64,000 bases of DNA from Paguma larvata (lineage: Eukaryota > Chordata > Mammalia > Carnivora > Viverridae). The DNA lies in the NCBI GenBank assembly GCA_030068075.1, contig CM057826.1, positions 117,204,746 to 117,268,745 of the forward strand, read 5' to 3'. The notes under the pieces are model-generated. The model worked only from the letters and a program-made list of their open reading frames with translations. It had not been told where the DNA came from and searched no databases. Position 1 is the stretch's first letter; every line of letters begins with the position of its first letter. The translations under genes and the position numbers were made by a program. Of the stretch, positions 1-64,000 are shown in pieces.

Positions 1-310
1 CTATCGCGGGGCTCCGCAGTCAGAAACCTCTAGCCCGTTGCACCCCTTACGAGCGGCCGAGAAAACTTGCCTGTGGCTCTCCACCCACCCGCCCCATCGA
101 GGGAGGCAGCCAGTCTTACGGTGCATCTACTCTGTGCCAGCCCCGTTGTTAGCTCGGGCACCTAGTTATGCAGGCGACTCGGGGTGGGTGCGAGTGTTGC
201 ACCCATTTCACAGATGTTTGTGCATAGGCCCTCTCGCGCTAGGTTCCTGGGCTCGAACCCGGAACCATCCCGGAGGATGACGGTGCCCCTTTCCCGCCCC
301 CTCCCCCCAG
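1..310. other. DND1 intron 2 (3' part), window edge
   Basis: No coding exon is visible here. The stretch ends in a pyrimidine-rich acceptor (cag at 308-310) in front of DND1 exon 3. Around 120-260 the sequence looks like a decayed MIR (chartype 'ctctgtgccag' followed by 'catttcacagatg'). The first two DND1 coding exons are not found, so they lie before position 1. Confidence 0.6.
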
Positions 311-1889
311 GCTGGGTGGGCAGCCCGCCGCCGGCCGGGTCAGAGGTGTTTATCGGGCGGCTGCCCCAGGACGTGTACGAGCACCAGCTGATCCCACTGT
401 TCCAGCGCGTGGGCCGCCTCTACGAGTTCCGCCTGATGATGACTTTCAGCGGCCTAAACCGTGGCTTCGCCTACGCCCGCTACAGTTCGCGGCGCGGCGC
501 CCAGGCCGCCATCGCCACGCTGCACAACCACCCGCTGCGGCCCTCCTGCCAGCTGCTCGTGTGCCGCAGTACTGAGAAGTGCGAGCTGAGCGTGGACGGG
601 CTGCCTCCGGGGCTGAGCCGCCGCGCGTTGCTGCTCGCGCTGCAGCCCCTGGGACCCGGCCTGCAGGAGGCGCTACTGATGCCCAGCCCTGGGCCCGCGC
701 CCGCGCAAATTGCGCTGCTGAAGTTCAACTCGCACCGCGCCGCCGCCATGGCCAAAAAAGCCCTAGTGGAAGGTATGGGAGCTAGGCTGCGGGGGGCCGC
801 TGGCTGGGGCCAGACACATTATGCCATGCACTTTTACACGTCAGCAGAGGGTAACAAGCAAGTCGTAGAGTTAAGAATCTCCGAGTTTTCCACCTCATTA
901 CTATTTCACCTGAAATTTTTAAATTTCTTTTGGTTCTACCAGCTACCAACTACGGTAATTTTAAAGCTTCCCAGGCATTAGCCTGTAACTTAATAAGCAT
1001 CCCAATGAAACACAGACTGACCTTCCTCTTTAGATATGAAGAGACAGTTTTAAGAGAAATTGGCCCAAGGTAGTCCTACTGAGTCTACCTTTTAGCTACT
1101 GTAGAACTTCTTTCCTCAGGCTGTTTTGAGAATTAGGTGGCACTTAGCACATTCCCTGATTCTTGGCAAGTATTCACCGCAAAGGTTAGCTATTATGATG
1201 GTTATGAGGTAGACAAAGCCTGCATCCACCAGCACTCCAAAAGGAAACTTAGGAGATAGCAGTTACTACACCCCCTTTACAAAGAAACACAATGAAGCCT
1301 GGAGAAATTGCTCAAGGTCACACTACCAGGAAATGGGGAGGGTAGAAACTAAACAGGCTTGTTTTGATAGGGTTTGGTGGCTCAGGATCCAGGGGTTAGA
1401 CCTGCCCTTGTCTCTGCCTTTTTTTCTGCAGGGCAGTCACGGCTCTGTGGAGAGCAGGTGGCCGTGGAGTGGCTCAAGCCAGATCTGAAGCAGCGACTCC
1501 GCCAGCAGCTTGTGGGGCCCTCCCTGCAGTGCTTACAGCCAGAGAGCAGTCGGTTGGCCCTGGCCAGGGACAAGCTAGAGTCCCAAGGGGCTCGGGCTGC
1601 CCTGCAGCTGTTGTGCCAGAGGATGAAGCTGGGCAGCCCTGTGTTCCTCACCAAGTGTCTGGGCATGGGCCCTGCTGGCTGGCACCGCTTCTGGTACCAG
1701 GTGGTGATCCCTGGGCACCCAGTGCCCTTCAGTGGCCTCATTTGGGTGGTGCTGGCCCCAGATGGGCAGAATGGGCATGAGATGGCTAAGGATGCTGTGT
1801 CTGCAAGGCTGCTAGAGGCACTGAGTGACTCTAGAGGCTGTCTTTTACAGTCTGCTAGGGCTGAGGCAGGTACTGTGGTTAAGCAGTGA
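311..1889 (+). CDS. DND1: DND1, dead end RNA-binding protein (3' two coding exons; 5' end outside window)
   Basis: Coding exons are 311-772 and 1432-1889, stop TGA at 1887-1889. The join (G at 772 plus GG at 1432) is in phase. DND1 is a vertebrate germ-cell RNA-binding protein that protects or degrades target mRNAs, binding U-rich sites and recruiting CCR4-NOT. The exon 3 product holds RRM1, with RNP2-like EVFIGRLP and RNP1-like [11 protein letters not shown], and a second degenerate RRM ([18 protein letters not shown] to [20 protein letters not shown]). The last exon carries the C-terminal double-stranded-RNA-binding region ([20 protein letters not shown] to [14 protein letters not shown]) and ends in VVKQ. 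Similarity to the human protein as I know it is very high. The N-terminal ~48 residues are outside the window. A frame open upstream of 311 (from 184) is intron read-through and not a start. Confidence 0.96.
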
Positions 1890-2529
1890 CCCCGTCTTCA
1901 CAGGCAGCTTGAACAAGTTGGCAGAGCCTGCGTCAGTCCCCAGCCCAGCAGGCCTGGGCAGCCCCCATCTGATCTCAAAGGGGAGGAAAATGGGCTCTGC
2001 CCTACCTCTGACACAGTCTCCCGGTTGGGGCAGGGCCCCTGCACACCTGGGACAGCTCTGGTTTGGCTAAATTGTGGTGAGGGACCTTGCCATCCCCCTC
2101 CCAGCCCAGGGTCTAACCTTGGCCCCATGATATTCCTTGGCCACTCTGTGTGATACACACACAAACCCTCCTCCCCCTCCTCCCATAGCTTAGTATGAAT
2201 CTCACTTCTTACTTTGTTGATTTGTCATCTTTGCTGATTTTATTTGGGGGCTGGCTGAGCCAGAGGGTCAGAAATCTGCCTTGTGTTCCCACTACTTTAC
2301 ATTCTGGTTATGGTGTATGTGTAATTTTGGGTTTTTCTATGCTGGTTGTATTTATATTAAACCCCTGGTTGGTGTACACCGGTGTCCGTGCTATCTTGCC
2401 ACAGCTGTGGGCTTCTCTTACACTGGTAGAGTGAGCAGCCACCACAGGGCAAGTGGTTCCTCGCATCAGTGGCCTCGGTCCTGAGCCTCTATAGCTATGC
2501 ATCTTTGTGCACTGCACAAGTGTGTTATA

Positions 2530-2535
2530 AATAAA
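2530..2535 (+). promoter_or_regulatory. DND1 polyadenylation signal AATAAA
   Basis: A canonical hexamer lies 641 nt after the DND1 stop, which gives a 3' UTR of about 0.65 kb. It is only about 75 nt from the stop codon of the oppositely oriented WDR55. Confidence 0.7.
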
Positions 2536-2609
2536 TAGCCTCTCTGGTATCCAGCCCAGGAAGCAAGACTTCCCCAGTGAGGCCCCATCTTGAGATTCAG
2601 CTCATCCCC

Positions 2610-5600
2610 TCAATCACTTTCATCCTCACTCTCCTCCCCTTCCTTCTGGGCTGTCGAGTCTTCTTCCTCCCTCAGTCCTGCAAAGAAGTCATCTGTGCTC
2701 CAAGCCTTGTTGCTTAGGGCCTGCAGCGGCCCTCCCTTTTTCTTCCGCCGGCGGTAGTCATCCACTACCAAAGTCCGCAGTTGGGCCATGTTCCAGAACT
2801 TAAGTCGCTGGTCGTGGCCGCTGCTAGCCAGGAAGCAGCCACAGTGGGAGAGGGCCAGCTTCTCCACAGGCTCTCCAGCATGCTGGCCCACAGTGCCCAC
2901 CACTCGGTTTGGAAGGATATTGACAGCCCTGGGCAGAGAGAAAAGAGTGTTGGGTCCTGGCTGCATGGATCTGACCCTCCTGTGATCTTAGGGCTGCCCA
3001 GTTTCTCACCTGATGAGTCCATCGGTGGAGCCAGTGCACAGCAGGCTCTCAGTGACTGGAACCATGCAGTCAATAGACTCCGCTCTTAAGGCAAACCGAT
3101 CACTTGTGGCCCCAAAGCCATTCCAGTTGAAGAGGTATATAGTACCTTCACTGGAGCCACAGGCCACCTTCTTCCCATACTGTAAGGAAATGAAGAAAAA
3201 TATGTCTGTGGCGCTCCTTCAGACCAGATGGCTAGCACAACCCCGAAGCCCCAGACCCAGCTGTACTTTCATGAGAGTGACGGAGGTCAGGTCTCCAGAC
3301 TGCGGCTCTGAGAGCAGTTCAAACCGGCGTCGCCTGATGTTGAAGACACCAAGGCAGCCATCCCCACTGTAGAGAGAGCAGAGCAGCGGGCTTGGCCAAA
3401 GCTCCCAGTGAGGGAGGCATTTAACAGGGAAGGGGAAGCAGCTTTGAGGCTGTACCTGGCTGTCAACAGCAGCTTCTTGGCTGGATCCAGAACCATGTCG
3501 GCAATATACTCCTCATGCTGCCGCATATCCATTAAGGGGCCCTCCTTCCGCTGGTCCCAGAGCCGGATGCCACCAGTGTCATCCCCGGTGGCCAGGACAT
3601 GCTCATCTACCAGCAGGAGACTGTTGATGGGGGCACTAGAGGTACAGAGCTTCTTGAACCATTCTTGTTCCAGTAGGGACTTAACCACCTTACCCTTGAC
3701 CTCCACACATAATAGGCTCCCCTTACCCATGAGCCTTGGAGATGCGTCTTTCCAGTCGGCCCTGTTCCACATCTAGAACATGGATGGCTTTGTCCTTGGA
3801 GACAGTAACAAGTTCTGGGGGAAAAGGTGCCCATGACATGGTGCTGCTCACAGATCCCTTGCCACCACGCTGCTGGGTGCCCTCCCCAGTACTCACTCCG
3901 TCCATCTTCAGAGAAGACCACGGCTCGACAGGATTTGAGGTGGTGACCTGAAGACCAGAGCTCCTTCGTTTCTCCCTCTTGGCAGGAATAGGAAAAGCTG
4001 GGGGGAGGAGGAGTAGAGTGAGTGACCCCAGATCCTGAATGGACATTTATTAAAGACTAGTCAATCTTCCACCTACCTAGGAAGTCACACTTGCACACCA
4101 CCAAACCCAAGGAGCTTACCATCCTATTTTTCTGCTTTCAGTGAACTTCCAGTGTTCCCTCTTTAATTCAATATACATTAATTCAAAGTATATTTGCTCA
4201 GAACTTTTTTGTAAGCTGACCCCACATCATTATTACAAAGCCCCAGCCTCAGGAAATATTAGATCTGGACCCCTATGGAGGGCATGAGATATTTACTGAA
4301 GTCAGAAGGACAGCCCCAGGAGTTGGAAATGTAAAAATCAACAAGACAGGGCTCTTGTACCCCAGGTCACAACTAACTACAGCACACTGTGGGCACATGA
4401 TGAACAGGAGGTAGGATCAAAGTGGAGGTGAAGCAGGGAAGCACGAGCCTGGAAGGTCAGCTTTGAGGCAAATACTTGTCCACAGCGTATCCCCAGTGCC
4501 TACCTCAAAACAGATCTTCAAAAAGGGCCAGTGACTAAGTGCCTGCCAGTGAGTTTGAGGTGAGCAGAACTGTTATCTGCTTATTGTTTGCTCTGTCCCA
4601 CGGCCTAGCTTGCGACTAGAGCCCTGCAAAGCTAAGGTTACTATGTGAGTGAGTTGGGTCATGAAGAGTTAAGTAATTCACCTGGCAAATACTGGAGGCA
4701 GGTGTCAGTGTCTCTTCCAGGGTAGAGACAAGGAAGGAGGTGGGTTCCACTGGCAGGAAAGTGGAATGGTGAATCTGGAAAAATGGGTTCGACTGGACTT
4801 GAGACCATAGGCCAAGCAGAATCATGAATTTAATCCTACTGGAAAAGGAACCTCTTTGGAATGGTCATGGGAGAAGTCAGAAGCCTGCCAAAAGGCAGTG
4901 GCTGGAAGTAGGGAAGAGGAGAAAAACGTGATGCAATGGGGGTGTGAGTAAAGGTGGAGGTCAAGGGGGACTCCCAAGCGTCTGGCATGAAGTATGAATG
5001 GCAGTAGAACAGAACCCACATTTGCGGAACTCAAGTGCTATATAGTACACACCTGACACTCTGCAAGGCAGGTACCGGCATACCTCCTTTGGTCGTGCTT
5101 CACAGATCCTGCATTTCTTAAAACACGATCTGCAGCAACTCTGTATGGTACGTATGGCTATCCGTGCCATTTTTCCAATAGCATTTGCTTACTCCGTGTC
5201 TTTGTCACATTTTGGCAATTCTCACAAAATTCCTAACTTTTTCAAGATATTTGTTAGGGTGATCTGAGATCAGTGATTACGACTCACTCAGATGATGGTT
5301 AGCATTTTTTAGCAATAAAGTATTTTTTAACTAAGGTATGTATATTGTTTTTTAGACATAATGCTAATGTACATTTAACAGACTACAGTGTCGTGTAAAC
5401 TTAACTTACATGCACTGGGAAACCCAAAAATTCCTATGACTTGCTTTATTGCAATGGTCTGGAACCAAACCTGCAATATCTCAGAGGTAAGCCTCTATTA
5501 TCATTCCTATTTTTGAAGACGAAAATATGGAGGTTCACTTGCCCAAGGTGACCGAAGCTAATGAGGAGCTTGAGGTTTAAATTCATTAAGTACGGGCGCC

Positions 5601-7064
5601 TGGGTGGCTCCATCGATTAAGCATCTGACTCCGGCTCAGGTCATGATCCCCCAGTTCCTGGGTTCAAGCCCCGCAGCAGTGTCTGTGCTGACAGCTTGAA
5701 GCCTGCTTCAGATTCTGTGTCTCCCTCTCTCTCCCTCTCTCTCTCTCTGTCCCTCCCCTGCTTGCACTATGCCTCTGTGTATGTGTCTCTCTCTCAAGAG
5801 TAAATAAACATTAATTTAAAAAAAAATAATAATAATAAATTCATTAAGTAAATCTGACAGCACAACTCTTCTGGCCAAAACCTTCAGTGGCTTTTCACCT
5901 CTTCCACCCTACTTCTCTTGTTCAAAATCAAACACGTATTGAGCACCTACCCTGGTCTAGAAACAGGAGATATAATGGAGAACAAAACGGACTACAGATT
6001 ACAGAACAGTGTTTCTCAAACTCCACTCATGACCTTTAATGAGCTGCAATCAGCATTTTATGTGTGTGCCTGCAATAACGATGTAATAAACCAGAAAATA
6101 TCAGAGTACATCACACATAATATAACAAAATATTTTTCCTATGGGGTGGGGGTCAAAAAAGTTTGAAAAAAAATTTTTTTAGCTGAGGAGATAAACATTC
6201 AAATAATTACACAAATGGATGTATGATTACAAACCATTAGAAGTTTATGAGAGAAAGGTATCTGGTGTCAAGGCAGTAGCGTCTAATGGGTAATGTAATG
6301 TAGTCTGGGGAATGTAGGGCAAGTGCAGAAACATTGAGAACTCTGGAATCGTGGGTAGAAGTGAGTGGAAAAGGAGTTTTCCTGGAAGAAGGAACAACAT
6401 GCAAAGGAGCGGAGGATTTAAGATACATTAAAAAGGTAAAAGGGTGAATAAACACAGCAAAGGGGAAAGTGAGCGAGGACCAGGTTGTCAAGACTCTAAG
6501 AGCCAGACAGGGTTTTAATCAAGAGAGGTGGTGGGGTTTGTGGTTTTGAAAGATTAAAGCAAGAAAGAAGCGAAGTGGGGGTCCAAATAGAGCCTGTTTC
6601 GGGCGCAATATAATAATTCAGTGAACGGTAACAGTGTCCTGAACGCTTTGTCGTCCTGTTACTATCTCTGAGCTTCGTCCGGACGTGCCAGCTACTTTCT
6701 ATTCTTACTTTCCACGTCTTTCGAGAGATTTGTGTGGTAACCAAATGCTATTGAAAGAATAGGACCAGATGAGTCTTGCAAAATTTGTCTCCCTGCAACT
6801 TTCTCTCTTCGTCCCACTTCCATCCCTGGGAAGCTTCCAGATCCGGCAGCCCCCAGCCCTGCCCAGCACTTACACGAACACGTCCCCGTCTACGTCCCCA
6901 GCCGCCAGGAGGTCGCGGGTCGGATGGAACGCCAGCCCACTGGCTGGCGCTTCCAGCACGATATCTTCCGGAGTGTCCCGGATGCGGATCTGGGCTTCCG
7001 TGGAGTCGGGGTCCTCCTCGTCGTTCCCATCCTCCGCAGGCCTCTCCTCACACGTGCGATCCAT
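2610..7064 (-). CDS. WDR55: WDR55, WD repeat protein 55 (7 coding exons)
   Basis: Coding exons on the minus strand: 7064-6874, 3997-3897, 3814-3727, 3635-3456, 3366-3267, 3179-3010, 2928-2610. All have GT-AG ends and the total is 1149 nt, so 382 aa, one less than I recall for human. The start [13 protein letters not shown] is a family N-terminus. WDR55 is a nucleolar/nuclear beta-propeller protein used in pre-rRNA processing and ribosome biogenesis. An acidic N-terminus (NDEEDPDS) is followed by WD repeats with recognisable turns ([63 protein letters not shown] then LKFW). The tail is basic then acidic (RRRKKKGG ... [10 protein letters not shown]). Intron 1 is 2.9 kb and holds a Tigger relic and a SINE. 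Exon 6 begins YGKK where I recall W in human, which is probably a substitution. Confidence 0.96.
5080..5498 (+). mobile_element. Tigger-type (Tc1/mariner-like) DNA transposon relic in WDR55 intron 1
   Basis: The left end reads like the Tigger1 terminal repeat (ggcatacctcc). The interior has 'gccatttttccaatagcat' and 'gtgatctgagatcagtgat', and the right end has 'ggtctggaaccaaacctgc' then 'ggtaagcct', the inverted counterpart. It is short and internally deleted, with no transposase frame. The family name is from memory of the consensus. Confidence 0.65.
5594..5836 (+). mobile_element. Can-SINE (felid SINEC type) in WDR55 intron 1
   Basis: tRNA-like head, CT-rich run and an AATAAA-bearing tail with AAT repeats. 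A 14-bp target duplication, aaattcattaagta, is visible at 5579-5592 and 5837-5850. Confidence 0.9.
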
Positions 7065-7190
7065 GCACCGGAGAATTCCGAGCGGCTCAACAGTGGAGCG
7101 GTGAGCCCAAAACTCTTTCACACCGCTCGAGGAGTGGCCCAGATTCCGCTTCCGCCTTGGGGGCGGGGCCGGAAGTGGTGCTGAGATGCA
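7065..7190 (-). promoter_or_regulatory. WDR55 proximal promoter (GC box and ETS site)
   Basis: Upstream of the WDR55 start lies a CpG-rich, TATA-less stretch with a GC box (ggggcggggcc, 7160-7170) overlapping an ETS-type ccggaagtg (7169-7177). This is the usual architecture of a housekeeping promoter. Assignment is by position and motif only. Confidence 0.55.
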
Positions 7191-8045
7191 AAAAGTCCGG
7201 CAGGCTGAGGCTATTGTGGGTGGAGTGGATCCCAGGGACTTGGTCCTCGAGTTGTACCTCTCCGTGTTGCCGTGGCCCTTTTTTGGGCCAGGTAGACGGC
7301 GCAATCGTCATTGCTCTCCTTGGGCAAATCACGTAAAGTGGGGAACTCCCTTTAAGTCTTTTCCCCTCATCCTGATCAATGCTGACAGAGTACTGCTTCC
7401 CGCAGCTATAAAGGATGCTTTGCCACCCTCGAGACAGCAGAAGGGAACGCCAGCAGTTCGTGGTTTCGTGAAGCCCAAGGGCGGCCTAGAGGTTAGTCCG
7501 GAAGCAGCGAAAGCCCCAACCTCGAGAATTTGATATGTGGGGGTCTTGGACAGTAGGCAGCCCAAGCGAAACGCATGCTTAAGCTGCTGCGTTCAGTGCT
7601 TAGTGTGTTCGGGGCCAAAGGAACAGCGTCTTGCCGATTCCTACAGTTTGGGTGCATACCCTCAGCGGGCCGGACCAATAGTGCTCAGAACTGGCAAGGA
7701 GTTGCTGAGGAGGAAAATGGACACAACAGTTGACGTTCTGAACATTCTGGTTACCAAAGGCTTCATAAAGATGGGAGCACTCTGGTGGGGCGCGTAAGTC
7801 ACAAGTTCCTGTGACTGAAGAGAAGCTTCTCACATAACTCTAATGCTAATCTTATATGGCGATACCCCCACCCCCTTAATAAGAGGTGAAAGTGACGTGA
7901 GGGACCTTAGAGAAGCCCGTACCTCCTGTGTGAATGGAAAAGTTGCCACGTGGTTTTGGGGGTACTTTTCACTCACCATGTGGACAACCAGAGGGCCTTG
8001 GTCATGTCGCAAGACTTCGGTGATATTTGCAGAAACTGATTTTAA
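7191..8045. other. WDR55-IK intergenic region, no gene recognised
   Basis: Several overlapping short frames occur at 7186-7800, but none resembles a known protein and their codon content looks like the shadow of GC-rich promoter flank. I see no convincing exon. Confidence 0.4.
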
Positions 8046-8048
8046 TTA

Positions 8049-8244
8049 AAATATTTTTTAAATATTTGAGAGACAGTATGAGCAGGAGAAGGGCAGAGGG
8101 AGAGTGACACAGAACTCAAAGCAGGCTCCAGGCTCCCAGCTGTCAGCACAAGAGCCCAATGGGGGCACAAACCCGCTAGATCATGACCTGAGCCAAAGAC
8201 AGATGTTTAACAGACTGAGCCACCCAGGGACTTCCCGCGCCCCG
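8049..8244 (-). mobile_element. Can-SINE, reverse
   Basis: Reads from a T-rich tail (8046-8065) through the GA-rich run and 'cagctgtcagcac' to 'gactgagccacccagg'. It is flanked by repeats of a cagaaact target (see the serial-insertion finding). Confidence 0.85.
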
Positions 8245-8253
8245 AAATTTGAA

Positions 8254-8344
8254 AGTAAGCTCTACAACCAGCATTGGGCTTGAACTCACAACCCTAAGTT
8301 CAGGAGTCACATGTTCTATTGACTGAGTCAGCCAGCCAGGCTCC
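8254..8344 (-). mobile_element. Short older Can-SINE, reverse
   Basis: Only the tRNA-like half is present ('gggcttgaactcacaac' ... 'gactgagtcagccagccagg'), a shorter and older subtype lacking the CT-rich body. Confidence 0.75.
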
Positions 8345-8418
8345 TCTGCAGAAACTGGTTTTTTTTTAACATAACCTCAAGATTTTTATTGTCTTCATAA
8401 TTTAACAAAATATAAACC

Positions 8419-8740
8419 TTAGCATTGGATCACCTGGCCCTTTCTTTTCTTACTTCCTCCCAGTTCAAAATGCTTGCATTTCTTAATAGCCAGCTTTTTC
8501 TGAGATCTCCAGTTGGGCTGAACACATTCAAGCCTCAGCACAATCGTCTTTGTAGTTTTAGCCTTTTTCCAGAAAACCGGTTTAGTCTGCCCACCATATT
8601 CACTCTGCTTCCTGTCCTAACGCTGCTTTCCCTGGGCTTACAGAGAATCTTTGCCATTCTTGTACTGTATACACTTTGTGGGGTCGGTGCTTGCCACACT
8701 TCTTGTAGAAAGTCTGGCAGGCTTTAGGAACATTCACCAT
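8419..8740 (-). pseudogene. Processed pseudogene of ribosomal protein L36a (RPL36A/RPL36AL)
   Basis: On the minus strand the sequence starts ATGGTGAATGTTCC at 8740 and encodes the L36a N-terminus (MVNVPK...), then KKCGKH-like and GYGGQTKP-like stretches, ending near GQVIQ with TAA at 8421-8419. The span is 322 nt against 321 expected. It is broken: an extra base after 'cacaaagtg' shifts the frame, and the LYAQG region holds a TAA. A matching 3' UTR with AATAAA and an A tail (T run at 8359-8367 on +) and flanking cagaaact repeats mark it as an L1-mediated retrocopy. Large-subunit parent; no intron remains. Confidence 0.88.
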
Positions 8741-8799
8741 GTTCCTAAACATGGTTGCAACAGCTCTGCTGGCATGGAAAGAGCCAGAAACTAATTTTA

Positions 8800-8968
8800 T
8801 TTTTTTTATGTTTTTTATTTTGGGGAGAGAGAATGTGAATGAGGGAGGGGCAGGCTACATGCTGACAGCAGCAATCCGAATGCAGGGTTTTGAACTCAGG
8901 AATTGCGAGATCATGACCTGAGCCGAAGTAAGATGCTCATAAGATGCTCAACGCCACCCTGGCGCCCC
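8800..8968 (-). mobile_element. Can-SINE, reverse (5' shortened)
   Basis: T-rich start, 'ggggagagagaatg', 'gagatcatgacctgagccg' and a terminal 'ggcgcccc'. Flanked by cagaaac-aatttta duplicates at 8785-8799 and 8969-8983. Confidence 0.8.
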
Positions 8969-9006
8969 CAGAAACAAATTTTAAACTTAGTCAACCCCCG
9001 AGTCTT

Positions 9007-9106
9007 TTTTTTTTTTTTTTAAATTAAGCTCTATGCCCAACGTGGGGCTTGAACTCATGACCCTGACATCAGGAGTCGCATTCTCTATGGACTGAGCCAG
9101 CCACAC
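9007..9106 (-). mobile_element. Short older Can-SINE, reverse
   Basis: A 17-base T run is followed by the tRNA-like half ('gaactcatgaccctgacatc' to 'ggactgagccagcca'). A probable target repeat 'aacccccRggtctt' flanks it. Confidence 0.8.
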
Positions 9107-9126
9107 ACTCTAACCCCCAGGTCTTA

Positions 9127-10072
9127 AATTTAATGACCTTCTAGGTTATCTTTATCTGAGCCAGGTTTCCATGACCCCTGAGACCGTTTACAACCATGAA
9201 ACCAGGGTGTCATTCATTGTCTGATATTAGGCATTCTAGGTGCTATTGCCGACAAGCCCCAATTTCATCCTTGCAGGTGCCATGCACAAAGCTGGCTTCC
9301 TCGAATGACCTTGCCCTCTCAAGCTTAAAGTGACCAAAAGCAAGGCAAAAACATTACGGTGGCCTTCTAGCTTTCTTAGACAGGTCTTAGGCTCAGGGCA
9401 GGCAGTGGCAGCGAGGGATCCTGCCAGAAAAAAATGATGACCCTACGAGTGCTAGCAATGAGTAGAGAGGAGGAAAAGGTTGGGGATGGAAGGATTCAGA
9501 GGCCAGGGACCCACCTTGGGTATTGGCAAACATTTCAGGGTGTTGAAGGGCACCAAACCCTGCTGGCCTAGCATAGGGATCCCCTACGGCACTTACCAGG
9601 ATTATCCTTTCAGCCAGAGAATCAGCAATTTGTGCTTTGAATTACTAAAGCTCTCAGGAGGGCATAAATTTAATTTTATTCCCATAAGTGATTCTCCTCA
9701 GGTACCTTCACCTTGGGATCAGACTAGTAGCCCACTGGGTGGACCCTAATTCCCAGGGAATCTCTGTCCTAAGAGTAGGCCATATATGGGCCTGAATGAG
9801 TCTGTTATTTGAGACCAATCATCCTTACGTTCCTCTGTTTACGTCTTGCCCATCAGTGAGGTCATTACTTCCTTCTCCACTAGGCGTCCTGGCTAGGATC
9901 CTTATCGTCCAGGGACCTAGAACCACGGCTTAGAGAAGGACTGAGCTAACTTTCTGCATGTGCATTTTACACAATCAGTGAAATTCCTCTTGCTGCTTCA
10001 GAGGTCCTGAAGGGAGGATGCGCAACACAGAGGAGACAGGATAGCAGGTTAACAAGGGTTTTGGGTTTTTTT
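9127..10072. other. Intergenic, no gene recognised
   Basis: Mixed unique sequence. No exon, RNA gene or recognisable transposon was identified by eye. Confidence 0.4.
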
Positions 10073-10280
10073 CTTTAAAGTTTATTTATTTTGAGAGAGA
10101 GTGAGGGAGAGCAGGGCGGGAGGGGGTTGCGGAGAGTGAGGGAGAGAGAGAATTCCACACAGCCTCCACACTGTCAGAGTGGAGCCCAGACACAGGACTT
10201 GATCCCACGAAACGTGAGATCGTGACCTGAGGTGAAATCAAGAGTCAGACACTTAAGTGACTGAGCCACCAAGGTGCCCC
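10073..10280 (-). mobile_element. Can-SINE, reverse, just past the IK 3' end
   Basis: Begins 'aaagtttatttattttgagag', contains the GA-rich run and ends 'gactgagccaccaaggtgcc'. Confidence 0.88.
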
Positions 10281-10293
10281 CAGGCTGACCAGT

Positions 10294-10299
10294 TTTAAT
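10294..10299 (-). promoter_or_regulatory. Possible IK polyadenylation signal ATTAAA
   Basis: The minus strand reads ATTAAA about 140 nt after the IK stop, the nearest acceptable hexamer before the SINE at 10280. Alternative downstream signals inside the SINE cannot be excluded. Confidence 0.45.
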
Positions 10300-10437
10300 G
10301 GAACTAAATGATTATACAAGAACATTTTATATACATTTACAGAAAGACACCTTGCAACTCTTTTGGGAATTGTAGAAAGCAAACAGTGGCAAGCACATCC
10401 TTGTCAGGGGGAATCTTTTTGCAGGTGGAACCGAAGA

Positions 10438-13400
10438 TTAGTATTTTGGTCTTTTTACTTCAACTCTGCAATGGAAGGAGAAATGAGTCAGCATAAGATC
10501 AGTACTCCAACCAATTCCTAACAGTGCCCCAGAGGAAGAATGCTGCTGCTCACCCATCGGCCTCCATCTTCTTCCTCTTCTCAATGATCTACAAAAAAGA
10601 ACAGTTAACACACAATAGTTGGGCTGTGAGCCGAATAAGTTCACCTGAGACACAAAGCTGACCTCTCTCCTCCTTCCTTGGCTCTCCAACCCCCTGCCTG
10701 TTCCTGCATCCGTGGGCCAGTGTCTCCTCTCAGCTGAAGGCCACCCAAGAGGCAGTCTCACTTACCGCACTAATCTTCTTCCACTGGCGATCGAGCTCTG
10801 CCTTATCATTGGTTTCCTTGAAGCGCCTGGTCTTCCGCCCTTCAGACATCTTGATACCATACTGGAAGGCAGCTCTGAGAACAAAAAAAAAGACATTTGG
10901 GAGAAAGAAGGCATCAGAGGGTGCAGAGCAGTAGCAAGGTGATCCCACAAAGCCCTGTGACTAGAGAATCTGTTCTGGTGAAGGCTGGCCCACCCCATCA
11001 TCATCCCTCTCCTCGTTCCTTGGCCATATTTAGTACTGACTCACTTGGGCAAAGCCTCCTTGTTGTTCATATACTCGCTGTATTCCTCCTGGGTATCAAA
11101 GTCCCAGCGGCCTAAGGGACCTTTCTTATTACCCTGTTAGAGACAAAGTGGGAACAAAGTTAGAAATGTCAGTGGAAACAGAATTTTAGCCCTTAATAAA
11201 GGCAGGTTCTCCCATGGTCTTGTTTCATCGTTTATAAATCCCACCCTATTAAATACTAATAAATGCTTACTATGTACTGTGTACCAGGCAGTATTCTGAA
11301 CACTAAACACTTATTTAATTCTCTCAACCATATTCCTCTGAATTCTCCTGATGAGGAAACTGAGGTATAAGTAGTAAAACAAGTCAAGGTCACAAAACTA
11401 ATAAATGGCAGAGCCACGGTTAAGCATTCATCTTCTCCAAGAGGGAATTAAACCATGCTCAACCACTGCAGTAAAAACAACGAAAAAGTAGATGAAATTT
11501 CTCCATCACTGATGGTCTTATTTATTAAGGTATTTTTTTATTTTTAAGACAGAGAAGAACATTTCAATCCTGCCTAGAGTAAAATTCAGTTATTTTTCTC
11601 AAGACTGAAGTTCTTTCTACCCTTTCTATTTATGCACTAAAGGCTTGCTTACTGCCTAGTATGGAAATCAAAGCCTGGCATTTTGTAGGAAATAAAAAAG
11701 AAATCTATTTTAGGCGTATCTCATTTGAGTTTGGACAGATACTTTAAGGTTAAGCTTCCCATGACCCCACAATGCTGCTGTTCTAACTGCTGCAGCTGAG
11801 GGAAAGTGAAGGCCCAGAAAATGAGACACAGATCTTTTGGGAGTGGAGAAGGGGATACGTGCCAAAGAGTAACGGCCCAAGAATCCCCACCCATCCCTCC
11901 AACTCCACACCTGGTCCATTTTGCTGTAATCCACCTCCTCATCACTATCCACTGCCATGTCATCCATCCTAAAGAGAAGCAACAGTTAGAGATGGTGCAG
12001 ACCCAGACTCGTATGCTTTATCCAGAAAACTACCCAACTAAGATGCTATATGCCTAGCAATGACAACTGCCACCCCCAGAACTCCCACCCAGAGCCTACT
12101 AGAACAGTTCATACAAGTGGGTACCCATGGGTCCAAGTTCATCGAATTTCCCACCTCGTCCCCCTCCCCACAACTTGTCCAATTATCCCAGCCTCCCTTC
12201 GTTAACAGTCTCACATACGTGGCTGGATAACACTCGGCATAACTGTTGGACATGCCAAAGAAGTCTCCCAGCTGCTTCTTGTCCTCTGGCTTCTTCAGCT
12301 TACGCTATGTTAAAGAAAATAATTCTACCTATAACAGAAAAGCTTTAAGAAGGAAGGGCCAAGGCCTAGAAGCCCCAAGATGAAAACTTTTAAGGAGAAG
12401 GCTGTGAACTTGCATGAATCCTGAGAAATGGGACTATCATGGGGCACCTGGCTGGCTGGCTTGGTCAGAAGAGCATGTGACTCTTGATCTCGGAGTCGTA
12501 AGTTCAAGCCCCACATTGGGTGAAGATTACTGAAATAAACAAACTTTAAAATAATAATACCTTTAAAAAAAAGAACAAATGTGGGGAAAAAAAGGGAAAG
12601 TCACGATGACTGCAAAAGTCTATCAAAATTCAGCAGAAAAGGCAAGAGGCAGGATGGGGGCCAGGGGTTGTGGGGAAGCAGGGAGGTAGGTGGAACTGGA
12701 AAGAAACAGGACAACAGTTTTCTAGAATCCAACAACATACTGAAATAAAGGATATGATTCAGTGCCTTCCCAACCAGCAGATCCAGCAAACTTTTCATTG
12801 ATCGATTTGATCAACTCCTTAGCAGATCCAGGTCCTGGGGGAAGACGGAACTCTATTCAGATTGTGAAACAAGGAACTTGCAACCTCTTTTCCACACACA
12901 CTCCCAACCTGTTTTCATAAAACCATTTTTTTAAGCAACAAAAAACTCTCTTTCAGCTAACTTAATTTTAATCAAATTTCAACTAATAATGAGCTACTCT
13001 GGTTGAAATGGGGTTGTGTACAAAGAATACTGCTGGTTAGACCTGCCTCACGTCTTCTGGAACCGCACGGCTGGAGGAGTTGTATCTAACAGGGCGAATA
13101 AGCCTGTCACTGCCCAGGAAGAGGGAGGGAACTCCAAACTCCCCTTCTTTCTATTCAATGACACCAGACATGGAAATCACACAATCCCAACCTCTGCCAG
13201 CTCTGAGCTCTAGGACAGACTCTCAGCCCAGGGGAAAGCAAGACTGCCAGAGCGATGCAAGGTGTCTGAGATTCAACCCACCTTTGTCAACGTCCATGGG
13301 CTGGAAAGAAGAGAGAAACTGAAGTGAGTATCGCCATGAGGGATTTACACTCATTCCTCCCCACTTGACTAACCCCTGAATCAATTCCCTACCCTGCCTG

Positions 13401-16400
13401 GCTGGGCAGGGAGAGAGATGGGCAGTTCTGCTACTTGGTACCAGGGCCGTATCTCACCTCGTCATCCACTTTCGGCTTCTCAAAGTAGCTGTGCCTCTTC
13501 TTCTCTTCCTCTCTCTCTCTGTCCCGCTCCCGCTCCCGATCTCGTTCTCGCTCCCGCTCTCTGTCACGGTCTCTGTCTCTCTCCCGATCACGCTCTCGTT
13601 CCCGATATCTCTCCCGCTCCTTGTCCCGAGGAGTCTTGGTTGTGGATGGCACATAATCCCCAATGTCTTCAAATATACTAGAAAAACAGAGAGCCCCAGC
13701 TGCCAAAGTCACACCACTTTCACTCTCCCTGGCCATTTCTCCAGATTCTCACACCAAGGCCTCCCCAAAATGCCAAAAACAAGAAACAGAGCCGTTTCCT
13801 CCCTCACATCAGGTGAGGGTGCTACGATACATACTTCATGTCAGCCTCTGGGGGTTTCTTCTCTTCCATCTTCCCTAAGATATAAAGAGAATAGTGAAGA
13901 AAATATTCCTGAGTTGCTTCCCACTCAGCCTAACCATTTAATGCCCATTTAAACATCTGTTTAGAAGGTGGGATAAGCTCCCCAATACTCTCCCCTGTCA
14001 AGTCTCAAAGCTGACCAGTGCTTTCTGGGTCGGTCAAGTTAATGCTCCATTGCTCCCATTTTTTCCTGCTCTCCAGGAGCCTCCCAATGTTCTAGAAACA
14101 GAAGGCTCCAGCAGACCTTGGTTCCACCCTCAAATGCCTCTCCAGAGTTAAGGTTTCTCTCTCTAACCCTCCAGGTTACCTTTATCCTTCTTCTTGAGCT
14201 TCTTATTGCGGGTCCCCTGCCGCAGGTAGGAAAGGATCTGGGTGAGCTTGCTGATTACGATGTCATTTGTAGTCAGTGTTGTCTGGGCCTGAAAACCCCA
14301 AGTAGCAAGGATGTTACTCCACAGAGCGAGAATCTCTTCATTCATTCACTTAACAACTGAAGGACAAATTACAACCAACTAGGTGAAAACAGAGAAAGGT
14401 GTTACAGGAGATTCCAGGCAGAAAGAATTGCATATACAAAGAGGCCTGTGTCAAAAGTGAATCTAGCACACTCGAGAAAGCTGGAATTCACTGGAGAACA
14501 ACAGGGAATCAGGGTGAAAAGCGGCTCAGAAGGTCAGAAGCTGCAGGCACAACTTCTCAATGAGAGATCACTGAAAGTTTCTCAAGAGAGGAGAGACAAA
14601 GTTGCATGTTGAAAAGATCAGACCAGCCATTTGCAAAAATCACTCCAGGGAATCTAAACTGAAATTTAGAAAGTAAAACGTGGACAGGACTCAGTGATGG
14701 GTTAAATGTGGTGGATGAGACCCAGGGCAGAATCTAGGCTGATTCCCAGGTTTGAGGCTCGTGGAACAGGCTCCCAGGTCACTTACCTCCATGGTGGGGC
14801 AATCTGCTTTGCTGCGGATAAGCGTGGTGGGGATGTCTGTGTCCGCGTACTCATCATCCAGGTCTACCACATAGGCCATGCGGCCTGGCAGGAACAGCTC
14901 ATTGCGTTCATACGCCTTGCTCCTAAACAGTGTGCGGTACACATTGCGGCCTACAAAAAAAGAGGATGAGCAGCAAGCAGAGCCATTGAGAACCTTCTAC
15001 AGTAACGGCTGACATTTACTAAGTGCTTAACTCTGTGCCAGCCACCGTACCAAATACTCAGGGTTCACAACAGCCCTATAAGATGTGCCTTATTATCTCC
15101 TTTTAACTGATAAAGATACTCAAGTTGAGAGTGAAGTGATTTACCTAGAATCATACAGCTACCAAGCAAAAGAATAAAGAATGGGACCCAGCCAGTCTAT
15201 CTCCAAAGCCTGAGCTCCTATCCACACTTTTACAATGTCTTCTCAACGGCACTATGTGCCTCACATTGTAATAGGCCCTGTGAGGCAGAAAGATGAGGTT
15301 CTTGATGGAAAAACCAGCCCTGCTACGTGCTCGATCTGAGAGGTGCATACTTTTCTGTGCTCCAGTAATCCTGTGAGGTGAATTAGCCCCATTTTTGCAG
15401 ACAAACAGGCAATGAGAAGTGAAGTCAGGTGCCCACACATGCCTAGTGCAGTTTCATCACCAGGATTGAAACCCACGTCTCAGACTGCAAATTCTGAGCT
15501 TTTAATCACCAACCATGCTACCTCCTTTAATGCATAAGCTATGAGCTACTTCCCTTAATGCATAAAACACAATCTGAAACTGCTTCCTACATAATTGAGG
15601 GGACATTAATAACACACATGAAATGACTAAGTTCACATCTGATTTCTAGTAGAGCATTTTATAAGAACTAGCCACTCTGGGGGCAAGATAGAAGAAGGCA
15701 GACTGAGGGAAAAGGGAAGCATATCCTACTCAGAGCATTAAGTTCCTACAATTCACCTAAAATGCACAACCTTTAGTGTAGAAATTCTGTACTCACCCAA
15801 ACGTGTCTTAAATTCAATTTTGTTCTCAGGATCCTCGTCTTTCCTAGAAAAATAAAAAATACATTTTTTGGCTAAATGTGTTCCTCCTTTTTTAGCTTTT
15901 TTTTTTTTTTAAGTTTATTTATTTTTGAAAGAGAGACAGAGTGCAATCAGGGGAGGGGCAGAGAGAGAGGGAGACACAGAATCTGAAGCAGGCTCCAGGC
16001 TCTGGGCTGTTAGCACAGAGCTTGATGTGCAGCTTGAACTCACGAACCACGAGATCATGACCTGAGCCAAAGTCAGATGCTTAACTGACTGAGCAAGCCA
16101 CCCAGACGCCCCAATGTGTTCCTACTTTAAGTCCCACTTTTCTGAACTCTCAAGCTCTCCCCCATGTTTACTTACTTGGTTTCCTTCTGGGGCTTTTCCA
16201 TAAGTTCTTCCTCTTCCTTCTCTTTGCTGGCAATCTCAGCTCGTACCTAGGATTCAGACATTTATTCATATTACATACATTTACCTAACACCACTATACA
16301 CCTCACTGTACTAGGAACTAAGCACTCAGTACTAAATAACTAAATAAGTCAGTACAGTCCTTGCCCTAATGGTACGTACAGCAGAAGAGACAACAAAATG

Positions 16401-19400
16401 TGATAACTGTGATAAATGAAATAGAAGAGCTATGCAAGGGTGCAGGAAGTAGGAGGTGAGGAATGGGGCTTAACCATACCTAGGGTATCAGAGGTGTCCC
16501 CTCCCCCCAAAATAAAACTGAAGCCATGACTTGGATGAATAGCAATTTGTCCTAAACAAGAGCCACCATTAGCCCTTCTATATGGTCTGGGCTAACAGAA
16601 GTCTCCCTCCTTCACCTCGAAAGGCTTGTACAAGAGGATTCGGCACTCTAGGATTACTGTCCACCCACCTACCAAGGCTCACCTTTTGAAGCAGAGCAAA
16701 ATCCAAGCCTTTCACCAAATGGGTGTGTTCCATGTCACCACCCAAGAATTTGGACTCCTGGATCAACTGTCTTCTCTTCTCTGCAGCTGATTTGTCCCTG
16801 TATATTGAAAGAGACCACATGAGAATGGTCTTTTGTGAGGGGCAAGTCCCTCTTGAAATGGCTCAGCTGAGGCTCCGAAGTGGGTAAAGTGTTAGGAAGA
16901 AATCACTCTGTGATTGCAGGACTCTGGGATGCTGAGGGAATCACACTCTGGCTGCTGGGGTACTCACGCCTCAGCAGTGGGACCCACAGCCCTGTAGTTA
17001 GCTGTGGTACTGATCAGCTCAGTTTCCTCATAATCTTTGTTTACACCATCTCGCCGTTCTTTGGCACGGTCCCGGTATTTCTCTGCTAGTTCTCTCTCTC
17101 TCTCAATTTCTTGTTGACGAAGCTTGGCATAGTAACTGTGACAAGAGAAAAGCAAATGCAAACGCGTAAAGCTCACCAGCTGTTATCCTAAGGCCAGGAG
17201 ACTTATTCCTGCCTGTTTCATCCAACTCTCTGGTGAAACCTCACACATGTCCTGATAGCACTACTGGCCACCTCTTGATAGTTCTCAAAATCAGAAGTAC
17301 AGCATCTTCCAGATGACAGATATACTGTTTCAATGCCACCTTAAGACATTCCATTTGTCAATTCAGAATTCTTCAAAGCCACCCAACTCTGTATCACTGA
17401 GTATCTAACAGGTATGAGATTTTTCCATAGGGCAACCAGGAAGTGATCTAAATTTTTATCGCCTTCCAAATTTCAACTTAAAGTAAGTCGTTCCTTGCTG
17501 GTCCTCCCCTAGAAGAGGCGAAGACCAAAATACCAGGTCCGGAAGTTTTAGTATCATATAAATAAATAATGTTGATGATGGTGATAACAGCAGATAAGTA
17601 TTATTGGGCGGGTATATGCCAAGCACTGGTGCTAAATGCTACGTGCACTATCACAGCTGATCTTCATGACAACCTGATAAAAGTTATGAAATCACTCTCT
17701 GTTCTACCCATGAGAATGCTGAGTATTAGAAAGGTTAGGCAACATGCCCATGGCTATCCAGCTAGGAACTGGTAAAGATGAGATTAAAATACTGCAGGCT
17801 GACTCTAAAGTCCTAAATTGCCACTCTACCTATCACTCCTCTCCAGTAAAGCACAGAACCTCAAGATAATAAAGGAAAATGTCCATCTTTATGCTCCTAA
17901 CCACTACCTCCTACTCCTCTCCCCCAAACACTATCCACCTGAAAGCCCAACACTCCTCCATCCTTCCTTCACCTTTTCTTTTTTCTCCTTCGTGCAGCTG
18001 GGTCTTCATCCTCATTGTACTCCCTTGGCATCCTAGAAAAGAAGGAAATTCACTGATAGTATCGGAAAGCATCACAACCACCTGAAGCACTATTAACATT
18101 ATACATTCTCCAATATCTTCCCCAGTATCTGAGTGCATAGGGCTGGAATGGGCCTCTGCACACTGAAGCACAGCAGCAGCTCAAGTAGTACAAGTGGTCT
18201 GTGGAACATATTCTGAGACCCTAGAGCACCCTAGTCTCCGCTGGAGCTTCAGTCTCCAGCGGGAGACAACCAGAATCAGTCTTCAAAAAATAACTAGCCT
18301 TCCAGTTCCTAAGACATCTAGTTCGGTAGATTTTCCGTAGGAAGGAAATAAGAGACAGGCTGGAAGACCCCAGAACTTACTCATGGTGACGTGATTTAGA
18401 GGGCGGTGCAGATGTAGGTGCAGCCCTAGGGGTCATGAGAAGTTTCCTGAAGTCTTCATTGGTGAGTTTTGACCTAGAAGGCAAAGATTTTTAAAATGAG
18501 TACCTAGTAAGAACTGGAAAAGGAATATGTAAGAAAAGGTTAATTTTACTGAAAATCATGAAAATACAAAACAACATGCCATTTTTAATGCATCACAGTG
18601 TTAACAATTAAAAAGTGTGATAAATCAAGTACGAGTGAGAATGTGGGAAGTAAACATTCCGCTGAAGGGAACGTATCTAAGTCAGTATAGCCAATATGAG
18701 GACAATTTGGCAGTATCCAAATTTAAGTGCGTATATCCCATGACCTAGCAACTCCATTCACCTATATTTACCTTTGCTAACTACTGGCATAGGTATATTA
18801 GAAAGACTGTAAAAAAGATTCAATTTCATATTTGAAAATAATAAAAACTTGGAAACGACCTAAATGTCCATTAACTAGAAACTAAATCGTGAGTGTTTCT
18901 CGAACGTGGGGCAAAGGGCAACGATGGTATAAGAGATAATTTTAACTGGTAAGATGACGAAGACAAACTCCTTGGCCAAACTTTACTCAGGCCCTTTTGA
19001 GCCCTCTTCTGACTAGGGCTTTTTCTTGGCCTGTTGTGCCCGGTTTTAGCAAAGAATCCTGCTAAGTGTTCCCAAGGAAGACACTGTTCAAGACTATTAT
19101 CATAGGAGGGGCACTTGGGTGGCTAAGTCAGTTAAGAGTCCCACTTCAGCTCAGGTCATGATCTTGCAGTTCATGGGTTTGAACCCTGCATCGGGCTCAG
19201 TGTTGACAGCATGAAGCCTGCCTGGGATTCTCTCTTTTCCCTTCTCTCTGCCCGACCCCTGCTCTCAGGCATGTGCTCTCTCTCTCTCTCTGTTAAAATA
19301 AATTAAATAACTTTAAAAAAAAAAAAAAAGACTACTTTCATAGGAATAAAGACTACCGCAATAGGAGAGAGGAACTGAAATTTGACTCTGAATAGACACT

Positions 19401-20754
19401 GGGACAACTGGGGATTGACAAAAAAATTACTAAAAGGAACTTGGTTAGGCATCAAGAGTAGAAAAAAGAGCTTGATAGGACCTACTTCATTACTTATGGA
19501 GATTCTCCATAAACTAGCTTAACAGCATTCTATGAGCCCCACAGGCATAGTCAAAAATAGACCCTAGAGAAGCCTGATGAAAAACTGGTCAAGAAGGGAG
19601 TCCTTGTCACTACCATGAAAACAATCTCCGAGACACAGAGTGGGGAAAATTAGCAAGTGGCAAAATGATACATATACACAAGACAGTACCATTTAATTTT
19701 AATACGTCAAATTATAGAGTAATAATATATTTAACTCGGACATGCAAGTCTGTATACAGATGTTGAAAAAAAAGTAAAAAAAGACATGTAAAAAGGGACA
19801 GTGGTTACCTCCAAGAAAGGGACTGGAATTGGGGATGCTATTTACCCTTATTTCTACTTTAATCTTCTAAAAGAATCAACTCCTATATCATACGTAACTA
19901 AACATTAACTTTAAAAATAAGCACCCTCCAAGTCAGAATTTCCCCTCCAAAACTCTAATGCAATCGACCTGATCCAGCTAAAGTTCAGAGAGATAAAGGA
20001 GCAAGTGGTACAATTTTCTGGACCATCCTCGCAGACCACGTAGAATTCTTTCACCATCACCACACCACTCTACTTGCTCCCCTAGTTCATTCCCATAGCC
20101 CCATACTGAAACACTCACTGGTGGAAGGAGTGCGGATCATCCACGTCGTGGCCATCTGGAGCCAAGGGGTTGGAGAAAGGCTCGCCTGAAAAAAAGAAGT
20201 GGCACTAACTTAACCTCTTTCGTGTCAGGTCCTGTGCAAAAGCTGGGAATGTATTAGTGAACAGTACTGATGTTTTCACGTCAAACTGCTTACAAGCTAG
20301 TGAGGAAGAAAGGCAAGAACAAAGACAGTGGCAATACAACGTAATTATGGGCCGAGTGAGAAAATACAAGGAGCTATTGATTCAGACGAGAAGGCCCCTA
20401 AACCAGCGCTGGAGGATCAGCAAAGACTTCCTGAAAGTGACATCTACGAAACTGCGTGAAAGATAAATTGGCTCAATTCAAGAATAAATGCTGGGGATAG
20501 GCGGTACTTCACGTATAAAACACCCGCCGTCACTTGGCCCAAAGACAAGCCTTAGAGACAACAGTTCGGAGATTCCTGGTTTCACTCGGGACCCAACGGC
20601 TTCGCCAGAGTCCGGCGTCACACCCCGCCCTCTCTCCATCCCCCGGATTCCACACGGGGCTTAAGACCTGAGGCGAAAACAACACGCCAAGTGTCCCAAG
20701 TCCTGAAGGTAATAAAGAACAGATGATACGAGTCTTACTGTCTCGCTCTGGCAT
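10438..20754 (-). CDS. IK: IK (RED), spliceosome B-complex protein (20 coding exons)
   Basis: Exons: 20754-20739, 20185-20119, 18473-18381, 18032-17973, 17135-16968, 16797-16683, 16246-16176, 15843-15797, 14950-14787, 14288-14180, 13874-13835, 13677-13458, 13300-13282, 12834-12756, 12299-12219, 11968-11911, 11133-11045, 10874-10766, 10588-10554, 10465-10438; 1668 nt, 555 aa (about 557 in human). RED is a spliceosome B-complex component with SMU1 and also supports the spindle checkpoint. Seen: MPERDS start, RED N-terminal domain (YYAKLRQQEIERERELAEKY, VVDLDDEYADTDIPTT), the RE/RD repeat encoded at 13500-13640, and C-terminal block (AAFQYGIKMSEGRKTRRF) ending VEVKRPKY. All introns are GT-AG except 12755-12300, which looks U12-type. 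Confidence 0.97.
11265..11425 (+). repeat. MIR fragment in IK intron
   Basis: MIR-like order: 'gtaccaggcagtattctgaa', then 'gatgaggaaactgaggtata', then 'gtcaaggtcacaaaacta' and 'ggcagagcc'. Confidence 0.65.
12300..12755 (-). other. U12-type (minor spliceosome) intron of IK
   Basis: The 5' end reads ATATCCTTT directly after exon 14, the diagnostic U12 AT-type donor. Near the 3' end is TTTTCTTTAAC (minus strand, + 12319-12309), a good U12 branch site, about 10 nt before the junction. Only an exon start at 12299 keeps frame and the expected ESLKKPED sequence, so the intron would end in AA rather than AC or AG. No GT in the exon 14 tail gives the conserved junction. Confidence 0.75.
12439..12572 (+). 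mobile_element. Short older Can-SINE, inside the IK U12 intron
   Basis: 'ggggcacctggctggctggc' through 'gttcaagccccacattgggt', then an A-rich tail. Confidence 0.78.
13282..13300 (-). other. 19-nt coding microexon of IK
   Basis: Minus strand cag|CCCATGGACGTTGACAAAG|gtgggt encodes the conserved PMDVDKG. It is the smallest internal exon of the gene and keeps frame between exons 12 and 14. Confidence 0.85.
15003..15175 (+). repeat. MIR fragment in IK intron
   Basis: Contains 'gtgccagccaccgtaccaa', 'attatctccttttaactgat' and 'gaagtgatttacctagaat', the degenerate MIR order. Confidence 0.6.
15900..16113 (-). mobile_element. Can-SINE, reverse, in IK intron
   Basis: T run, 'aagtttatttatttttgaaa', GA-rich body, 'gagatcatgacctgagcc' and 'ccacccagacgcccc'. 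Confidence 0.9.
17590..17775 (+). repeat. MIR fragment in IK intron
   Basis: 'tatgccaagcactggtgcta' ... 'tcttcatgacaacctgat' ... 'ggctatccagctaggaac' follows the MIR layout. Confidence 0.6.
18482..20118. other. IK intron 2: unique sequence plus one SINE
   Basis: Apart from the SINE at 19109-19330, the A/T-rich stretch 18540-18900 and 19600-19920 resembles old LINE 3' sequence ('tatttgaaaataataaaaac', 'ggaaacgacctaaatgtcc'). No exon is visible. Confidence 0.45.
19109..19330 (+). mobile_element. Can-SINE, forward, in IK intron 2
   Basis: 'ggggcacttgggtggctaag' head, CT-rich run, 'gttaaaataaattaaat' and a 12-base A tail. Confidence 0.88.
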
Positions 20755-23141
<2,387 letters not shown>

Positions 23142-23236
23142 AGCTGAAGCCTCCACTGATTGTGAAGAGCAACAGCCCCAAAGCCTGGGCTATGCTGGAC
23201 TGAGTAAATGTGGGGGAAATGTGTTCTTCTGTTATT

Positions 23237-23242
23237 TATAAA
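23237..23242 (+). promoter_or_regulatory. Possible NDUFA2 polyadenylation signal (variant TATAAA)
   Basis: No AATAAA occurs in the first 200 nt after the NDUFA2 stop. TATAAA about 95 nt downstream is the best variant. Confidence 0.35.
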
Positions 23243-23347
23243 GCTTGTGCTGAAAAATACCATCTCTGGATGTTCTTGTCCTTACTTTCCCCTCCACTCC
23301 TTACTGTGCAACCATCGAGGCAAACCAGTTTAATACAAAAATAAAAC

Positions 23348-23353
23348 TTTATT
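23348..23353 (-). promoter_or_regulatory. TMCO6 polyadenylation signal AATAAA
   Basis: The minus strand gives AATAAA about 235 nt after the TMCO6 stop. The convergent NDUFA2 transcript should end within about 100 nt. Confidence 0.65.
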
Positions 23354-23586
23354 CTGTCCCATCAAAAACCACCAGCTGCTAATGGGGGGGGGGGGAGATT
23401 CCAGGGCCCACATGAAGTTCCCCTTGGTCCTGTGTGGACAGTGCTGGGTCAAAGAGGAAGAGCTGAGCTTCGAAGGTCTTGGCTTAGACACACAGGAGCA
23501 GAGAGCATGACATACCATTATGGTTCTAAACCCTCAAAAGGGGCCGAGGAGGGAGGTGATGAGTAGAATGACATCGAAAAGCCAGG

Positions 23587-26500
23587 TCACCTGTGAAGAG
23601 CTAGCTGCTGGAGGGCACGCACACGATCCTGGAGCTGTGCGTCCTCCTCGTGCCTTTCCAGGACCTGCAGCCCTGATTGCTGCAGAAAGTCCTCAGCAGC
23701 CTAAGAGCACGAAAGAAAAGGATTCAGTACCTAGGTCCCTGGGCACTAACACTCAATTCCCACAGGCTTATAGGTTAGCCCGCCTCTATTTGGAAGAGTG
23801 TCTTCCCAAAAAGAGGCGGGAAGTTCCAGCCTGGAGTCCATCTAGGCTTGCCAGGCCCTGAGAATTGACTAGAGAGGACTGGAAGGAAAGGGGCCATGGT
23901 GAGACTAGAGGCCTCAGAACAGGGGACCAGGGCCAAAACCCACCTCTGGCCGGTAGAGGAACAGCAATTGCAGCAGCTCTAGACTCTGGCCTACTACTTC
24001 AATGTCGCGGAAGGCCAGTGTGCCAATCAAGCAGGAGAGCAAGGGCCCTGGCCACAGACGCTGGCAGTAAGCAGGACCCTTCTCTGCCACGTTGCACAGA
24101 ACTGTGAGCACCTGCAGAGAGACGTATGCACAGTCCCCACAAAGGATGAGAACTAAAGATTAATGATGGCTTTGGCAACAGATCCCGGATATAAGTGACC
24201 CCAATACCTACCAATACGCTCACCACATTAGAAACTGACAACAACTGCAAGAGGGGCTCAATCAGATCCATGGAGAGCAAGGAGGTACAGAAACTAGGAC
24301 TGTTTGCTGGAAGGGAAAATGTCACAGTAAAATCCCTCAAGCAGGGGCCTGAAACTGCCTCCCCCAATCCTACCCACCTCAGCCGAGTCCATAAGGAAGT
24401 ATGCCCAGATTCTAAAGGTCCCAGGCACATTACGGCACATACCAGTGAGGTTGTTAAGGAGCCAGAGGGCCTCAGGAAGTAGGCTGGGCTGTTTCTGAAG
24501 GAAGAACTGCTGGAGTATAAATAAAGCTGCCAGAACACGCTCATCTTCAAGCTGATTCTGCCCTCCCACAACCTCCACTGCTGTTTCTGTTAGCAAGTTG
24601 CTTAGACACCGAAGCACAGGGCATGCCAGCTGCAAAGACAAGTTGGGAGTATGGTCTAAGGAGAAAAGGGCTAGCTATGTACCGAAGGAGGAACAGAGTG
24701 GGAAGAAAGGTAGCCCAGACCTTGACCTGTTCTCTTCACCTACCAGCTCCAGTCCGGCATCCTCTGTTCTCTGGACAGCTCCAGCCACGTCCAATAGCAG
24801 CAGCCCCAGAGTAGACAGACCCCCATGGGAGATGAGCAGGGCATTGTTGACCTGGCTGGACAATAAGAATCAAATAGTCACCAGTCAGTCAATCCCAACT
24901 TTAAGACGGCAAATGGCTTAGGTTTGTAGGCTTCCTGGGCTCCAAGTAAAGAGGACCACAGAAGGAAGAAACTCACTGCAATTCCAGAAACCAAAATTCA
25001 AAAACATGAGTGTCCAGGAAGGGAGCCCCAGGGAAGGTCTGTGGGACTTTTGCAAATGGCCTGTGTTACCTGCAGATGATATAGTGCAGGCACCAGGCAA
25101 ATTCCACAGCGACCCCAAGGTTCAGCTTTGGGCCAGGTTGCAACAGTCGCAGGATGTGCTCGGGGAGAGTGGAGCCCAAGACAGAGCTGTCAGCAGAAGG
25201 AAAGCTGTGAGTTGGAACCACAGAAGCCAAGATGCCAGTCATTCTTCCCGAACCCTAAGAGCAGGTGGGAAAGTATCCAAATCCAAAGCTCTTCCCAGCC
25301 AGATACATTGAACTAAAATGAGAACAGCTCTGGAAACAAGACTTGATCAGACCTCCAAGGGTCACAACACCAAGTAGGTCACACCTACCTGCGCATCTGG
25401 AAACCCAATTTTACTTACGGGATGATCATCTCTGGAGCTTCCTTAACCTGCAGAAGCTGGGACAAGGCATATCCAAGGGCTTCCAGCACAGTCAGATGGG
25501 GGGACTAGAAGGAGACAGAGGACAGATCTGACTCTGGAAGCTGGGCCGTAAGATTTCCCATGACTTTCAACCCCTTAGCATAGGGCAGAGGCTGAAGCTG
25601 CCTAAACAAAGCAGGGGGACTATGTAGAGACAAGTGAGGGGAGGGCTGCCCAAGGAGGGAGACGGTAGATGGATGCTCACCTGGATGCAGGCAGCCAAGG
25701 CTGGAACAATGCCCTGTGGCAGGAGCTGCCTCCTCACAGCCTCACTCTCCACAATCAGGTTACCCAGTGTATACAGACAGAGCTCCTGAGAGTGGGACAA
25801 CAAAAGCACTGGGCACGGCCTATCTCAGGCTAGGGTGGGGGTTAGGGTGGGGGTGGGAGTATGGAGGGTGGAATGTTCTGGTCTGTGAGGCTCTGGGCAA
25901 AAGGGAAATGGAAGATGATGGGCATATGCACGGCTATGGACGTCAAAGGAAACAAGTTGTCTTCTTCCCCGTGTGCCAGCTCAAACTACACCCAAAAGCA
26001 TAATTTTTAAATCGAAGCCAAGAACAAGGCAGGAAGGGACCGGGCTTACTATAAAGTCTGAGCTGTGACCGGAGAGGTAGGTGAGAAGGTAGGAAGTGGC
26101 TGGCAGGCAGGCCTCAGCCACCGCAGACTGCTCAGAATGAGAGAGCTCATGAAGGCACCGAGCGGCCTCAAGCTGCAACAGGGCGTGGTTGCTGGTCAGA
26201 AGCCCGACCAGGGTCCGCATGCTGCCCTCCAGCCTACATGAGTGAGCACCAGAGCCCTGCTCAGCTTGTGGCCCATCCCCTCCACACTCCTGTCCATCCC
26301 TCAGAGCCCCCGGCCCCACTCACACCACCCACACTGACCAGATGAAGGTCTGCTGCGTCTCGGGGTGCTGCAAGCCTCGACGAAGGCTGACCAGAGCCCT
26401 CTCTCTCTCCTTTTCCTCTGTCCCCCGCTGCGCTAATCGTAGGAACTGCTGGATCTGGAGCGCAGGGCAGGGAGAGAAGGGATGGCAACACGAAATTGCC

Positions 26501-28692
26501 AGAAAGCAAGCACGAGTCCTACTCCGCCCACTTCACCCATGAGCACTCCAGTGGCGCACCATCCCTAGAGCTTGTCATTCACACTAACATGGCTAATAAG
26601 TCTCAGGCTTGCAGTAAGGTAGACAAAAGAGGGAATCAGAACTGGGTTTCATACCAGCCCTGCCACTTCTATGCAAGGAACCTAAACCTCAGTTTTTCAC
26701 CTGAAAAATGAGAATAACATCTTTCCTGCCTTCTTACAGGGTTATTTCAGGGCTGACATTTAAACCTTCCAGTCTGGCACAACCGACCCCACGCAACCTA
26801 TACTCCAACATCTAGCATAACATGACTTGTTTTTAATGCTTCCAAGCTTTTGCACAATCTGTTCTTTCTGCCTGGGATACCCTCCCCACGTCCTCCACTC
26901 CCTTTTGCACACGACGGGGTTTCTATTGTGCCTCAGGTTGCCTTCATGACAGGTGGTTAGCAAACCTGTCTCTGTCACAGGGTTACTGCAAGCACTTCAA
27001 AGACAGGGACTCTCTTCATCTTCGTGTGCCTCACTACACAGCACAGTATCTTGGCATAAAGTAAGCGCACAATGAACTAATGAGCCTAGGCATGAGTGCT
27101 TTGTGAACAACATATGTACACACAGACAATATAAACAGAGGAGATGCCGAATGCTTGCTGAATGAGTAAATCAGCTAAAACTAATCATTTCATCCACTTA
27201 TTCACTAAATACTGACCATCTACTATATGCCAGATACTATACAGGCACCTGAGTTTTCAATGACAACAAATAAGATAGGGTCTAGGTTCTGAGGCACCTG
27301 AGTGGCTCAGTCAGTTAAGCGTCCAACTTTGACTCAGGTCATGATCTCAAAGTTTGTGGGTTCAAGCCCCATAACAGGTTCTGTGCCTGAAAGCTCAGGG
27401 CTAGGGCCTGGAGCCTGCTTCAGATCCTGTCCCCTCCTCTCTCTCTCTCTTTCTCTCTCTCTCTCTGCCTCTTCCCCGCTTGCACTCTGTCTCTCTCACT
27501 CTCTAAAATAAATAAACGTTAAAAAAAATAAGTCTAGTTGGAAAAATGATAAACAAGCAAACAATCAGTAGGATCGACATTCTGCAAACAGGCTGTCAAG
27601 ACAGAATACTAATAGAGCCACACTTTTAGATGCTGCAAATGGAAACGCCTTGAGGCAGGAAAGAGCCTCATACAGTCTTTCAAGAACTAAAAACCGGGGT
27701 GTGGCACCTGAGTGGCTCAGTCAGGTGAAGGACCGACTTAGGCTCAGGTCATGATCTCCGGGAGAGTTCGAGCCCCGTATCCCCATATCACGATCGCCTA
27801 TGTCAGGCTTCAGCCCAGACCCCACTTCGGATCCTCTGTCCCCTGTCTTGGTCCCTCCCTGGCTTGCCCTCTCCCCAAAATAAGTATTAAAAAAATTATT
27901 TAAAAAGGGTAATTTTGCCTAAGATGAATAAACTGGTAAGACTGGGGGTAGGCAAAGGTTAGACAATGCTGGACATCATAGGTCACAGGAAGGATTTTGG
28001 TCTCTATGAGTTCTTAAAAGACACGTCTGTCTAATGTATGGAGAATGAACTAGAAGGCGGCAAGCACAGATGCAGATGACCTGTTAGAAGGCTATTGTGA
28101 GTATGCGGAGAAGAGGATGGCGTAGCCACGATGGTGAAGCCAGTAAGGACACCAAAGCTCCTTAGGAGTTTAAAACGACTACCACTTCATGTACTGGTGT
28201 GGGGATGAAAGACCCAGTTGTCGAGGATGATTCCCCGGTTTCTGGCTTGGCCCACAGGATGGATGGAAGTACTGAAGGGACCGCGTTCAGATTTGGAGGG
28301 GACCTCAAAAGGAATTTGGCGCCAGCCGTCGTCGACCTCACCGCGCACCCTGTCGCCTCACCTCAGTTTCCCCAAGGATCACGGCCGCACATCCCCCTTC
28401 GGCTTCCTCCGGGACGTCGTCTCTCAGCAGTCTCTTACTAATCAGCTGCTGTTCCCTCCGCGCTTTCCGCAGTGCTGGGGGCAAAGGAGCCGGCTTAACG
28501 TTGGGAGGGCATCTAGGACTCTGAACCCCGTCTCCAACCCTCCTCAACCTAACTCCGACCGCCATAGCCACCCCCCGCATCCTGCCGTCTCCCTTGCTCG
28601 ACAGCACCTGCCTCCCGCTCCCGTCGGCGGCACCGTAGCTCCTCCACCACGCAGCCCACCGGTCTGAGGCGACTCTGCCGTCCGCTCCACAT
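23587..28692 (-). CDS. TMCO6: TMCO6, transmembrane and coiled-coil domain protein 6 (12 exons)
   Basis: Exons: 28692-28608, 28474-28362, 26454-26339, 26233-26050, 25785-25681, 25504-25419, 25186-25070, 24855-24744, 24629-24443, 24306-24212, 24111-23944, 23700-23587; 1482 nt, 493 aa, as in human. The N-terminus is basic and helical (MWSGRQSRLRP, CRRREREA, KARREQQLISKRLLR), resembling an importin-beta-binding-like coil. The rest is ARM-type helical repeats (LVGLLTSNHALLQLEAARCL, LYTLGNLIVESEAVRRQLLP, ALWLLNNLTANSPSFC, LTVLCNVAEKGPAYCQRLWP). Hydrophobic stretches such as LSTLGLLLLDVAGAV explain the 'transmembrane' name, but they look like ARM helices. Its biological role is poorly defined. Exon 8 uses the first of two nearby AGs (agCCAG), the one that keeps frame. 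Confidence 0.95.
26800..27080. repeat. Probable L2 LINE 3' fragment in TMCO6 intron
   Basis: 'gcttttgcacaatctgttct' then 'ctgcctgggataccctcccc' is the L2 3'-end pattern. Confidence 0.45.
27291..27524 (+). mobile_element. Can-SINE, forward, in TMCO6 intron 2
   Basis: 'ggcacctgagtggctcagtc' head, long CT-rich run, 'aaataaataaacgttaaaa' tail. Confidence 0.9.
27703..27905 (+). mobile_element. Degraded Can-SINE, forward, in TMCO6 intron 2
   Basis: 'ggcacctgagtggctcagtc' head, and 'gctcaggtcatgatctccgg' is recognisable, but the body is diverged. Confidence 0.7.
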
Positions 28693-29000
28693 GGTGGACC
28701 AAGATAAAATTCGCCCAGAGCAGAAAGCCAGGGAAGCGCTTCACGAGCCTAAAAGATAGCACGCACCGCGCAGCCGCAGCGCTTGCCGGAAAAGGAGGTG
28801 CGAGTGGGCGGAGCACGGCGCAAAGTGAGGGCTGGGAGGAGCAAGAAGGCGCAACCGGGGTCTGAAGCCGGGCGGGTGGAGAGGGGGTACGGACGGAAAG
28901 AGGGGAGGGGCGAAGGGAGAGTAGAATGGGGTGGGGCAAGGGCAGGGAGGGGCGGAGAGAAAGCTAGAGGCGGAGTAGGAGCTGGGCAGCCGAGAGCCTA
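28693..29000 (-). promoter_or_regulatory. TMCO6 CpG-rich promoter region
   Basis: GC-rich, G-run-rich sequence directly upstream of the TMCO6 start, with many CpGs to about 28870 and no TATA box. Assigned by position. Confidence 0.5.
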
Positions 29001-29339
29001 AGGAATACTTAACGGCACCGCTCCGCCTCTGGTTTCTCTCCTTTCCGGTTCTAGGAAAAAACTCAACCTCGACCCGGACCGGCAGTGCCTCGCCTTCCGC
29101 TCAGCAAATACAACCTCCCCATACCTAACACATCCTAGATGAACATTCAAAACTACCCCGACCTCTAGGAAGATGTCACTAATAACGGCTCTCACTGATG
29201 AACGCTGGATTCACATTACTTTATTGAATTGTTCTCCATTATGACAATTAGCCCCGGTATGCGGTATGAAGAAAATGAAACAAATATTATTTCCCTGTTC
29301 TCAATAAAAGTAAATCGCATTATTGGGGGGACAAAGTAA

Positions 29340-29538
29340 CTTTTTTTAATGTTTCTTTTTGAGAGAGAGACAGAGACAGAGCGCGATAGTGAGAAGGACA
29401 AAGAGAGGGAATCTGAAGCAGGCTCCAGGCTGTGAACTGTCAGCACAGAGCCAGAGGTGGGGTTCGAGCCCATGGACTGTGAGATCATTACCTGAGCCAA
29501 AGTCCCACGCTTAACCCACTGAGCCACCCAGGCGCCCC
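29340..29538 (-). mobile_element. Can-SINE, reverse
   Basis: 'ttttttaatgtttctttttg' start, GA-rich run, 'ccaggctgtgaactgtcagc', ends 'gagccacccaggcgcccc'. Confidence 0.92.
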
Positions 29539-29551
29539 TAGTAGTTCTTTT

Positions 29552-29745
29552 TTTAATGTTTAATTTTTTTTTTATGTTTATTTATTTTTGAGAGAGAGAG
29601 AGAGAGGAGGGGCTGACAGAAAGGGAGAGAGAGAATCCAAAGCAGGCTCTGCACTATCAGCGATCAAAAAGCCCCACCCAATCAGGGCTAGATCCCAGGA
29701 GCCATGAGATCATGACCTGAGTGGAAATCAAGAGTTGAATGCTTA
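29552..29745 (-). mobile_element. Can-SINE, reverse, head truncated into an A run
   Basis: Normal tail and body, but the expected 'actgagccaccc' head is replaced by a run of about 27 A (29744-29770), suggesting recombination or loss at this junction. Confidence 0.75.
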
Positions 29746-30023
29746 AAAAAAAAAAAAAAAAAAAAAAAAAGTCCAATGCTTAATAAATAACTCTTAAACC
29801 AAATTTTGAGTGCCGTTAACTACTACGTACTGGAGAAACACTGGTGAATAAAAAAACTGTGTTCCTTACCTCTGAAACCTGAACTGTGGCCAAGTAAGCC
29901 TTGCATGGTCTAATCTCTGCATGCCTCTCCAGTCTTCAATGGAGTGGTGCCTGCACTAACCCATCTCTCCTGGGATCTTCTCTTTGTTCCAAGCCTTCGC
30001 TGTCTTCCTGCTCCAGGCTTTTG

Positions 30024-30085
30024 CACAGGCTGTTACCCTCCCTGGAGCCCTGTCTCTGCCTCAATCCCAATAAACATCCTTCTCT
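30024..30085 (+). repeat. 62-bp inverted repeat, left arm
   Basis: Matches the reverse complement of 31131-31192 base for base by eye. The arm begins cacaggctgttaccc and ends catccttctct. The surrounding sequence (gcttttgcacaggctgtt) is L2-like, so the arm may derive from an L2 3' end. Confidence 0.85.
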
Positions 30086-30299
30086 TAATTAACACCACCC
30101 TCAAGATCTCAATTACAGTGTCCCCTACTCAGAACAACTGTACTGTTGCTGTCAGGAGAGCCTATAGCAACATATACTTCATAACCCTTCTCATGACTGT
30201 CATTAAGTTACAGTGTAATTGTTTGGTGTTGTCTCCTCCCCTTCACAATTCCAAGAAAATAGAGTCCTGGTAGCACTTAAGAATTTCTATTGGAGGCCT

Positions 30300-30500
30300 C
30301 TAGTTTTTAGAAAGCTATTACTTAGGCAAATAAAAGAGCAAATCCAGGAAAGGGAACTGTTCTTCAAACCAACTTCCTCTGGTAGTCTAGTGGCTAGGAT
30401 TTGGCACTTTCAAACCAACTTCCTTCCCTAGAATTTAATTTCATCTCTTGGAGTCAATTGCCTTCCATCTCTTTCACAAACCACCTAGTTAAATATCTGC
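30300..30500 (+). repeat. Diverged direct repeat, copy 1 (CD14 upstream)
   Basis: Shares agaaagctattactt, gttcttca..acttcct and atctcttggagtcaa in the same order with 31889-32080. Copy 1 has an extra insertion at 30379-30424. Confidence 0.6.
30379..30408 (+). mobile_element. Tailless tRNA-Glu 5'-half retropseudogene
   Basis: The 30-nt insert (ctggtagtctagtggctagg then atttggcact) resembles the 5' half of tRNA-Glu up to the anticodon loop, A box included. It is flanked by an exact 16-bp duplication, ttcaaaccaacttcct, at 30363-30378 and 30409-30424. The paralogous sequence near 31978 lacks the insert. There is no A tail. Confidence 0.65.
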
Positions 30501-31130
30501 AGACCATCAGCCTGCCCCCACACCTCTCCAGGCCCAGCACCCCTCCAGCTCAGGGATAGCCATTTACCGAGCACCTCTGGCTGGAGGTAGGGTCTGGGTC
30601 TTGTCTCCTTTGTCATGGGACGGGCTGCTCCTAACAAACTCTATATTTCTCCTGTGTGGAAAGTAAGGCAAGTCATCAGGCAAAATGTCTGCTCGGAGAG
30701 TTACAGCTGTCCACCCTGGTTTTTTTGCACTTATCTGCCCAGCAAGACTGTCAATCCTGTAAACAACAGCCCCATGTCCTCTCTAATACAGAGCTCACTG
30801 TTCCTTTCTCCGCAGCTCCCACAAGTCCTTGGTTTCTCCCCTGTGAGTCCTCTTCTCTATGGACTGTAGCTGCCTCTATGGTCTGTGTTTGCCTCCCCCA
30901 CCTGCTGGAGTACTTGAGGGACTGTGTGATGGCCATGTCTGCACCCCTGAGTTTTGTACCAGCCCTGACATTTGGTAGACAAATGATAGATATTTGTCGA
31001 ATCCAGGTGTGAGTTGGGGATCTTTGCAGAACCATTATTGCCCCTCTTCATTTGTGCCCCAGAGTGCCTCCCCTAAAATGATGGGGTTTGCTAAGGAGCC
31101 AGGCTTCAGTGGCCTGAGTCTCCTGAATGC

Positions 31131-31192
31131 AGAGAAGGATGTTTATTGGGATTGAGGCAGAGACAGGGCTCCAGGGAGGGTAACAGCCTGTG
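31131..31192 (-). repeat. 62-bp inverted repeat, right arm
   Basis: Reverse complement of 30024-30085. The arms are about 1.05 kb apart. Confidence 0.85.
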
Positions 31193-31234
31193 TTTAATGA
31201 AGAACATAACAGGAGTACTCTCAATAGATGTGGC

Positions 31235-31375
31235 TCTGTAGTCATAAACAGGTACTACCATTATCTCCATTTTGCAAAGCAGGCGCCCGGAAATCTGAGG
31301 CCCAGAAACTTGCCGAAGTGCTGGGATTCCAAGCCTGGCTGTCTGACCGCAGAGTCAGTGTATTTGACCCTGAGC
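31235..31375 (+). repeat. MIR fragment
   Basis: 'ctccattttgcaaagcaggc' ... 'gaggcccagaaacttgccga' ... 'gggattccaagcctggctgt' follows the MIR 3' layout. Confidence 0.6.
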
Positions 31376-31888
31376 TATACTCACATCTCAGTCCTCAGGG
31401 ATGCTCCAGTGACCTGCCCTGGCTTTGAGGCGTGGCTCAGGGTGTCAGGGCATGACCAACAAGGCACACAGGGGAGCGGTGTGGTCTGATGAAGCCTCCC
31501 TGTTTGGAATGAGGACAGATGTGAAGTCGTTTCTGAAAACAGGAGAAGTGAGACGCTGAAACATTTTTTTAATATAGTTCTTTCCCCAGAATCCACAGGT
31601 GCAGAACTGTGAGGGCGGTTCTAGAGGCATAGCCCCTCATCCCTCTCTGAGACACTTGCTTTTTTTTCTTGGCAAAACAGGTAAGTTACTAATTAATCCT
31701 CATTCAACATCAGTCCAGCCTTTCCTTTCTAGGACACAGGAATTGCACTGGGGGGAAGGGCAGGGGAGAGCTAGGTGCAAGGGGGAAAACTGGGTTAGAA
31801 ATGCCTTGTTTCTCAATTTCAGGATAAGGAAGTGGAAACTCTAAGAGGTGGAGCTGCTTGGCCAATGTGTCTCTGTTAAACACTTTTT

Positions 31889-32080
31889 TCTACTTTTAAG
31901 AAAGCTATTACTTTTCTTAGTAAACAAAGTTTTAAAAAGAACAAGTCAGCAAAAAAGAAAAAAGGAAGGGAGTTGTTCTTCAGACGGACTTCCTTCTCCT
32001 GAACCTCATCCTATCTCTTGGAGTCAACAGCTGAAACTTACAATTCCTTCCACAAAATATCCAATTATATATCCGAGGGT
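31889..32080 (+). repeat. Diverged direct repeat, copy 2 (CD14 upstream)
   Basis: The partner of 30300-30500, without the tRNA-half insertion. It ends about 500 bp upstream of the CD14 start. Confidence 0.6.
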
Positions 32081-32583
32081 ATTCAGGGAATTGGATTTGG
32101 GTGTTGATAGTAACCACCAAGACTAGAGAAGAAAAAAAAACAAAACTACCCCGGTTGAGTCACTGGGATATAGGCAGAAGGAGGGAAGAGTCCTGGCCTG
32201 AGGCACTGGGGCTCTTTCTTTCTCAATAGCTATCAAACAAGCCTGGGGTGTCTGATTCACCAGGGCGCTGCCTGGGGCATTGCACTCTAGATGCCCTACA
32301 AGATCCTTCCCGCTACAGTCCCTCTCCTGGCAAAATCCTTCATTGCAAAATTTCCCAGAACGGTAGTGCCTAAAGTGGTTGGGTGGCAGAGAGGTGGGGA
32401 CTGACCAGGGTTCACAAAGGAAGTAACAGGGTAACATCCCAGGGTTACATAAACTCTCAGAGGCCGCCAAAGAGGACACAACGCGTGGGGAGCCTAGAAA
32501 CCAGAGAGCGCCGCTGCGTAGGAAAGAAGCCGGAGCACTTCCCGGAGCCTGCCAGGACACAGCGGCTCGGAGGACCAATCGAC

Positions 32584-33801
32584 CATGGTGAGTATACGGT
32601 CTTGGGGCCGAGAGGGAACCACTCGAGGAACCCCAGGGACTGGCTGGGGCTGCCCTGACCTCCGCTCTCTTCCCAGGTGCACGCGCCCGGCTCGCTGCTG
32701 CTGCTGCTGCTGCTGCTGCCCATGCTGGGCGTCTCTGAGACCACACCAGAGCCCTGCGAGGTGGACGACGAAGATGTCCGCTGCTTCTGCAACTTCACGG
32801 ATCCTCAGCCCGACTGGTCCAGCGCTTTCCAGTGTATGGCTGCCGTCGAGGTGGAGATCCACGGCGGCGGCCGCAGCCTGGAACCGTTCCTGAAGAACGC
32901 AGACGCCGACCCGAAGCAGTATGCGGACATGGTCAAGGCTCTGCGCTTGCGGCGCCTCACAGTGGGCTCTGCCCGGGTTCCGGCTGTGCTTCTGGTCGCC
33001 TTCCTGCGTGCGCTCTCGTACTCCCGCCTCAAAGAACTGACGCTCCAGGACCTGGAGGTAACCGGCGCGATGCCGCCGCCGCCTCTGGAAGCCACCGGGC
33101 CAGGGCTCTCCGCCCTCAGTCTCCGGAACGTGTCGTGGGCAACCGGAGGTGACTGGCTCGCGGAACTGCAGCAGTGGCTGAAGCCGGGCCTCAAGGTACT
33201 GAACATTGCGCAAGCACACTCGCTGGCTTTTCCCTGCGCCCGACTCCACACCTTCTCGGCCCTCACCGCCTTAGACCTATCAGACAATCCCGGACTGGGC
33301 GAGCACGGACTGACTGCCGCTCTCTGTCCGCACAAGTTCCCGGCCCTTCGGACTCTAGCTTTACGCAACGCCGGGATGCAGACGCCCAACGGCGTGTGCG
33401 TGGCCATGGCGGCAGCCGGTGTGCAACCCCACAGCCTAGACCTCAGTCACAACTCGCTGCGCGCCACCGCCCCAGGCGCTACTGGATGCGTCTGGCCCAG
33501 CACGCTGAACTCTCTCAACTTGTCATTCGCTGGGCTGGAGCAGGTGCCTAAGGGACTGCCGGCCAAGCTCAGCGTGCTAGATCTTAGGTGCAACAGGCTG
33601 AAAAGAGCGCCGGGGCCAGAAGAGCTGCCCAAGGTGAGTAACCTGACGCTGGACGGGAATCCCTTTATGGACCCTGAAGCCCCCAAATACCAAGAAGACT
33701 CGACGAACTCTGGCGTGGTCCAAGCCTGTGCGCGTTCGGCTCTGGCTGTGGGGATGTCCGGAACCCTCGCGGTGTTTCAAAGGGCGGGGGGCTTCGCTTA
33801 A
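32584..33801 (+). CDS. CD14: CD14, monocyte differentiation antigen / LPS co-receptor
   Basis: The start ATG (32584-32586) is alone at the end of exon 1, followed by a 90-bp intron (32587-32676) and a single large exon 32677-33801: 375 aa, equal to human. CD14 is a GPI-anchored or soluble leucine-rich-repeat protein that takes LPS from LBP and hands it to MD-2/TLR4. Seen: signal peptide with a Leu run, mature N-terminus TTPEPCEVDDEDVRCFCNF with its cysteines, LRR turns (LTALDLSDNPGLG, LRTLALRNAGM, HSLDLSHNSLRA, LNSLNLSFAGLEQV, LSVLDLRCNRL, VSNLTLDGNPF), N-glycosylation sequons NFT, NVS, NLS and NLT, and a hydrophobic GPI-signal-like C-terminus ending GGFA. No lesion. It lies in the same place and orientation relative to TMCO6 as in other mammals. 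Confidence 0.98.
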
Positions 33802-33896
33802 GGCCCAGGAGAGACTAATGAATTGGCTCAGATTGCCCTGGCTCCTGGGATGCCTCGTCAGGACGTCTTAACCAAACAACCCTCTGCCACATGTTC

Positions 33897-33902
33897 ATTA
33901 AA
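33897..33902 (+). promoter_or_regulatory. CD14 polyadenylation signal ATTAAA
   Basis: ATTAAA lies 96 nt after the CD14 stop, the first usable hexamer and consistent with a short 3' UTR. Confidence 0.6.
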
Positions 33903-36900
33903 ATCTGAAAAACGATCCGTGTCATTCACTCAACAGATGTGTGTACTGGGCGTTTGTGATGTGCTGGGCACAGAGCTGGATGTGGAATCCATTATATTTA
34001 GACTCTCTTCAGCCTAATTACCTAGAAACCTAAGAATAGAACTTCAGGCTGGAAGGGGTAGGGAATATTGCCTGTCTAGGCTGTGTGCGAGAAACGGGTT
34101 TCTGTGCAATCCAGCTTTCTGAGGAAATTACTGGCATCTGTGTTAGATAAACATGCCTGGCGAGTTCCAGGATGTTTCCTCTGTGGTGCACTTTCCAAGA
34201 GCCTGCTTCTCCCGCTGTCGAAGGTAATAAAACCCAGAGTCACTGGCTTATTCTGTCTCTCTTTTTCTCTCCCACCCTCCTGGGAGGAAGGACAGCTATG
34301 CCACCTGTCCTACATAAGCTCTGCATTTCGCAATTTCATGGTCTCTCTTCTGCTCTGTAAAACCCCTCAGCACACACAGGTTCACTGGCTTTCACGGTTC
34401 GCTGGCTTTCACTGTGTCATCTGATGGGGAATTTGGGAACGGAGGACTGTTGCAAGATACTGTCATTAAACTGTCTCTGAACCACAGATTTGTCATGATG
34501 GTAGTAAATGTGTGTATTATTGTTTCTAGCTGGATCTTCTTTTTTTTTTTTTAATGTTTATTAATTTACGAGAGACAGAGAGACAGAGTGTGAGCGGGGG
34601 AGGGGCAGAGAGAGAGGGAGACACAGAATCGAAGCAGGCTCCAGGCTCTGAGCTGTCAAGCACAGAGCCCGACGCGGGGCTCGAACTCACAGAGCGTGAG
34701 ATTATGACCTGAGCTGAAGTCGGCCACTTAACCGACTGAGCCACCCAGGCGCCCCCTGGCTGGATCTTCGAATTGCAAATAGGGTAACAGCTTAGACCCT
34801 TCGGAGCCTCTTAGACCCTTCACAGGGCAATTAACCACATGTGCCCTCCAAACCACATCATTGCAGAGACACAGGGGATTGGCCAAGAGGTATCGTTCTT
34901 TCTAGGAGTCTCTTCTGTACCTCGAGGAAGCAGCCACACCCATCAGAGAGCTACACACCTGCATCACAGGGGAGCTGGGAGAGGGAAAGGAAGGGGATAT
35001 ACATAAGCACAGCCCTCTGGTCTGCTTCCCTCTGGTGTCCAGAGGCACGCGGGTAGGAATGAAGGATGCAAAGTAACGTTGGTGGGAGAGTTACACAGGT
35101 TACCAGACCACGGACACAGAGAATCATGGGGACAGACAACTAAACCACCCACCCCAGTCAGGAGACACCCCCCCCCCGAGTGTCCCCAAGGGGACTTCAA
35201 CCAGCCTCTTGGGACATTTCTTGTCTCAGAGAACTAACCACTTCAAGCAACTCCTTTCATTTGAATAGCTTCGAGCACTCTTAATCAAAGTTATGGAGCT
35301 CCTGCTCAAACTCAGGCCGCACTAGGATCCTGGTATACAAAGATGAATCCAAAACATCCATGATTGGATCCAATAAGCGAGATGTACACAGAAAAGATAG
35401 TTGTGATTCAGTGAGTGGAAGGGATCGACTCTGTGAGGAAAGGGTCGTCCCGTGGAGGGCTGTGCCAAAAACGAGACATTTAACCTGGCTCTTGAGAGGC
35501 ACTTCCTCAGGAAGGACATTCCCAGGCAAAAACGGGCACTGAAAAAGGCTCAGAAACCTGAAAGTCTAATGGCCAGATCTGGGAATTATAACTGATTAGA
35601 TAGAGCTGGAAATCATGGTGCTGGAAGCTGGAGACATTCATGCGTTTGAGTGCTGGTTTTGTGCCAGGCGCTATGCTAAACCCTGTGGATACAGCAGGAA
35701 TCATAAAGAAGTTCTGGTTCATACGGAGTTCAGATTCTAGTTGGATAGTGGGGGTGAGGGGGAGACAATAAACCCATACTACAGCAAACTGGAGAGAACA
35801 TTGAGGATTGATATGTTATGTGGGGTTGTTAGGAAGGTCTCTCTGATAAGGGATATTTGAACAAAGTCCTGAGTGAATTGGGAAAGTGAGCTTAAGGATA
35901 TCTGCAGGAAATGCATTTCAGGCAGAGACCAGGGCAGGCACAAAGATCCTGAGGTCTTCGGAATGTTCTAGGAAACGGTATAAGAGGCCACTGTGGCGGG
36001 AGCAGGGTGAGCAGGGGTGGAAGGGAAGAAGAGGAAGAGAAAACATTAGAGAAGAGTGGGGCCAGATTATGTAGGGCCCTGTCAAGCGATGCTACTCAAA
36101 ATCCTATCCGCGGCAACTGCCAGCCTGCACATTGTTCGGTACTGCACTACGAGGGGATAAGTTTTAAAAAAAGTCAAGAAGGGGTGTTTAGAAACTTTAA
36201 TAAAATTTCACACTGCAGCAACATTTCAGTTGTATTTTATAAAAGTATCATCCGCAATGGATTGCAACTTTAAAAAGGAAACGTGGTCCCTTGCCAAAGT
36301 GAGTTGGAGAAGCACCGTACATACAGAACACAGTAAGGACTGTAGCTTTTGCTCGAATTAAGTTTAGGAGCCATGTCTCTCCTCTGGGCGGAAGAGAGAG
36401 AGTATAACTAAGAGCATGTCAGGAAGGGACGGAGAGGTAATCCTGCAGGGTGTGAGGGGTCATTAATGACTTTTAAGTGGACAGTTAAAGGAAGCAGGCA
36501 CGTGTTTGAAGAAGCCCGCAGGTGACCACGTGGAGAATGGATTAGCAGATTCTAAGGGAGCACTGAGGAGGTTATTGAAGGAGTCAGATGAAAAAGAGTG
36601 AGGACGTGACTGGGACAGCAGTAGACGTGGGGATGTGGGGAAGGATGGCTCCAGGAGCTCTGAAAGAAGCAGAACCGATGGTTCCCAGGATGCCTGAATG
36701 TGAGTGAAGATGGGATGCCTCGAATTTCCGGTTTAGGTGATTCAGGGAATGGAAATGCAAAACAAAAAGAAGATTGGGGGAAGGGCACTTAAGAGCTTGA
36801 AGGGCCTTAGGGACCTGCGTGTGGAGAAATCCAGGAGCTAGCTGGTCTTTGGGGCTTAGTTCTGACAAGATGTCGTTTGAGCTGGATGCAAGAATGAGGA

Positions 36901-37524
36901 GCCTCCAGTGTAGAAGTGGTTGTGAAGTCACAGCCGTGGGGAAGCTCCCTGAGCCCCGGAGGGGACAGAGCAAGAAGGGAGACTGCTGGGAAGGGAAATT
37001 GGGAAAACATCAGTCAACATTTTAGGAGGCAGGAAGCTGGGTCCTTAAAGGAGACAGAGATGTAGGAGGAGAATTCAGAAATTTGCAGGCAGGGAACACA
37101 GGGACAGAGTGGTCAGCAGTGTTCCAGCTTCCTTCCCTACCTTTGTCTCTGTCCCCTCCCCTCAACATATTCTAGCCACTCCACTCTCATTCTTTCCTTT
37201 CACACATTCTTTCCCTCTGCCCGAAATGCTCTGGTCATTTATTTATTCCTTTGTTCAGCAAGACAATCGTTTAGTGAGTTTCCACCACGTGGCAAACACT
37301 TGCAAGTGCTGAGGATACATCAGTGAACAGAGCAGCGTAAGTTCCTGTTTGTAAAGTGCTTACATTGCAGTGGGGAGAGTAGGGTTTATAGTGTAGTAGA
37401 AGATAAATGCTGTTGAAAAAAATAGAGCGGGGACAAAAAGGTCAGGAGTATTGGGGGCAAGTGGTAAAGATTGCAATTTTATATTTGTTGGTAAAATAGA
37501 CCTAAGTGAGAATGAGGCTTGTGT
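33903..37524. other. Gene-free region downstream of CD14
   Basis: Old diverged repeats (a family with 'gccaggcgctatgctaaacc', 'ggcagagaccagggcaggca', recurring at 35640-36490 and 37750-38140), one SINE at 34537-34755 and a run of nine C at about 35169. No exon seen. Confidence 0.45.
34537..34755 (-). mobile_element. Can-SINE, reverse
   Basis: T run, 'aatgtttattaatttacgag', GA body, 'gagctgtcaagcacagagcc', ends 'gagccacccaggcgcccc'. Confidence 0.93.
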
Positions 37525-37742
37525 GGCGCCTGGGTGGCTCGGTTGGTTAGGCGCACGACTTTGACTCAGGTTATGATCTCACAGTTCATGAGTTCGAGGC
37601 CTGTGTCAGGCTCTGTGCTGACAGCTCAGAGCCTGGAGCCTGCTTCAGATTCGGTGTCTCCCTCTGTCTCTTCCTCTCCCCCACTCATACTCTATCTCTT
37701 TTTCTCTCTCAAAAATAAATATTAAAAAATTTTTAAAAAAAG
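37525..37742 (+). mobile_element. Can-SINE, forward
   Basis: 'tggcgcctgggtggctcggt' head, felid-type body, 'aaaaataaatattaaaaa' tail; flanked by aagaatgaggctt-type repeats (gagaatgaggctt before, agaatgaggctt after). Confidence 0.93.
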
Positions 37743-38683
37743 AATGAGGCTTCTGAGCAAAGGTGTGGGAGAGGTAAGAGAGGGAGACTTGCAGCTGCCT
37801 GGTGGAAACACATTCTGGGAAGAGGAATCATCAGTACACAGGCTCTGGAAGATACGGCAATGATATCAGTGAGATGAGGGACTTTTTTTTTTTTTTTTTT
37901 TTAAGGTTTATAGGCCACTGGAAAGCTTTGGCTTTTATTTTGGGTGAAATAGAGACCCATGGGAAGGTTTTAAGCAGAGGGAAACATTATGTGGTTTACA
38001 CTTTAAAAGGGTCACTCTCTTTAAAAGGGTGCTATATCGAGAATAGTGTATAGGAGACAGATTAGAAAACCAGTTAGGAAGCTACATTAACAACATAGTC
38101 AAGAAATGATGGTAGATAGAAACAGACAGTTATGTGGTTGCTTAGGACGAGGGTGGTGAACGGGATGGGAAATGGGCAGTGACCTTGAATGGGGTACCAG
38201 ATTTCTTTTGTGGGTGATGAAAATCTAAAATTAGTGATGAAGGTTGCACAACTGTGGAAATATGCTCAAGACCACTACATGCAGATTTTAAAAGGATAAA
38301 TATTATGAGTTCTGAATTATATCTCCAAATAAAGTTGTTTAAGAAAACCCAGATGGTGGCTGGATCAGGGTGGTAGCAGCAGACGTGTATATGTGTAAGG
38401 TAAGGGTTCAACTTCATTCATTTGCATGTGGCTGTACAGTCTTCCCAATAGCGTTGTTTGAAAAGTCCGTCCTTTCCCCATCGAATGGTCTTGGCTCTCT
38501 GGCTGAAATCCTTTGACCAAAAATGTGACCATAAACTTTTATTTTTGGCTCTCTAGTCTATTCTATTGGTTGATATATCTGTCTTTATGTCATTACCACA
38601 CTGTTAGGATTACTGTAGCTTTGTAATAAGTTTTGAAATCAATGTGAGATCTCCAATTTTGTTCTCCTTTACTTTTTTTTAAG

Positions 38684-38937
38684 TTTATTTATTAAAAAAA
38701 ATAAAGTTTATTTATTTATTTATTTATTTAGGGGAAAAGAGAGAGTGCACGCATGTGCATGCACGCATTTGAGTGGGGGGAGGGGCAGAGAGAGAGGGAG
38801 AAAGAGAGAATCCTAAGCAGGCCTCCACTCTATCAGCCCAGAGCCCAACACAGGGTTGAAACCATGAACCATGAGATCATGACCTGAGCTGAAATCAAGA
38901 GTGGAATACTTAACTGACCAAGCCATCCAGGCATCTC
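38684..38937 (-). mobile_element. Can-SINE, reverse, in L1
   Basis: TTTA-repeat tail, GA-rich body, 'gagatcatgacctgagctg', 'gaccaagccatccaggcatc'. Confidence 0.85.
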
Positions 38938-39174
38938 TTTTGTTTTTTTTTTCAAGATTGTTCCAGCTATTTGTTTGGTTGAGATTGTTTGGTCCCTGGA
39001 GATTCCATATGAATTTTAGGGTGGATTTTAAAATTTCTGCATAAAATGCCCCTGGATTTTGATAGAAATTGCATTAAATCTATAGATCGCTTTGATGAGT
39101 GTTGACACTTTAATCATTTAAAATATTCTAATCCATCAAAATGGATGATTTTCCATTTATTTGTGTCTTTTTTA

Positions 39175-39386
39175 AAAATTTTTTAACATTTATTTATTCT
39201 TAAGAAACATAGAGACAGAGCATGAGCAGGAGAAGGGCAGAGAGGGAGATACAGAATTTGAAGCAGGCTCTAGCCTCTGATGAGCCATCAGCACAGAGCC
39301 TGACGTGGGGCTCGAACTCACAGACCGTGAGATCATGACCTGAGCCGAAGTCGGCCACTTAACCAACTGAGCCACCCAGGTGCCCC
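39175..39386 (-). mobile_element. Can-SINE, reverse, in L1
   Basis: Ends 'gagccacccaggtgcccc', and 'tatttgtgtctttt' / 'tatttgtgtctttaat' target repeats flank it. Confidence 0.92.
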
Positions 39387-39647
39387 TATTTGTGTCTTTA
39401 ATTCTTCAGCAATGTTTTATAATTTTCACCGTACAAGTCTTTACTCTCTTTGGCAAATTCCTAAGTATTTTATTCTTTCTGATGCTATTGTAAATGGAAT
39501 TGTTTTCCTTAATTTCCTGTTCAGATCGTTCATTATTAGTGTACAGAAATTTACTTGATTTTGTATGTTGGTTTTGTATCTTGAAACTTTGCTGAATTTG
39601 TTTATTCTAATAGATTTTTTGTGCATGTGAATCTTTTTATTTTCAAC

Positions 39648-39840
39648 TTTTGAAACATTTATTTTTGAGAGAGAGAGAAAGCGAGCAGGGAAGGAGCAGA
39701 GAGAGAGGGAGACACAGAAACAAAGCAGGCTCCAGGCTCTGAACCATCAGCACAGAGCCCGACACAGGTCTCCAACTCATCCAACATGAGATTGTGACCT
39801 GAGCTAAAGTTGGATGCCTAACCAACTAAGCCATCCAGGT
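39648..39840 (-). mobile_element. Can-SINE, reverse, in L1
   Basis: 'aaacatttatttttgagaga' to 'actaagccatccaggt'. The flanking repeat is 'gtgaatctttt'/'gtggaatctgtg', approximate. Confidence 0.85.
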
Positions 39841-40220
39841 GGAATCTGTGTGTGGACTCTTTATGATTTTCTTACATATAAGACCATGTCATCTGTGAAC
39901 AGAGATAATTTTACTTCTTCCTTTCCAGTTTTGTTGCCTTTTATTTCTTTTTCCTGCCTAATTTCTTTGGCTAGGATTCCACTATGTTAAATAAAAGTGG
40001 CAAAAGTGGGCATCCTTGTTCTGATCCTGATCTTAGAGGGTAAATTTTCAGTCTTTATTGAGTATGATGTTATGATCTTTGGTTTTTAAGATAAGAGAAA
40101 TAGCATGGCTGTATGCAGATGGGAATAATTCAGTAGAAAGGGAAAACTTGGTGATATAGAAGAAAGAAGGGAGTCTTGCTGGAGAAATGTCCTTGAATAA
40201 GTAAAGAAAGGACTGATACC

Positions 40221-40443
40221 GGGGCACCTGGGTGGCTCAGTCAGTTAAGCATCTGACTCTTGATTTCGGCTCAGGCCATGATCTTGGGGTTTCATGAGTT
40301 CGAGCCCTACCTGGGGCTGTGCACTGATGGTGCGGAGCCTGGCTGGGGATTCTCTCTCTCCTCCTCTCTCTCTGCCCCTCCCCCACTCACATTGTCTCTG
40401 TCTCTCTCAAAATAAATAAACTTAAAAAATTAAAAAAAAAAAA
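40221..40443 (+). mobile_element. Can-SINE, forward
   Basis: 'ggggcacctgggtggctcag' head, CT run, A-rich tail; flanked by 'aaaggactgatac' and 'aaagggaccgatac'. Confidence 0.92.
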
Positions 40444-40639
40444 GGGACCGATACTTAATTCACCAGTAGAAGGGTTGGCCTCAGGGTAAGCACGCGAACA
40501 GTCAACTTCTAGTCCCAGGCTGGAAGGCAGAGTATCTGGGCAAAGATCCTCCGGTGGTAACAGGAGACTGTGGACCTTCTACAAAAGAGAAGCTAATACA
40601 GATCTTCCTATGGGAGGCACCTCATGGTTCAGGGTTCAG

Positions 40640-40900
40640 CTCAAATGGCACCTCACCTGAAGGAGGCCCTTCTGCCTCATCATTCTGATCACAACATCTA
40701 TCTTATTTTCTTCACAGCTTTCACCTCAACCGGAAATCCCCTTCTTTATTCATATCTTTGTTGTTTGTTGAGTAGTGTTGTGTTGGAAGCTCAATGAGAG
40801 CAGCAATTGTGTCAATCTTGTTTACTTCTGAAACCCTAGTCCCTAAAACATAGATATGCCTGGCACATAGATACTCCGTTAATCTTTTCTAAAAAGTTGA
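40640..40900. repeat. L2 LINE 3'-end fragment
   Basis: 'ttcagctcaaatggcacctc' then 'aggcccttctgcctcatcat' and 'tttgttgagtag' match the L2 3' end pattern. Confidence 0.5.
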
Positions 40901-41837
40901 TTAAATGAACGGGAAGTGTGGGCTGAGGGCTTTGACGCTGCCATGAGTGAAGTGAGAAAAAAAACACCTGATTAACATTTTTCTTTACTAAGGTTAAGTA
41001 AAAACTTTTACCTAACTGAGCTTGGTAACCAGAAACTAGGTGTCACAGTTCCAGTCACAAGGCATGTGGCATTTTTCGATCCGAGAGTGCATAGCAGCCT
41101 AGGAGTAGGATTTATTTATTCAAAATTGGGGGTGGGTAGAAGTTCTTGTTCAAAATGGTGATGTAGGAAGATCCTGAATTCATCCTCACCCACTGATACG
41201 CTGACTGTACAGCTGTACATGAAACAATTTCTTCTGAAAACAAACAAATTAACAACTTAAAAACTGGCAGAGGAAAATCTGAAGTGGTTGCACAGGGCAG
41301 CCCGAGTGAGACCCAAGGATTGAGCAAGTTGCGCTGATGAGGGAGAGGCTGAAAAATGAGCCCGAGACAGGGAAGGAAGTAACAAGGAGTAAGAGATAGA
41401 TTATAAGAAGCAAGGGATCCACTTCCACATACACAATGAGCTTGGATATCCGGTGTGGTTTGATGAATCCTATACTTCAAGAGTAGGACTCGGGTCATAG
41501 AACTTCCATTTCTGAGCCAAAATCAGTCCCTCTGTAGCTTCCTCTTTTGTTCCTGTGCTCTTATCTGTAACCAAACAGACGTCAATTCTTTTCCTCATAC
41601 CCTGAGCCAAGAGTTTCCACTCTTTTCCATGAAGTCTTGTTTTCTCTAACACCCCACCCCCCACCACTTCTCATGATCAGAAACCCCTGATTCTCCAAAT
41701 TACCTACACTGGAAGAAATTGGAACACTGACTTGGATCTTTGAGGATGTAAAAAAATCTCTAGTGTTCTTTTAGGCAGGGTATTGTGTCTGATAGGTATG
41801 ATATTGTGGTTATGTTTAAAAAAAAGAGTGCTTGATG

Positions 41838-42050
41838 GGGCGCCTGGGAGGCTCAGTCAGTTGAGCGGCCGACATCGGCTCAGGTCATGATCACACGGTC
41901 TGTGAGTTCAAGCCCCACATCAGGCTCTGTGCTGGCAGCTCAGAGCCTGGAGCCTGCTTTGGATTCTGTGTCTCCATCTCTCTCTGCCCCTCCCTAACTC
42001 TCTCTGTCTCTCTCAAAAATAAATAAACATTAAAAAATTTTTTTAAAAAA
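41838..42050 (+). mobile_element. Can-SINE, forward (first of a tandem series)
   Basis: 'ggggcgcctgggaggctcag' head, full body, 'aaaataaataaacattaaaa' tail. Preceded by target agagtgcttga at 41825-41835. Confidence 0.93.
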
Positions 42051-42060
42051 GAGTGCTTGA

Positions 42061-42292
42061 GGGGCACCTGGCTGGATCAGCAGGTTGAGCGTCCAACTTC
42101 GGCTCAGGTCATGATCTCGCGGTTCCGTGGTTTGAGCCCCATGTCAGGCTCTGTGCTGACAGCTCAGAGCCTGGAGCCTGTTTCAGATGCTTTGTCTCCC
42201 ACTCTCTCTCTGCCCCTCCCCTACTCGGGCTCTGTCTGTCTGTCTCTCTCTCTCAAAAATAAATAAGCATTAAAAACATTAGAAAAAAAATA
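42061..42292 (+). mobile_element. Can-SINE, forward (second of the series)
   Basis: Starts right after a second agagtgcttga (42050-42060). Confidence 0.93.
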
Positions 42293-42320
42293 AAAGGAAA
42301 AAAGAAAGAGTGCTTGAGTT

Positions 42321-42536
42321 GGGGCCCCTGAGTGGCTCAGTTGGTTGAGCATCTGTTTCTTGATTTCAGCTCAGGTCATGATCTCACGCTGATGAGATCG
42401 AGCCCCACATCGGGCCCTGTGCTGATAGTGTGACGCCTGCTTAGATTCTCTCTCTCCTCTTGCTCTGCCCCTCCTTCCATTTGTGCATGCTCTCCCTCTC
42501 TCTCAAAATAAATAAATAAACTTAAAAAAATAAAAT
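42321..42536 (+). mobile_element. Can-SINE, forward (third of the series)
   Basis: Starts after a third agagtgcttga (42307-42317). The body is more diverged. Confidence 0.88.
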
Positions 42537-42652
42537 AAATTCATAAATTTTTATGATCATGTATGTTAAAAAATCCTGTGGATTCACTAAAATATATTAG
42601 AACTAATCATGAAGCTGTAAGATACAAGATCAATATGTAAAAATCAATTGTA

Positions 42653-42819
42653 GGGGCACCTGGGTGGTTCAGTCAGTTAAGCGTTTGATTTCAGCTCAGG
42701 TCATGATTTCATGGCTGGTGAGTTCGAGCCCTGTGTCGGGCTCTGCGTTGACAGCTCAGAACCTGGAGCCCTGCTTTGGATTCTATGTCTCATTCTCTCT
42801 CTGCTCCTCCTCTGCTCGT

Positions 42820-42864
<45 letters not shown>

Positions 42865-42890
42865 AAACTAAATAAACATTAAAAAATTTT
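42653..42890 (+). mobile_element. Can-SINE, forward, in L1
   Basis: Target duplication aaatcaattgta flanks it (about 42641 and 42892), with a long (CT)n run at 42820-42857. Confidence 0.93.
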
Positions 42891-43431
42891 AAATCAATTG
42901 TATATCTATGCACTTTGCAATGAACATCCTGAAAATGAGATTTTAAAAAATTTCATTTACAATAGCATCAAAAAGAATACAATACTTAGGAGTAAATATA
43001 ACAAAAGAAGAGCAAACTTTGACTCCTAAAACTACAAGATACTGTTGAAAGAAATTAATGAAGATCCCTTACTCATGAATCTTAATATTGTTAAGATGTC
43101 AGTTGTCCCTTAATTGATCCACAGATTCAATGAAAGCTTAGAATCTAAGCTGAATTTTTGTGGAAACTGACAAGATGATTACAAAGTTCATATGGAATTT
43201 CCAAAGTTGCTATAGAGAAAACAATCTTCTAAAAGAAGAACAAAGTTGGAGGACTCACACTTCCTGATTTCAAAATTCGTTGTGAAACAAGAGTAATGAA
43301 CACATTGTGGTACTGGAATAAGAACAAACACAGAGATCATTGGACAAGCGAGAGTCCAGAAATAAACCCATGTTTCTTTGGACAGCTGATTTTGACAAGG
43401 ATGTCAAGAACATTCAAAGAAGAAAGACTAG

Positions 43432-43656
43432 TCTTTTTTTTTTTTTTATTTTCATGTTTACTTATTTTTAAGAGATAGAGACAGAGTGCAAGTGGGAGAG
43501 GGGCAGAGAGAGAGTGGGAGACACAGAATCTGAAACAGGCCCTAGCCTCTGAGCTCTCAGCACAGAGCCCCACATGGGGCTCGAACTCGGGACCAGTGTG
43601 ATTATGATGTAGGCCAAAGTTGGAGGCTCAACCAACTGAGCCACCCAGGTGCCCCA
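43432..43656 (-). mobile_element. Can-SINE, reverse, in L1
   Basis: Target duplication aagactagtctttt-like on both sides (43424 and 43658). The body ends 'gagccacccaggtgcccc'. Confidence 0.93.
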
Positions 43657-44244
43657 AAAGACTAGTCTTTTAAACAAATGACACTGGGACACCTGGATGT
43701 CCAGATACAGAGAAATGAATTTGTATCCTTACCTCAGACTGTATGCAAAAATTAACTCAAAATGGATCAATTACCCAAATGTAAGAACTAAAACTATAAA
43801 GCTCTTAGAAGAAAGCACAGAAATTACTTCTCATGACCTCTGATCTGGCTATGAATTCTTAAATATGATACCAAACGCAAGAACAACAAAACAAAACAAA
43901 AAAAACAATAAACTGAATTAAAACAAAATTGAAAACTTTTCTGCATCAAAAGACCATTGTCAAAAAGTTGAAAAGACAGTCTACAAAATAGGATAAAATA
44001 TTTGCAAATTATATGCTTGATAATGGTCTAGGATCCAGGATATATATATATATATACAGCTCCAATAACTCAGCAACAAAAAGGCAAAAAGTTCAAGTAA
44101 AAAATGGGGAAAGACTTAAATAGCCATTTCTCCAAAGAAAATATACACATGCCTGACAAGTATGTGAAAAGATGCTCAACATCATTATTCATGATGAATT
44201 GCAAAAAGACAAACAACAATTAAAACCTGGGCAAAGAATTTAAA

Positions 44245-44454
44245 TTTTTTTTAATGTTTATTTATTTTTGAGAGACATAGAGGCACAGCGTGAACAGGGG
44301 AAGGACAGAGAGAGAGGGAGACACAGAATCAGAAGCAGGCTCCAGGCTCTGAGCCATCAGCACAGAGTCCGACGCGGGGCTCGAACTCACAGACCGCGAG
44401 ATCATGACCTGAGCTGAAGTCGGCTGCCCAACCGACTGAGCCACCCAGTCGCCC
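44245..44454 (-). mobile_element. Can-SINE, reverse, in L1
   Basis: Flanked by aagaatttaaat on both sides (about 44234 and 44457). Ends 'gagccacccagtcgcccc'. Confidence 0.93.
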
Positions 44455-44947
44455 CAAGAATTTAAATAGATATCTCCAAAGAACTATACAAATGGCCAAA
44501 CGAACGTGTGAAAAGGTTCTCAAAATCATTGGACATTAAGGAAATGCAAATCAAAACCATGATGAGGTACCACTTCACACCCACTACTGTGGCTTCAGTA
44601 AAAAGGAAAAGAAACATAACCATTGGTGAGAATGTGGATAAATAAGAATGCTTAAATGCTGTTGGGGCAAATGTCATATGGTGCACCCACTGTGAAAAAG
44701 TTTGGTGGTTCCTTGAAAAGTTAAATGTATAATTACCATAAGATCCAGCAATACTGCTTTTAGGCATATATGCAAAATAATTGAAAAGGGGTATATGAAA
44801 CAAAATTTGGTACCAAAATGTTCATAGCAGCACTATTCAAATCAACTATATGACACGATTGAAATGGAAGACTGCAAACCTGGGTGGCCTTGCCCTGGGA
44901 AACATTTTGATCATAAAACATAGAGATAGATTGGACTAATCACTCTT

Positions 44948-45149
44948 TTTTTATATTTATTTATTTATTTATTTAGAGAGAATGGAGGAGGGGAGGGGCA
45001 GACAGAGAAGGAAAGAGAGAATCCCAAGCAGGCTCTGCACTGTCAGTGAAGACCCCGACGCAGGGCTCGATCCCATGAACCATGAGGTCATGACCTGAGC
45101 CAAGATCAAGGGTGGTATGCTTAATGGACTGAGCCACCCAGGCACCCCT
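44948..45149 (-). mobile_element. Can-SINE, reverse
   Basis: TTTA-repeat tail. Target repeat 'ggactaatcactctt'/'ggactaattactctt' flanks it. Confidence 0.9.
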
Positions 45150-45243
45150 GGACTAATTACTCTTATTTTTCATATTACATCTATACACTGAGATTATAAT
45201 ATACCACTGGTATTGTCGGTAAGATTGTAATACCACTATATTT

Positions 45244-45464
45244 TTTTATTTATTTTTTTACATTTATTTATTTTTGGGAGACAGAATAAGACAGAGTGCG
45301 AGTGGGAGAGGGGTAGAGAGAGGAGATAAAGAATCTGAAGCAGCCTCCAGGCTCTGAGCAAGCGTTCAGCACAGAGCCAGATGCGGGGTTCGAACCCATG
45401 AACTGTGAGATCATGACCTGAGCCGGAGTTGGACGCTCAACCAACTGAGCCACCCAGGCACCCC
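45244..45464 (-). mobile_element. Can-SINE, reverse
   Basis: 'tttttacatttatttatttt' tail, GA run, ends 'gagccacccaggcacccc'; flanked by 'gtaataccactat'/'ataataccgatat'. Confidence 0.9.
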
Positions 45465-45557
45465 TATAATACCGATATTGATAGACACCTGGGGAAATTT
45501 GGTTAACAGCCTCTTGTGCGTACCCCATACTGATTCCTTCCAATGTTAGGCATACAT

Positions 45558-45958
45558 CAGTCTATTATCCCCTTATCCACAGTTTCACTTGCTGCAGTTC
45601 CAGTTCCCCAAGGTGTTGTTATAACGCCTACATCACTCTTCTCACTTCATGTCCTCATGTAGGCATTTTATCATCTCACATCCTCACAGGAAGAGGAAGG
45701 GTGTGTACAGTACAATAAGATATTTTGAGAGAGAACACATCCACATGATTTTTATCACAGCATGTTGTTCTAACTGTTCCATTTTGTTATTAGTAATTGT
45801 TGTTAATCTCTTACTGTACCTAATGTATACATTAAACTTTACCATAGTTATGTCTAGGAAAAAACACAGTATATAGGGTTCAGAACTATTTGTGATTTCA
45901 AGCATCTACTGGGGGTCTTGGAATATATCCTCCATAAACAAGAATGGGGGGACTACTT
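45558..45958 (+). mobile_element. Tigger/MER2-type DNA transposon relic
   Basis: Left end 'cagtctattatccccttatc' and right end '...catctactgggggtcttgga' with a final 'ggggggactact' match the inverted ends of Tigger-type elements. The interior has 'gttgttaatctcttactgta'. Non-coding and diverged; family from memory. Confidence 0.65.
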
Positions 45959-46136
45959 TATTCATGTTTTTATTGTTCTATCTGTTACATAAATGCTATA
46001 CCAAATGTAAATAATCTAACTGGTATGATCTTTTTTCTAGAAGGGATTCTTGGTGAAAACTATAGAGTGGCTGGTCATTTAATAAAGAATGTATCCAGTC
46101 TTCTTTTTTTTAATTATAATTTTTTTTCCAGTCTTT

Positions 46137-46343
46137 TTTTTTTTTTAATGTTTATTCCATTTTGAGAGAGAGACAGAGCTTGAGGAGGGAAGGGGCAGAG
46201 AGAGAGGGAGACACAGAACTCGCAGGTTCCAGCCTCTGCCCTGTCAGCACAGAGCCCAATATGGGGCTCAAATTCAGGAACCGTGAGATCATGACATGAG
46301 CTGAAGATGGATGCTTAACCGGCTGAGCCAACCAGGCACCTCG
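46137..46343 (-). mobile_element. Can-SINE, reverse
   Basis: T run, GA body, 'gaaccgtgagatcatgacat', 'gctgagccaaccaggcacct'. Flanked by tatccagtctt-like repeats on the left only. Confidence 0.88.
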
Positions 46344-47099
46344 GGAATATAGCAGGTCTTTGTCCCCAGTTGCAGGAGCAGAGCTTCAAAAACCGTTGGA
46401 ATTTTTTGAAAGATAAGAATATCTCTGTTATGCTAATGAGGTGACTTCTGGTTGGATTCCTAGATAGCTTCAGGACGGAGGAAGCTGCGCAGGAGAAAAT
46501 TCAACCATGCAATTGGCTGGAGTTGAGTTCAGTCATATAACCTATAATTTAATCAAACATGACTACACAATGAAATTTCAATTAAAAAACAAAACAAAAA
46601 CAAAACCTCCAAATAGTGAGGCTCAGGGAGCTTCCTGGTTGGTGAACACATTGATGTGCTGGGAGGGTGGCACACCTGACTCCACAGGGACAGGAGCTCC
46701 TGTGCTCAGAACCCTTCCAGACCTTGCTCTATGTACCTCTTCATCTGATTGTTCATTTGCATCCTTTATAGTAAAAAGGTAATCCTAAGTAGAGCACTTT
46801 CTTGAATTCTGTGAGCCTCTAGTGAATTACTGAGCCTGAAGAGTAGTCAGTCATCAAAATTGGATTGAAATATAGGACCCCAGCTGGTGTGAGAAAATTG
46901 GTGTCAGATACAGTCAGGATGTCTTCCTCAGTTCTGTAAGTCATTCTAGAAAAGTATGGAACCTGCAGCAAGAGTGGGAACCCCTGAAACTGTAGCTAGC
47001 TGGTCAGAGCGAGGAAGGACTGGGGACCCAGAGCTTATGACTAGTGTCTGCAGTAAGGACAATCTTGTAGAGACTGTGTTCTTATCTGTGAAGTTTGGG

Positions 47100-47730
47100 A
47101 AAACTCTGCGTAGTTGCTGACGAAAGTCATTTCATCTCCATGTGGAACATCATTCGGTCATAGGAAGCTAGTACTGATGCATGCTACAGCGTGGATGAGC
47201 CTTGAAAACATTACGCTAAGTGAAAGAAGTCAGTCACAAAAAGAATACACACTGTGTGATTCCATTTTTTTATTTAAAAAATTTTTAAGATTTTATTTTT
47301 TTAATGTTTATCATGAGAGAGAGCGCGCGCAAGTGCCTGTGTGAGAGGGGGAGGGGCAGAGAAAGAGGGAGAGAAAGGATCCCAAAAAGGCTCCTCATTG
47401 TCAGCACAAAGCCCAACACGGGACTCAAACCCATGAATCTGACTTTGGCTCAGGTCACGATCTCACAGTTTGTGAGTCTGAGCCCTGCGTCGGGCTCTGT
47501 GCTGACAGCTCAGAGCCTGGAGCCTGCTTCAGATTCTGTGTCTCCCTCTCTCTCTGCCCTCCCCCACTCACACTCTGTTTCCCACTCTCTCAAAAATAAA
47601 TAAACATTAAAATTAGGTATGGTGATAGTTACACAGAATCTGCAAACATTCTAAAGTATGTTTGAAATACACACTTTAAACGGTGAATTGTATGGTATAT
47701 GAACTATATCTTAATAAAGCTGTCATTTAA
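47100..47730 (+). mobile_element. L1 LINE 3'-end fragment broken by a SINE pair
   Basis: 'gcgtggatgagccttgaaaa', 'aagtgaaagaagtcagtcac' before the SINE pair, and 'aaacggtgaattgtatggta', 'ttaataaagctgtcattt' after it are standard L1 3' end sequence. Confidence 0.65.
47280..47616. mobile_element. Head-fused inverted pair of Can-SINEs
   Basis: 47285-47435 is the tail and body of a reverse SINE, and 47438-47616 is the body and tail of a forward SINE. The tRNA-like heads of both are missing at the join, near 47436, leaving a palindrome-like arrangement. Confidence 0.8.
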
Positions 47731-48092
47731 AAAAAGGGTGGTTATCTTATAAATATATGCTGAAAACACTATAGATGAAATATAAGATGTCTGGGAGTTC
47801 CTTCAAAAGAATCCATAGGGCATGGGGAGAGGAACAGAAGAAATAAGACTGGCCCAAAGTTAGTAATTGCCGAAGCTGAGTGCTCGGAGGCTCATAGTAC
47901 TTTCTCTCTACAGTCGTATGTATTTCACATTTTTCAAAAGAGGAAAAAAAGAAGAATCCCGTGCAATGTTCTGACTCACTCAGAAAAGAGGGGACTATCA
48001 CCTCCTTTGATAATTGTTATTTAGAGGCCCTACCTAGAGCCCGCAGATCAGGGAGATGAATTATTGAGGGGAATCTGAGAGGCACGGAAGCC

Positions 48093-51000
48093 ATGGAGTG
48101 TGGAGAGGCAGCAAGCGCAGAGGCTGGTTTGGGCCAGGGCAGCTCAGCGCCCCCAGCCCTCATGGACAACCCCCAGGCCAGGCTGACCGTGGTGGTAGAA
48201 GTTGAGAATGGAAGAAGATCGGGTAAGAAGACCTTACCCATTCACTCTTAGAGGTAACGCAGCCTGGGGGAGCCTCCTGGGAGAGGGGAAGGGCGAGGCC
48301 GGTTTACAGCTTTAGCTGCTGCGGAAGCTTTTTGAGGAAGCTCTGCCTCTCTGGGGCTCTGATCCTGTGCCCGTTAGTATTCTAGGATAGGAAACAGGCC
48401 AAAGTTGAGGGCAGGACTTAGGCCTGAGAGTTGATACACAGTCCATCCTTCTCAGGCCCCGAGGAGACCTGTTGCCCCACGCTGCTGCTGGAGGGGCCCC
48501 AGAGCATCTGCCTGCTACAGCCGGAGACTCTAGACACTCAGGTAGAAATGGGATGGGGTGTGGGTGAGGCCTGGAAGATGGGAGTGACAATGCTGAGCGT
48601 AGTCCTTCCCCGCAGGAACAATGCATCACCTTTGACCGAGTCCTGAGCTCTGATGCTGCTCAGGTAGGCGGTGTTGGAGGGAGACGGAAGGAGGATGGGA
48701 ATCTTCAGGCTTCTGGATCCTGGAGTGCTAAGTGTTTCCCGAGCCCATGGCTCAGGCAGGCTGGGTCAGGGCACCTGAGACCAGGGGATATGCCTGTGTC
48801 CCCTGCAGGAGGCTGAGCAGGAGCTGCTAGCACGAGTCCAGTCCACACTAGGCTTGGTGTCTCGAGGGTACAGTGTGTCCCTACTGCTTCAGGGTCGGGA
48901 AAAAGAGAAGCCTCGGCTTGTACCTCAGGTGAGTCCTGGAGGAGCCACCGGGCATAGGTCTCATGAGGCTCAGGTGTTGTTTTTTCCAGGAGACCTTTGA
49001 GAAACTCCTCTTCCTCTTCCTAGCGGTCTCGGTTCCCCTCCCTGGGATTCCTGTAAAGCACTGATGTTTTCCCAGGGTCAATTTAGGCAGCTACTGAGAG
49101 GTCAGGGAAGGTGGGAGGCTGGAGCCCACGGAGTGAGGTGGTGTGCAAAGATGAAATATCCAGCAAGGTCTACTATTCATAGTTTTTCATAATACTGATA
49201 ACAAACTTGAAAGTTGTGTTTTCGGGGCTTTGTCGAAATGCCCCCAAATCAAAATAACTGCCTCAGAATCTTGTCATAGGCCCCTGCCTTAGGAAACAGC
49301 AGGTCTCACTGAAAATGTCTGCTCATTAGACTGGATCTCTGTGAACCGTGAAGGCTGGGCCTATTTGTGTCTTGGATGCTGTGTCCTGCGTCCGAAGCAC
49401 CCAGAATAGAACTAGGCACAGACTTCACCCTCACGAAGATGTTGAAGGACAGATTCATCCTTTCTCCACCCCTACTGAACCCCTTTCTCCACTTCAGCTG
49501 TTGCAGATGCTGTTTGAGGAAGCTCTGCCCCACAGGGGTCCTGTTCCCGGGTTAGCACCCTTAGCCTGGTGCAGGTGAGACCCTGCGGGGAGGGGACCCC
49601 TGGGAGCCAATGGCGGTGCCGTGGAAAGAGCCTGAGGCTCACAGGCAGCCAGAAGAGACTGAGCCTAGCCTCGTCTGCCACTCACCAGTGTGGGCTTGCC
49701 TCTCCGAGGTCTCCTATTTCCTGCCTGAAATGGCTGAACGTTGGTGCCCTGGTTGACCCATGGAGCCCCAGCGGGAGGGTCATGTGAGACGAAGTCTGGG
49801 AAAGGCTTTTTGTAACTGGTGTTGTGCTTGTGTGATTGCAGCTCGGCTCCAGTGGAAGGACTCGGGACCTGCTCTCTCCAGGGAGAGAAAACCTATCGGT
49901 GCTAGATGTGTCCCCTCTGGGCTTGTGAGTGTCCAGGGCCCAATGGGATCTGACGGTGCTTGCCTTAAGGCAGGACCTGACTCCCCCAAACCCAGCTGTG
50001 GGAGGTTTCTCTCTGCTGCCACGCAGAAGGGAAGCTCTGCGCTTAGGGTTGTGCTCATAACTCCCGCTCACCCTCTTCCCTGCAGCCCCTATCCCCAGTC
50101 CTCTCACTCTTCTTACCTTCTCCATCTACACCTCTTTAACTCAGTCATTGCCATCTGGGTGATGTGAGCACCTCGTTGAGCCGAACTTCAGCTTCTCCAT
50201 CTGTGAGATGTGAGCAATCCTAGCTAGCCTGTTTCCGTCACTGGGCAGATGACAGGAGAAAAAAGATCACGAAGATGAGAGGCTTTCAGGGGATATACTG
50301 AGCTTAGAACCTTGAGGATGGTTCTTATAGGCTCTTGGGACCCCGATGGACTCCCCTTGCAGAGGTTCTGGGGGGCTGGACAGAACCGTGGTGCTTAGGA
50401 GATGATCTCAGCCTCCCCATCCTCCAGGGTGGTGGAAGATGCCAGTGAGGTGGAGGTGTCTGACTCAAGAGCTGCCTCAGAGCTGTACTTCCAGGCTGCA
50501 GGGATGAAGGCAGGTGAGGACAGGAGGGCACCTGTCACCCCCACCACTATCCCTTAGGCTTTTGGGTTCATCCTACCCTCTCCTCTACAGGGCCTGCTCT
50601 CTCCTCACCATCACCATGTCCTGCCCAGGGCCTGACCCACCTGAGGGACCTGGGACCCAGGGTATGTTGCGAGGGGCCTTGAGGATCCTGCAGCTCCCCA
50701 GAGCTCTGTAAGCCTGACGGAATCTTCTGACTGCTTTAGGGAGCGGGATGGAGATGTGGCTGAAGCATGGATGTAGAGACCCAGGGCAGCCTCAGAGTCT
50801 CATTTCCTCACCTCCAACATGGTGAAGGGCTCCTCCTTTAGCATTTCGTAGAAGGCAAGTCTACTGGCAATGAACTCCCCTAGCTTTTAGTAATCTGGGA
50901 TACCTTAATTTCTCACACGTTCTTGAAGGATAGTTTTGCCAGATATGGAATTCTTAGTGGACACACTTTTTTTCCAGCATTATTTTTAGAGAGGAAGAGA

Positions 51001-54000
51001 CCAAGCAGGGGAGAGGGGCAGAGTGAGGGGAGGGGAGAGAGAATCCTAAGCTGTCTCCACACTGATGTGGGTCTCCATCTCACCACCCTGAGATCATGAC
51101 CTGAACCGAAGCAAGAGTTGGACGTTCAACCGACTGAGCCAACTAGGCGCCCCTCCTTCAGCGCTTTCAATATGTCATCTCACTGCCTTCTGGTCTTCGG
51201 AATTTCTTCCTTCCTTCCTTCCTTCCTTCCTTCTCCTTCCTCCTTCCTTCCTTCCTTCCTCCCTCCTTCCTCTTCCTCCCTCCCTTCCCGCCTTCCTCCC
51301 TCCCTTCTCTCCTTCCTTCCTCCTCCTTCCCTCCTTCCTTCCTTCCTTCCCTCCTTCCTTCCTCCTCCCTTCCCTCCTTCCTTCCTTCCTTCCTTCCTTC
51401 CTTCCTTCCTTCCTTCCTTTTTTTAATATTTTATTTTTAAGTAATCTCTACATCCAACAGAGGCTCAAACTCACAACCTGGAGATCAAGAGTCACGTGCT
51501 CTACTGACTGAGTCAGCCAGGCACCCCTGGCCTCCACAATTTCTGATGAGAAATTGGTTTTCATTTTTATGGAGGATCACTCGTATATGACAAGTGGCTT
51601 CTCTTATGCTGTTTTCAAGATTGTCTCTTTGGTTTTTGATGGTTTGATTATAATGTCTCTTGGTATGAATCTCTTTGAGTTTATCCTTCGTAGAATTTGT
51701 TGAGCTTTTTGGATGTGTAGATTCATCTGTTTCATAAATTTGGGGAATTTTTGAGCATTATTTCTTTAAATATTCTTTCTGCCCCCTTTTCTGTCTCTTC
51801 TCCCTCTGAGATTCCCATTCTGCATGCATACACTGCTCCCTTAGGTTCATTTTCCTCCCTTAGGTTCATTTTTTCTTTCTGCATAATTTTATTTGACCTA
51901 TTTTCAACTTTGCTGAGATTCTTTCTTGTCTCTACTCAAATCTGCTCTCTAGGGAATTAATGATTTTTGTTACCATACCTTTCAGCTCCAGAATTTCTAC
52001 TTGGTTCCCATTTTATTTTATTAAGTAAGGTCTACACCCAATGGAGCTCAAACTTACAACCCCAAGATCAAGAGTTGCATGCTCCACTGACTAAGCCAGC
52101 CAGTGCCTCTCTATTTGGTTGTTTTCATAATTTCTGTGCTTCTATTGGTATTTTCTATTCATTGAGACATCATTTTCTCGATTTATTTCTTTTCTGAGCA
52201 TATTTAAGGTAGTTGGATTAAAATTTTTGTGTAGTGAATCCAATGTCTCTGCTTCCTCAGGGACAGTTTCTGTTAAATTTTTTCCCCTGTGGTTGGGCCA
52301 TATGTCTTTATTTGCATGCTGGATATTTTTTTTTTTTGCTAGAAACTGGCCAATTTGAGAATTTTTATTTTTGTAAAGATTATATTCTTCATTGTATTGG
52401 TCTCTTGGATCTCCATTTCTTTTCTTTAGGCTCTGACATTTGGATATGATGATGTGGGAACTTGGAAAAAGAGATTTCCCCATCCCCTCTAGGGTTTACA
52501 TTGTTGCTTGCTATGGGCTGCAACTATCTGTTTGCTTAGTTACCTTTCCAAACACTTTTTGCAAAGACTGTATTCCTTGTGGCCACTGAAGTCTCCATTC
52601 TGTTATCTCAGTGGTTAGTCAGTGACCTGCCATAGAATTCCTTAACCTACTGGGACAAAAACATTTTTTTTAAAGGAAGAAAAAGAGAAAGAAAGACAAA
52701 ACATTAAAAAAAAAAAATCTCCACTTTTCCACAGATTTGCTCTGTGTTGGGTCAGTCCTTGTATGCTTCGCCATTCCATTCATATCTCTGCCTTAGCCTC
52801 GCTTCCTGCTTACACCGAGCTTAAAAAACCAGAGATGAAACCTTGCTGTCTTCTCAGGTCTTTTCTCAGCCTGCATCCTGCCCTGGGCATGTGTGTGTCT
52901 TTCTAGATTCCTCAGTGTACAGGGGAATTTTCCTTATCTCTCTCACAATCTGACTCCTCAACTTTTTTTTCCCAGTCTTTCCATGGATCTATTGTTGGTC
53001 TCAACCATTATTTTTGCTTGTTCTTTCATCTTTCAATGTTTTGAGGGACTGTCATCTAGGATAGCTGCTCTAACCCCATGGAGTTCTGAGGTAAGGGAAA
53101 CCAAAGGAATGCCTTTCTGTCAGTCTTCTGGGGGAAACCCTAGACAGTCAAAACAAGAAACGCAGTTCCTTGGGAGCAAAATCTGCTCTGCTCCCTCCAG
53201 AGCCAAGCGCCCCCACCAGAAATGTGGGCTATTGTCTTCAAGCCCACCTCTGTGCTGGGGAGGAGGTTGGGGTTAGGTTGCGTTAAAACACCACAAAAAT
53301 CTTGACATGTTTAAGTTGCCTTTCTCCTGGGTAAGCATTCATTTGGTTGCTGTAAACCTTTCACAACCTTTCAACCCCAGAGTTCCAGTAAAGTTGATTC
53401 TGACTATTTTTTCCGCATGTTGCTGGAAAAGGACAGATCCTCAGAGTTCCATACTCTGCCGTTTTTGTGGATGTCGCCTTGCTTTGCCATTTTAAATTGG
53501 GTGATTAGGGGCACCTGGCTGGCTTAATTGGTAGGGCATGTGACTCTTGATCTCAGGATTGTGAGTTCAAGCCCCACGTTGGGTGTAGAGCCTACTTAAA
53601 AAACAAATAAATAAAAAATAAATTAGGTGATTAGTCTTCTATTACTGAGGTATAAGAGCTCTTTAAATATTCTGGATAGGAGCGCCTGGGTGGCTCAGTT
53701 CTCACGGTTCGTGAGTTTAAGCCCGCACTGGGTGAGCTCGAGCCCTGCTTCAGGATCTGCCTAGTGCAGAGCCTGCATGGGATTCTCTCTCTCTCCCTGT
53801 CTCTCGCTCTCTCTCTCAAAATCAAACACAAACAAACAAACAAACAAATAAATCTATGTTCTGGATACAAGTCCCTTATCAAACAGACAAATTAAATTGT
53901 GCATTATGAGAATATATTATTCGTGTACTTAAAAAATAATAAAATACAATAAAGATCTATGCAAGGTTGCAAATCTGCCTGGTGGTGCACCAAACTTCTG

Positions 54001-57000
54001 GAAAATAGTCAACCTTTCCATCAGATGTGGTTTACGTCGATTTCTTTCCCCATCCACCAGTGGACACCCCTTTTCTTCCTCTCTCTTTCTGGCAGAGATT
54101 GCCCCCTGCTTCAGGTGTTGGCTGGTAAGGTGATTGGTGAAGAGGTAGAGGGCTCTCTGCCCTGGATCGTGTCACGGCTCCTGGAAGGCAACAACTATAC
54201 TGGTCTTCTTCTTCGCCTGGACCATCAAGGTGGCCTGGGAGAGGGTGCTGGGTTCTTCAGGAAGCTCTGGCATCTAACTTATGCCTGACCCACCCTCTCA
54301 CCAAAACAGCTGAAGCCCTAACCCCAGACCAGAGAGAGCCTGACCTTTGGGGAGGTCAAGATTCAGAAAGGTCCCTGTATGGCTAGGTTGCCAAAGTCTG
54401 GAGAGGCAGGGCTGATAGGAAAAGCAACGCCTTGCCCTTCAGAGGCTTTCAATAGTTTACCAAGCATTGTTACACTAATACCTCTTATTCTTACCACAAC
54501 CCCATGAGACACATCTAACTTAGGGAGGGAAGCGTGATTTATAAATGAGGAAAGGGAAGATCAGAGAAGGGAAAGAACTTGCGTATTTTCATACACTCAT
54601 TAAAAATCAGGCCTCTCTGACATGATATGATGTCAGAGACTTAGGGGAGGCCAAATGGAGGGTATAGATCAAACAAGAATGGCGCGAGGTGATAATTATT
54701 GAGGCTGGGTGATAAGCAGATTGAATTTCCTATACTTTATATATGTTTGAAATTTTCTATAATAAAAGCAAAAAGAAAGAAAAAGCCTTGCTCTCTGTAT
54801 CCGAAATTAATAAGCACACGTTAATTTGGGTAACATAGTCCCAGACCACACACTGTGCCAGGCCCTGTGGAGTGAGGAAAAAAAATAAGGCCAGTTCATG
54901 CTCTTAAGGATAAAGCAGTGAAGGACAATGTTCATCCGTAGGCCAGTTTGGTATCCTTATTAAAGACACAGGCTTTATGTCAGATAGAATTGGGCTTCAG
55001 TTTCAGCTCTGCCACTCACCAGGGAGTTGCTTGACCTCTCTGAGTTTCCTTTGCTTTATCTGGAAAATGTGGGGGTAGGCAGAAGAAATTAGAGTCACTG
55101 CTTCCTCGGAGTGTCGTGTGAATAAAAAAAGGTGATTCACGAAAAGGCTTAGCACAGTGCCATCAAGCCCATGTATAAGCCTGATGGGTGTTAGCTATTT
55201 CTGTACATAGTATTAATAAAAATTAAAAGTATTATAGGCAGTGTGCTTCGGAGTGATTCACCCCAAGTCTCCCCTTACTAGGTGCCTCCTTGAGCTTGCT
55301 CAGAGCTGCTCTGTTGGGGGCCGCAGGAAGGAGGATGCAGGTGAAACAGGTGAGGCCCACCCTGTGGGATGCAGTTGAAGAGGCGCGTGCCCGCCGGGCT
55401 AGCCTGAAGAGCCTGCGTTCCAGCCTTCTTGGGGACACCTTGACAGAAAGTGGGCTCAGCCAGCTGGGAAGGGCGCTGCGAGAGTTGCAGGTAAGCAAGG
55501 TGAGGCCTGGAGGTGCCGAAGAGAGCAGTGGTTGGAGCCTACCTTAAACCCTCTCTCCGTAGGTGGTAAAAGCCCGGAGCCAGTGCCCAGGAAGCCGGAT
55601 ACTCAGAGGTGTCAAAGCCGAGGGCGTGGGGCTCCCAGAACTACAGGTATGCTTTCTGGTTCCACCTATTAGGAGCCCCATTGATGTCTGCCTTCTTTCC
55701 TGTTTACAGAGCTCTATGAGGAGTCCCTTTCTTTGTTCACTAATTTGCTGATTTCCAAACATTTGAGTGACTTCTCACTGTGTCAGGCATAGTGCCACGG
55801 AGGCCCTGGGAGATCCCTGTCCTCATGGAATTTGCAGTCTTCTAGAGAGAAGCAATTATAACACCATGATTAGCGCTCTGAAGGCCTTATCAACACAGGT
55901 TTCGGCGGGGCATCTAAGTTAGTCTTGGCAAGAGAGGAAAGGAACACTTCATGGGGGGTGTTGATTTCTGAAGGAAGTAGCCAGCAAAGAGGAGTGAACA
56001 ACACACATTCCAGGCACAGAAAACAACAGGCCAAGTCTTGGAAGTAAGCAAGAGCTTGTCTCTTTGGGGGACTGCAGGCGGGTCATTTTGCTGTAGAATA
56101 GTTTGAAGAAGAGTCGAGACAGAAGAATTGAAGAGATAAGTAGGGGCCAGGCCATAAAGGCTTTGTAAATTTAATGAGATGTTTGGACTTTGTCTCGAAG
56201 GTCTAGGGGAAGTCATAGAATTATTTTAAGCAGGGAAAACAACATTGCTCACATGTTTCAGGTGAGCAAACTGAGGCTCAGAGGGGGATCTGAGTATCAC
56301 AGGGTCACTGAGATAATCAAAGGCAGTAGAGGTGCAAACATCCAAGTCCTTAGTTAGATTCAATGTCCGTTTAGGATGCATGGCCTCTCCTGTGCAGAAG
56401 GGGGTGCTGTCTTCCAGGATTTGCCAAAGCGTGGCTGGCATGCTGCTCCTATCCACCTTCTGGTCTTTCCTTTTCCCTTTTCATAGTTACTTCTGATTTG
56501 TTTTTACAGTCCTGAGCTTTGGGACTTAGGCATGTAAGCTCCCATTTATTGAGCAACATCTGCCACCGCTTAAAACTTTGGGTGCCTTATCTCGTTTCAT
56601 ACCATTTCATGGTCTCTACAACTTTTTTTGTGTGTGTTTTTTTTTAATGTTTTATTTTTTGTGGGGTGGGCGGGAGAAGCAGAAAGAGAGGCAGACACAG
56701 AATCTGAAGCAGGATCCAGGCTGAGCTGTCAACACGGGGCTCGAACCCAAGAACTGTAGTATCATGACCTGAGCCGAAGTCTGACACTTAACCGACTGAG
56801 CCAAATGGGCGCCCCTCTACAGGTTTTTAAAAATATTTTTTGTTTATTTGCTTTGGTTTTGTTTTTTTGAGAAAGAGAGAGAGCAGGGGAGGGGTAGAGA
56901 AAGAGGGGGACAGAGGATCCGAAGCAAACTCTGTGCTGATAGCCGATGGAGGGCTAGAACTCACCAACTGTGAGATCATGACCTGAACTGAAGTTGGATG

Positions 57001-59233
57001 CTCAACCAACTGAGCCACCCAGGCGCCTCTCTATGACTTTTATCAGTTCTATTTTACAGGTGAGGAAATGGATTCAAATGATTAGACACCTGCCTGAGGT
57101 CATACAGCTGAGGAAAGGAGGGGCTGGGAGCCTGATGTGTCTGATATCAAAGTCCTAAGCCTAACATGTGCTGTCCCAGGAGGAAGGGGATGGAATTCCA
57201 TTCTTAATATATTCTCAGCAGGTGATAGATTCAACAGCAAGCCACAGCCCAGGCTTCCAGGGAGAGCCCAAAGGTGGGTTTGGGGCTGGGGCTTGGGGCA
57301 GAGCTGGGTGTCTTCTCCACCTTTGGTGGGCTTACTTGCATTTTCCTCCAGTGGTAGGAATAACAGCATCTCTAGGACCCGAGGTCCACCGAAAGCATCC
57401 TCCAAGGGACTCTGAGGAACAGGTAACATCTCATGTACCCCAGAACACCTGGAAGCTCTTGGGGGACTGAAGAGTTGCAGAGCGCAGCTAATCTGTCCAC
57501 CGCTTCTGTGCCCCAACATCAGGGACAGATACGGAGCTTCTGACAAAGAGAGGACCTGACGGGCTATGATTCCTAAGAGAGGGCATGGAAAGGTTGTTTT
57601 CCTACTGGGTCACAATAGGAGTATAGGATCCTTAAGCCTCTGTGGCACCTGCTGGCAGAGCCAACACCTCTCCTTTCTCCCATGGCCTCCAAGTCTCTGT
57701 CCAGGCTATGGGCTCTTACAGGCCAGTTAGGCCCCGGATGTGGTTGTAGGAGCAGCCCTGGTAGTGGGGTTCTGTTGGAAAGTTGGGCCCTGTGTCCCAA
57801 GGCTGTGGCACACACGGACTTCTGGCTGAGCCTAGACTAATGCCACCTAGGCCTGTCAGGCTCCAGACGTGGCTCTGCAGTTCTTCTTGGCCCAGGCACG
57901 GAGGAAGAGACTTCAAGAACAGCACCAGATATGGATCCAAGAGGAACTGAAGTGTTTGGAACCGGAGGAGGAAGAGGGGGCAGGTGACCGGGTCAAAGGC
58001 CTGGTGGCTGGAAAGGAGGTGAGGAGGGTCAAGTAGGGGACTTGAGGCTTCTTCTAATTGGTCCTGGCATGGTGCTGTGGGTTGGGATCCAGGCTCAGTC
58101 ACAACAGAATGGGCCATATCTCTCTCATGGTCCTCATAGCTTTATGGGGGACAGGTGTAGCAATTCTCAGGGCTAAGTGCAGTGATGCAGGGAGCTAGGG
58201 GTTTGTGGGAACAAAGAAGAGTGCCTGGCTCAGGCTGGCCAGGAGCAAAGAAGATGGCATTTGGGCTGAGACTTGGAAAACAAATCAGCCAGAGGAATTC
58301 ACTAGACTGAACTCCATGTGGGCAGTTCATACTCATCACATAGGAGCACTGAATAAATACACTTGTTTGTCCAAATTAGGAAACAAAACTTGTGTGCATG
58401 AGGGGATGGGAGGATATGTTCTGAGGACCATAGTTTATGAACAAAGATCCAGGGGGAAGCAATGGCAAAATACCGTCTGGGTATTGCAAATTGTCCACCT
58501 GGTGGGGCCTGGCAGGTACATGGTCAGAGGTGACGCTAGGGACCAGTGTGTGCCATGCCTCTGAATTTGGACTTTACCCCAAGAATGAGAGTGAACCATT
58601 GAAGGGCATGTGTCACCTCAGTTCTGTCCTCACTAGCCATGCGAATTTGGGCAGGTTAGGTCACTTCTCTGATCCAGTTTCCAAATCTAACTACCAGATT
58701 TGGAAAACTAAAATGGCAACCAACTACCTCCCCTGGGTTTCACTGGCTAAAATGAACGAATACACATGAAGTGTTTAGGAACGAAGCCTGGCACACAGGT
58801 GGCACCGAACAAAGAATATGTATTATTACTGAAGGCCTCCGAGGAGAGGCAGAGATGGCGCCGGGAGCAGACGCTACGGAGACTCCAGCTGGAGGCCCTT
58901 CAGGCAGAGCGGGACACTGCAGAGCAGGACCTCGTAGCCCTCTATGACCTGCACGTGCAGGCTGCCCGGGCTCGGACGTGCCATACGCTGCAGGTCAGTG
59001 AGGACAGAAAGCAGGCCTTGAAATGGCTGCAAGGCTGATGGGCTGACAGGCATCTCTGAATCCGGGCACAGGTATTTCGAGCCTGGCGAGGGCTGTGGAA
59101 GGAGCAGGCCGTGACCACAGAGCAACACCACCGCAGCCTGCTGGCTGGTATCCTGCAAGACACGCTCCGACTGGCCACGCAGAACCAGGAGCTCCAAGCC
59201 CAGAACCAGCAGCTTCGGCAGGGTGTAGACTAG
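48093..59233 (+). CDS. Unnamed 16-exon gene: degenerate kinesin-motor-like protein with coiled-coil tail
   Basis: Exons: 48093-48222, 48456-48541, 48616-48663, 48809-48928, 49498-49574, 49853-49924, 50428-50513, 50629-50707, 54096-54229, 55282-55490, 55563-55646, 57180-57273, 57352-57422, 57851-58018, 58835-58993, 59072-59233; 1779 nt, about 592 aa, stop TAG. The start has a good context (gccATGG); an in-frame ATG at 48162 is an alternative. Kinesin-like order: LTVVVEVEN, ITFDRVLSSDAAQEAEQELL, GYSVSLLLQG at the P-loop position, RDLLSPGRENLSVLDVSPLG, EVEVSDSRAASELYFQAAG, then SLPWIVSRLLEGNNYTGLLL before a neck-like segment. P-loop and switch II consensus are absent. The tail is Arg/Glu/Gln-rich helix ending NQELQAQNQQLRQGVD. 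The exon 8 start is uncertain. I do not recognise a named gene here. Confidence 0.7.
50975..51153 (-). mobile_element. Can-SINE, reverse
   Basis: 'tttttagagaggaagagacc' to 'gactgagccaactaggcgcc'. Confidence 0.8.
51207..51420. repeat. (TTCC)n / CCTT-rich microsatellite
   Basis: About 214 bp of nearly pure TTCC units with CTCC variants, next to the T tail of a reverse SINE, so probably expanded from that tail. Confidence 0.95.
51421..51529 (-). mobile_element. Short older Can-SINE, reverse
   Basis: 'tttttaagtaatctctacat' to 'actgagtcagccaggcaccc'. Confidence 0.82.
52012..52112 (-). mobile_element. Short older Can-SINE, reverse
   Basis: 'tttattttattaagtaaggt' to 'actaagccagccagtgcctc'; flanked by tacttggtt / tatttggtt. 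Confidence 0.78.
53510..53618 (+). mobile_element. Short older Can-SINE, forward
   Basis: 'ggggcacctggctggcttaa' to 'ccccacgttgggtgtagagc' and an AAATA tail, flanked by a ttgggtgattag / ttaggtgattag repeat. Confidence 0.85.
53681..53853 (+). mobile_element. Can-SINE, forward, with internal deletion
   Basis: 'gcgcctgggtggctcagttc' jumps directly to 'tcacggttcgtgagttt', skipping about 40 nt of the head; flanked by ttctggata repeats. Confidence 0.85.
54460..54620 (+). repeat. MIR fragment
   Basis: 'cttaccacaaccccatgaga', 'ataaatgaggaaagggaag', 'gaaagaacttgcgta' and 'aaaaatcaggcctctctga' in MIR order. Confidence 0.6.
56641..56814 (-). mobile_element. Can-SINE, reverse, shortened body
   Basis: 'tttaatgttttattttttgt' to 'gactgagccaaatgggcgcc'. 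Confidence 0.88.
56832..57029 (-). mobile_element. Can-SINE, reverse
   Basis: 'aatattttttgtttatttgc' to 'gagccacccaggcgcctctc'; flanked by ctctaca / ctctatga. Confidence 0.88.
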
Positions 59234-60199
59234 GCTGGGGCCAGGCGTGCCGAACTGCTGCCCCGGGGAGAAGTCTGGTGATCAGTAATCCTTCGGGGGC
59301 AGCTTCTCTCTTCATTCTTCAGAGTCCCGGAAGGGAGAGGGGGCTGGGACGCAATTACCGCGCTAACCTTCACTATGGGTACTGAACGATCCCTCTGGCC
59401 AGGTCTTGTTATGTCAGTCCCTGCTAAGCGCCTAATACCCACCGCTTCATTTTAGCTTTTTCCACTAGCCTGTGTAGTAGCAGGTGCTGCTTGACCCCCA
59501 TTTCAGAGGTAAGGCAACTAAAGCTAGGAGGGGTTAAGTAGCTGCCCAAGGACAGTCCACTGGTAAGTGACAGAGCCAGGATACAAATTCCAGCCTGTTA
59601 GAACCATAGTTCTACACGGCGCACAGCAGCGGTTCACAAGCTGAAGTGTGCATCGGAATCACTTAGAGAGCTTATTAAAGAAAAAAAAAAAAGATTCCCA
59701 AACCCTACTCTCTCAGATTCTTTGGTGGGTCTACAGTTATTTTTTTAAGCTTACTAGGTATGCTGGCACAGGAGCAGGGCCTGCTGTTCCTCTGGCCGTG
59801 AGAAGAGATGAGAGGCAGGAAGATCAGTGAGGGAACCGGAGGAAATAAGAATCAAAACCATATTGAATCCATGAGTTCTCTAGCCTAAAAGCTGGTTTGT
59901 CCTGCCAGGCCCAGGACCTTCGATTCCCAAGAACCCCTCCAAATTCTCCAGGGCCGGGGTTTTGTGCTTCAGAGAAATTTGAAAAGTTGTGACAGAGAAC
60001 AGTCTCCACTCTATGGAGCCCTCGAAGGAAATAATGCTCCTGGCAACAGCTAGAAGTCTTTTCTCCTAGTCTATCAGTTACCCCAAGATGAAGACATTCA
60101 GGGCACTGGGGGAACAAAATTATGCTTGAGAGAAGCTACGCAACAAAGACGACACAGGACAATCAGCCAATTGCAGGAACCACCTGCACCCCAGAACAC
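59234..60199. other. Region between the kinesin-like gene and the SLC35A4 3' UTR
   Basis: MIR (about 59445-59595: 'cccatttcagaggtaaggca', 'gacagagccaggatacaaat') followed by a MER5A-like fragment (about 59620-59745: 'gtgtgcatcggaatcactta', 'agagagcttattaaag'). No coding exon seen. No clear AATAAA closely follows the kinesin-like stop. Confidence 0.5.
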
Positions 60200-60205
60200 T
60201 TTATT
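60200..60205 (-). promoter_or_regulatory. SLC35A4 polyadenylation signal AATAAA
   Basis: The minus strand reads AATAAA 913 nt after the SLC35A4 stop, giving a 3' UTR of about 0.9 kb. Confidence 0.65.
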
Positions 60206-60644
60206 AAGACCTTATTGCTTACAGTTAGAGACACTGATTGAACTACACCAAATTTCCCTGTGCCTGGTGCCAGGTCACTCCGTGTAGAGCTTCCCTAAGC
60301 TGTTGAGAGCTGGGACACTGCTAGGCAGGGGCAGGACCCAGAGTGAGAAAAATGGTACCTCCTAGGAGCTGTAGAGGGGACAGTGGGCTTTAAGAGGGCC
60401 CTTGGGGCGAGCAGAGAGGTCAGGAGTGTAGCCTTAAGCCAGGGCCCAGGGGCAACATTCCCTGAGATGAGTCAAGCTCCAGCCCTGTCCGGGGTCTCCA
60501 GAAACAGGCTGGGTGGGTGCGGAGAGCAGCACTGTGGAGGGAGCAGGGGGCAATGTCTCCAGGTGCCGCTGGAGCTAGGGGAGTTTGGAAGTGTAGCCTG
60601 GATGACGGGTGTATAATCTGTGGCAATTGGGCTTTCCTGCATTA

Positions 60645-60663
60645 CTGTGTGTGTGTGTGTGTG
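60645..60663. repeat. (GT)n microsatellite in SLC35A4 3' UTR
   Basis: About nine GT units followed by a G run (60662-60668). Confidence 0.85.
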
Positions 60664-61117
60664 GGGGGGTGGGTGGTAAAATCTCATTATGGGAGAGTCA
60701 TGTTCCACAGCCGGGCTGGAGCAGCCAGTACCAGGCCTGGGGGCAATGGGTCTGCTGGGGTGCCCACAGGAAGCAAGGAAAGCCAACTGTTGCCTGCACC
60801 CCACTTGAAGCAACTGCATTCATGCAGGATGAGGTGGAGAGCCTCCGCCACTGGGGACGGGGGTCACTTCTAAGGCCTAGGTATTGATGCTCTCCCATTT
60901 CCTTATTCTGGAAGAATTTCGAGACAAATCCAGTCTTCGTGTTTCCTGGGGTGACCCTTCATCCACCCACCTCCAGAGACTAACCTGGCTGCTCCCACTT
61001 CCCCAGCTTTTGTCACAAGGCACTTGGTACGGGGCTGGCTGCCGAAGAAGGGTGGGGAGGCCTCAGAGGTGGCACCCAATCTACGGGGTCAGGAGTCTGG
61101 GTGGAGGTGGTCAGGGA

Positions 61118-62092
61118 CTAGCGGCTGCCGTAGTACAGGCGCACAGCCAGGCCAATGAGCAGCGTGGCCAGGAAGAAGGCAGCTGTGAGCTGCAGCCGCA
61201 GCAAGGCTGCTGAGAGCACGGCGTTGACCACCAGGGAGCAGGACACAACAAAGAGGCGCGTGATGCTGCTGCCGTGCTTCATGACCGCTGACATGAGCAG
61301 ACCACTTAGTGCCTGGCTCAGCACCACAAGCGCTGCCCAACCAGAGAAACCCTCTAGGAGGCCTGGGCCAGGGCCGCCCCCTGCGTGCAGACCTAGATTC
61401 AGAAGCACACCAAAAGTGTAGAGGAAGAGGTTCTGAAGTGCTAGGGGCAGCCGCTGTCGCTTCATGAGCAGCTCTGTGTACACGGACGACAGGCCCGAGA
61501 TGACACAGTATAAGATGAGAAGCAGCAGTCCCAGTGGAGTGATATGCAGGGGCATGGGGCCAGCAGCAGCTGCTGGAGGGGGCCCAGGGAGGGTGCTTCC
61601 AGGGTCTTGGAGGCCACCGGCTGCATAGCAGGCCCCTGCTGCCATCAGCAGCAGCAGTGCCAAGCCCTGGCGTGCAGAAAGGCGGTGCCGGAGACAGAGG
61701 CAGTAGAACAGGGCCGTGCTTCCGATCTTGAGATTGCTCAGTACCTGGTAGGTGCTGGGATCCATGTAACGTTGAAGATAGATCACCAGGTTGTTGTTAG
61801 CGCCGTAGAGAAGGGCCGATAGCGCAAAGGGGGCGGCCTGGCGCCACGGAGGGGCCCCCTGGGGCCAAGCTTGGCAGCCCACCAACAGGGAGAAGGCGCA
61901 CAACAGTAGCTTGGTCAGCTCAGTCAGCAGCACAGCTGAGGAGGGCCGGAAGGGCACTCTGCCGTTCACATGGCACAGTGCCAGCAAGGGGGCATGGGCA
62001 CCATACATGGCAGTGGACAGGAGTAGCATCAGGGTCCAGCGGGCCTGCCTGGGACGGCCCAGGCCTGGCATACCCCCGTCCTCTACACTCAT
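61118..62092 (-). CDS. SLC35A4: SLC35A4, nucleotide-sugar-transporter-family protein
   Basis: An uninterrupted frame of 975 nt encodes 324 aa, start MSVEDGGMPGLGRPRQARWT at 62092, stop TAG 61120-61118. Length and start match human. The SLC35A family holds Golgi/ER antiporters of nucleotide-activated sugars; A4 has been linked to CDP-ribitol. About ten hydrophobic helices are visible, e.g. LLTELTKLLLCAFSLLVGC, GLLLLILYCVISGLSSVYTE and AAFFLATLLIGLAVRLYYGS at the C-terminus. The motif YLQRYMDPSTYQVLSNLKIG is typical of the family. The mRNA also carries a long upstream ORF (the microprotein entry), and the two frames are about 430 nt apart in the same exon. Confidence 0.97.
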   Translation of the reverse strand: MSVEDGGMPGLGRPRQARWTLMLLLSTAMYGAHAPLLALCHVNGRVPFRPSSAVLLTELTKLLLCAFSLLVGCQAWPQGAPPWRQAAPFALSALLYGANNNLVIYLQRYMDPSTYQVLSNLKIGSTALFYCLCLRHRLSARQGLALLLLMAAGACYAAGGLQDPGSTLPGPPPAAAAGPMPLHITPLGLLLLILYCVISGLSSVYTELLMKRQRLPLALQNLFLYTFGVLLNLGLHAGGGPGPGLLEGFSGWAALVVLSQALSGLLMSAVMKHGSSITRLFVVSCSLVVNAVLSAALLRLQLTAAFFLATLLIGLAVRLYYGSR

Positions 62093-62519
62093 GCCCAAAC
62101 CAGACCCTGGGTGGCCTGTGTAGCTAGCAAGGGGACAGCGGGAATTATAACAAGTTTGGGGAAAACCAGTACGGAGCCGGCTCGCAGGAGGGAGGAGCCG
62201 TGGTACATTGCTAGAGAGAATACTGAAAACCAGAGTCAGCTGCAAACTCCACAGTCGAGGCTGGAAGAGGAAGGGGCCGGTGGCCCTAAAAGCCACAGTC
62301 TTGGGGCCAGTCCCATGGGGTTAAGGAGGGGCGTCCAGACTACTGGCTGACAAGCCACTGTTCACCTTTTGCGAGAAGGAGAGCAAGGATGAAGGCTGTG
62401 GAAAAGTTGCAGATAGCAAAAGGGCGATGGCTGGAGAAGCCAGGTATGGTGTCTGTGGTTGAAAGGCCTCTGCCTGCAGACCCGAGATGGTCATCCTTCC
62501 TCCCCCATGGGATCCAGAG

Positions 62520-63433
62520 CTAGTCGGGCCCCTTGCGCAATGACCGAAGATAGTCCCTCAACGTCTTCTCCACATTGGGCACGGCATATGCCTGAGCTGC
62601 GTAGATGCCCGTGCAGGTACCCACGGCAAAGCCCAATACTGCTGATGCCCTCAGTTTGGCCACCACATAGCCGGCTAAGAAGCCCTTGAGGAATGGGGAG
62701 GACAAGAGCGAGCCATCCTGTGGAGGAAAATGCAGAAGGAAACTCAGCGAGGGTCTCTCTTCTCTACCCACGAGCTACTCAAGCTGGCCTGAGATCATCC
62801 CACCACCTCCTCCTTACTCTGGAAAGCTGCGGTATTCTCTCCAAAGAAGATTCTGGAGGCGGAAAAAGAACCTAGGGGTCCTGACCACACAATCTCAGAA
62901 CGCTGGGGTTAGAAGGCTCCAACCGCAGAACCCTACCACCGCAAAGCTACAGAGATGTCCCTGAGGAATTGGACTCCTGCCTGCTTCTCCAAACTCACTC
63001 CCTAGCAGGCTCTCCCATTACTGGAGCCAAATTAAACTACTTTCTCCCTCCTTTTCATCAAGATACCTCCCACTATAAGAGCTTTGCATATGTCGTTTCA
63101 TCGGCCTGAAATGATCTCTCCTCCCCACTTTACCTAGTTACCTCCTATTTAAGATACCAGTTCAAGTATCATTTTCTTAGAGAAACTTTCCTTAGGGTCA
63201 CAGAAAACAGGCCTTCAACAACCATTTGCTGAATAAGTCTCTACCACCCATTCGAACACCTATTGGGTGGCTTCATTAAGCCTGAGGTCAGGGGTTGGGG
63301 GGTGGGAAAGAGTGGTGGGCAGGTGCAGATTTACCTGGCCCACACCGCTGTTGACTTCGTCTTCCACACGCTGCTGCAGGCGTTCCAGCTGGTTCTTGAG
63401 AAATGCCAGGTCCTTAAGCTTGGGCAGAGAATC
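62520..63433 (-). CDS. SLC35A4: SLC35A4 upstream-ORF microprotein (SLC35A4-MP), exons 2-3; first exon outside window
   Basis: Exons 63433-63335 (DSLPKLKDLAFLKNQLERLQ ... NSGVGQ) and 62717-62520 (DGSLLSSPFLKGFLAGYVVA ... LRSLRKGPD, stop TAG) join in phase and give 98 of the expected 103 residues. The missing MADDK start exon should lie beyond 64000. This conserved uORF of the SLC35A4 transcript makes a mitochondrial inner-membrane microprotein. An amphipathic N-terminal helix precedes a transmembrane segment (FLAGYVVAKLRASAVLGFAV) and a short C-terminus. The near-perfect match to the human sequence I recall, against freely varying flanks, supports real translation. Confidence 0.93.
63085..63235. 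repeat. L2 LINE 3'-end fragment in SLC35A4 intron
   Basis: 'catcggcctgaaatgatctc', 'ttcaagtatcattttcttag', 'gaaactttccttagg' follow the L2 3' end order. Confidence 0.55.
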
Positions 63434-64000
63434 CTAGAACAAGAGAGAAGCCAGCTCCAATAGGTTAACCCAGGCCAATTCTCTTCTCAGGTCTATCAGA
63501 GGCTCAGTGGTTTTTTAATAAAAACTTCCTGAGATGATGGTGGTAAAGAAAGAAAGGCAGTGAAAAGTAAAGAATTCACACGGGGGGGGGGGCGGGGAAT
63601 GACATGTGGGATCTGCATCTGTGATGACTCTTAGAGAATTTTACAAAGCAAGCAGTATGTAGTGAGATAAGAGGAAGGGCTAGGAGACATTTAATTCGAC
63701 TTAGCAGGCAAGCACTACTGATTAGACTATTAGTGGCAACGGGCTCGTCTTGTCTACGGCGTCCTCGGGCCTCACGCAGGGACTGGTAAGTACCTCGTCA
63801 ATGTGTGGATGATGCTGAACTTCCAAACCAGTGATGAGTGATGGCCTGAGGTAGTTCTCTCGACGCGCTCTAGGGTAAATCTGATTTATGCCTGGGCTTC
63901 TCCCTTCCCAAGGACATCCCAAACTGCATGTGTGACTGGATGCACTGGCTGGGGTTAGGGTGGAGTGGCTGTGCGCAGGAGTGTGGGTAAATGAACTGAG
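63434..64000. other. SLC35A4 intron 1 (part) to window edge
   Basis: No MADDK-encoding exon is found on the minus strand. The G run at about 63582-63595 is a simple repeat. Beyond the edge the conserved order predicts the first SLC35A4 exon and APBB3. Confidence 0.45.

Follow-up and report, generated by a model that had tools for sequence, protein, structure and literature searches.

A predicted 16-exon E230025N22 relative between CD14 and SLC35A4 in Paguma larvata: a likely kinesin descendant lacking ATP-site motifs, with its frame broken twice in this copy

What kind of gene lies between CD14 and SLC35A4 in the carnivore Paguma larvata, and is it still intact in this animal? In the window, by which we mean the whole stretch of 64,000 nucleotides that was analysed, an earlier note had described an unrecognised gene in which a kinesin motor domain is followed by a coiled-coil tail. 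Our reading, which we hold to be fairly probable, is that this gene is a 16-exon relative of E230025N22, a likely descendant of the kinesins that has lost the ATP-site motifs and would act as a non-motile binding protein, and that its frame is broken twice here. The exons were re-derived from the sequence. Fifteen junctions with GT-AG borders link the ATG at 48093 to the TAG at 59233 on the + strand, and the borders at all 15 junctions are of the ordinary mammalian type. The earlier note was right about the borders at 15/15 predicted junctions of the 16-exon model, and each protein block that it quoted was found, in the same order and on the + strand. The neighbours and the predicted exons are as follows.

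32659..33801, + strand: CD14 main open frame, left neighbour (open frame and protein match)
48093..48222, + strand: predicted exon 1, ATG start and N-terminal part of the head (donor GATCGG|gtaag, alignment to relatives)
48456..48541, + strand: predicted exon 2 (splice borders, alignment to relatives)
48616..48663, + strand: predicted exon 3, ITFDRVL block (splice borders, alignment to relatives)
48809..48928, + strand: predicted exon 4, GYSVSLLLQG, at the place of the kinesin P-loop (borders, alignment)
49498..49574, + strand: predicted exon 5, 77 nt, frame shifted by one base (borders, alignment)
49842..49924, + strand: predicted exon 6, RDLLSPG block (splice borders, alignment to relatives)
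50428..50513, + strand: predicted exon 7, LVVEDASEVEVSDS block, frame shifted by one base near the 3' end (borders, alignment)
50591..50707, + strand: predicted exon 8, ACSLLTITMSC ... LRILQLPRAL, switch I / switch II region (borders, alignment)
54096..54229, + strand: predicted exon 9, CPLLQVLAG ... LPWIVSRLLEGNN, region of alpha4-L12-alpha5 (borders, alignment)
55282..55490, + strand: predicted exon 10, where the conserved head ends (borders, alignment, per-exon conservation)
55563..55646, + strand: predicted exon 11, variable linker (borders, per-exon conservation)
57219..57273, + strand: predicted exon 12, variable linker (borders, per-exon conservation)
57352..57422, + strand: predicted exon 13, variable linker (borders, per-exon conservation)
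57851..58018, + strand: predicted exon 14, conserved tail (borders, alignment, per-exon conservation)
58835..58993, + strand: predicted exon 15, conserved tail (splice borders, alignment to relatives)
59072..59233, + strand: predicted exon 16, TAG stop (splice borders, alignment to relatives)
61121..62320, - strand: open frame that contains SLC35A4, neighbour on the right (gene name assigned from the protein)

The 16-exon model sits between CD14 and the right-hand open frame, which we take to be SLC35A4. It was found once: a six-frame protein search of the animal's own genome gave 12 exon matches, every one at 48093-59233, with no second copy or haplotig against which the frame could be compared. 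For exon 15 there is also an upstream acceptor at 58799, which adds 12 codons (58799-58834) and with them VAPNKEYVLLLK; a stretch matching this extension is carried by a Lynx (P0007) and a macaque (P0115) model. Many database models lack exon 8 (50591-50707), which about 37 of 66 rows in an alignment of relatives (alignment A2) cover; either the exon is skipped or the annotation has a gap. A simple repeat of CTTCC type (window positions 51200-51420) lies within the long intron that follows exon 8. On the right, an open frame on the - strand (62520-62774) ends ...AQAYAVPNVEKTLRDYLRSLRKGPD and presumably represents the second coding exon for the microprotein of the SLC35A4 upstream ORF.

Does the model give an open reading frame? 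About 592 amino acids with all junctions in phase had been claimed; the length could not be reproduced, and the junctions of this copy are not all in phase. A plain join of the 16 exons is 1789 nt long (1 mod 3) and meets a premature stop at codon 175, since exon 5 and exon 7 each depart by one base from the frame of all 12 felid and hyena rows aligned.

To find relatives, the joined protein with X at both frame breaks was used as query. This search for homologues in mammals, which the earlier note had proposed, returned 197 matches with E <= 0.001, and the rows described here are the best 120 of them. The top relative is a Neofelis entry (1095 bits, 97% of the query), and homology to the E230025N22Rik family is full-length. 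With relatives at this level, far beyond chance, and neighbours flanking the exons, the proposal of a protein gene in the CD14-SLC35A4 interval is borne out. The joined protein is 83-89% identical to the felid, hyena and seal rows, with 85-89% for four felid entries and 88% for Crocuta, and 59% identical to a Mus spicilegus entry over 82% of the query. The felid and Crocuta values make a feliform outside the felids the likely source, so that the felid affiliation supposed in the earlier note comes close but is probably not exact. The best 120 of the 197 come from Carnivora, ruminants, pig, camels, whales, donkey and bats; from hedgehog, moles, shrew, tree shrew, lemurs, monkeys, rodents and rabbit; and from armadillo, elephant shrew, tenrec and aardvark. 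Among the matches listed, nearly all bear the label 'uncharacterized', 'hypothetical' or 'unnamed' protein. The name RIKEN cDNA E230025N22 gene is given to two entries from rodents and 'Kinesin motor domain-containing' to two from whales, and a rabbit entry is labelled 'plectin', which is wrong judged by its match.

Since the relatives are listed as uncharacterized or RIKEN cDNA, the gene has been catalogued already, with its function not known. It can hardly be called unrecognised when relatives are listed across many placental orders and two rodents carry the RIKEN name. Judged by these protein matches, the window gene is a member of the placental family catalogued as E230025N22 or LOC entries, without known function. 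E230025N22Rik and the placental LOC proteins belong to the same family over the whole length. The unbroken reading frame of the family is not found in this copy: it has two frame breaks that are missing from the aligned feliform members. A literature search under the RIKEN name or two LOC numbers found no functional study of E230025N22. One paper names it as a gene whose dN/dS exceeds 1 in hares (PMC6065068), and another includes it in a table of expression for the luminal epithelium of the mouse uterus (PMC8967306). No ape protein is among the best 120 of 188 matches to a macaque query, in a database that may not hold ape entries. The source tag 'lgn', which we take to mean read-assembled contigs, occurs in none of the best 120 of the 197 relatives, so that transcript support was not seen among them, and many CD14 relatives carry it; its lack among the 120 fits either low expression or merely many introns. 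CD14 in the window (32659-33801, +) is 99% identical to a protein cluster of that source (P0137, 30 members); its next matches listed are at most 84% identical, and there is no felid-named CD14 among the best 120 rows.

Where did the head of this family come from? By profile comparison it is likely to be a kinesin descendant. The order of blocks had been read as that of a kinesin motor domain, and this reading is supported as regards descent (profile-profile score 63.9), but not as regards Pfam significance or a working motor. In the HMMER comparison that had been suggested, the joined protein scores 12.8 bits against Pfam PF00225 and stays under the curated cut-off of 29.3. The same model matches 9/66 relatives at E <= 1 with a best E of 7.3e-4, and an unrelated model, LSM14, matches 10/66 with a best E of 0.053. 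The best PDB sequence match is a kinesin and is not significant, with E of 0.1 for a single protein and 0.29 for a 66-row profile. A kinesin profile was then built from the same genome: 80 of 129 kinesin exon matches were joined by neighbourhood into 37 groups, 7 groups of fewer than 60 residues were left out, and the long frames L001-L003 were added, giving 33 sequences. Compared with this profile by hhalign, the family head scores 63.9 (probability 95.1, P 3e-8) over 222 columns, spanning profile positions 74-310. The controls score 16.3 (reversed profile), 20.8 (best of 200 column shuffles) and 17.0 (family tail). Without the two KIF3 rows in the profile the score falls to 40.6 over 63 columns. 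An HMM made from the same 33 sequences gives at most 9.6 bits over 136 relatives and at most 1.2 over their shuffles. Among the kinesin frames of genome G000, those on contigs C1120, C1228 and C1485 share the same five stops (2 TGA, 2 TAG, 1 TAA) and are probably one kinesin pseudogene in several copies.

Might the resemblance be due to chance or composition, the head not being derived from a kinesin at all? The uniformly weak Pfam and PDB sequence searches would agree with that, as would the first hhalign comparison, in which common descent was found with 33 kinesins and not with three (P 0.17 for three kinesins only, not significant). Comparisons with 20 single kinesins are likewise unconvincing, the best score being 24.5 at P ~0.014. 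Yet with the broad profile the score reaches three times the maximum among the 200 column shuffles, and family and kinesins stay collinear across the landmark strands: FTFD, GFNG/GYSV, the RDLL block, the SSRSH strand, the switch II strand and the RDSKLTR/SLPW block. We regard chance as a very improbable source of this resemblance.

Likely descent from a kinesin raises the question of which one. Exon 4 has its 3' border after PQ, in phase 0, and exons of two kinesin-3 genes in the animal's genome, one KIF1B-like and one KIF1C-like, end at the same point, but the intron before that exon is placed elsewhere in the KIF1 genes than in the window gene, and the KIF1A-like exon has no GT after PQ in this assembly; these subfamily names are our own assignments. 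The highest single-kinesin scores belong to C10:66949129 and C5:136101096, presumably KIF27-like and KIF7-like. No nearest kinesin family could be named: the single-kinesin scores, all weak, do not tell the families apart, and the intron positions agree in part.

Could such a head still be a motor? Walker A (GxxxxGK[ST]), S[SA]RSH and D[LF]AGxE each occur in 0/136 proteins, these being the listed matches of two relative searches with isoforms of one species counted apart. Walker A is also found in 0/66 rows of the alignment of relatives, in which the P-loop region is covered in 65 rows and the switch region in about 37; P-loop, switch I and switch II were each looked for as marks of membership and none was found. 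The profile alignment skips 11 kinesin positions that hold the P-loop, and further kinesin positions are missing, 16 around L11/alpha4 and 10 before L12. In the RDSKLTR stretch, basic residues of the kinesins face non-basic ones in the family head in the same alignment register. The names of kinesin elements (alpha4, alpha5, L11, L12) are placed on the alignment by our own assumption. Because the ATP-site motifs are lacking in all 136 proteins, motor function of the family appears very unlikely.

The residues that stand in their place are conserved: L273 and W275 are present in 66/66 rows and G119 in 65/65 (numbering of the seal protein P0002). The share of columns conserved at 90% or more is 41-60% for exons 4-10 and 40-46% for exons 14-16, with 0-18% for exons 11-13 and 12-25% for exons 1-3. 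The poor conservation of exons 1-3, the supposed start of the head, was counted against the kinesin-head reading. From this pattern we infer that a loose linker joins the head to a conserved tail, an arrangement that selection may have maintained in placentals. As to the tail, a coiled coil had been proposed. A heptad score, which is a crude measure of our own and not a standard coiled-coil predictor, peaks at 0.52 in the whole seal protein, compared with 0.68 for the top 5% of 200 shuffles. By this crude score no coiled coil shows, and the proposed coiled-coil tail is not supported.

What could a kinesin head do without an ATP site? By the profile comparison the head (exons 1-10) follows a kinesin motor domain collinearly, beginning at the FTFD strand and reaching past alpha5. 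With no nucleotide site and a reduced microtubule face it might offer a platform to which other proteins bind, and exons 14-16, the conserved tail, might anchor or pair it. A binding role like that of KIF26A can be suggested by analogy. KIF26A is described as a kinesin without motor activity that modulates signalling (PMC10585591). The comparison with KIF26A and KIF26B concerns the way of working, namely a non-motor kinesin in signalling, and sequence membership is no part of the likeness; in contrast to this pair, the alignment of the window family skips the P-loop positions. Another comparison is with Vik1 and Cik1, the partners of the yeast kinesin-14 Kar3, which carry a kinesin-like fold that lacks a nucleotide site, set on a helical tail, and act through their partner. 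These are yeast proteins, likened to the window family by description, and such a fold would be the trait in common.

There is a further question, whether the gene is still working in this animal. Each frame break was placed at a short G run by comparison with protein rows, and two internal acceptors offer hypothetical shorter exons:

49549..49551, + strand: GGG run at the frame break of exon 5 (exon sequence against felid protein rows)
50501..50503, + strand: GGG run at the frame break of exon 7 (exon sequence against feliform protein rows)
49536..49574, + strand: hypothetical short exon 5 from an internal acceptor; restores the frame only together with the short exon 8
50629..50707, + strand: hypothetical short exon 8 from an internal acceptor; restores the frame only together with the short exon 5

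Opposite the exon 5 break the felid rows read VPGVSTLSL and Crocuta reads VPGVTTLSL; opposite the exon 7 break, felids and Crocuta have AAGDEGR, with AAGDESR in a single row. The form at both sites is unbroken in 12/12 feliform rows of the alignment of database proteins, which are 11 felid entries (Felis catus twice) and one Crocuta, compared as proteins and not as DNA. Frameshifts in other felids had been named beforehand as evidence that would count against the gene; at the two sites there are none in 11/11 felid entries. Beyond the two breaks, no other internal stop or loss of a splice border was found in the 16 exons.

The gene in this animal may have been lost recently or wrongly read, or its frame may be rescued. 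If both single-base breaks are true mutations, the copy would be a young pseudogene of this lineage in which the full protein is not made, a reading to which we give somewhat less than half of our belief. That the breaks are missing from all 12 aligned feliform rows agrees with it, as do the stop at codon 175 of the plain join, the failure of either internal acceptor alone to remove an early stop, and the lack of a second gene copy in the genome search. The CD14 and SLC35A4 frames stay open through 18 G/C runs of at least 4, so the local sequence is not generally ragged; the 99% identity of CD14 to a database protein points the same way, though that protein, of source 'lgn', is perhaps not independent of this assembly. 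The remainder of the 16 exons, free of internal stops and lost borders, speaks against decay, and so do the replacements. Over 301 sites the lineage-specific replacements number 12 in the window, 4 in felids and 17 in Crocuta, and over 417 sites 20 in the window and 11 in felids, where sites were excluded if the caniform outgroups or the felids disagreed internally or if letters were missing. By two-sided binomial test, p is 0.077 against felids and 0.46 against Crocuta for the 301 sites, and 0.15 against felids for the 417. Replacements are thus not clearly in excess, and an old pseudogene is disfavoured.

The same lack of a clear acceleration, together with the intact start, splice borders and remaining frame, would also be expected if both breaks were errors of the assembly consensus in short G runs and the gene itself were intact. 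A missing base in a G run is a common type of consensus error, and each break fits a run that is one G short, as inferred from the felid proteins. Against this stand the 18 runs in the two neighbour frames, which leave them open, and another 16 G/C runs of at least 4 within the gene's own exons, which have no effect on the frame; we consider consensus error possible but doubtful. A last explanation is that the breaks are real and are spliced around. The acceptors 49536 and 50629 together open the whole join, to 1713 nt with one terminal stop and 570 aa, in a protein missing part of the head, while an early stop remains with 49536 alone or 50629 alone; a macaque database model (P0075) likewise links exon 7 to mid-exon 8. 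However, there are 5 AGs in exon 5 and 6 in exon 8, so an in-frame acceptor is likely to occur by chance, and the short exon 5 is found in no other row of the relatives' alignment. Such a rescue seems unlikely.

What does the likely non-motile kinesin descendant mean for the family? A more far-reaching scenario, which we put forward tentatively and with more doubt than belief, is that a kinesin head without an ATP site has been selected across placentals as a binding module. It would form an undescribed class of non-motor kinesins, decaying in some lineages that include this feliform and perhaps the apes. The family lies under the cut-off of the kinesin motor-domain model, and surveys built on that model would therefore omit it. 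The predicted gene also lends itself to the study of gene loss among closely related carnivores. If the family does consist of binding proteins on a kinesin scaffold, it would show that in mammals, and not in the KIF26 pair alone, the fold can persist after the motor is lost.
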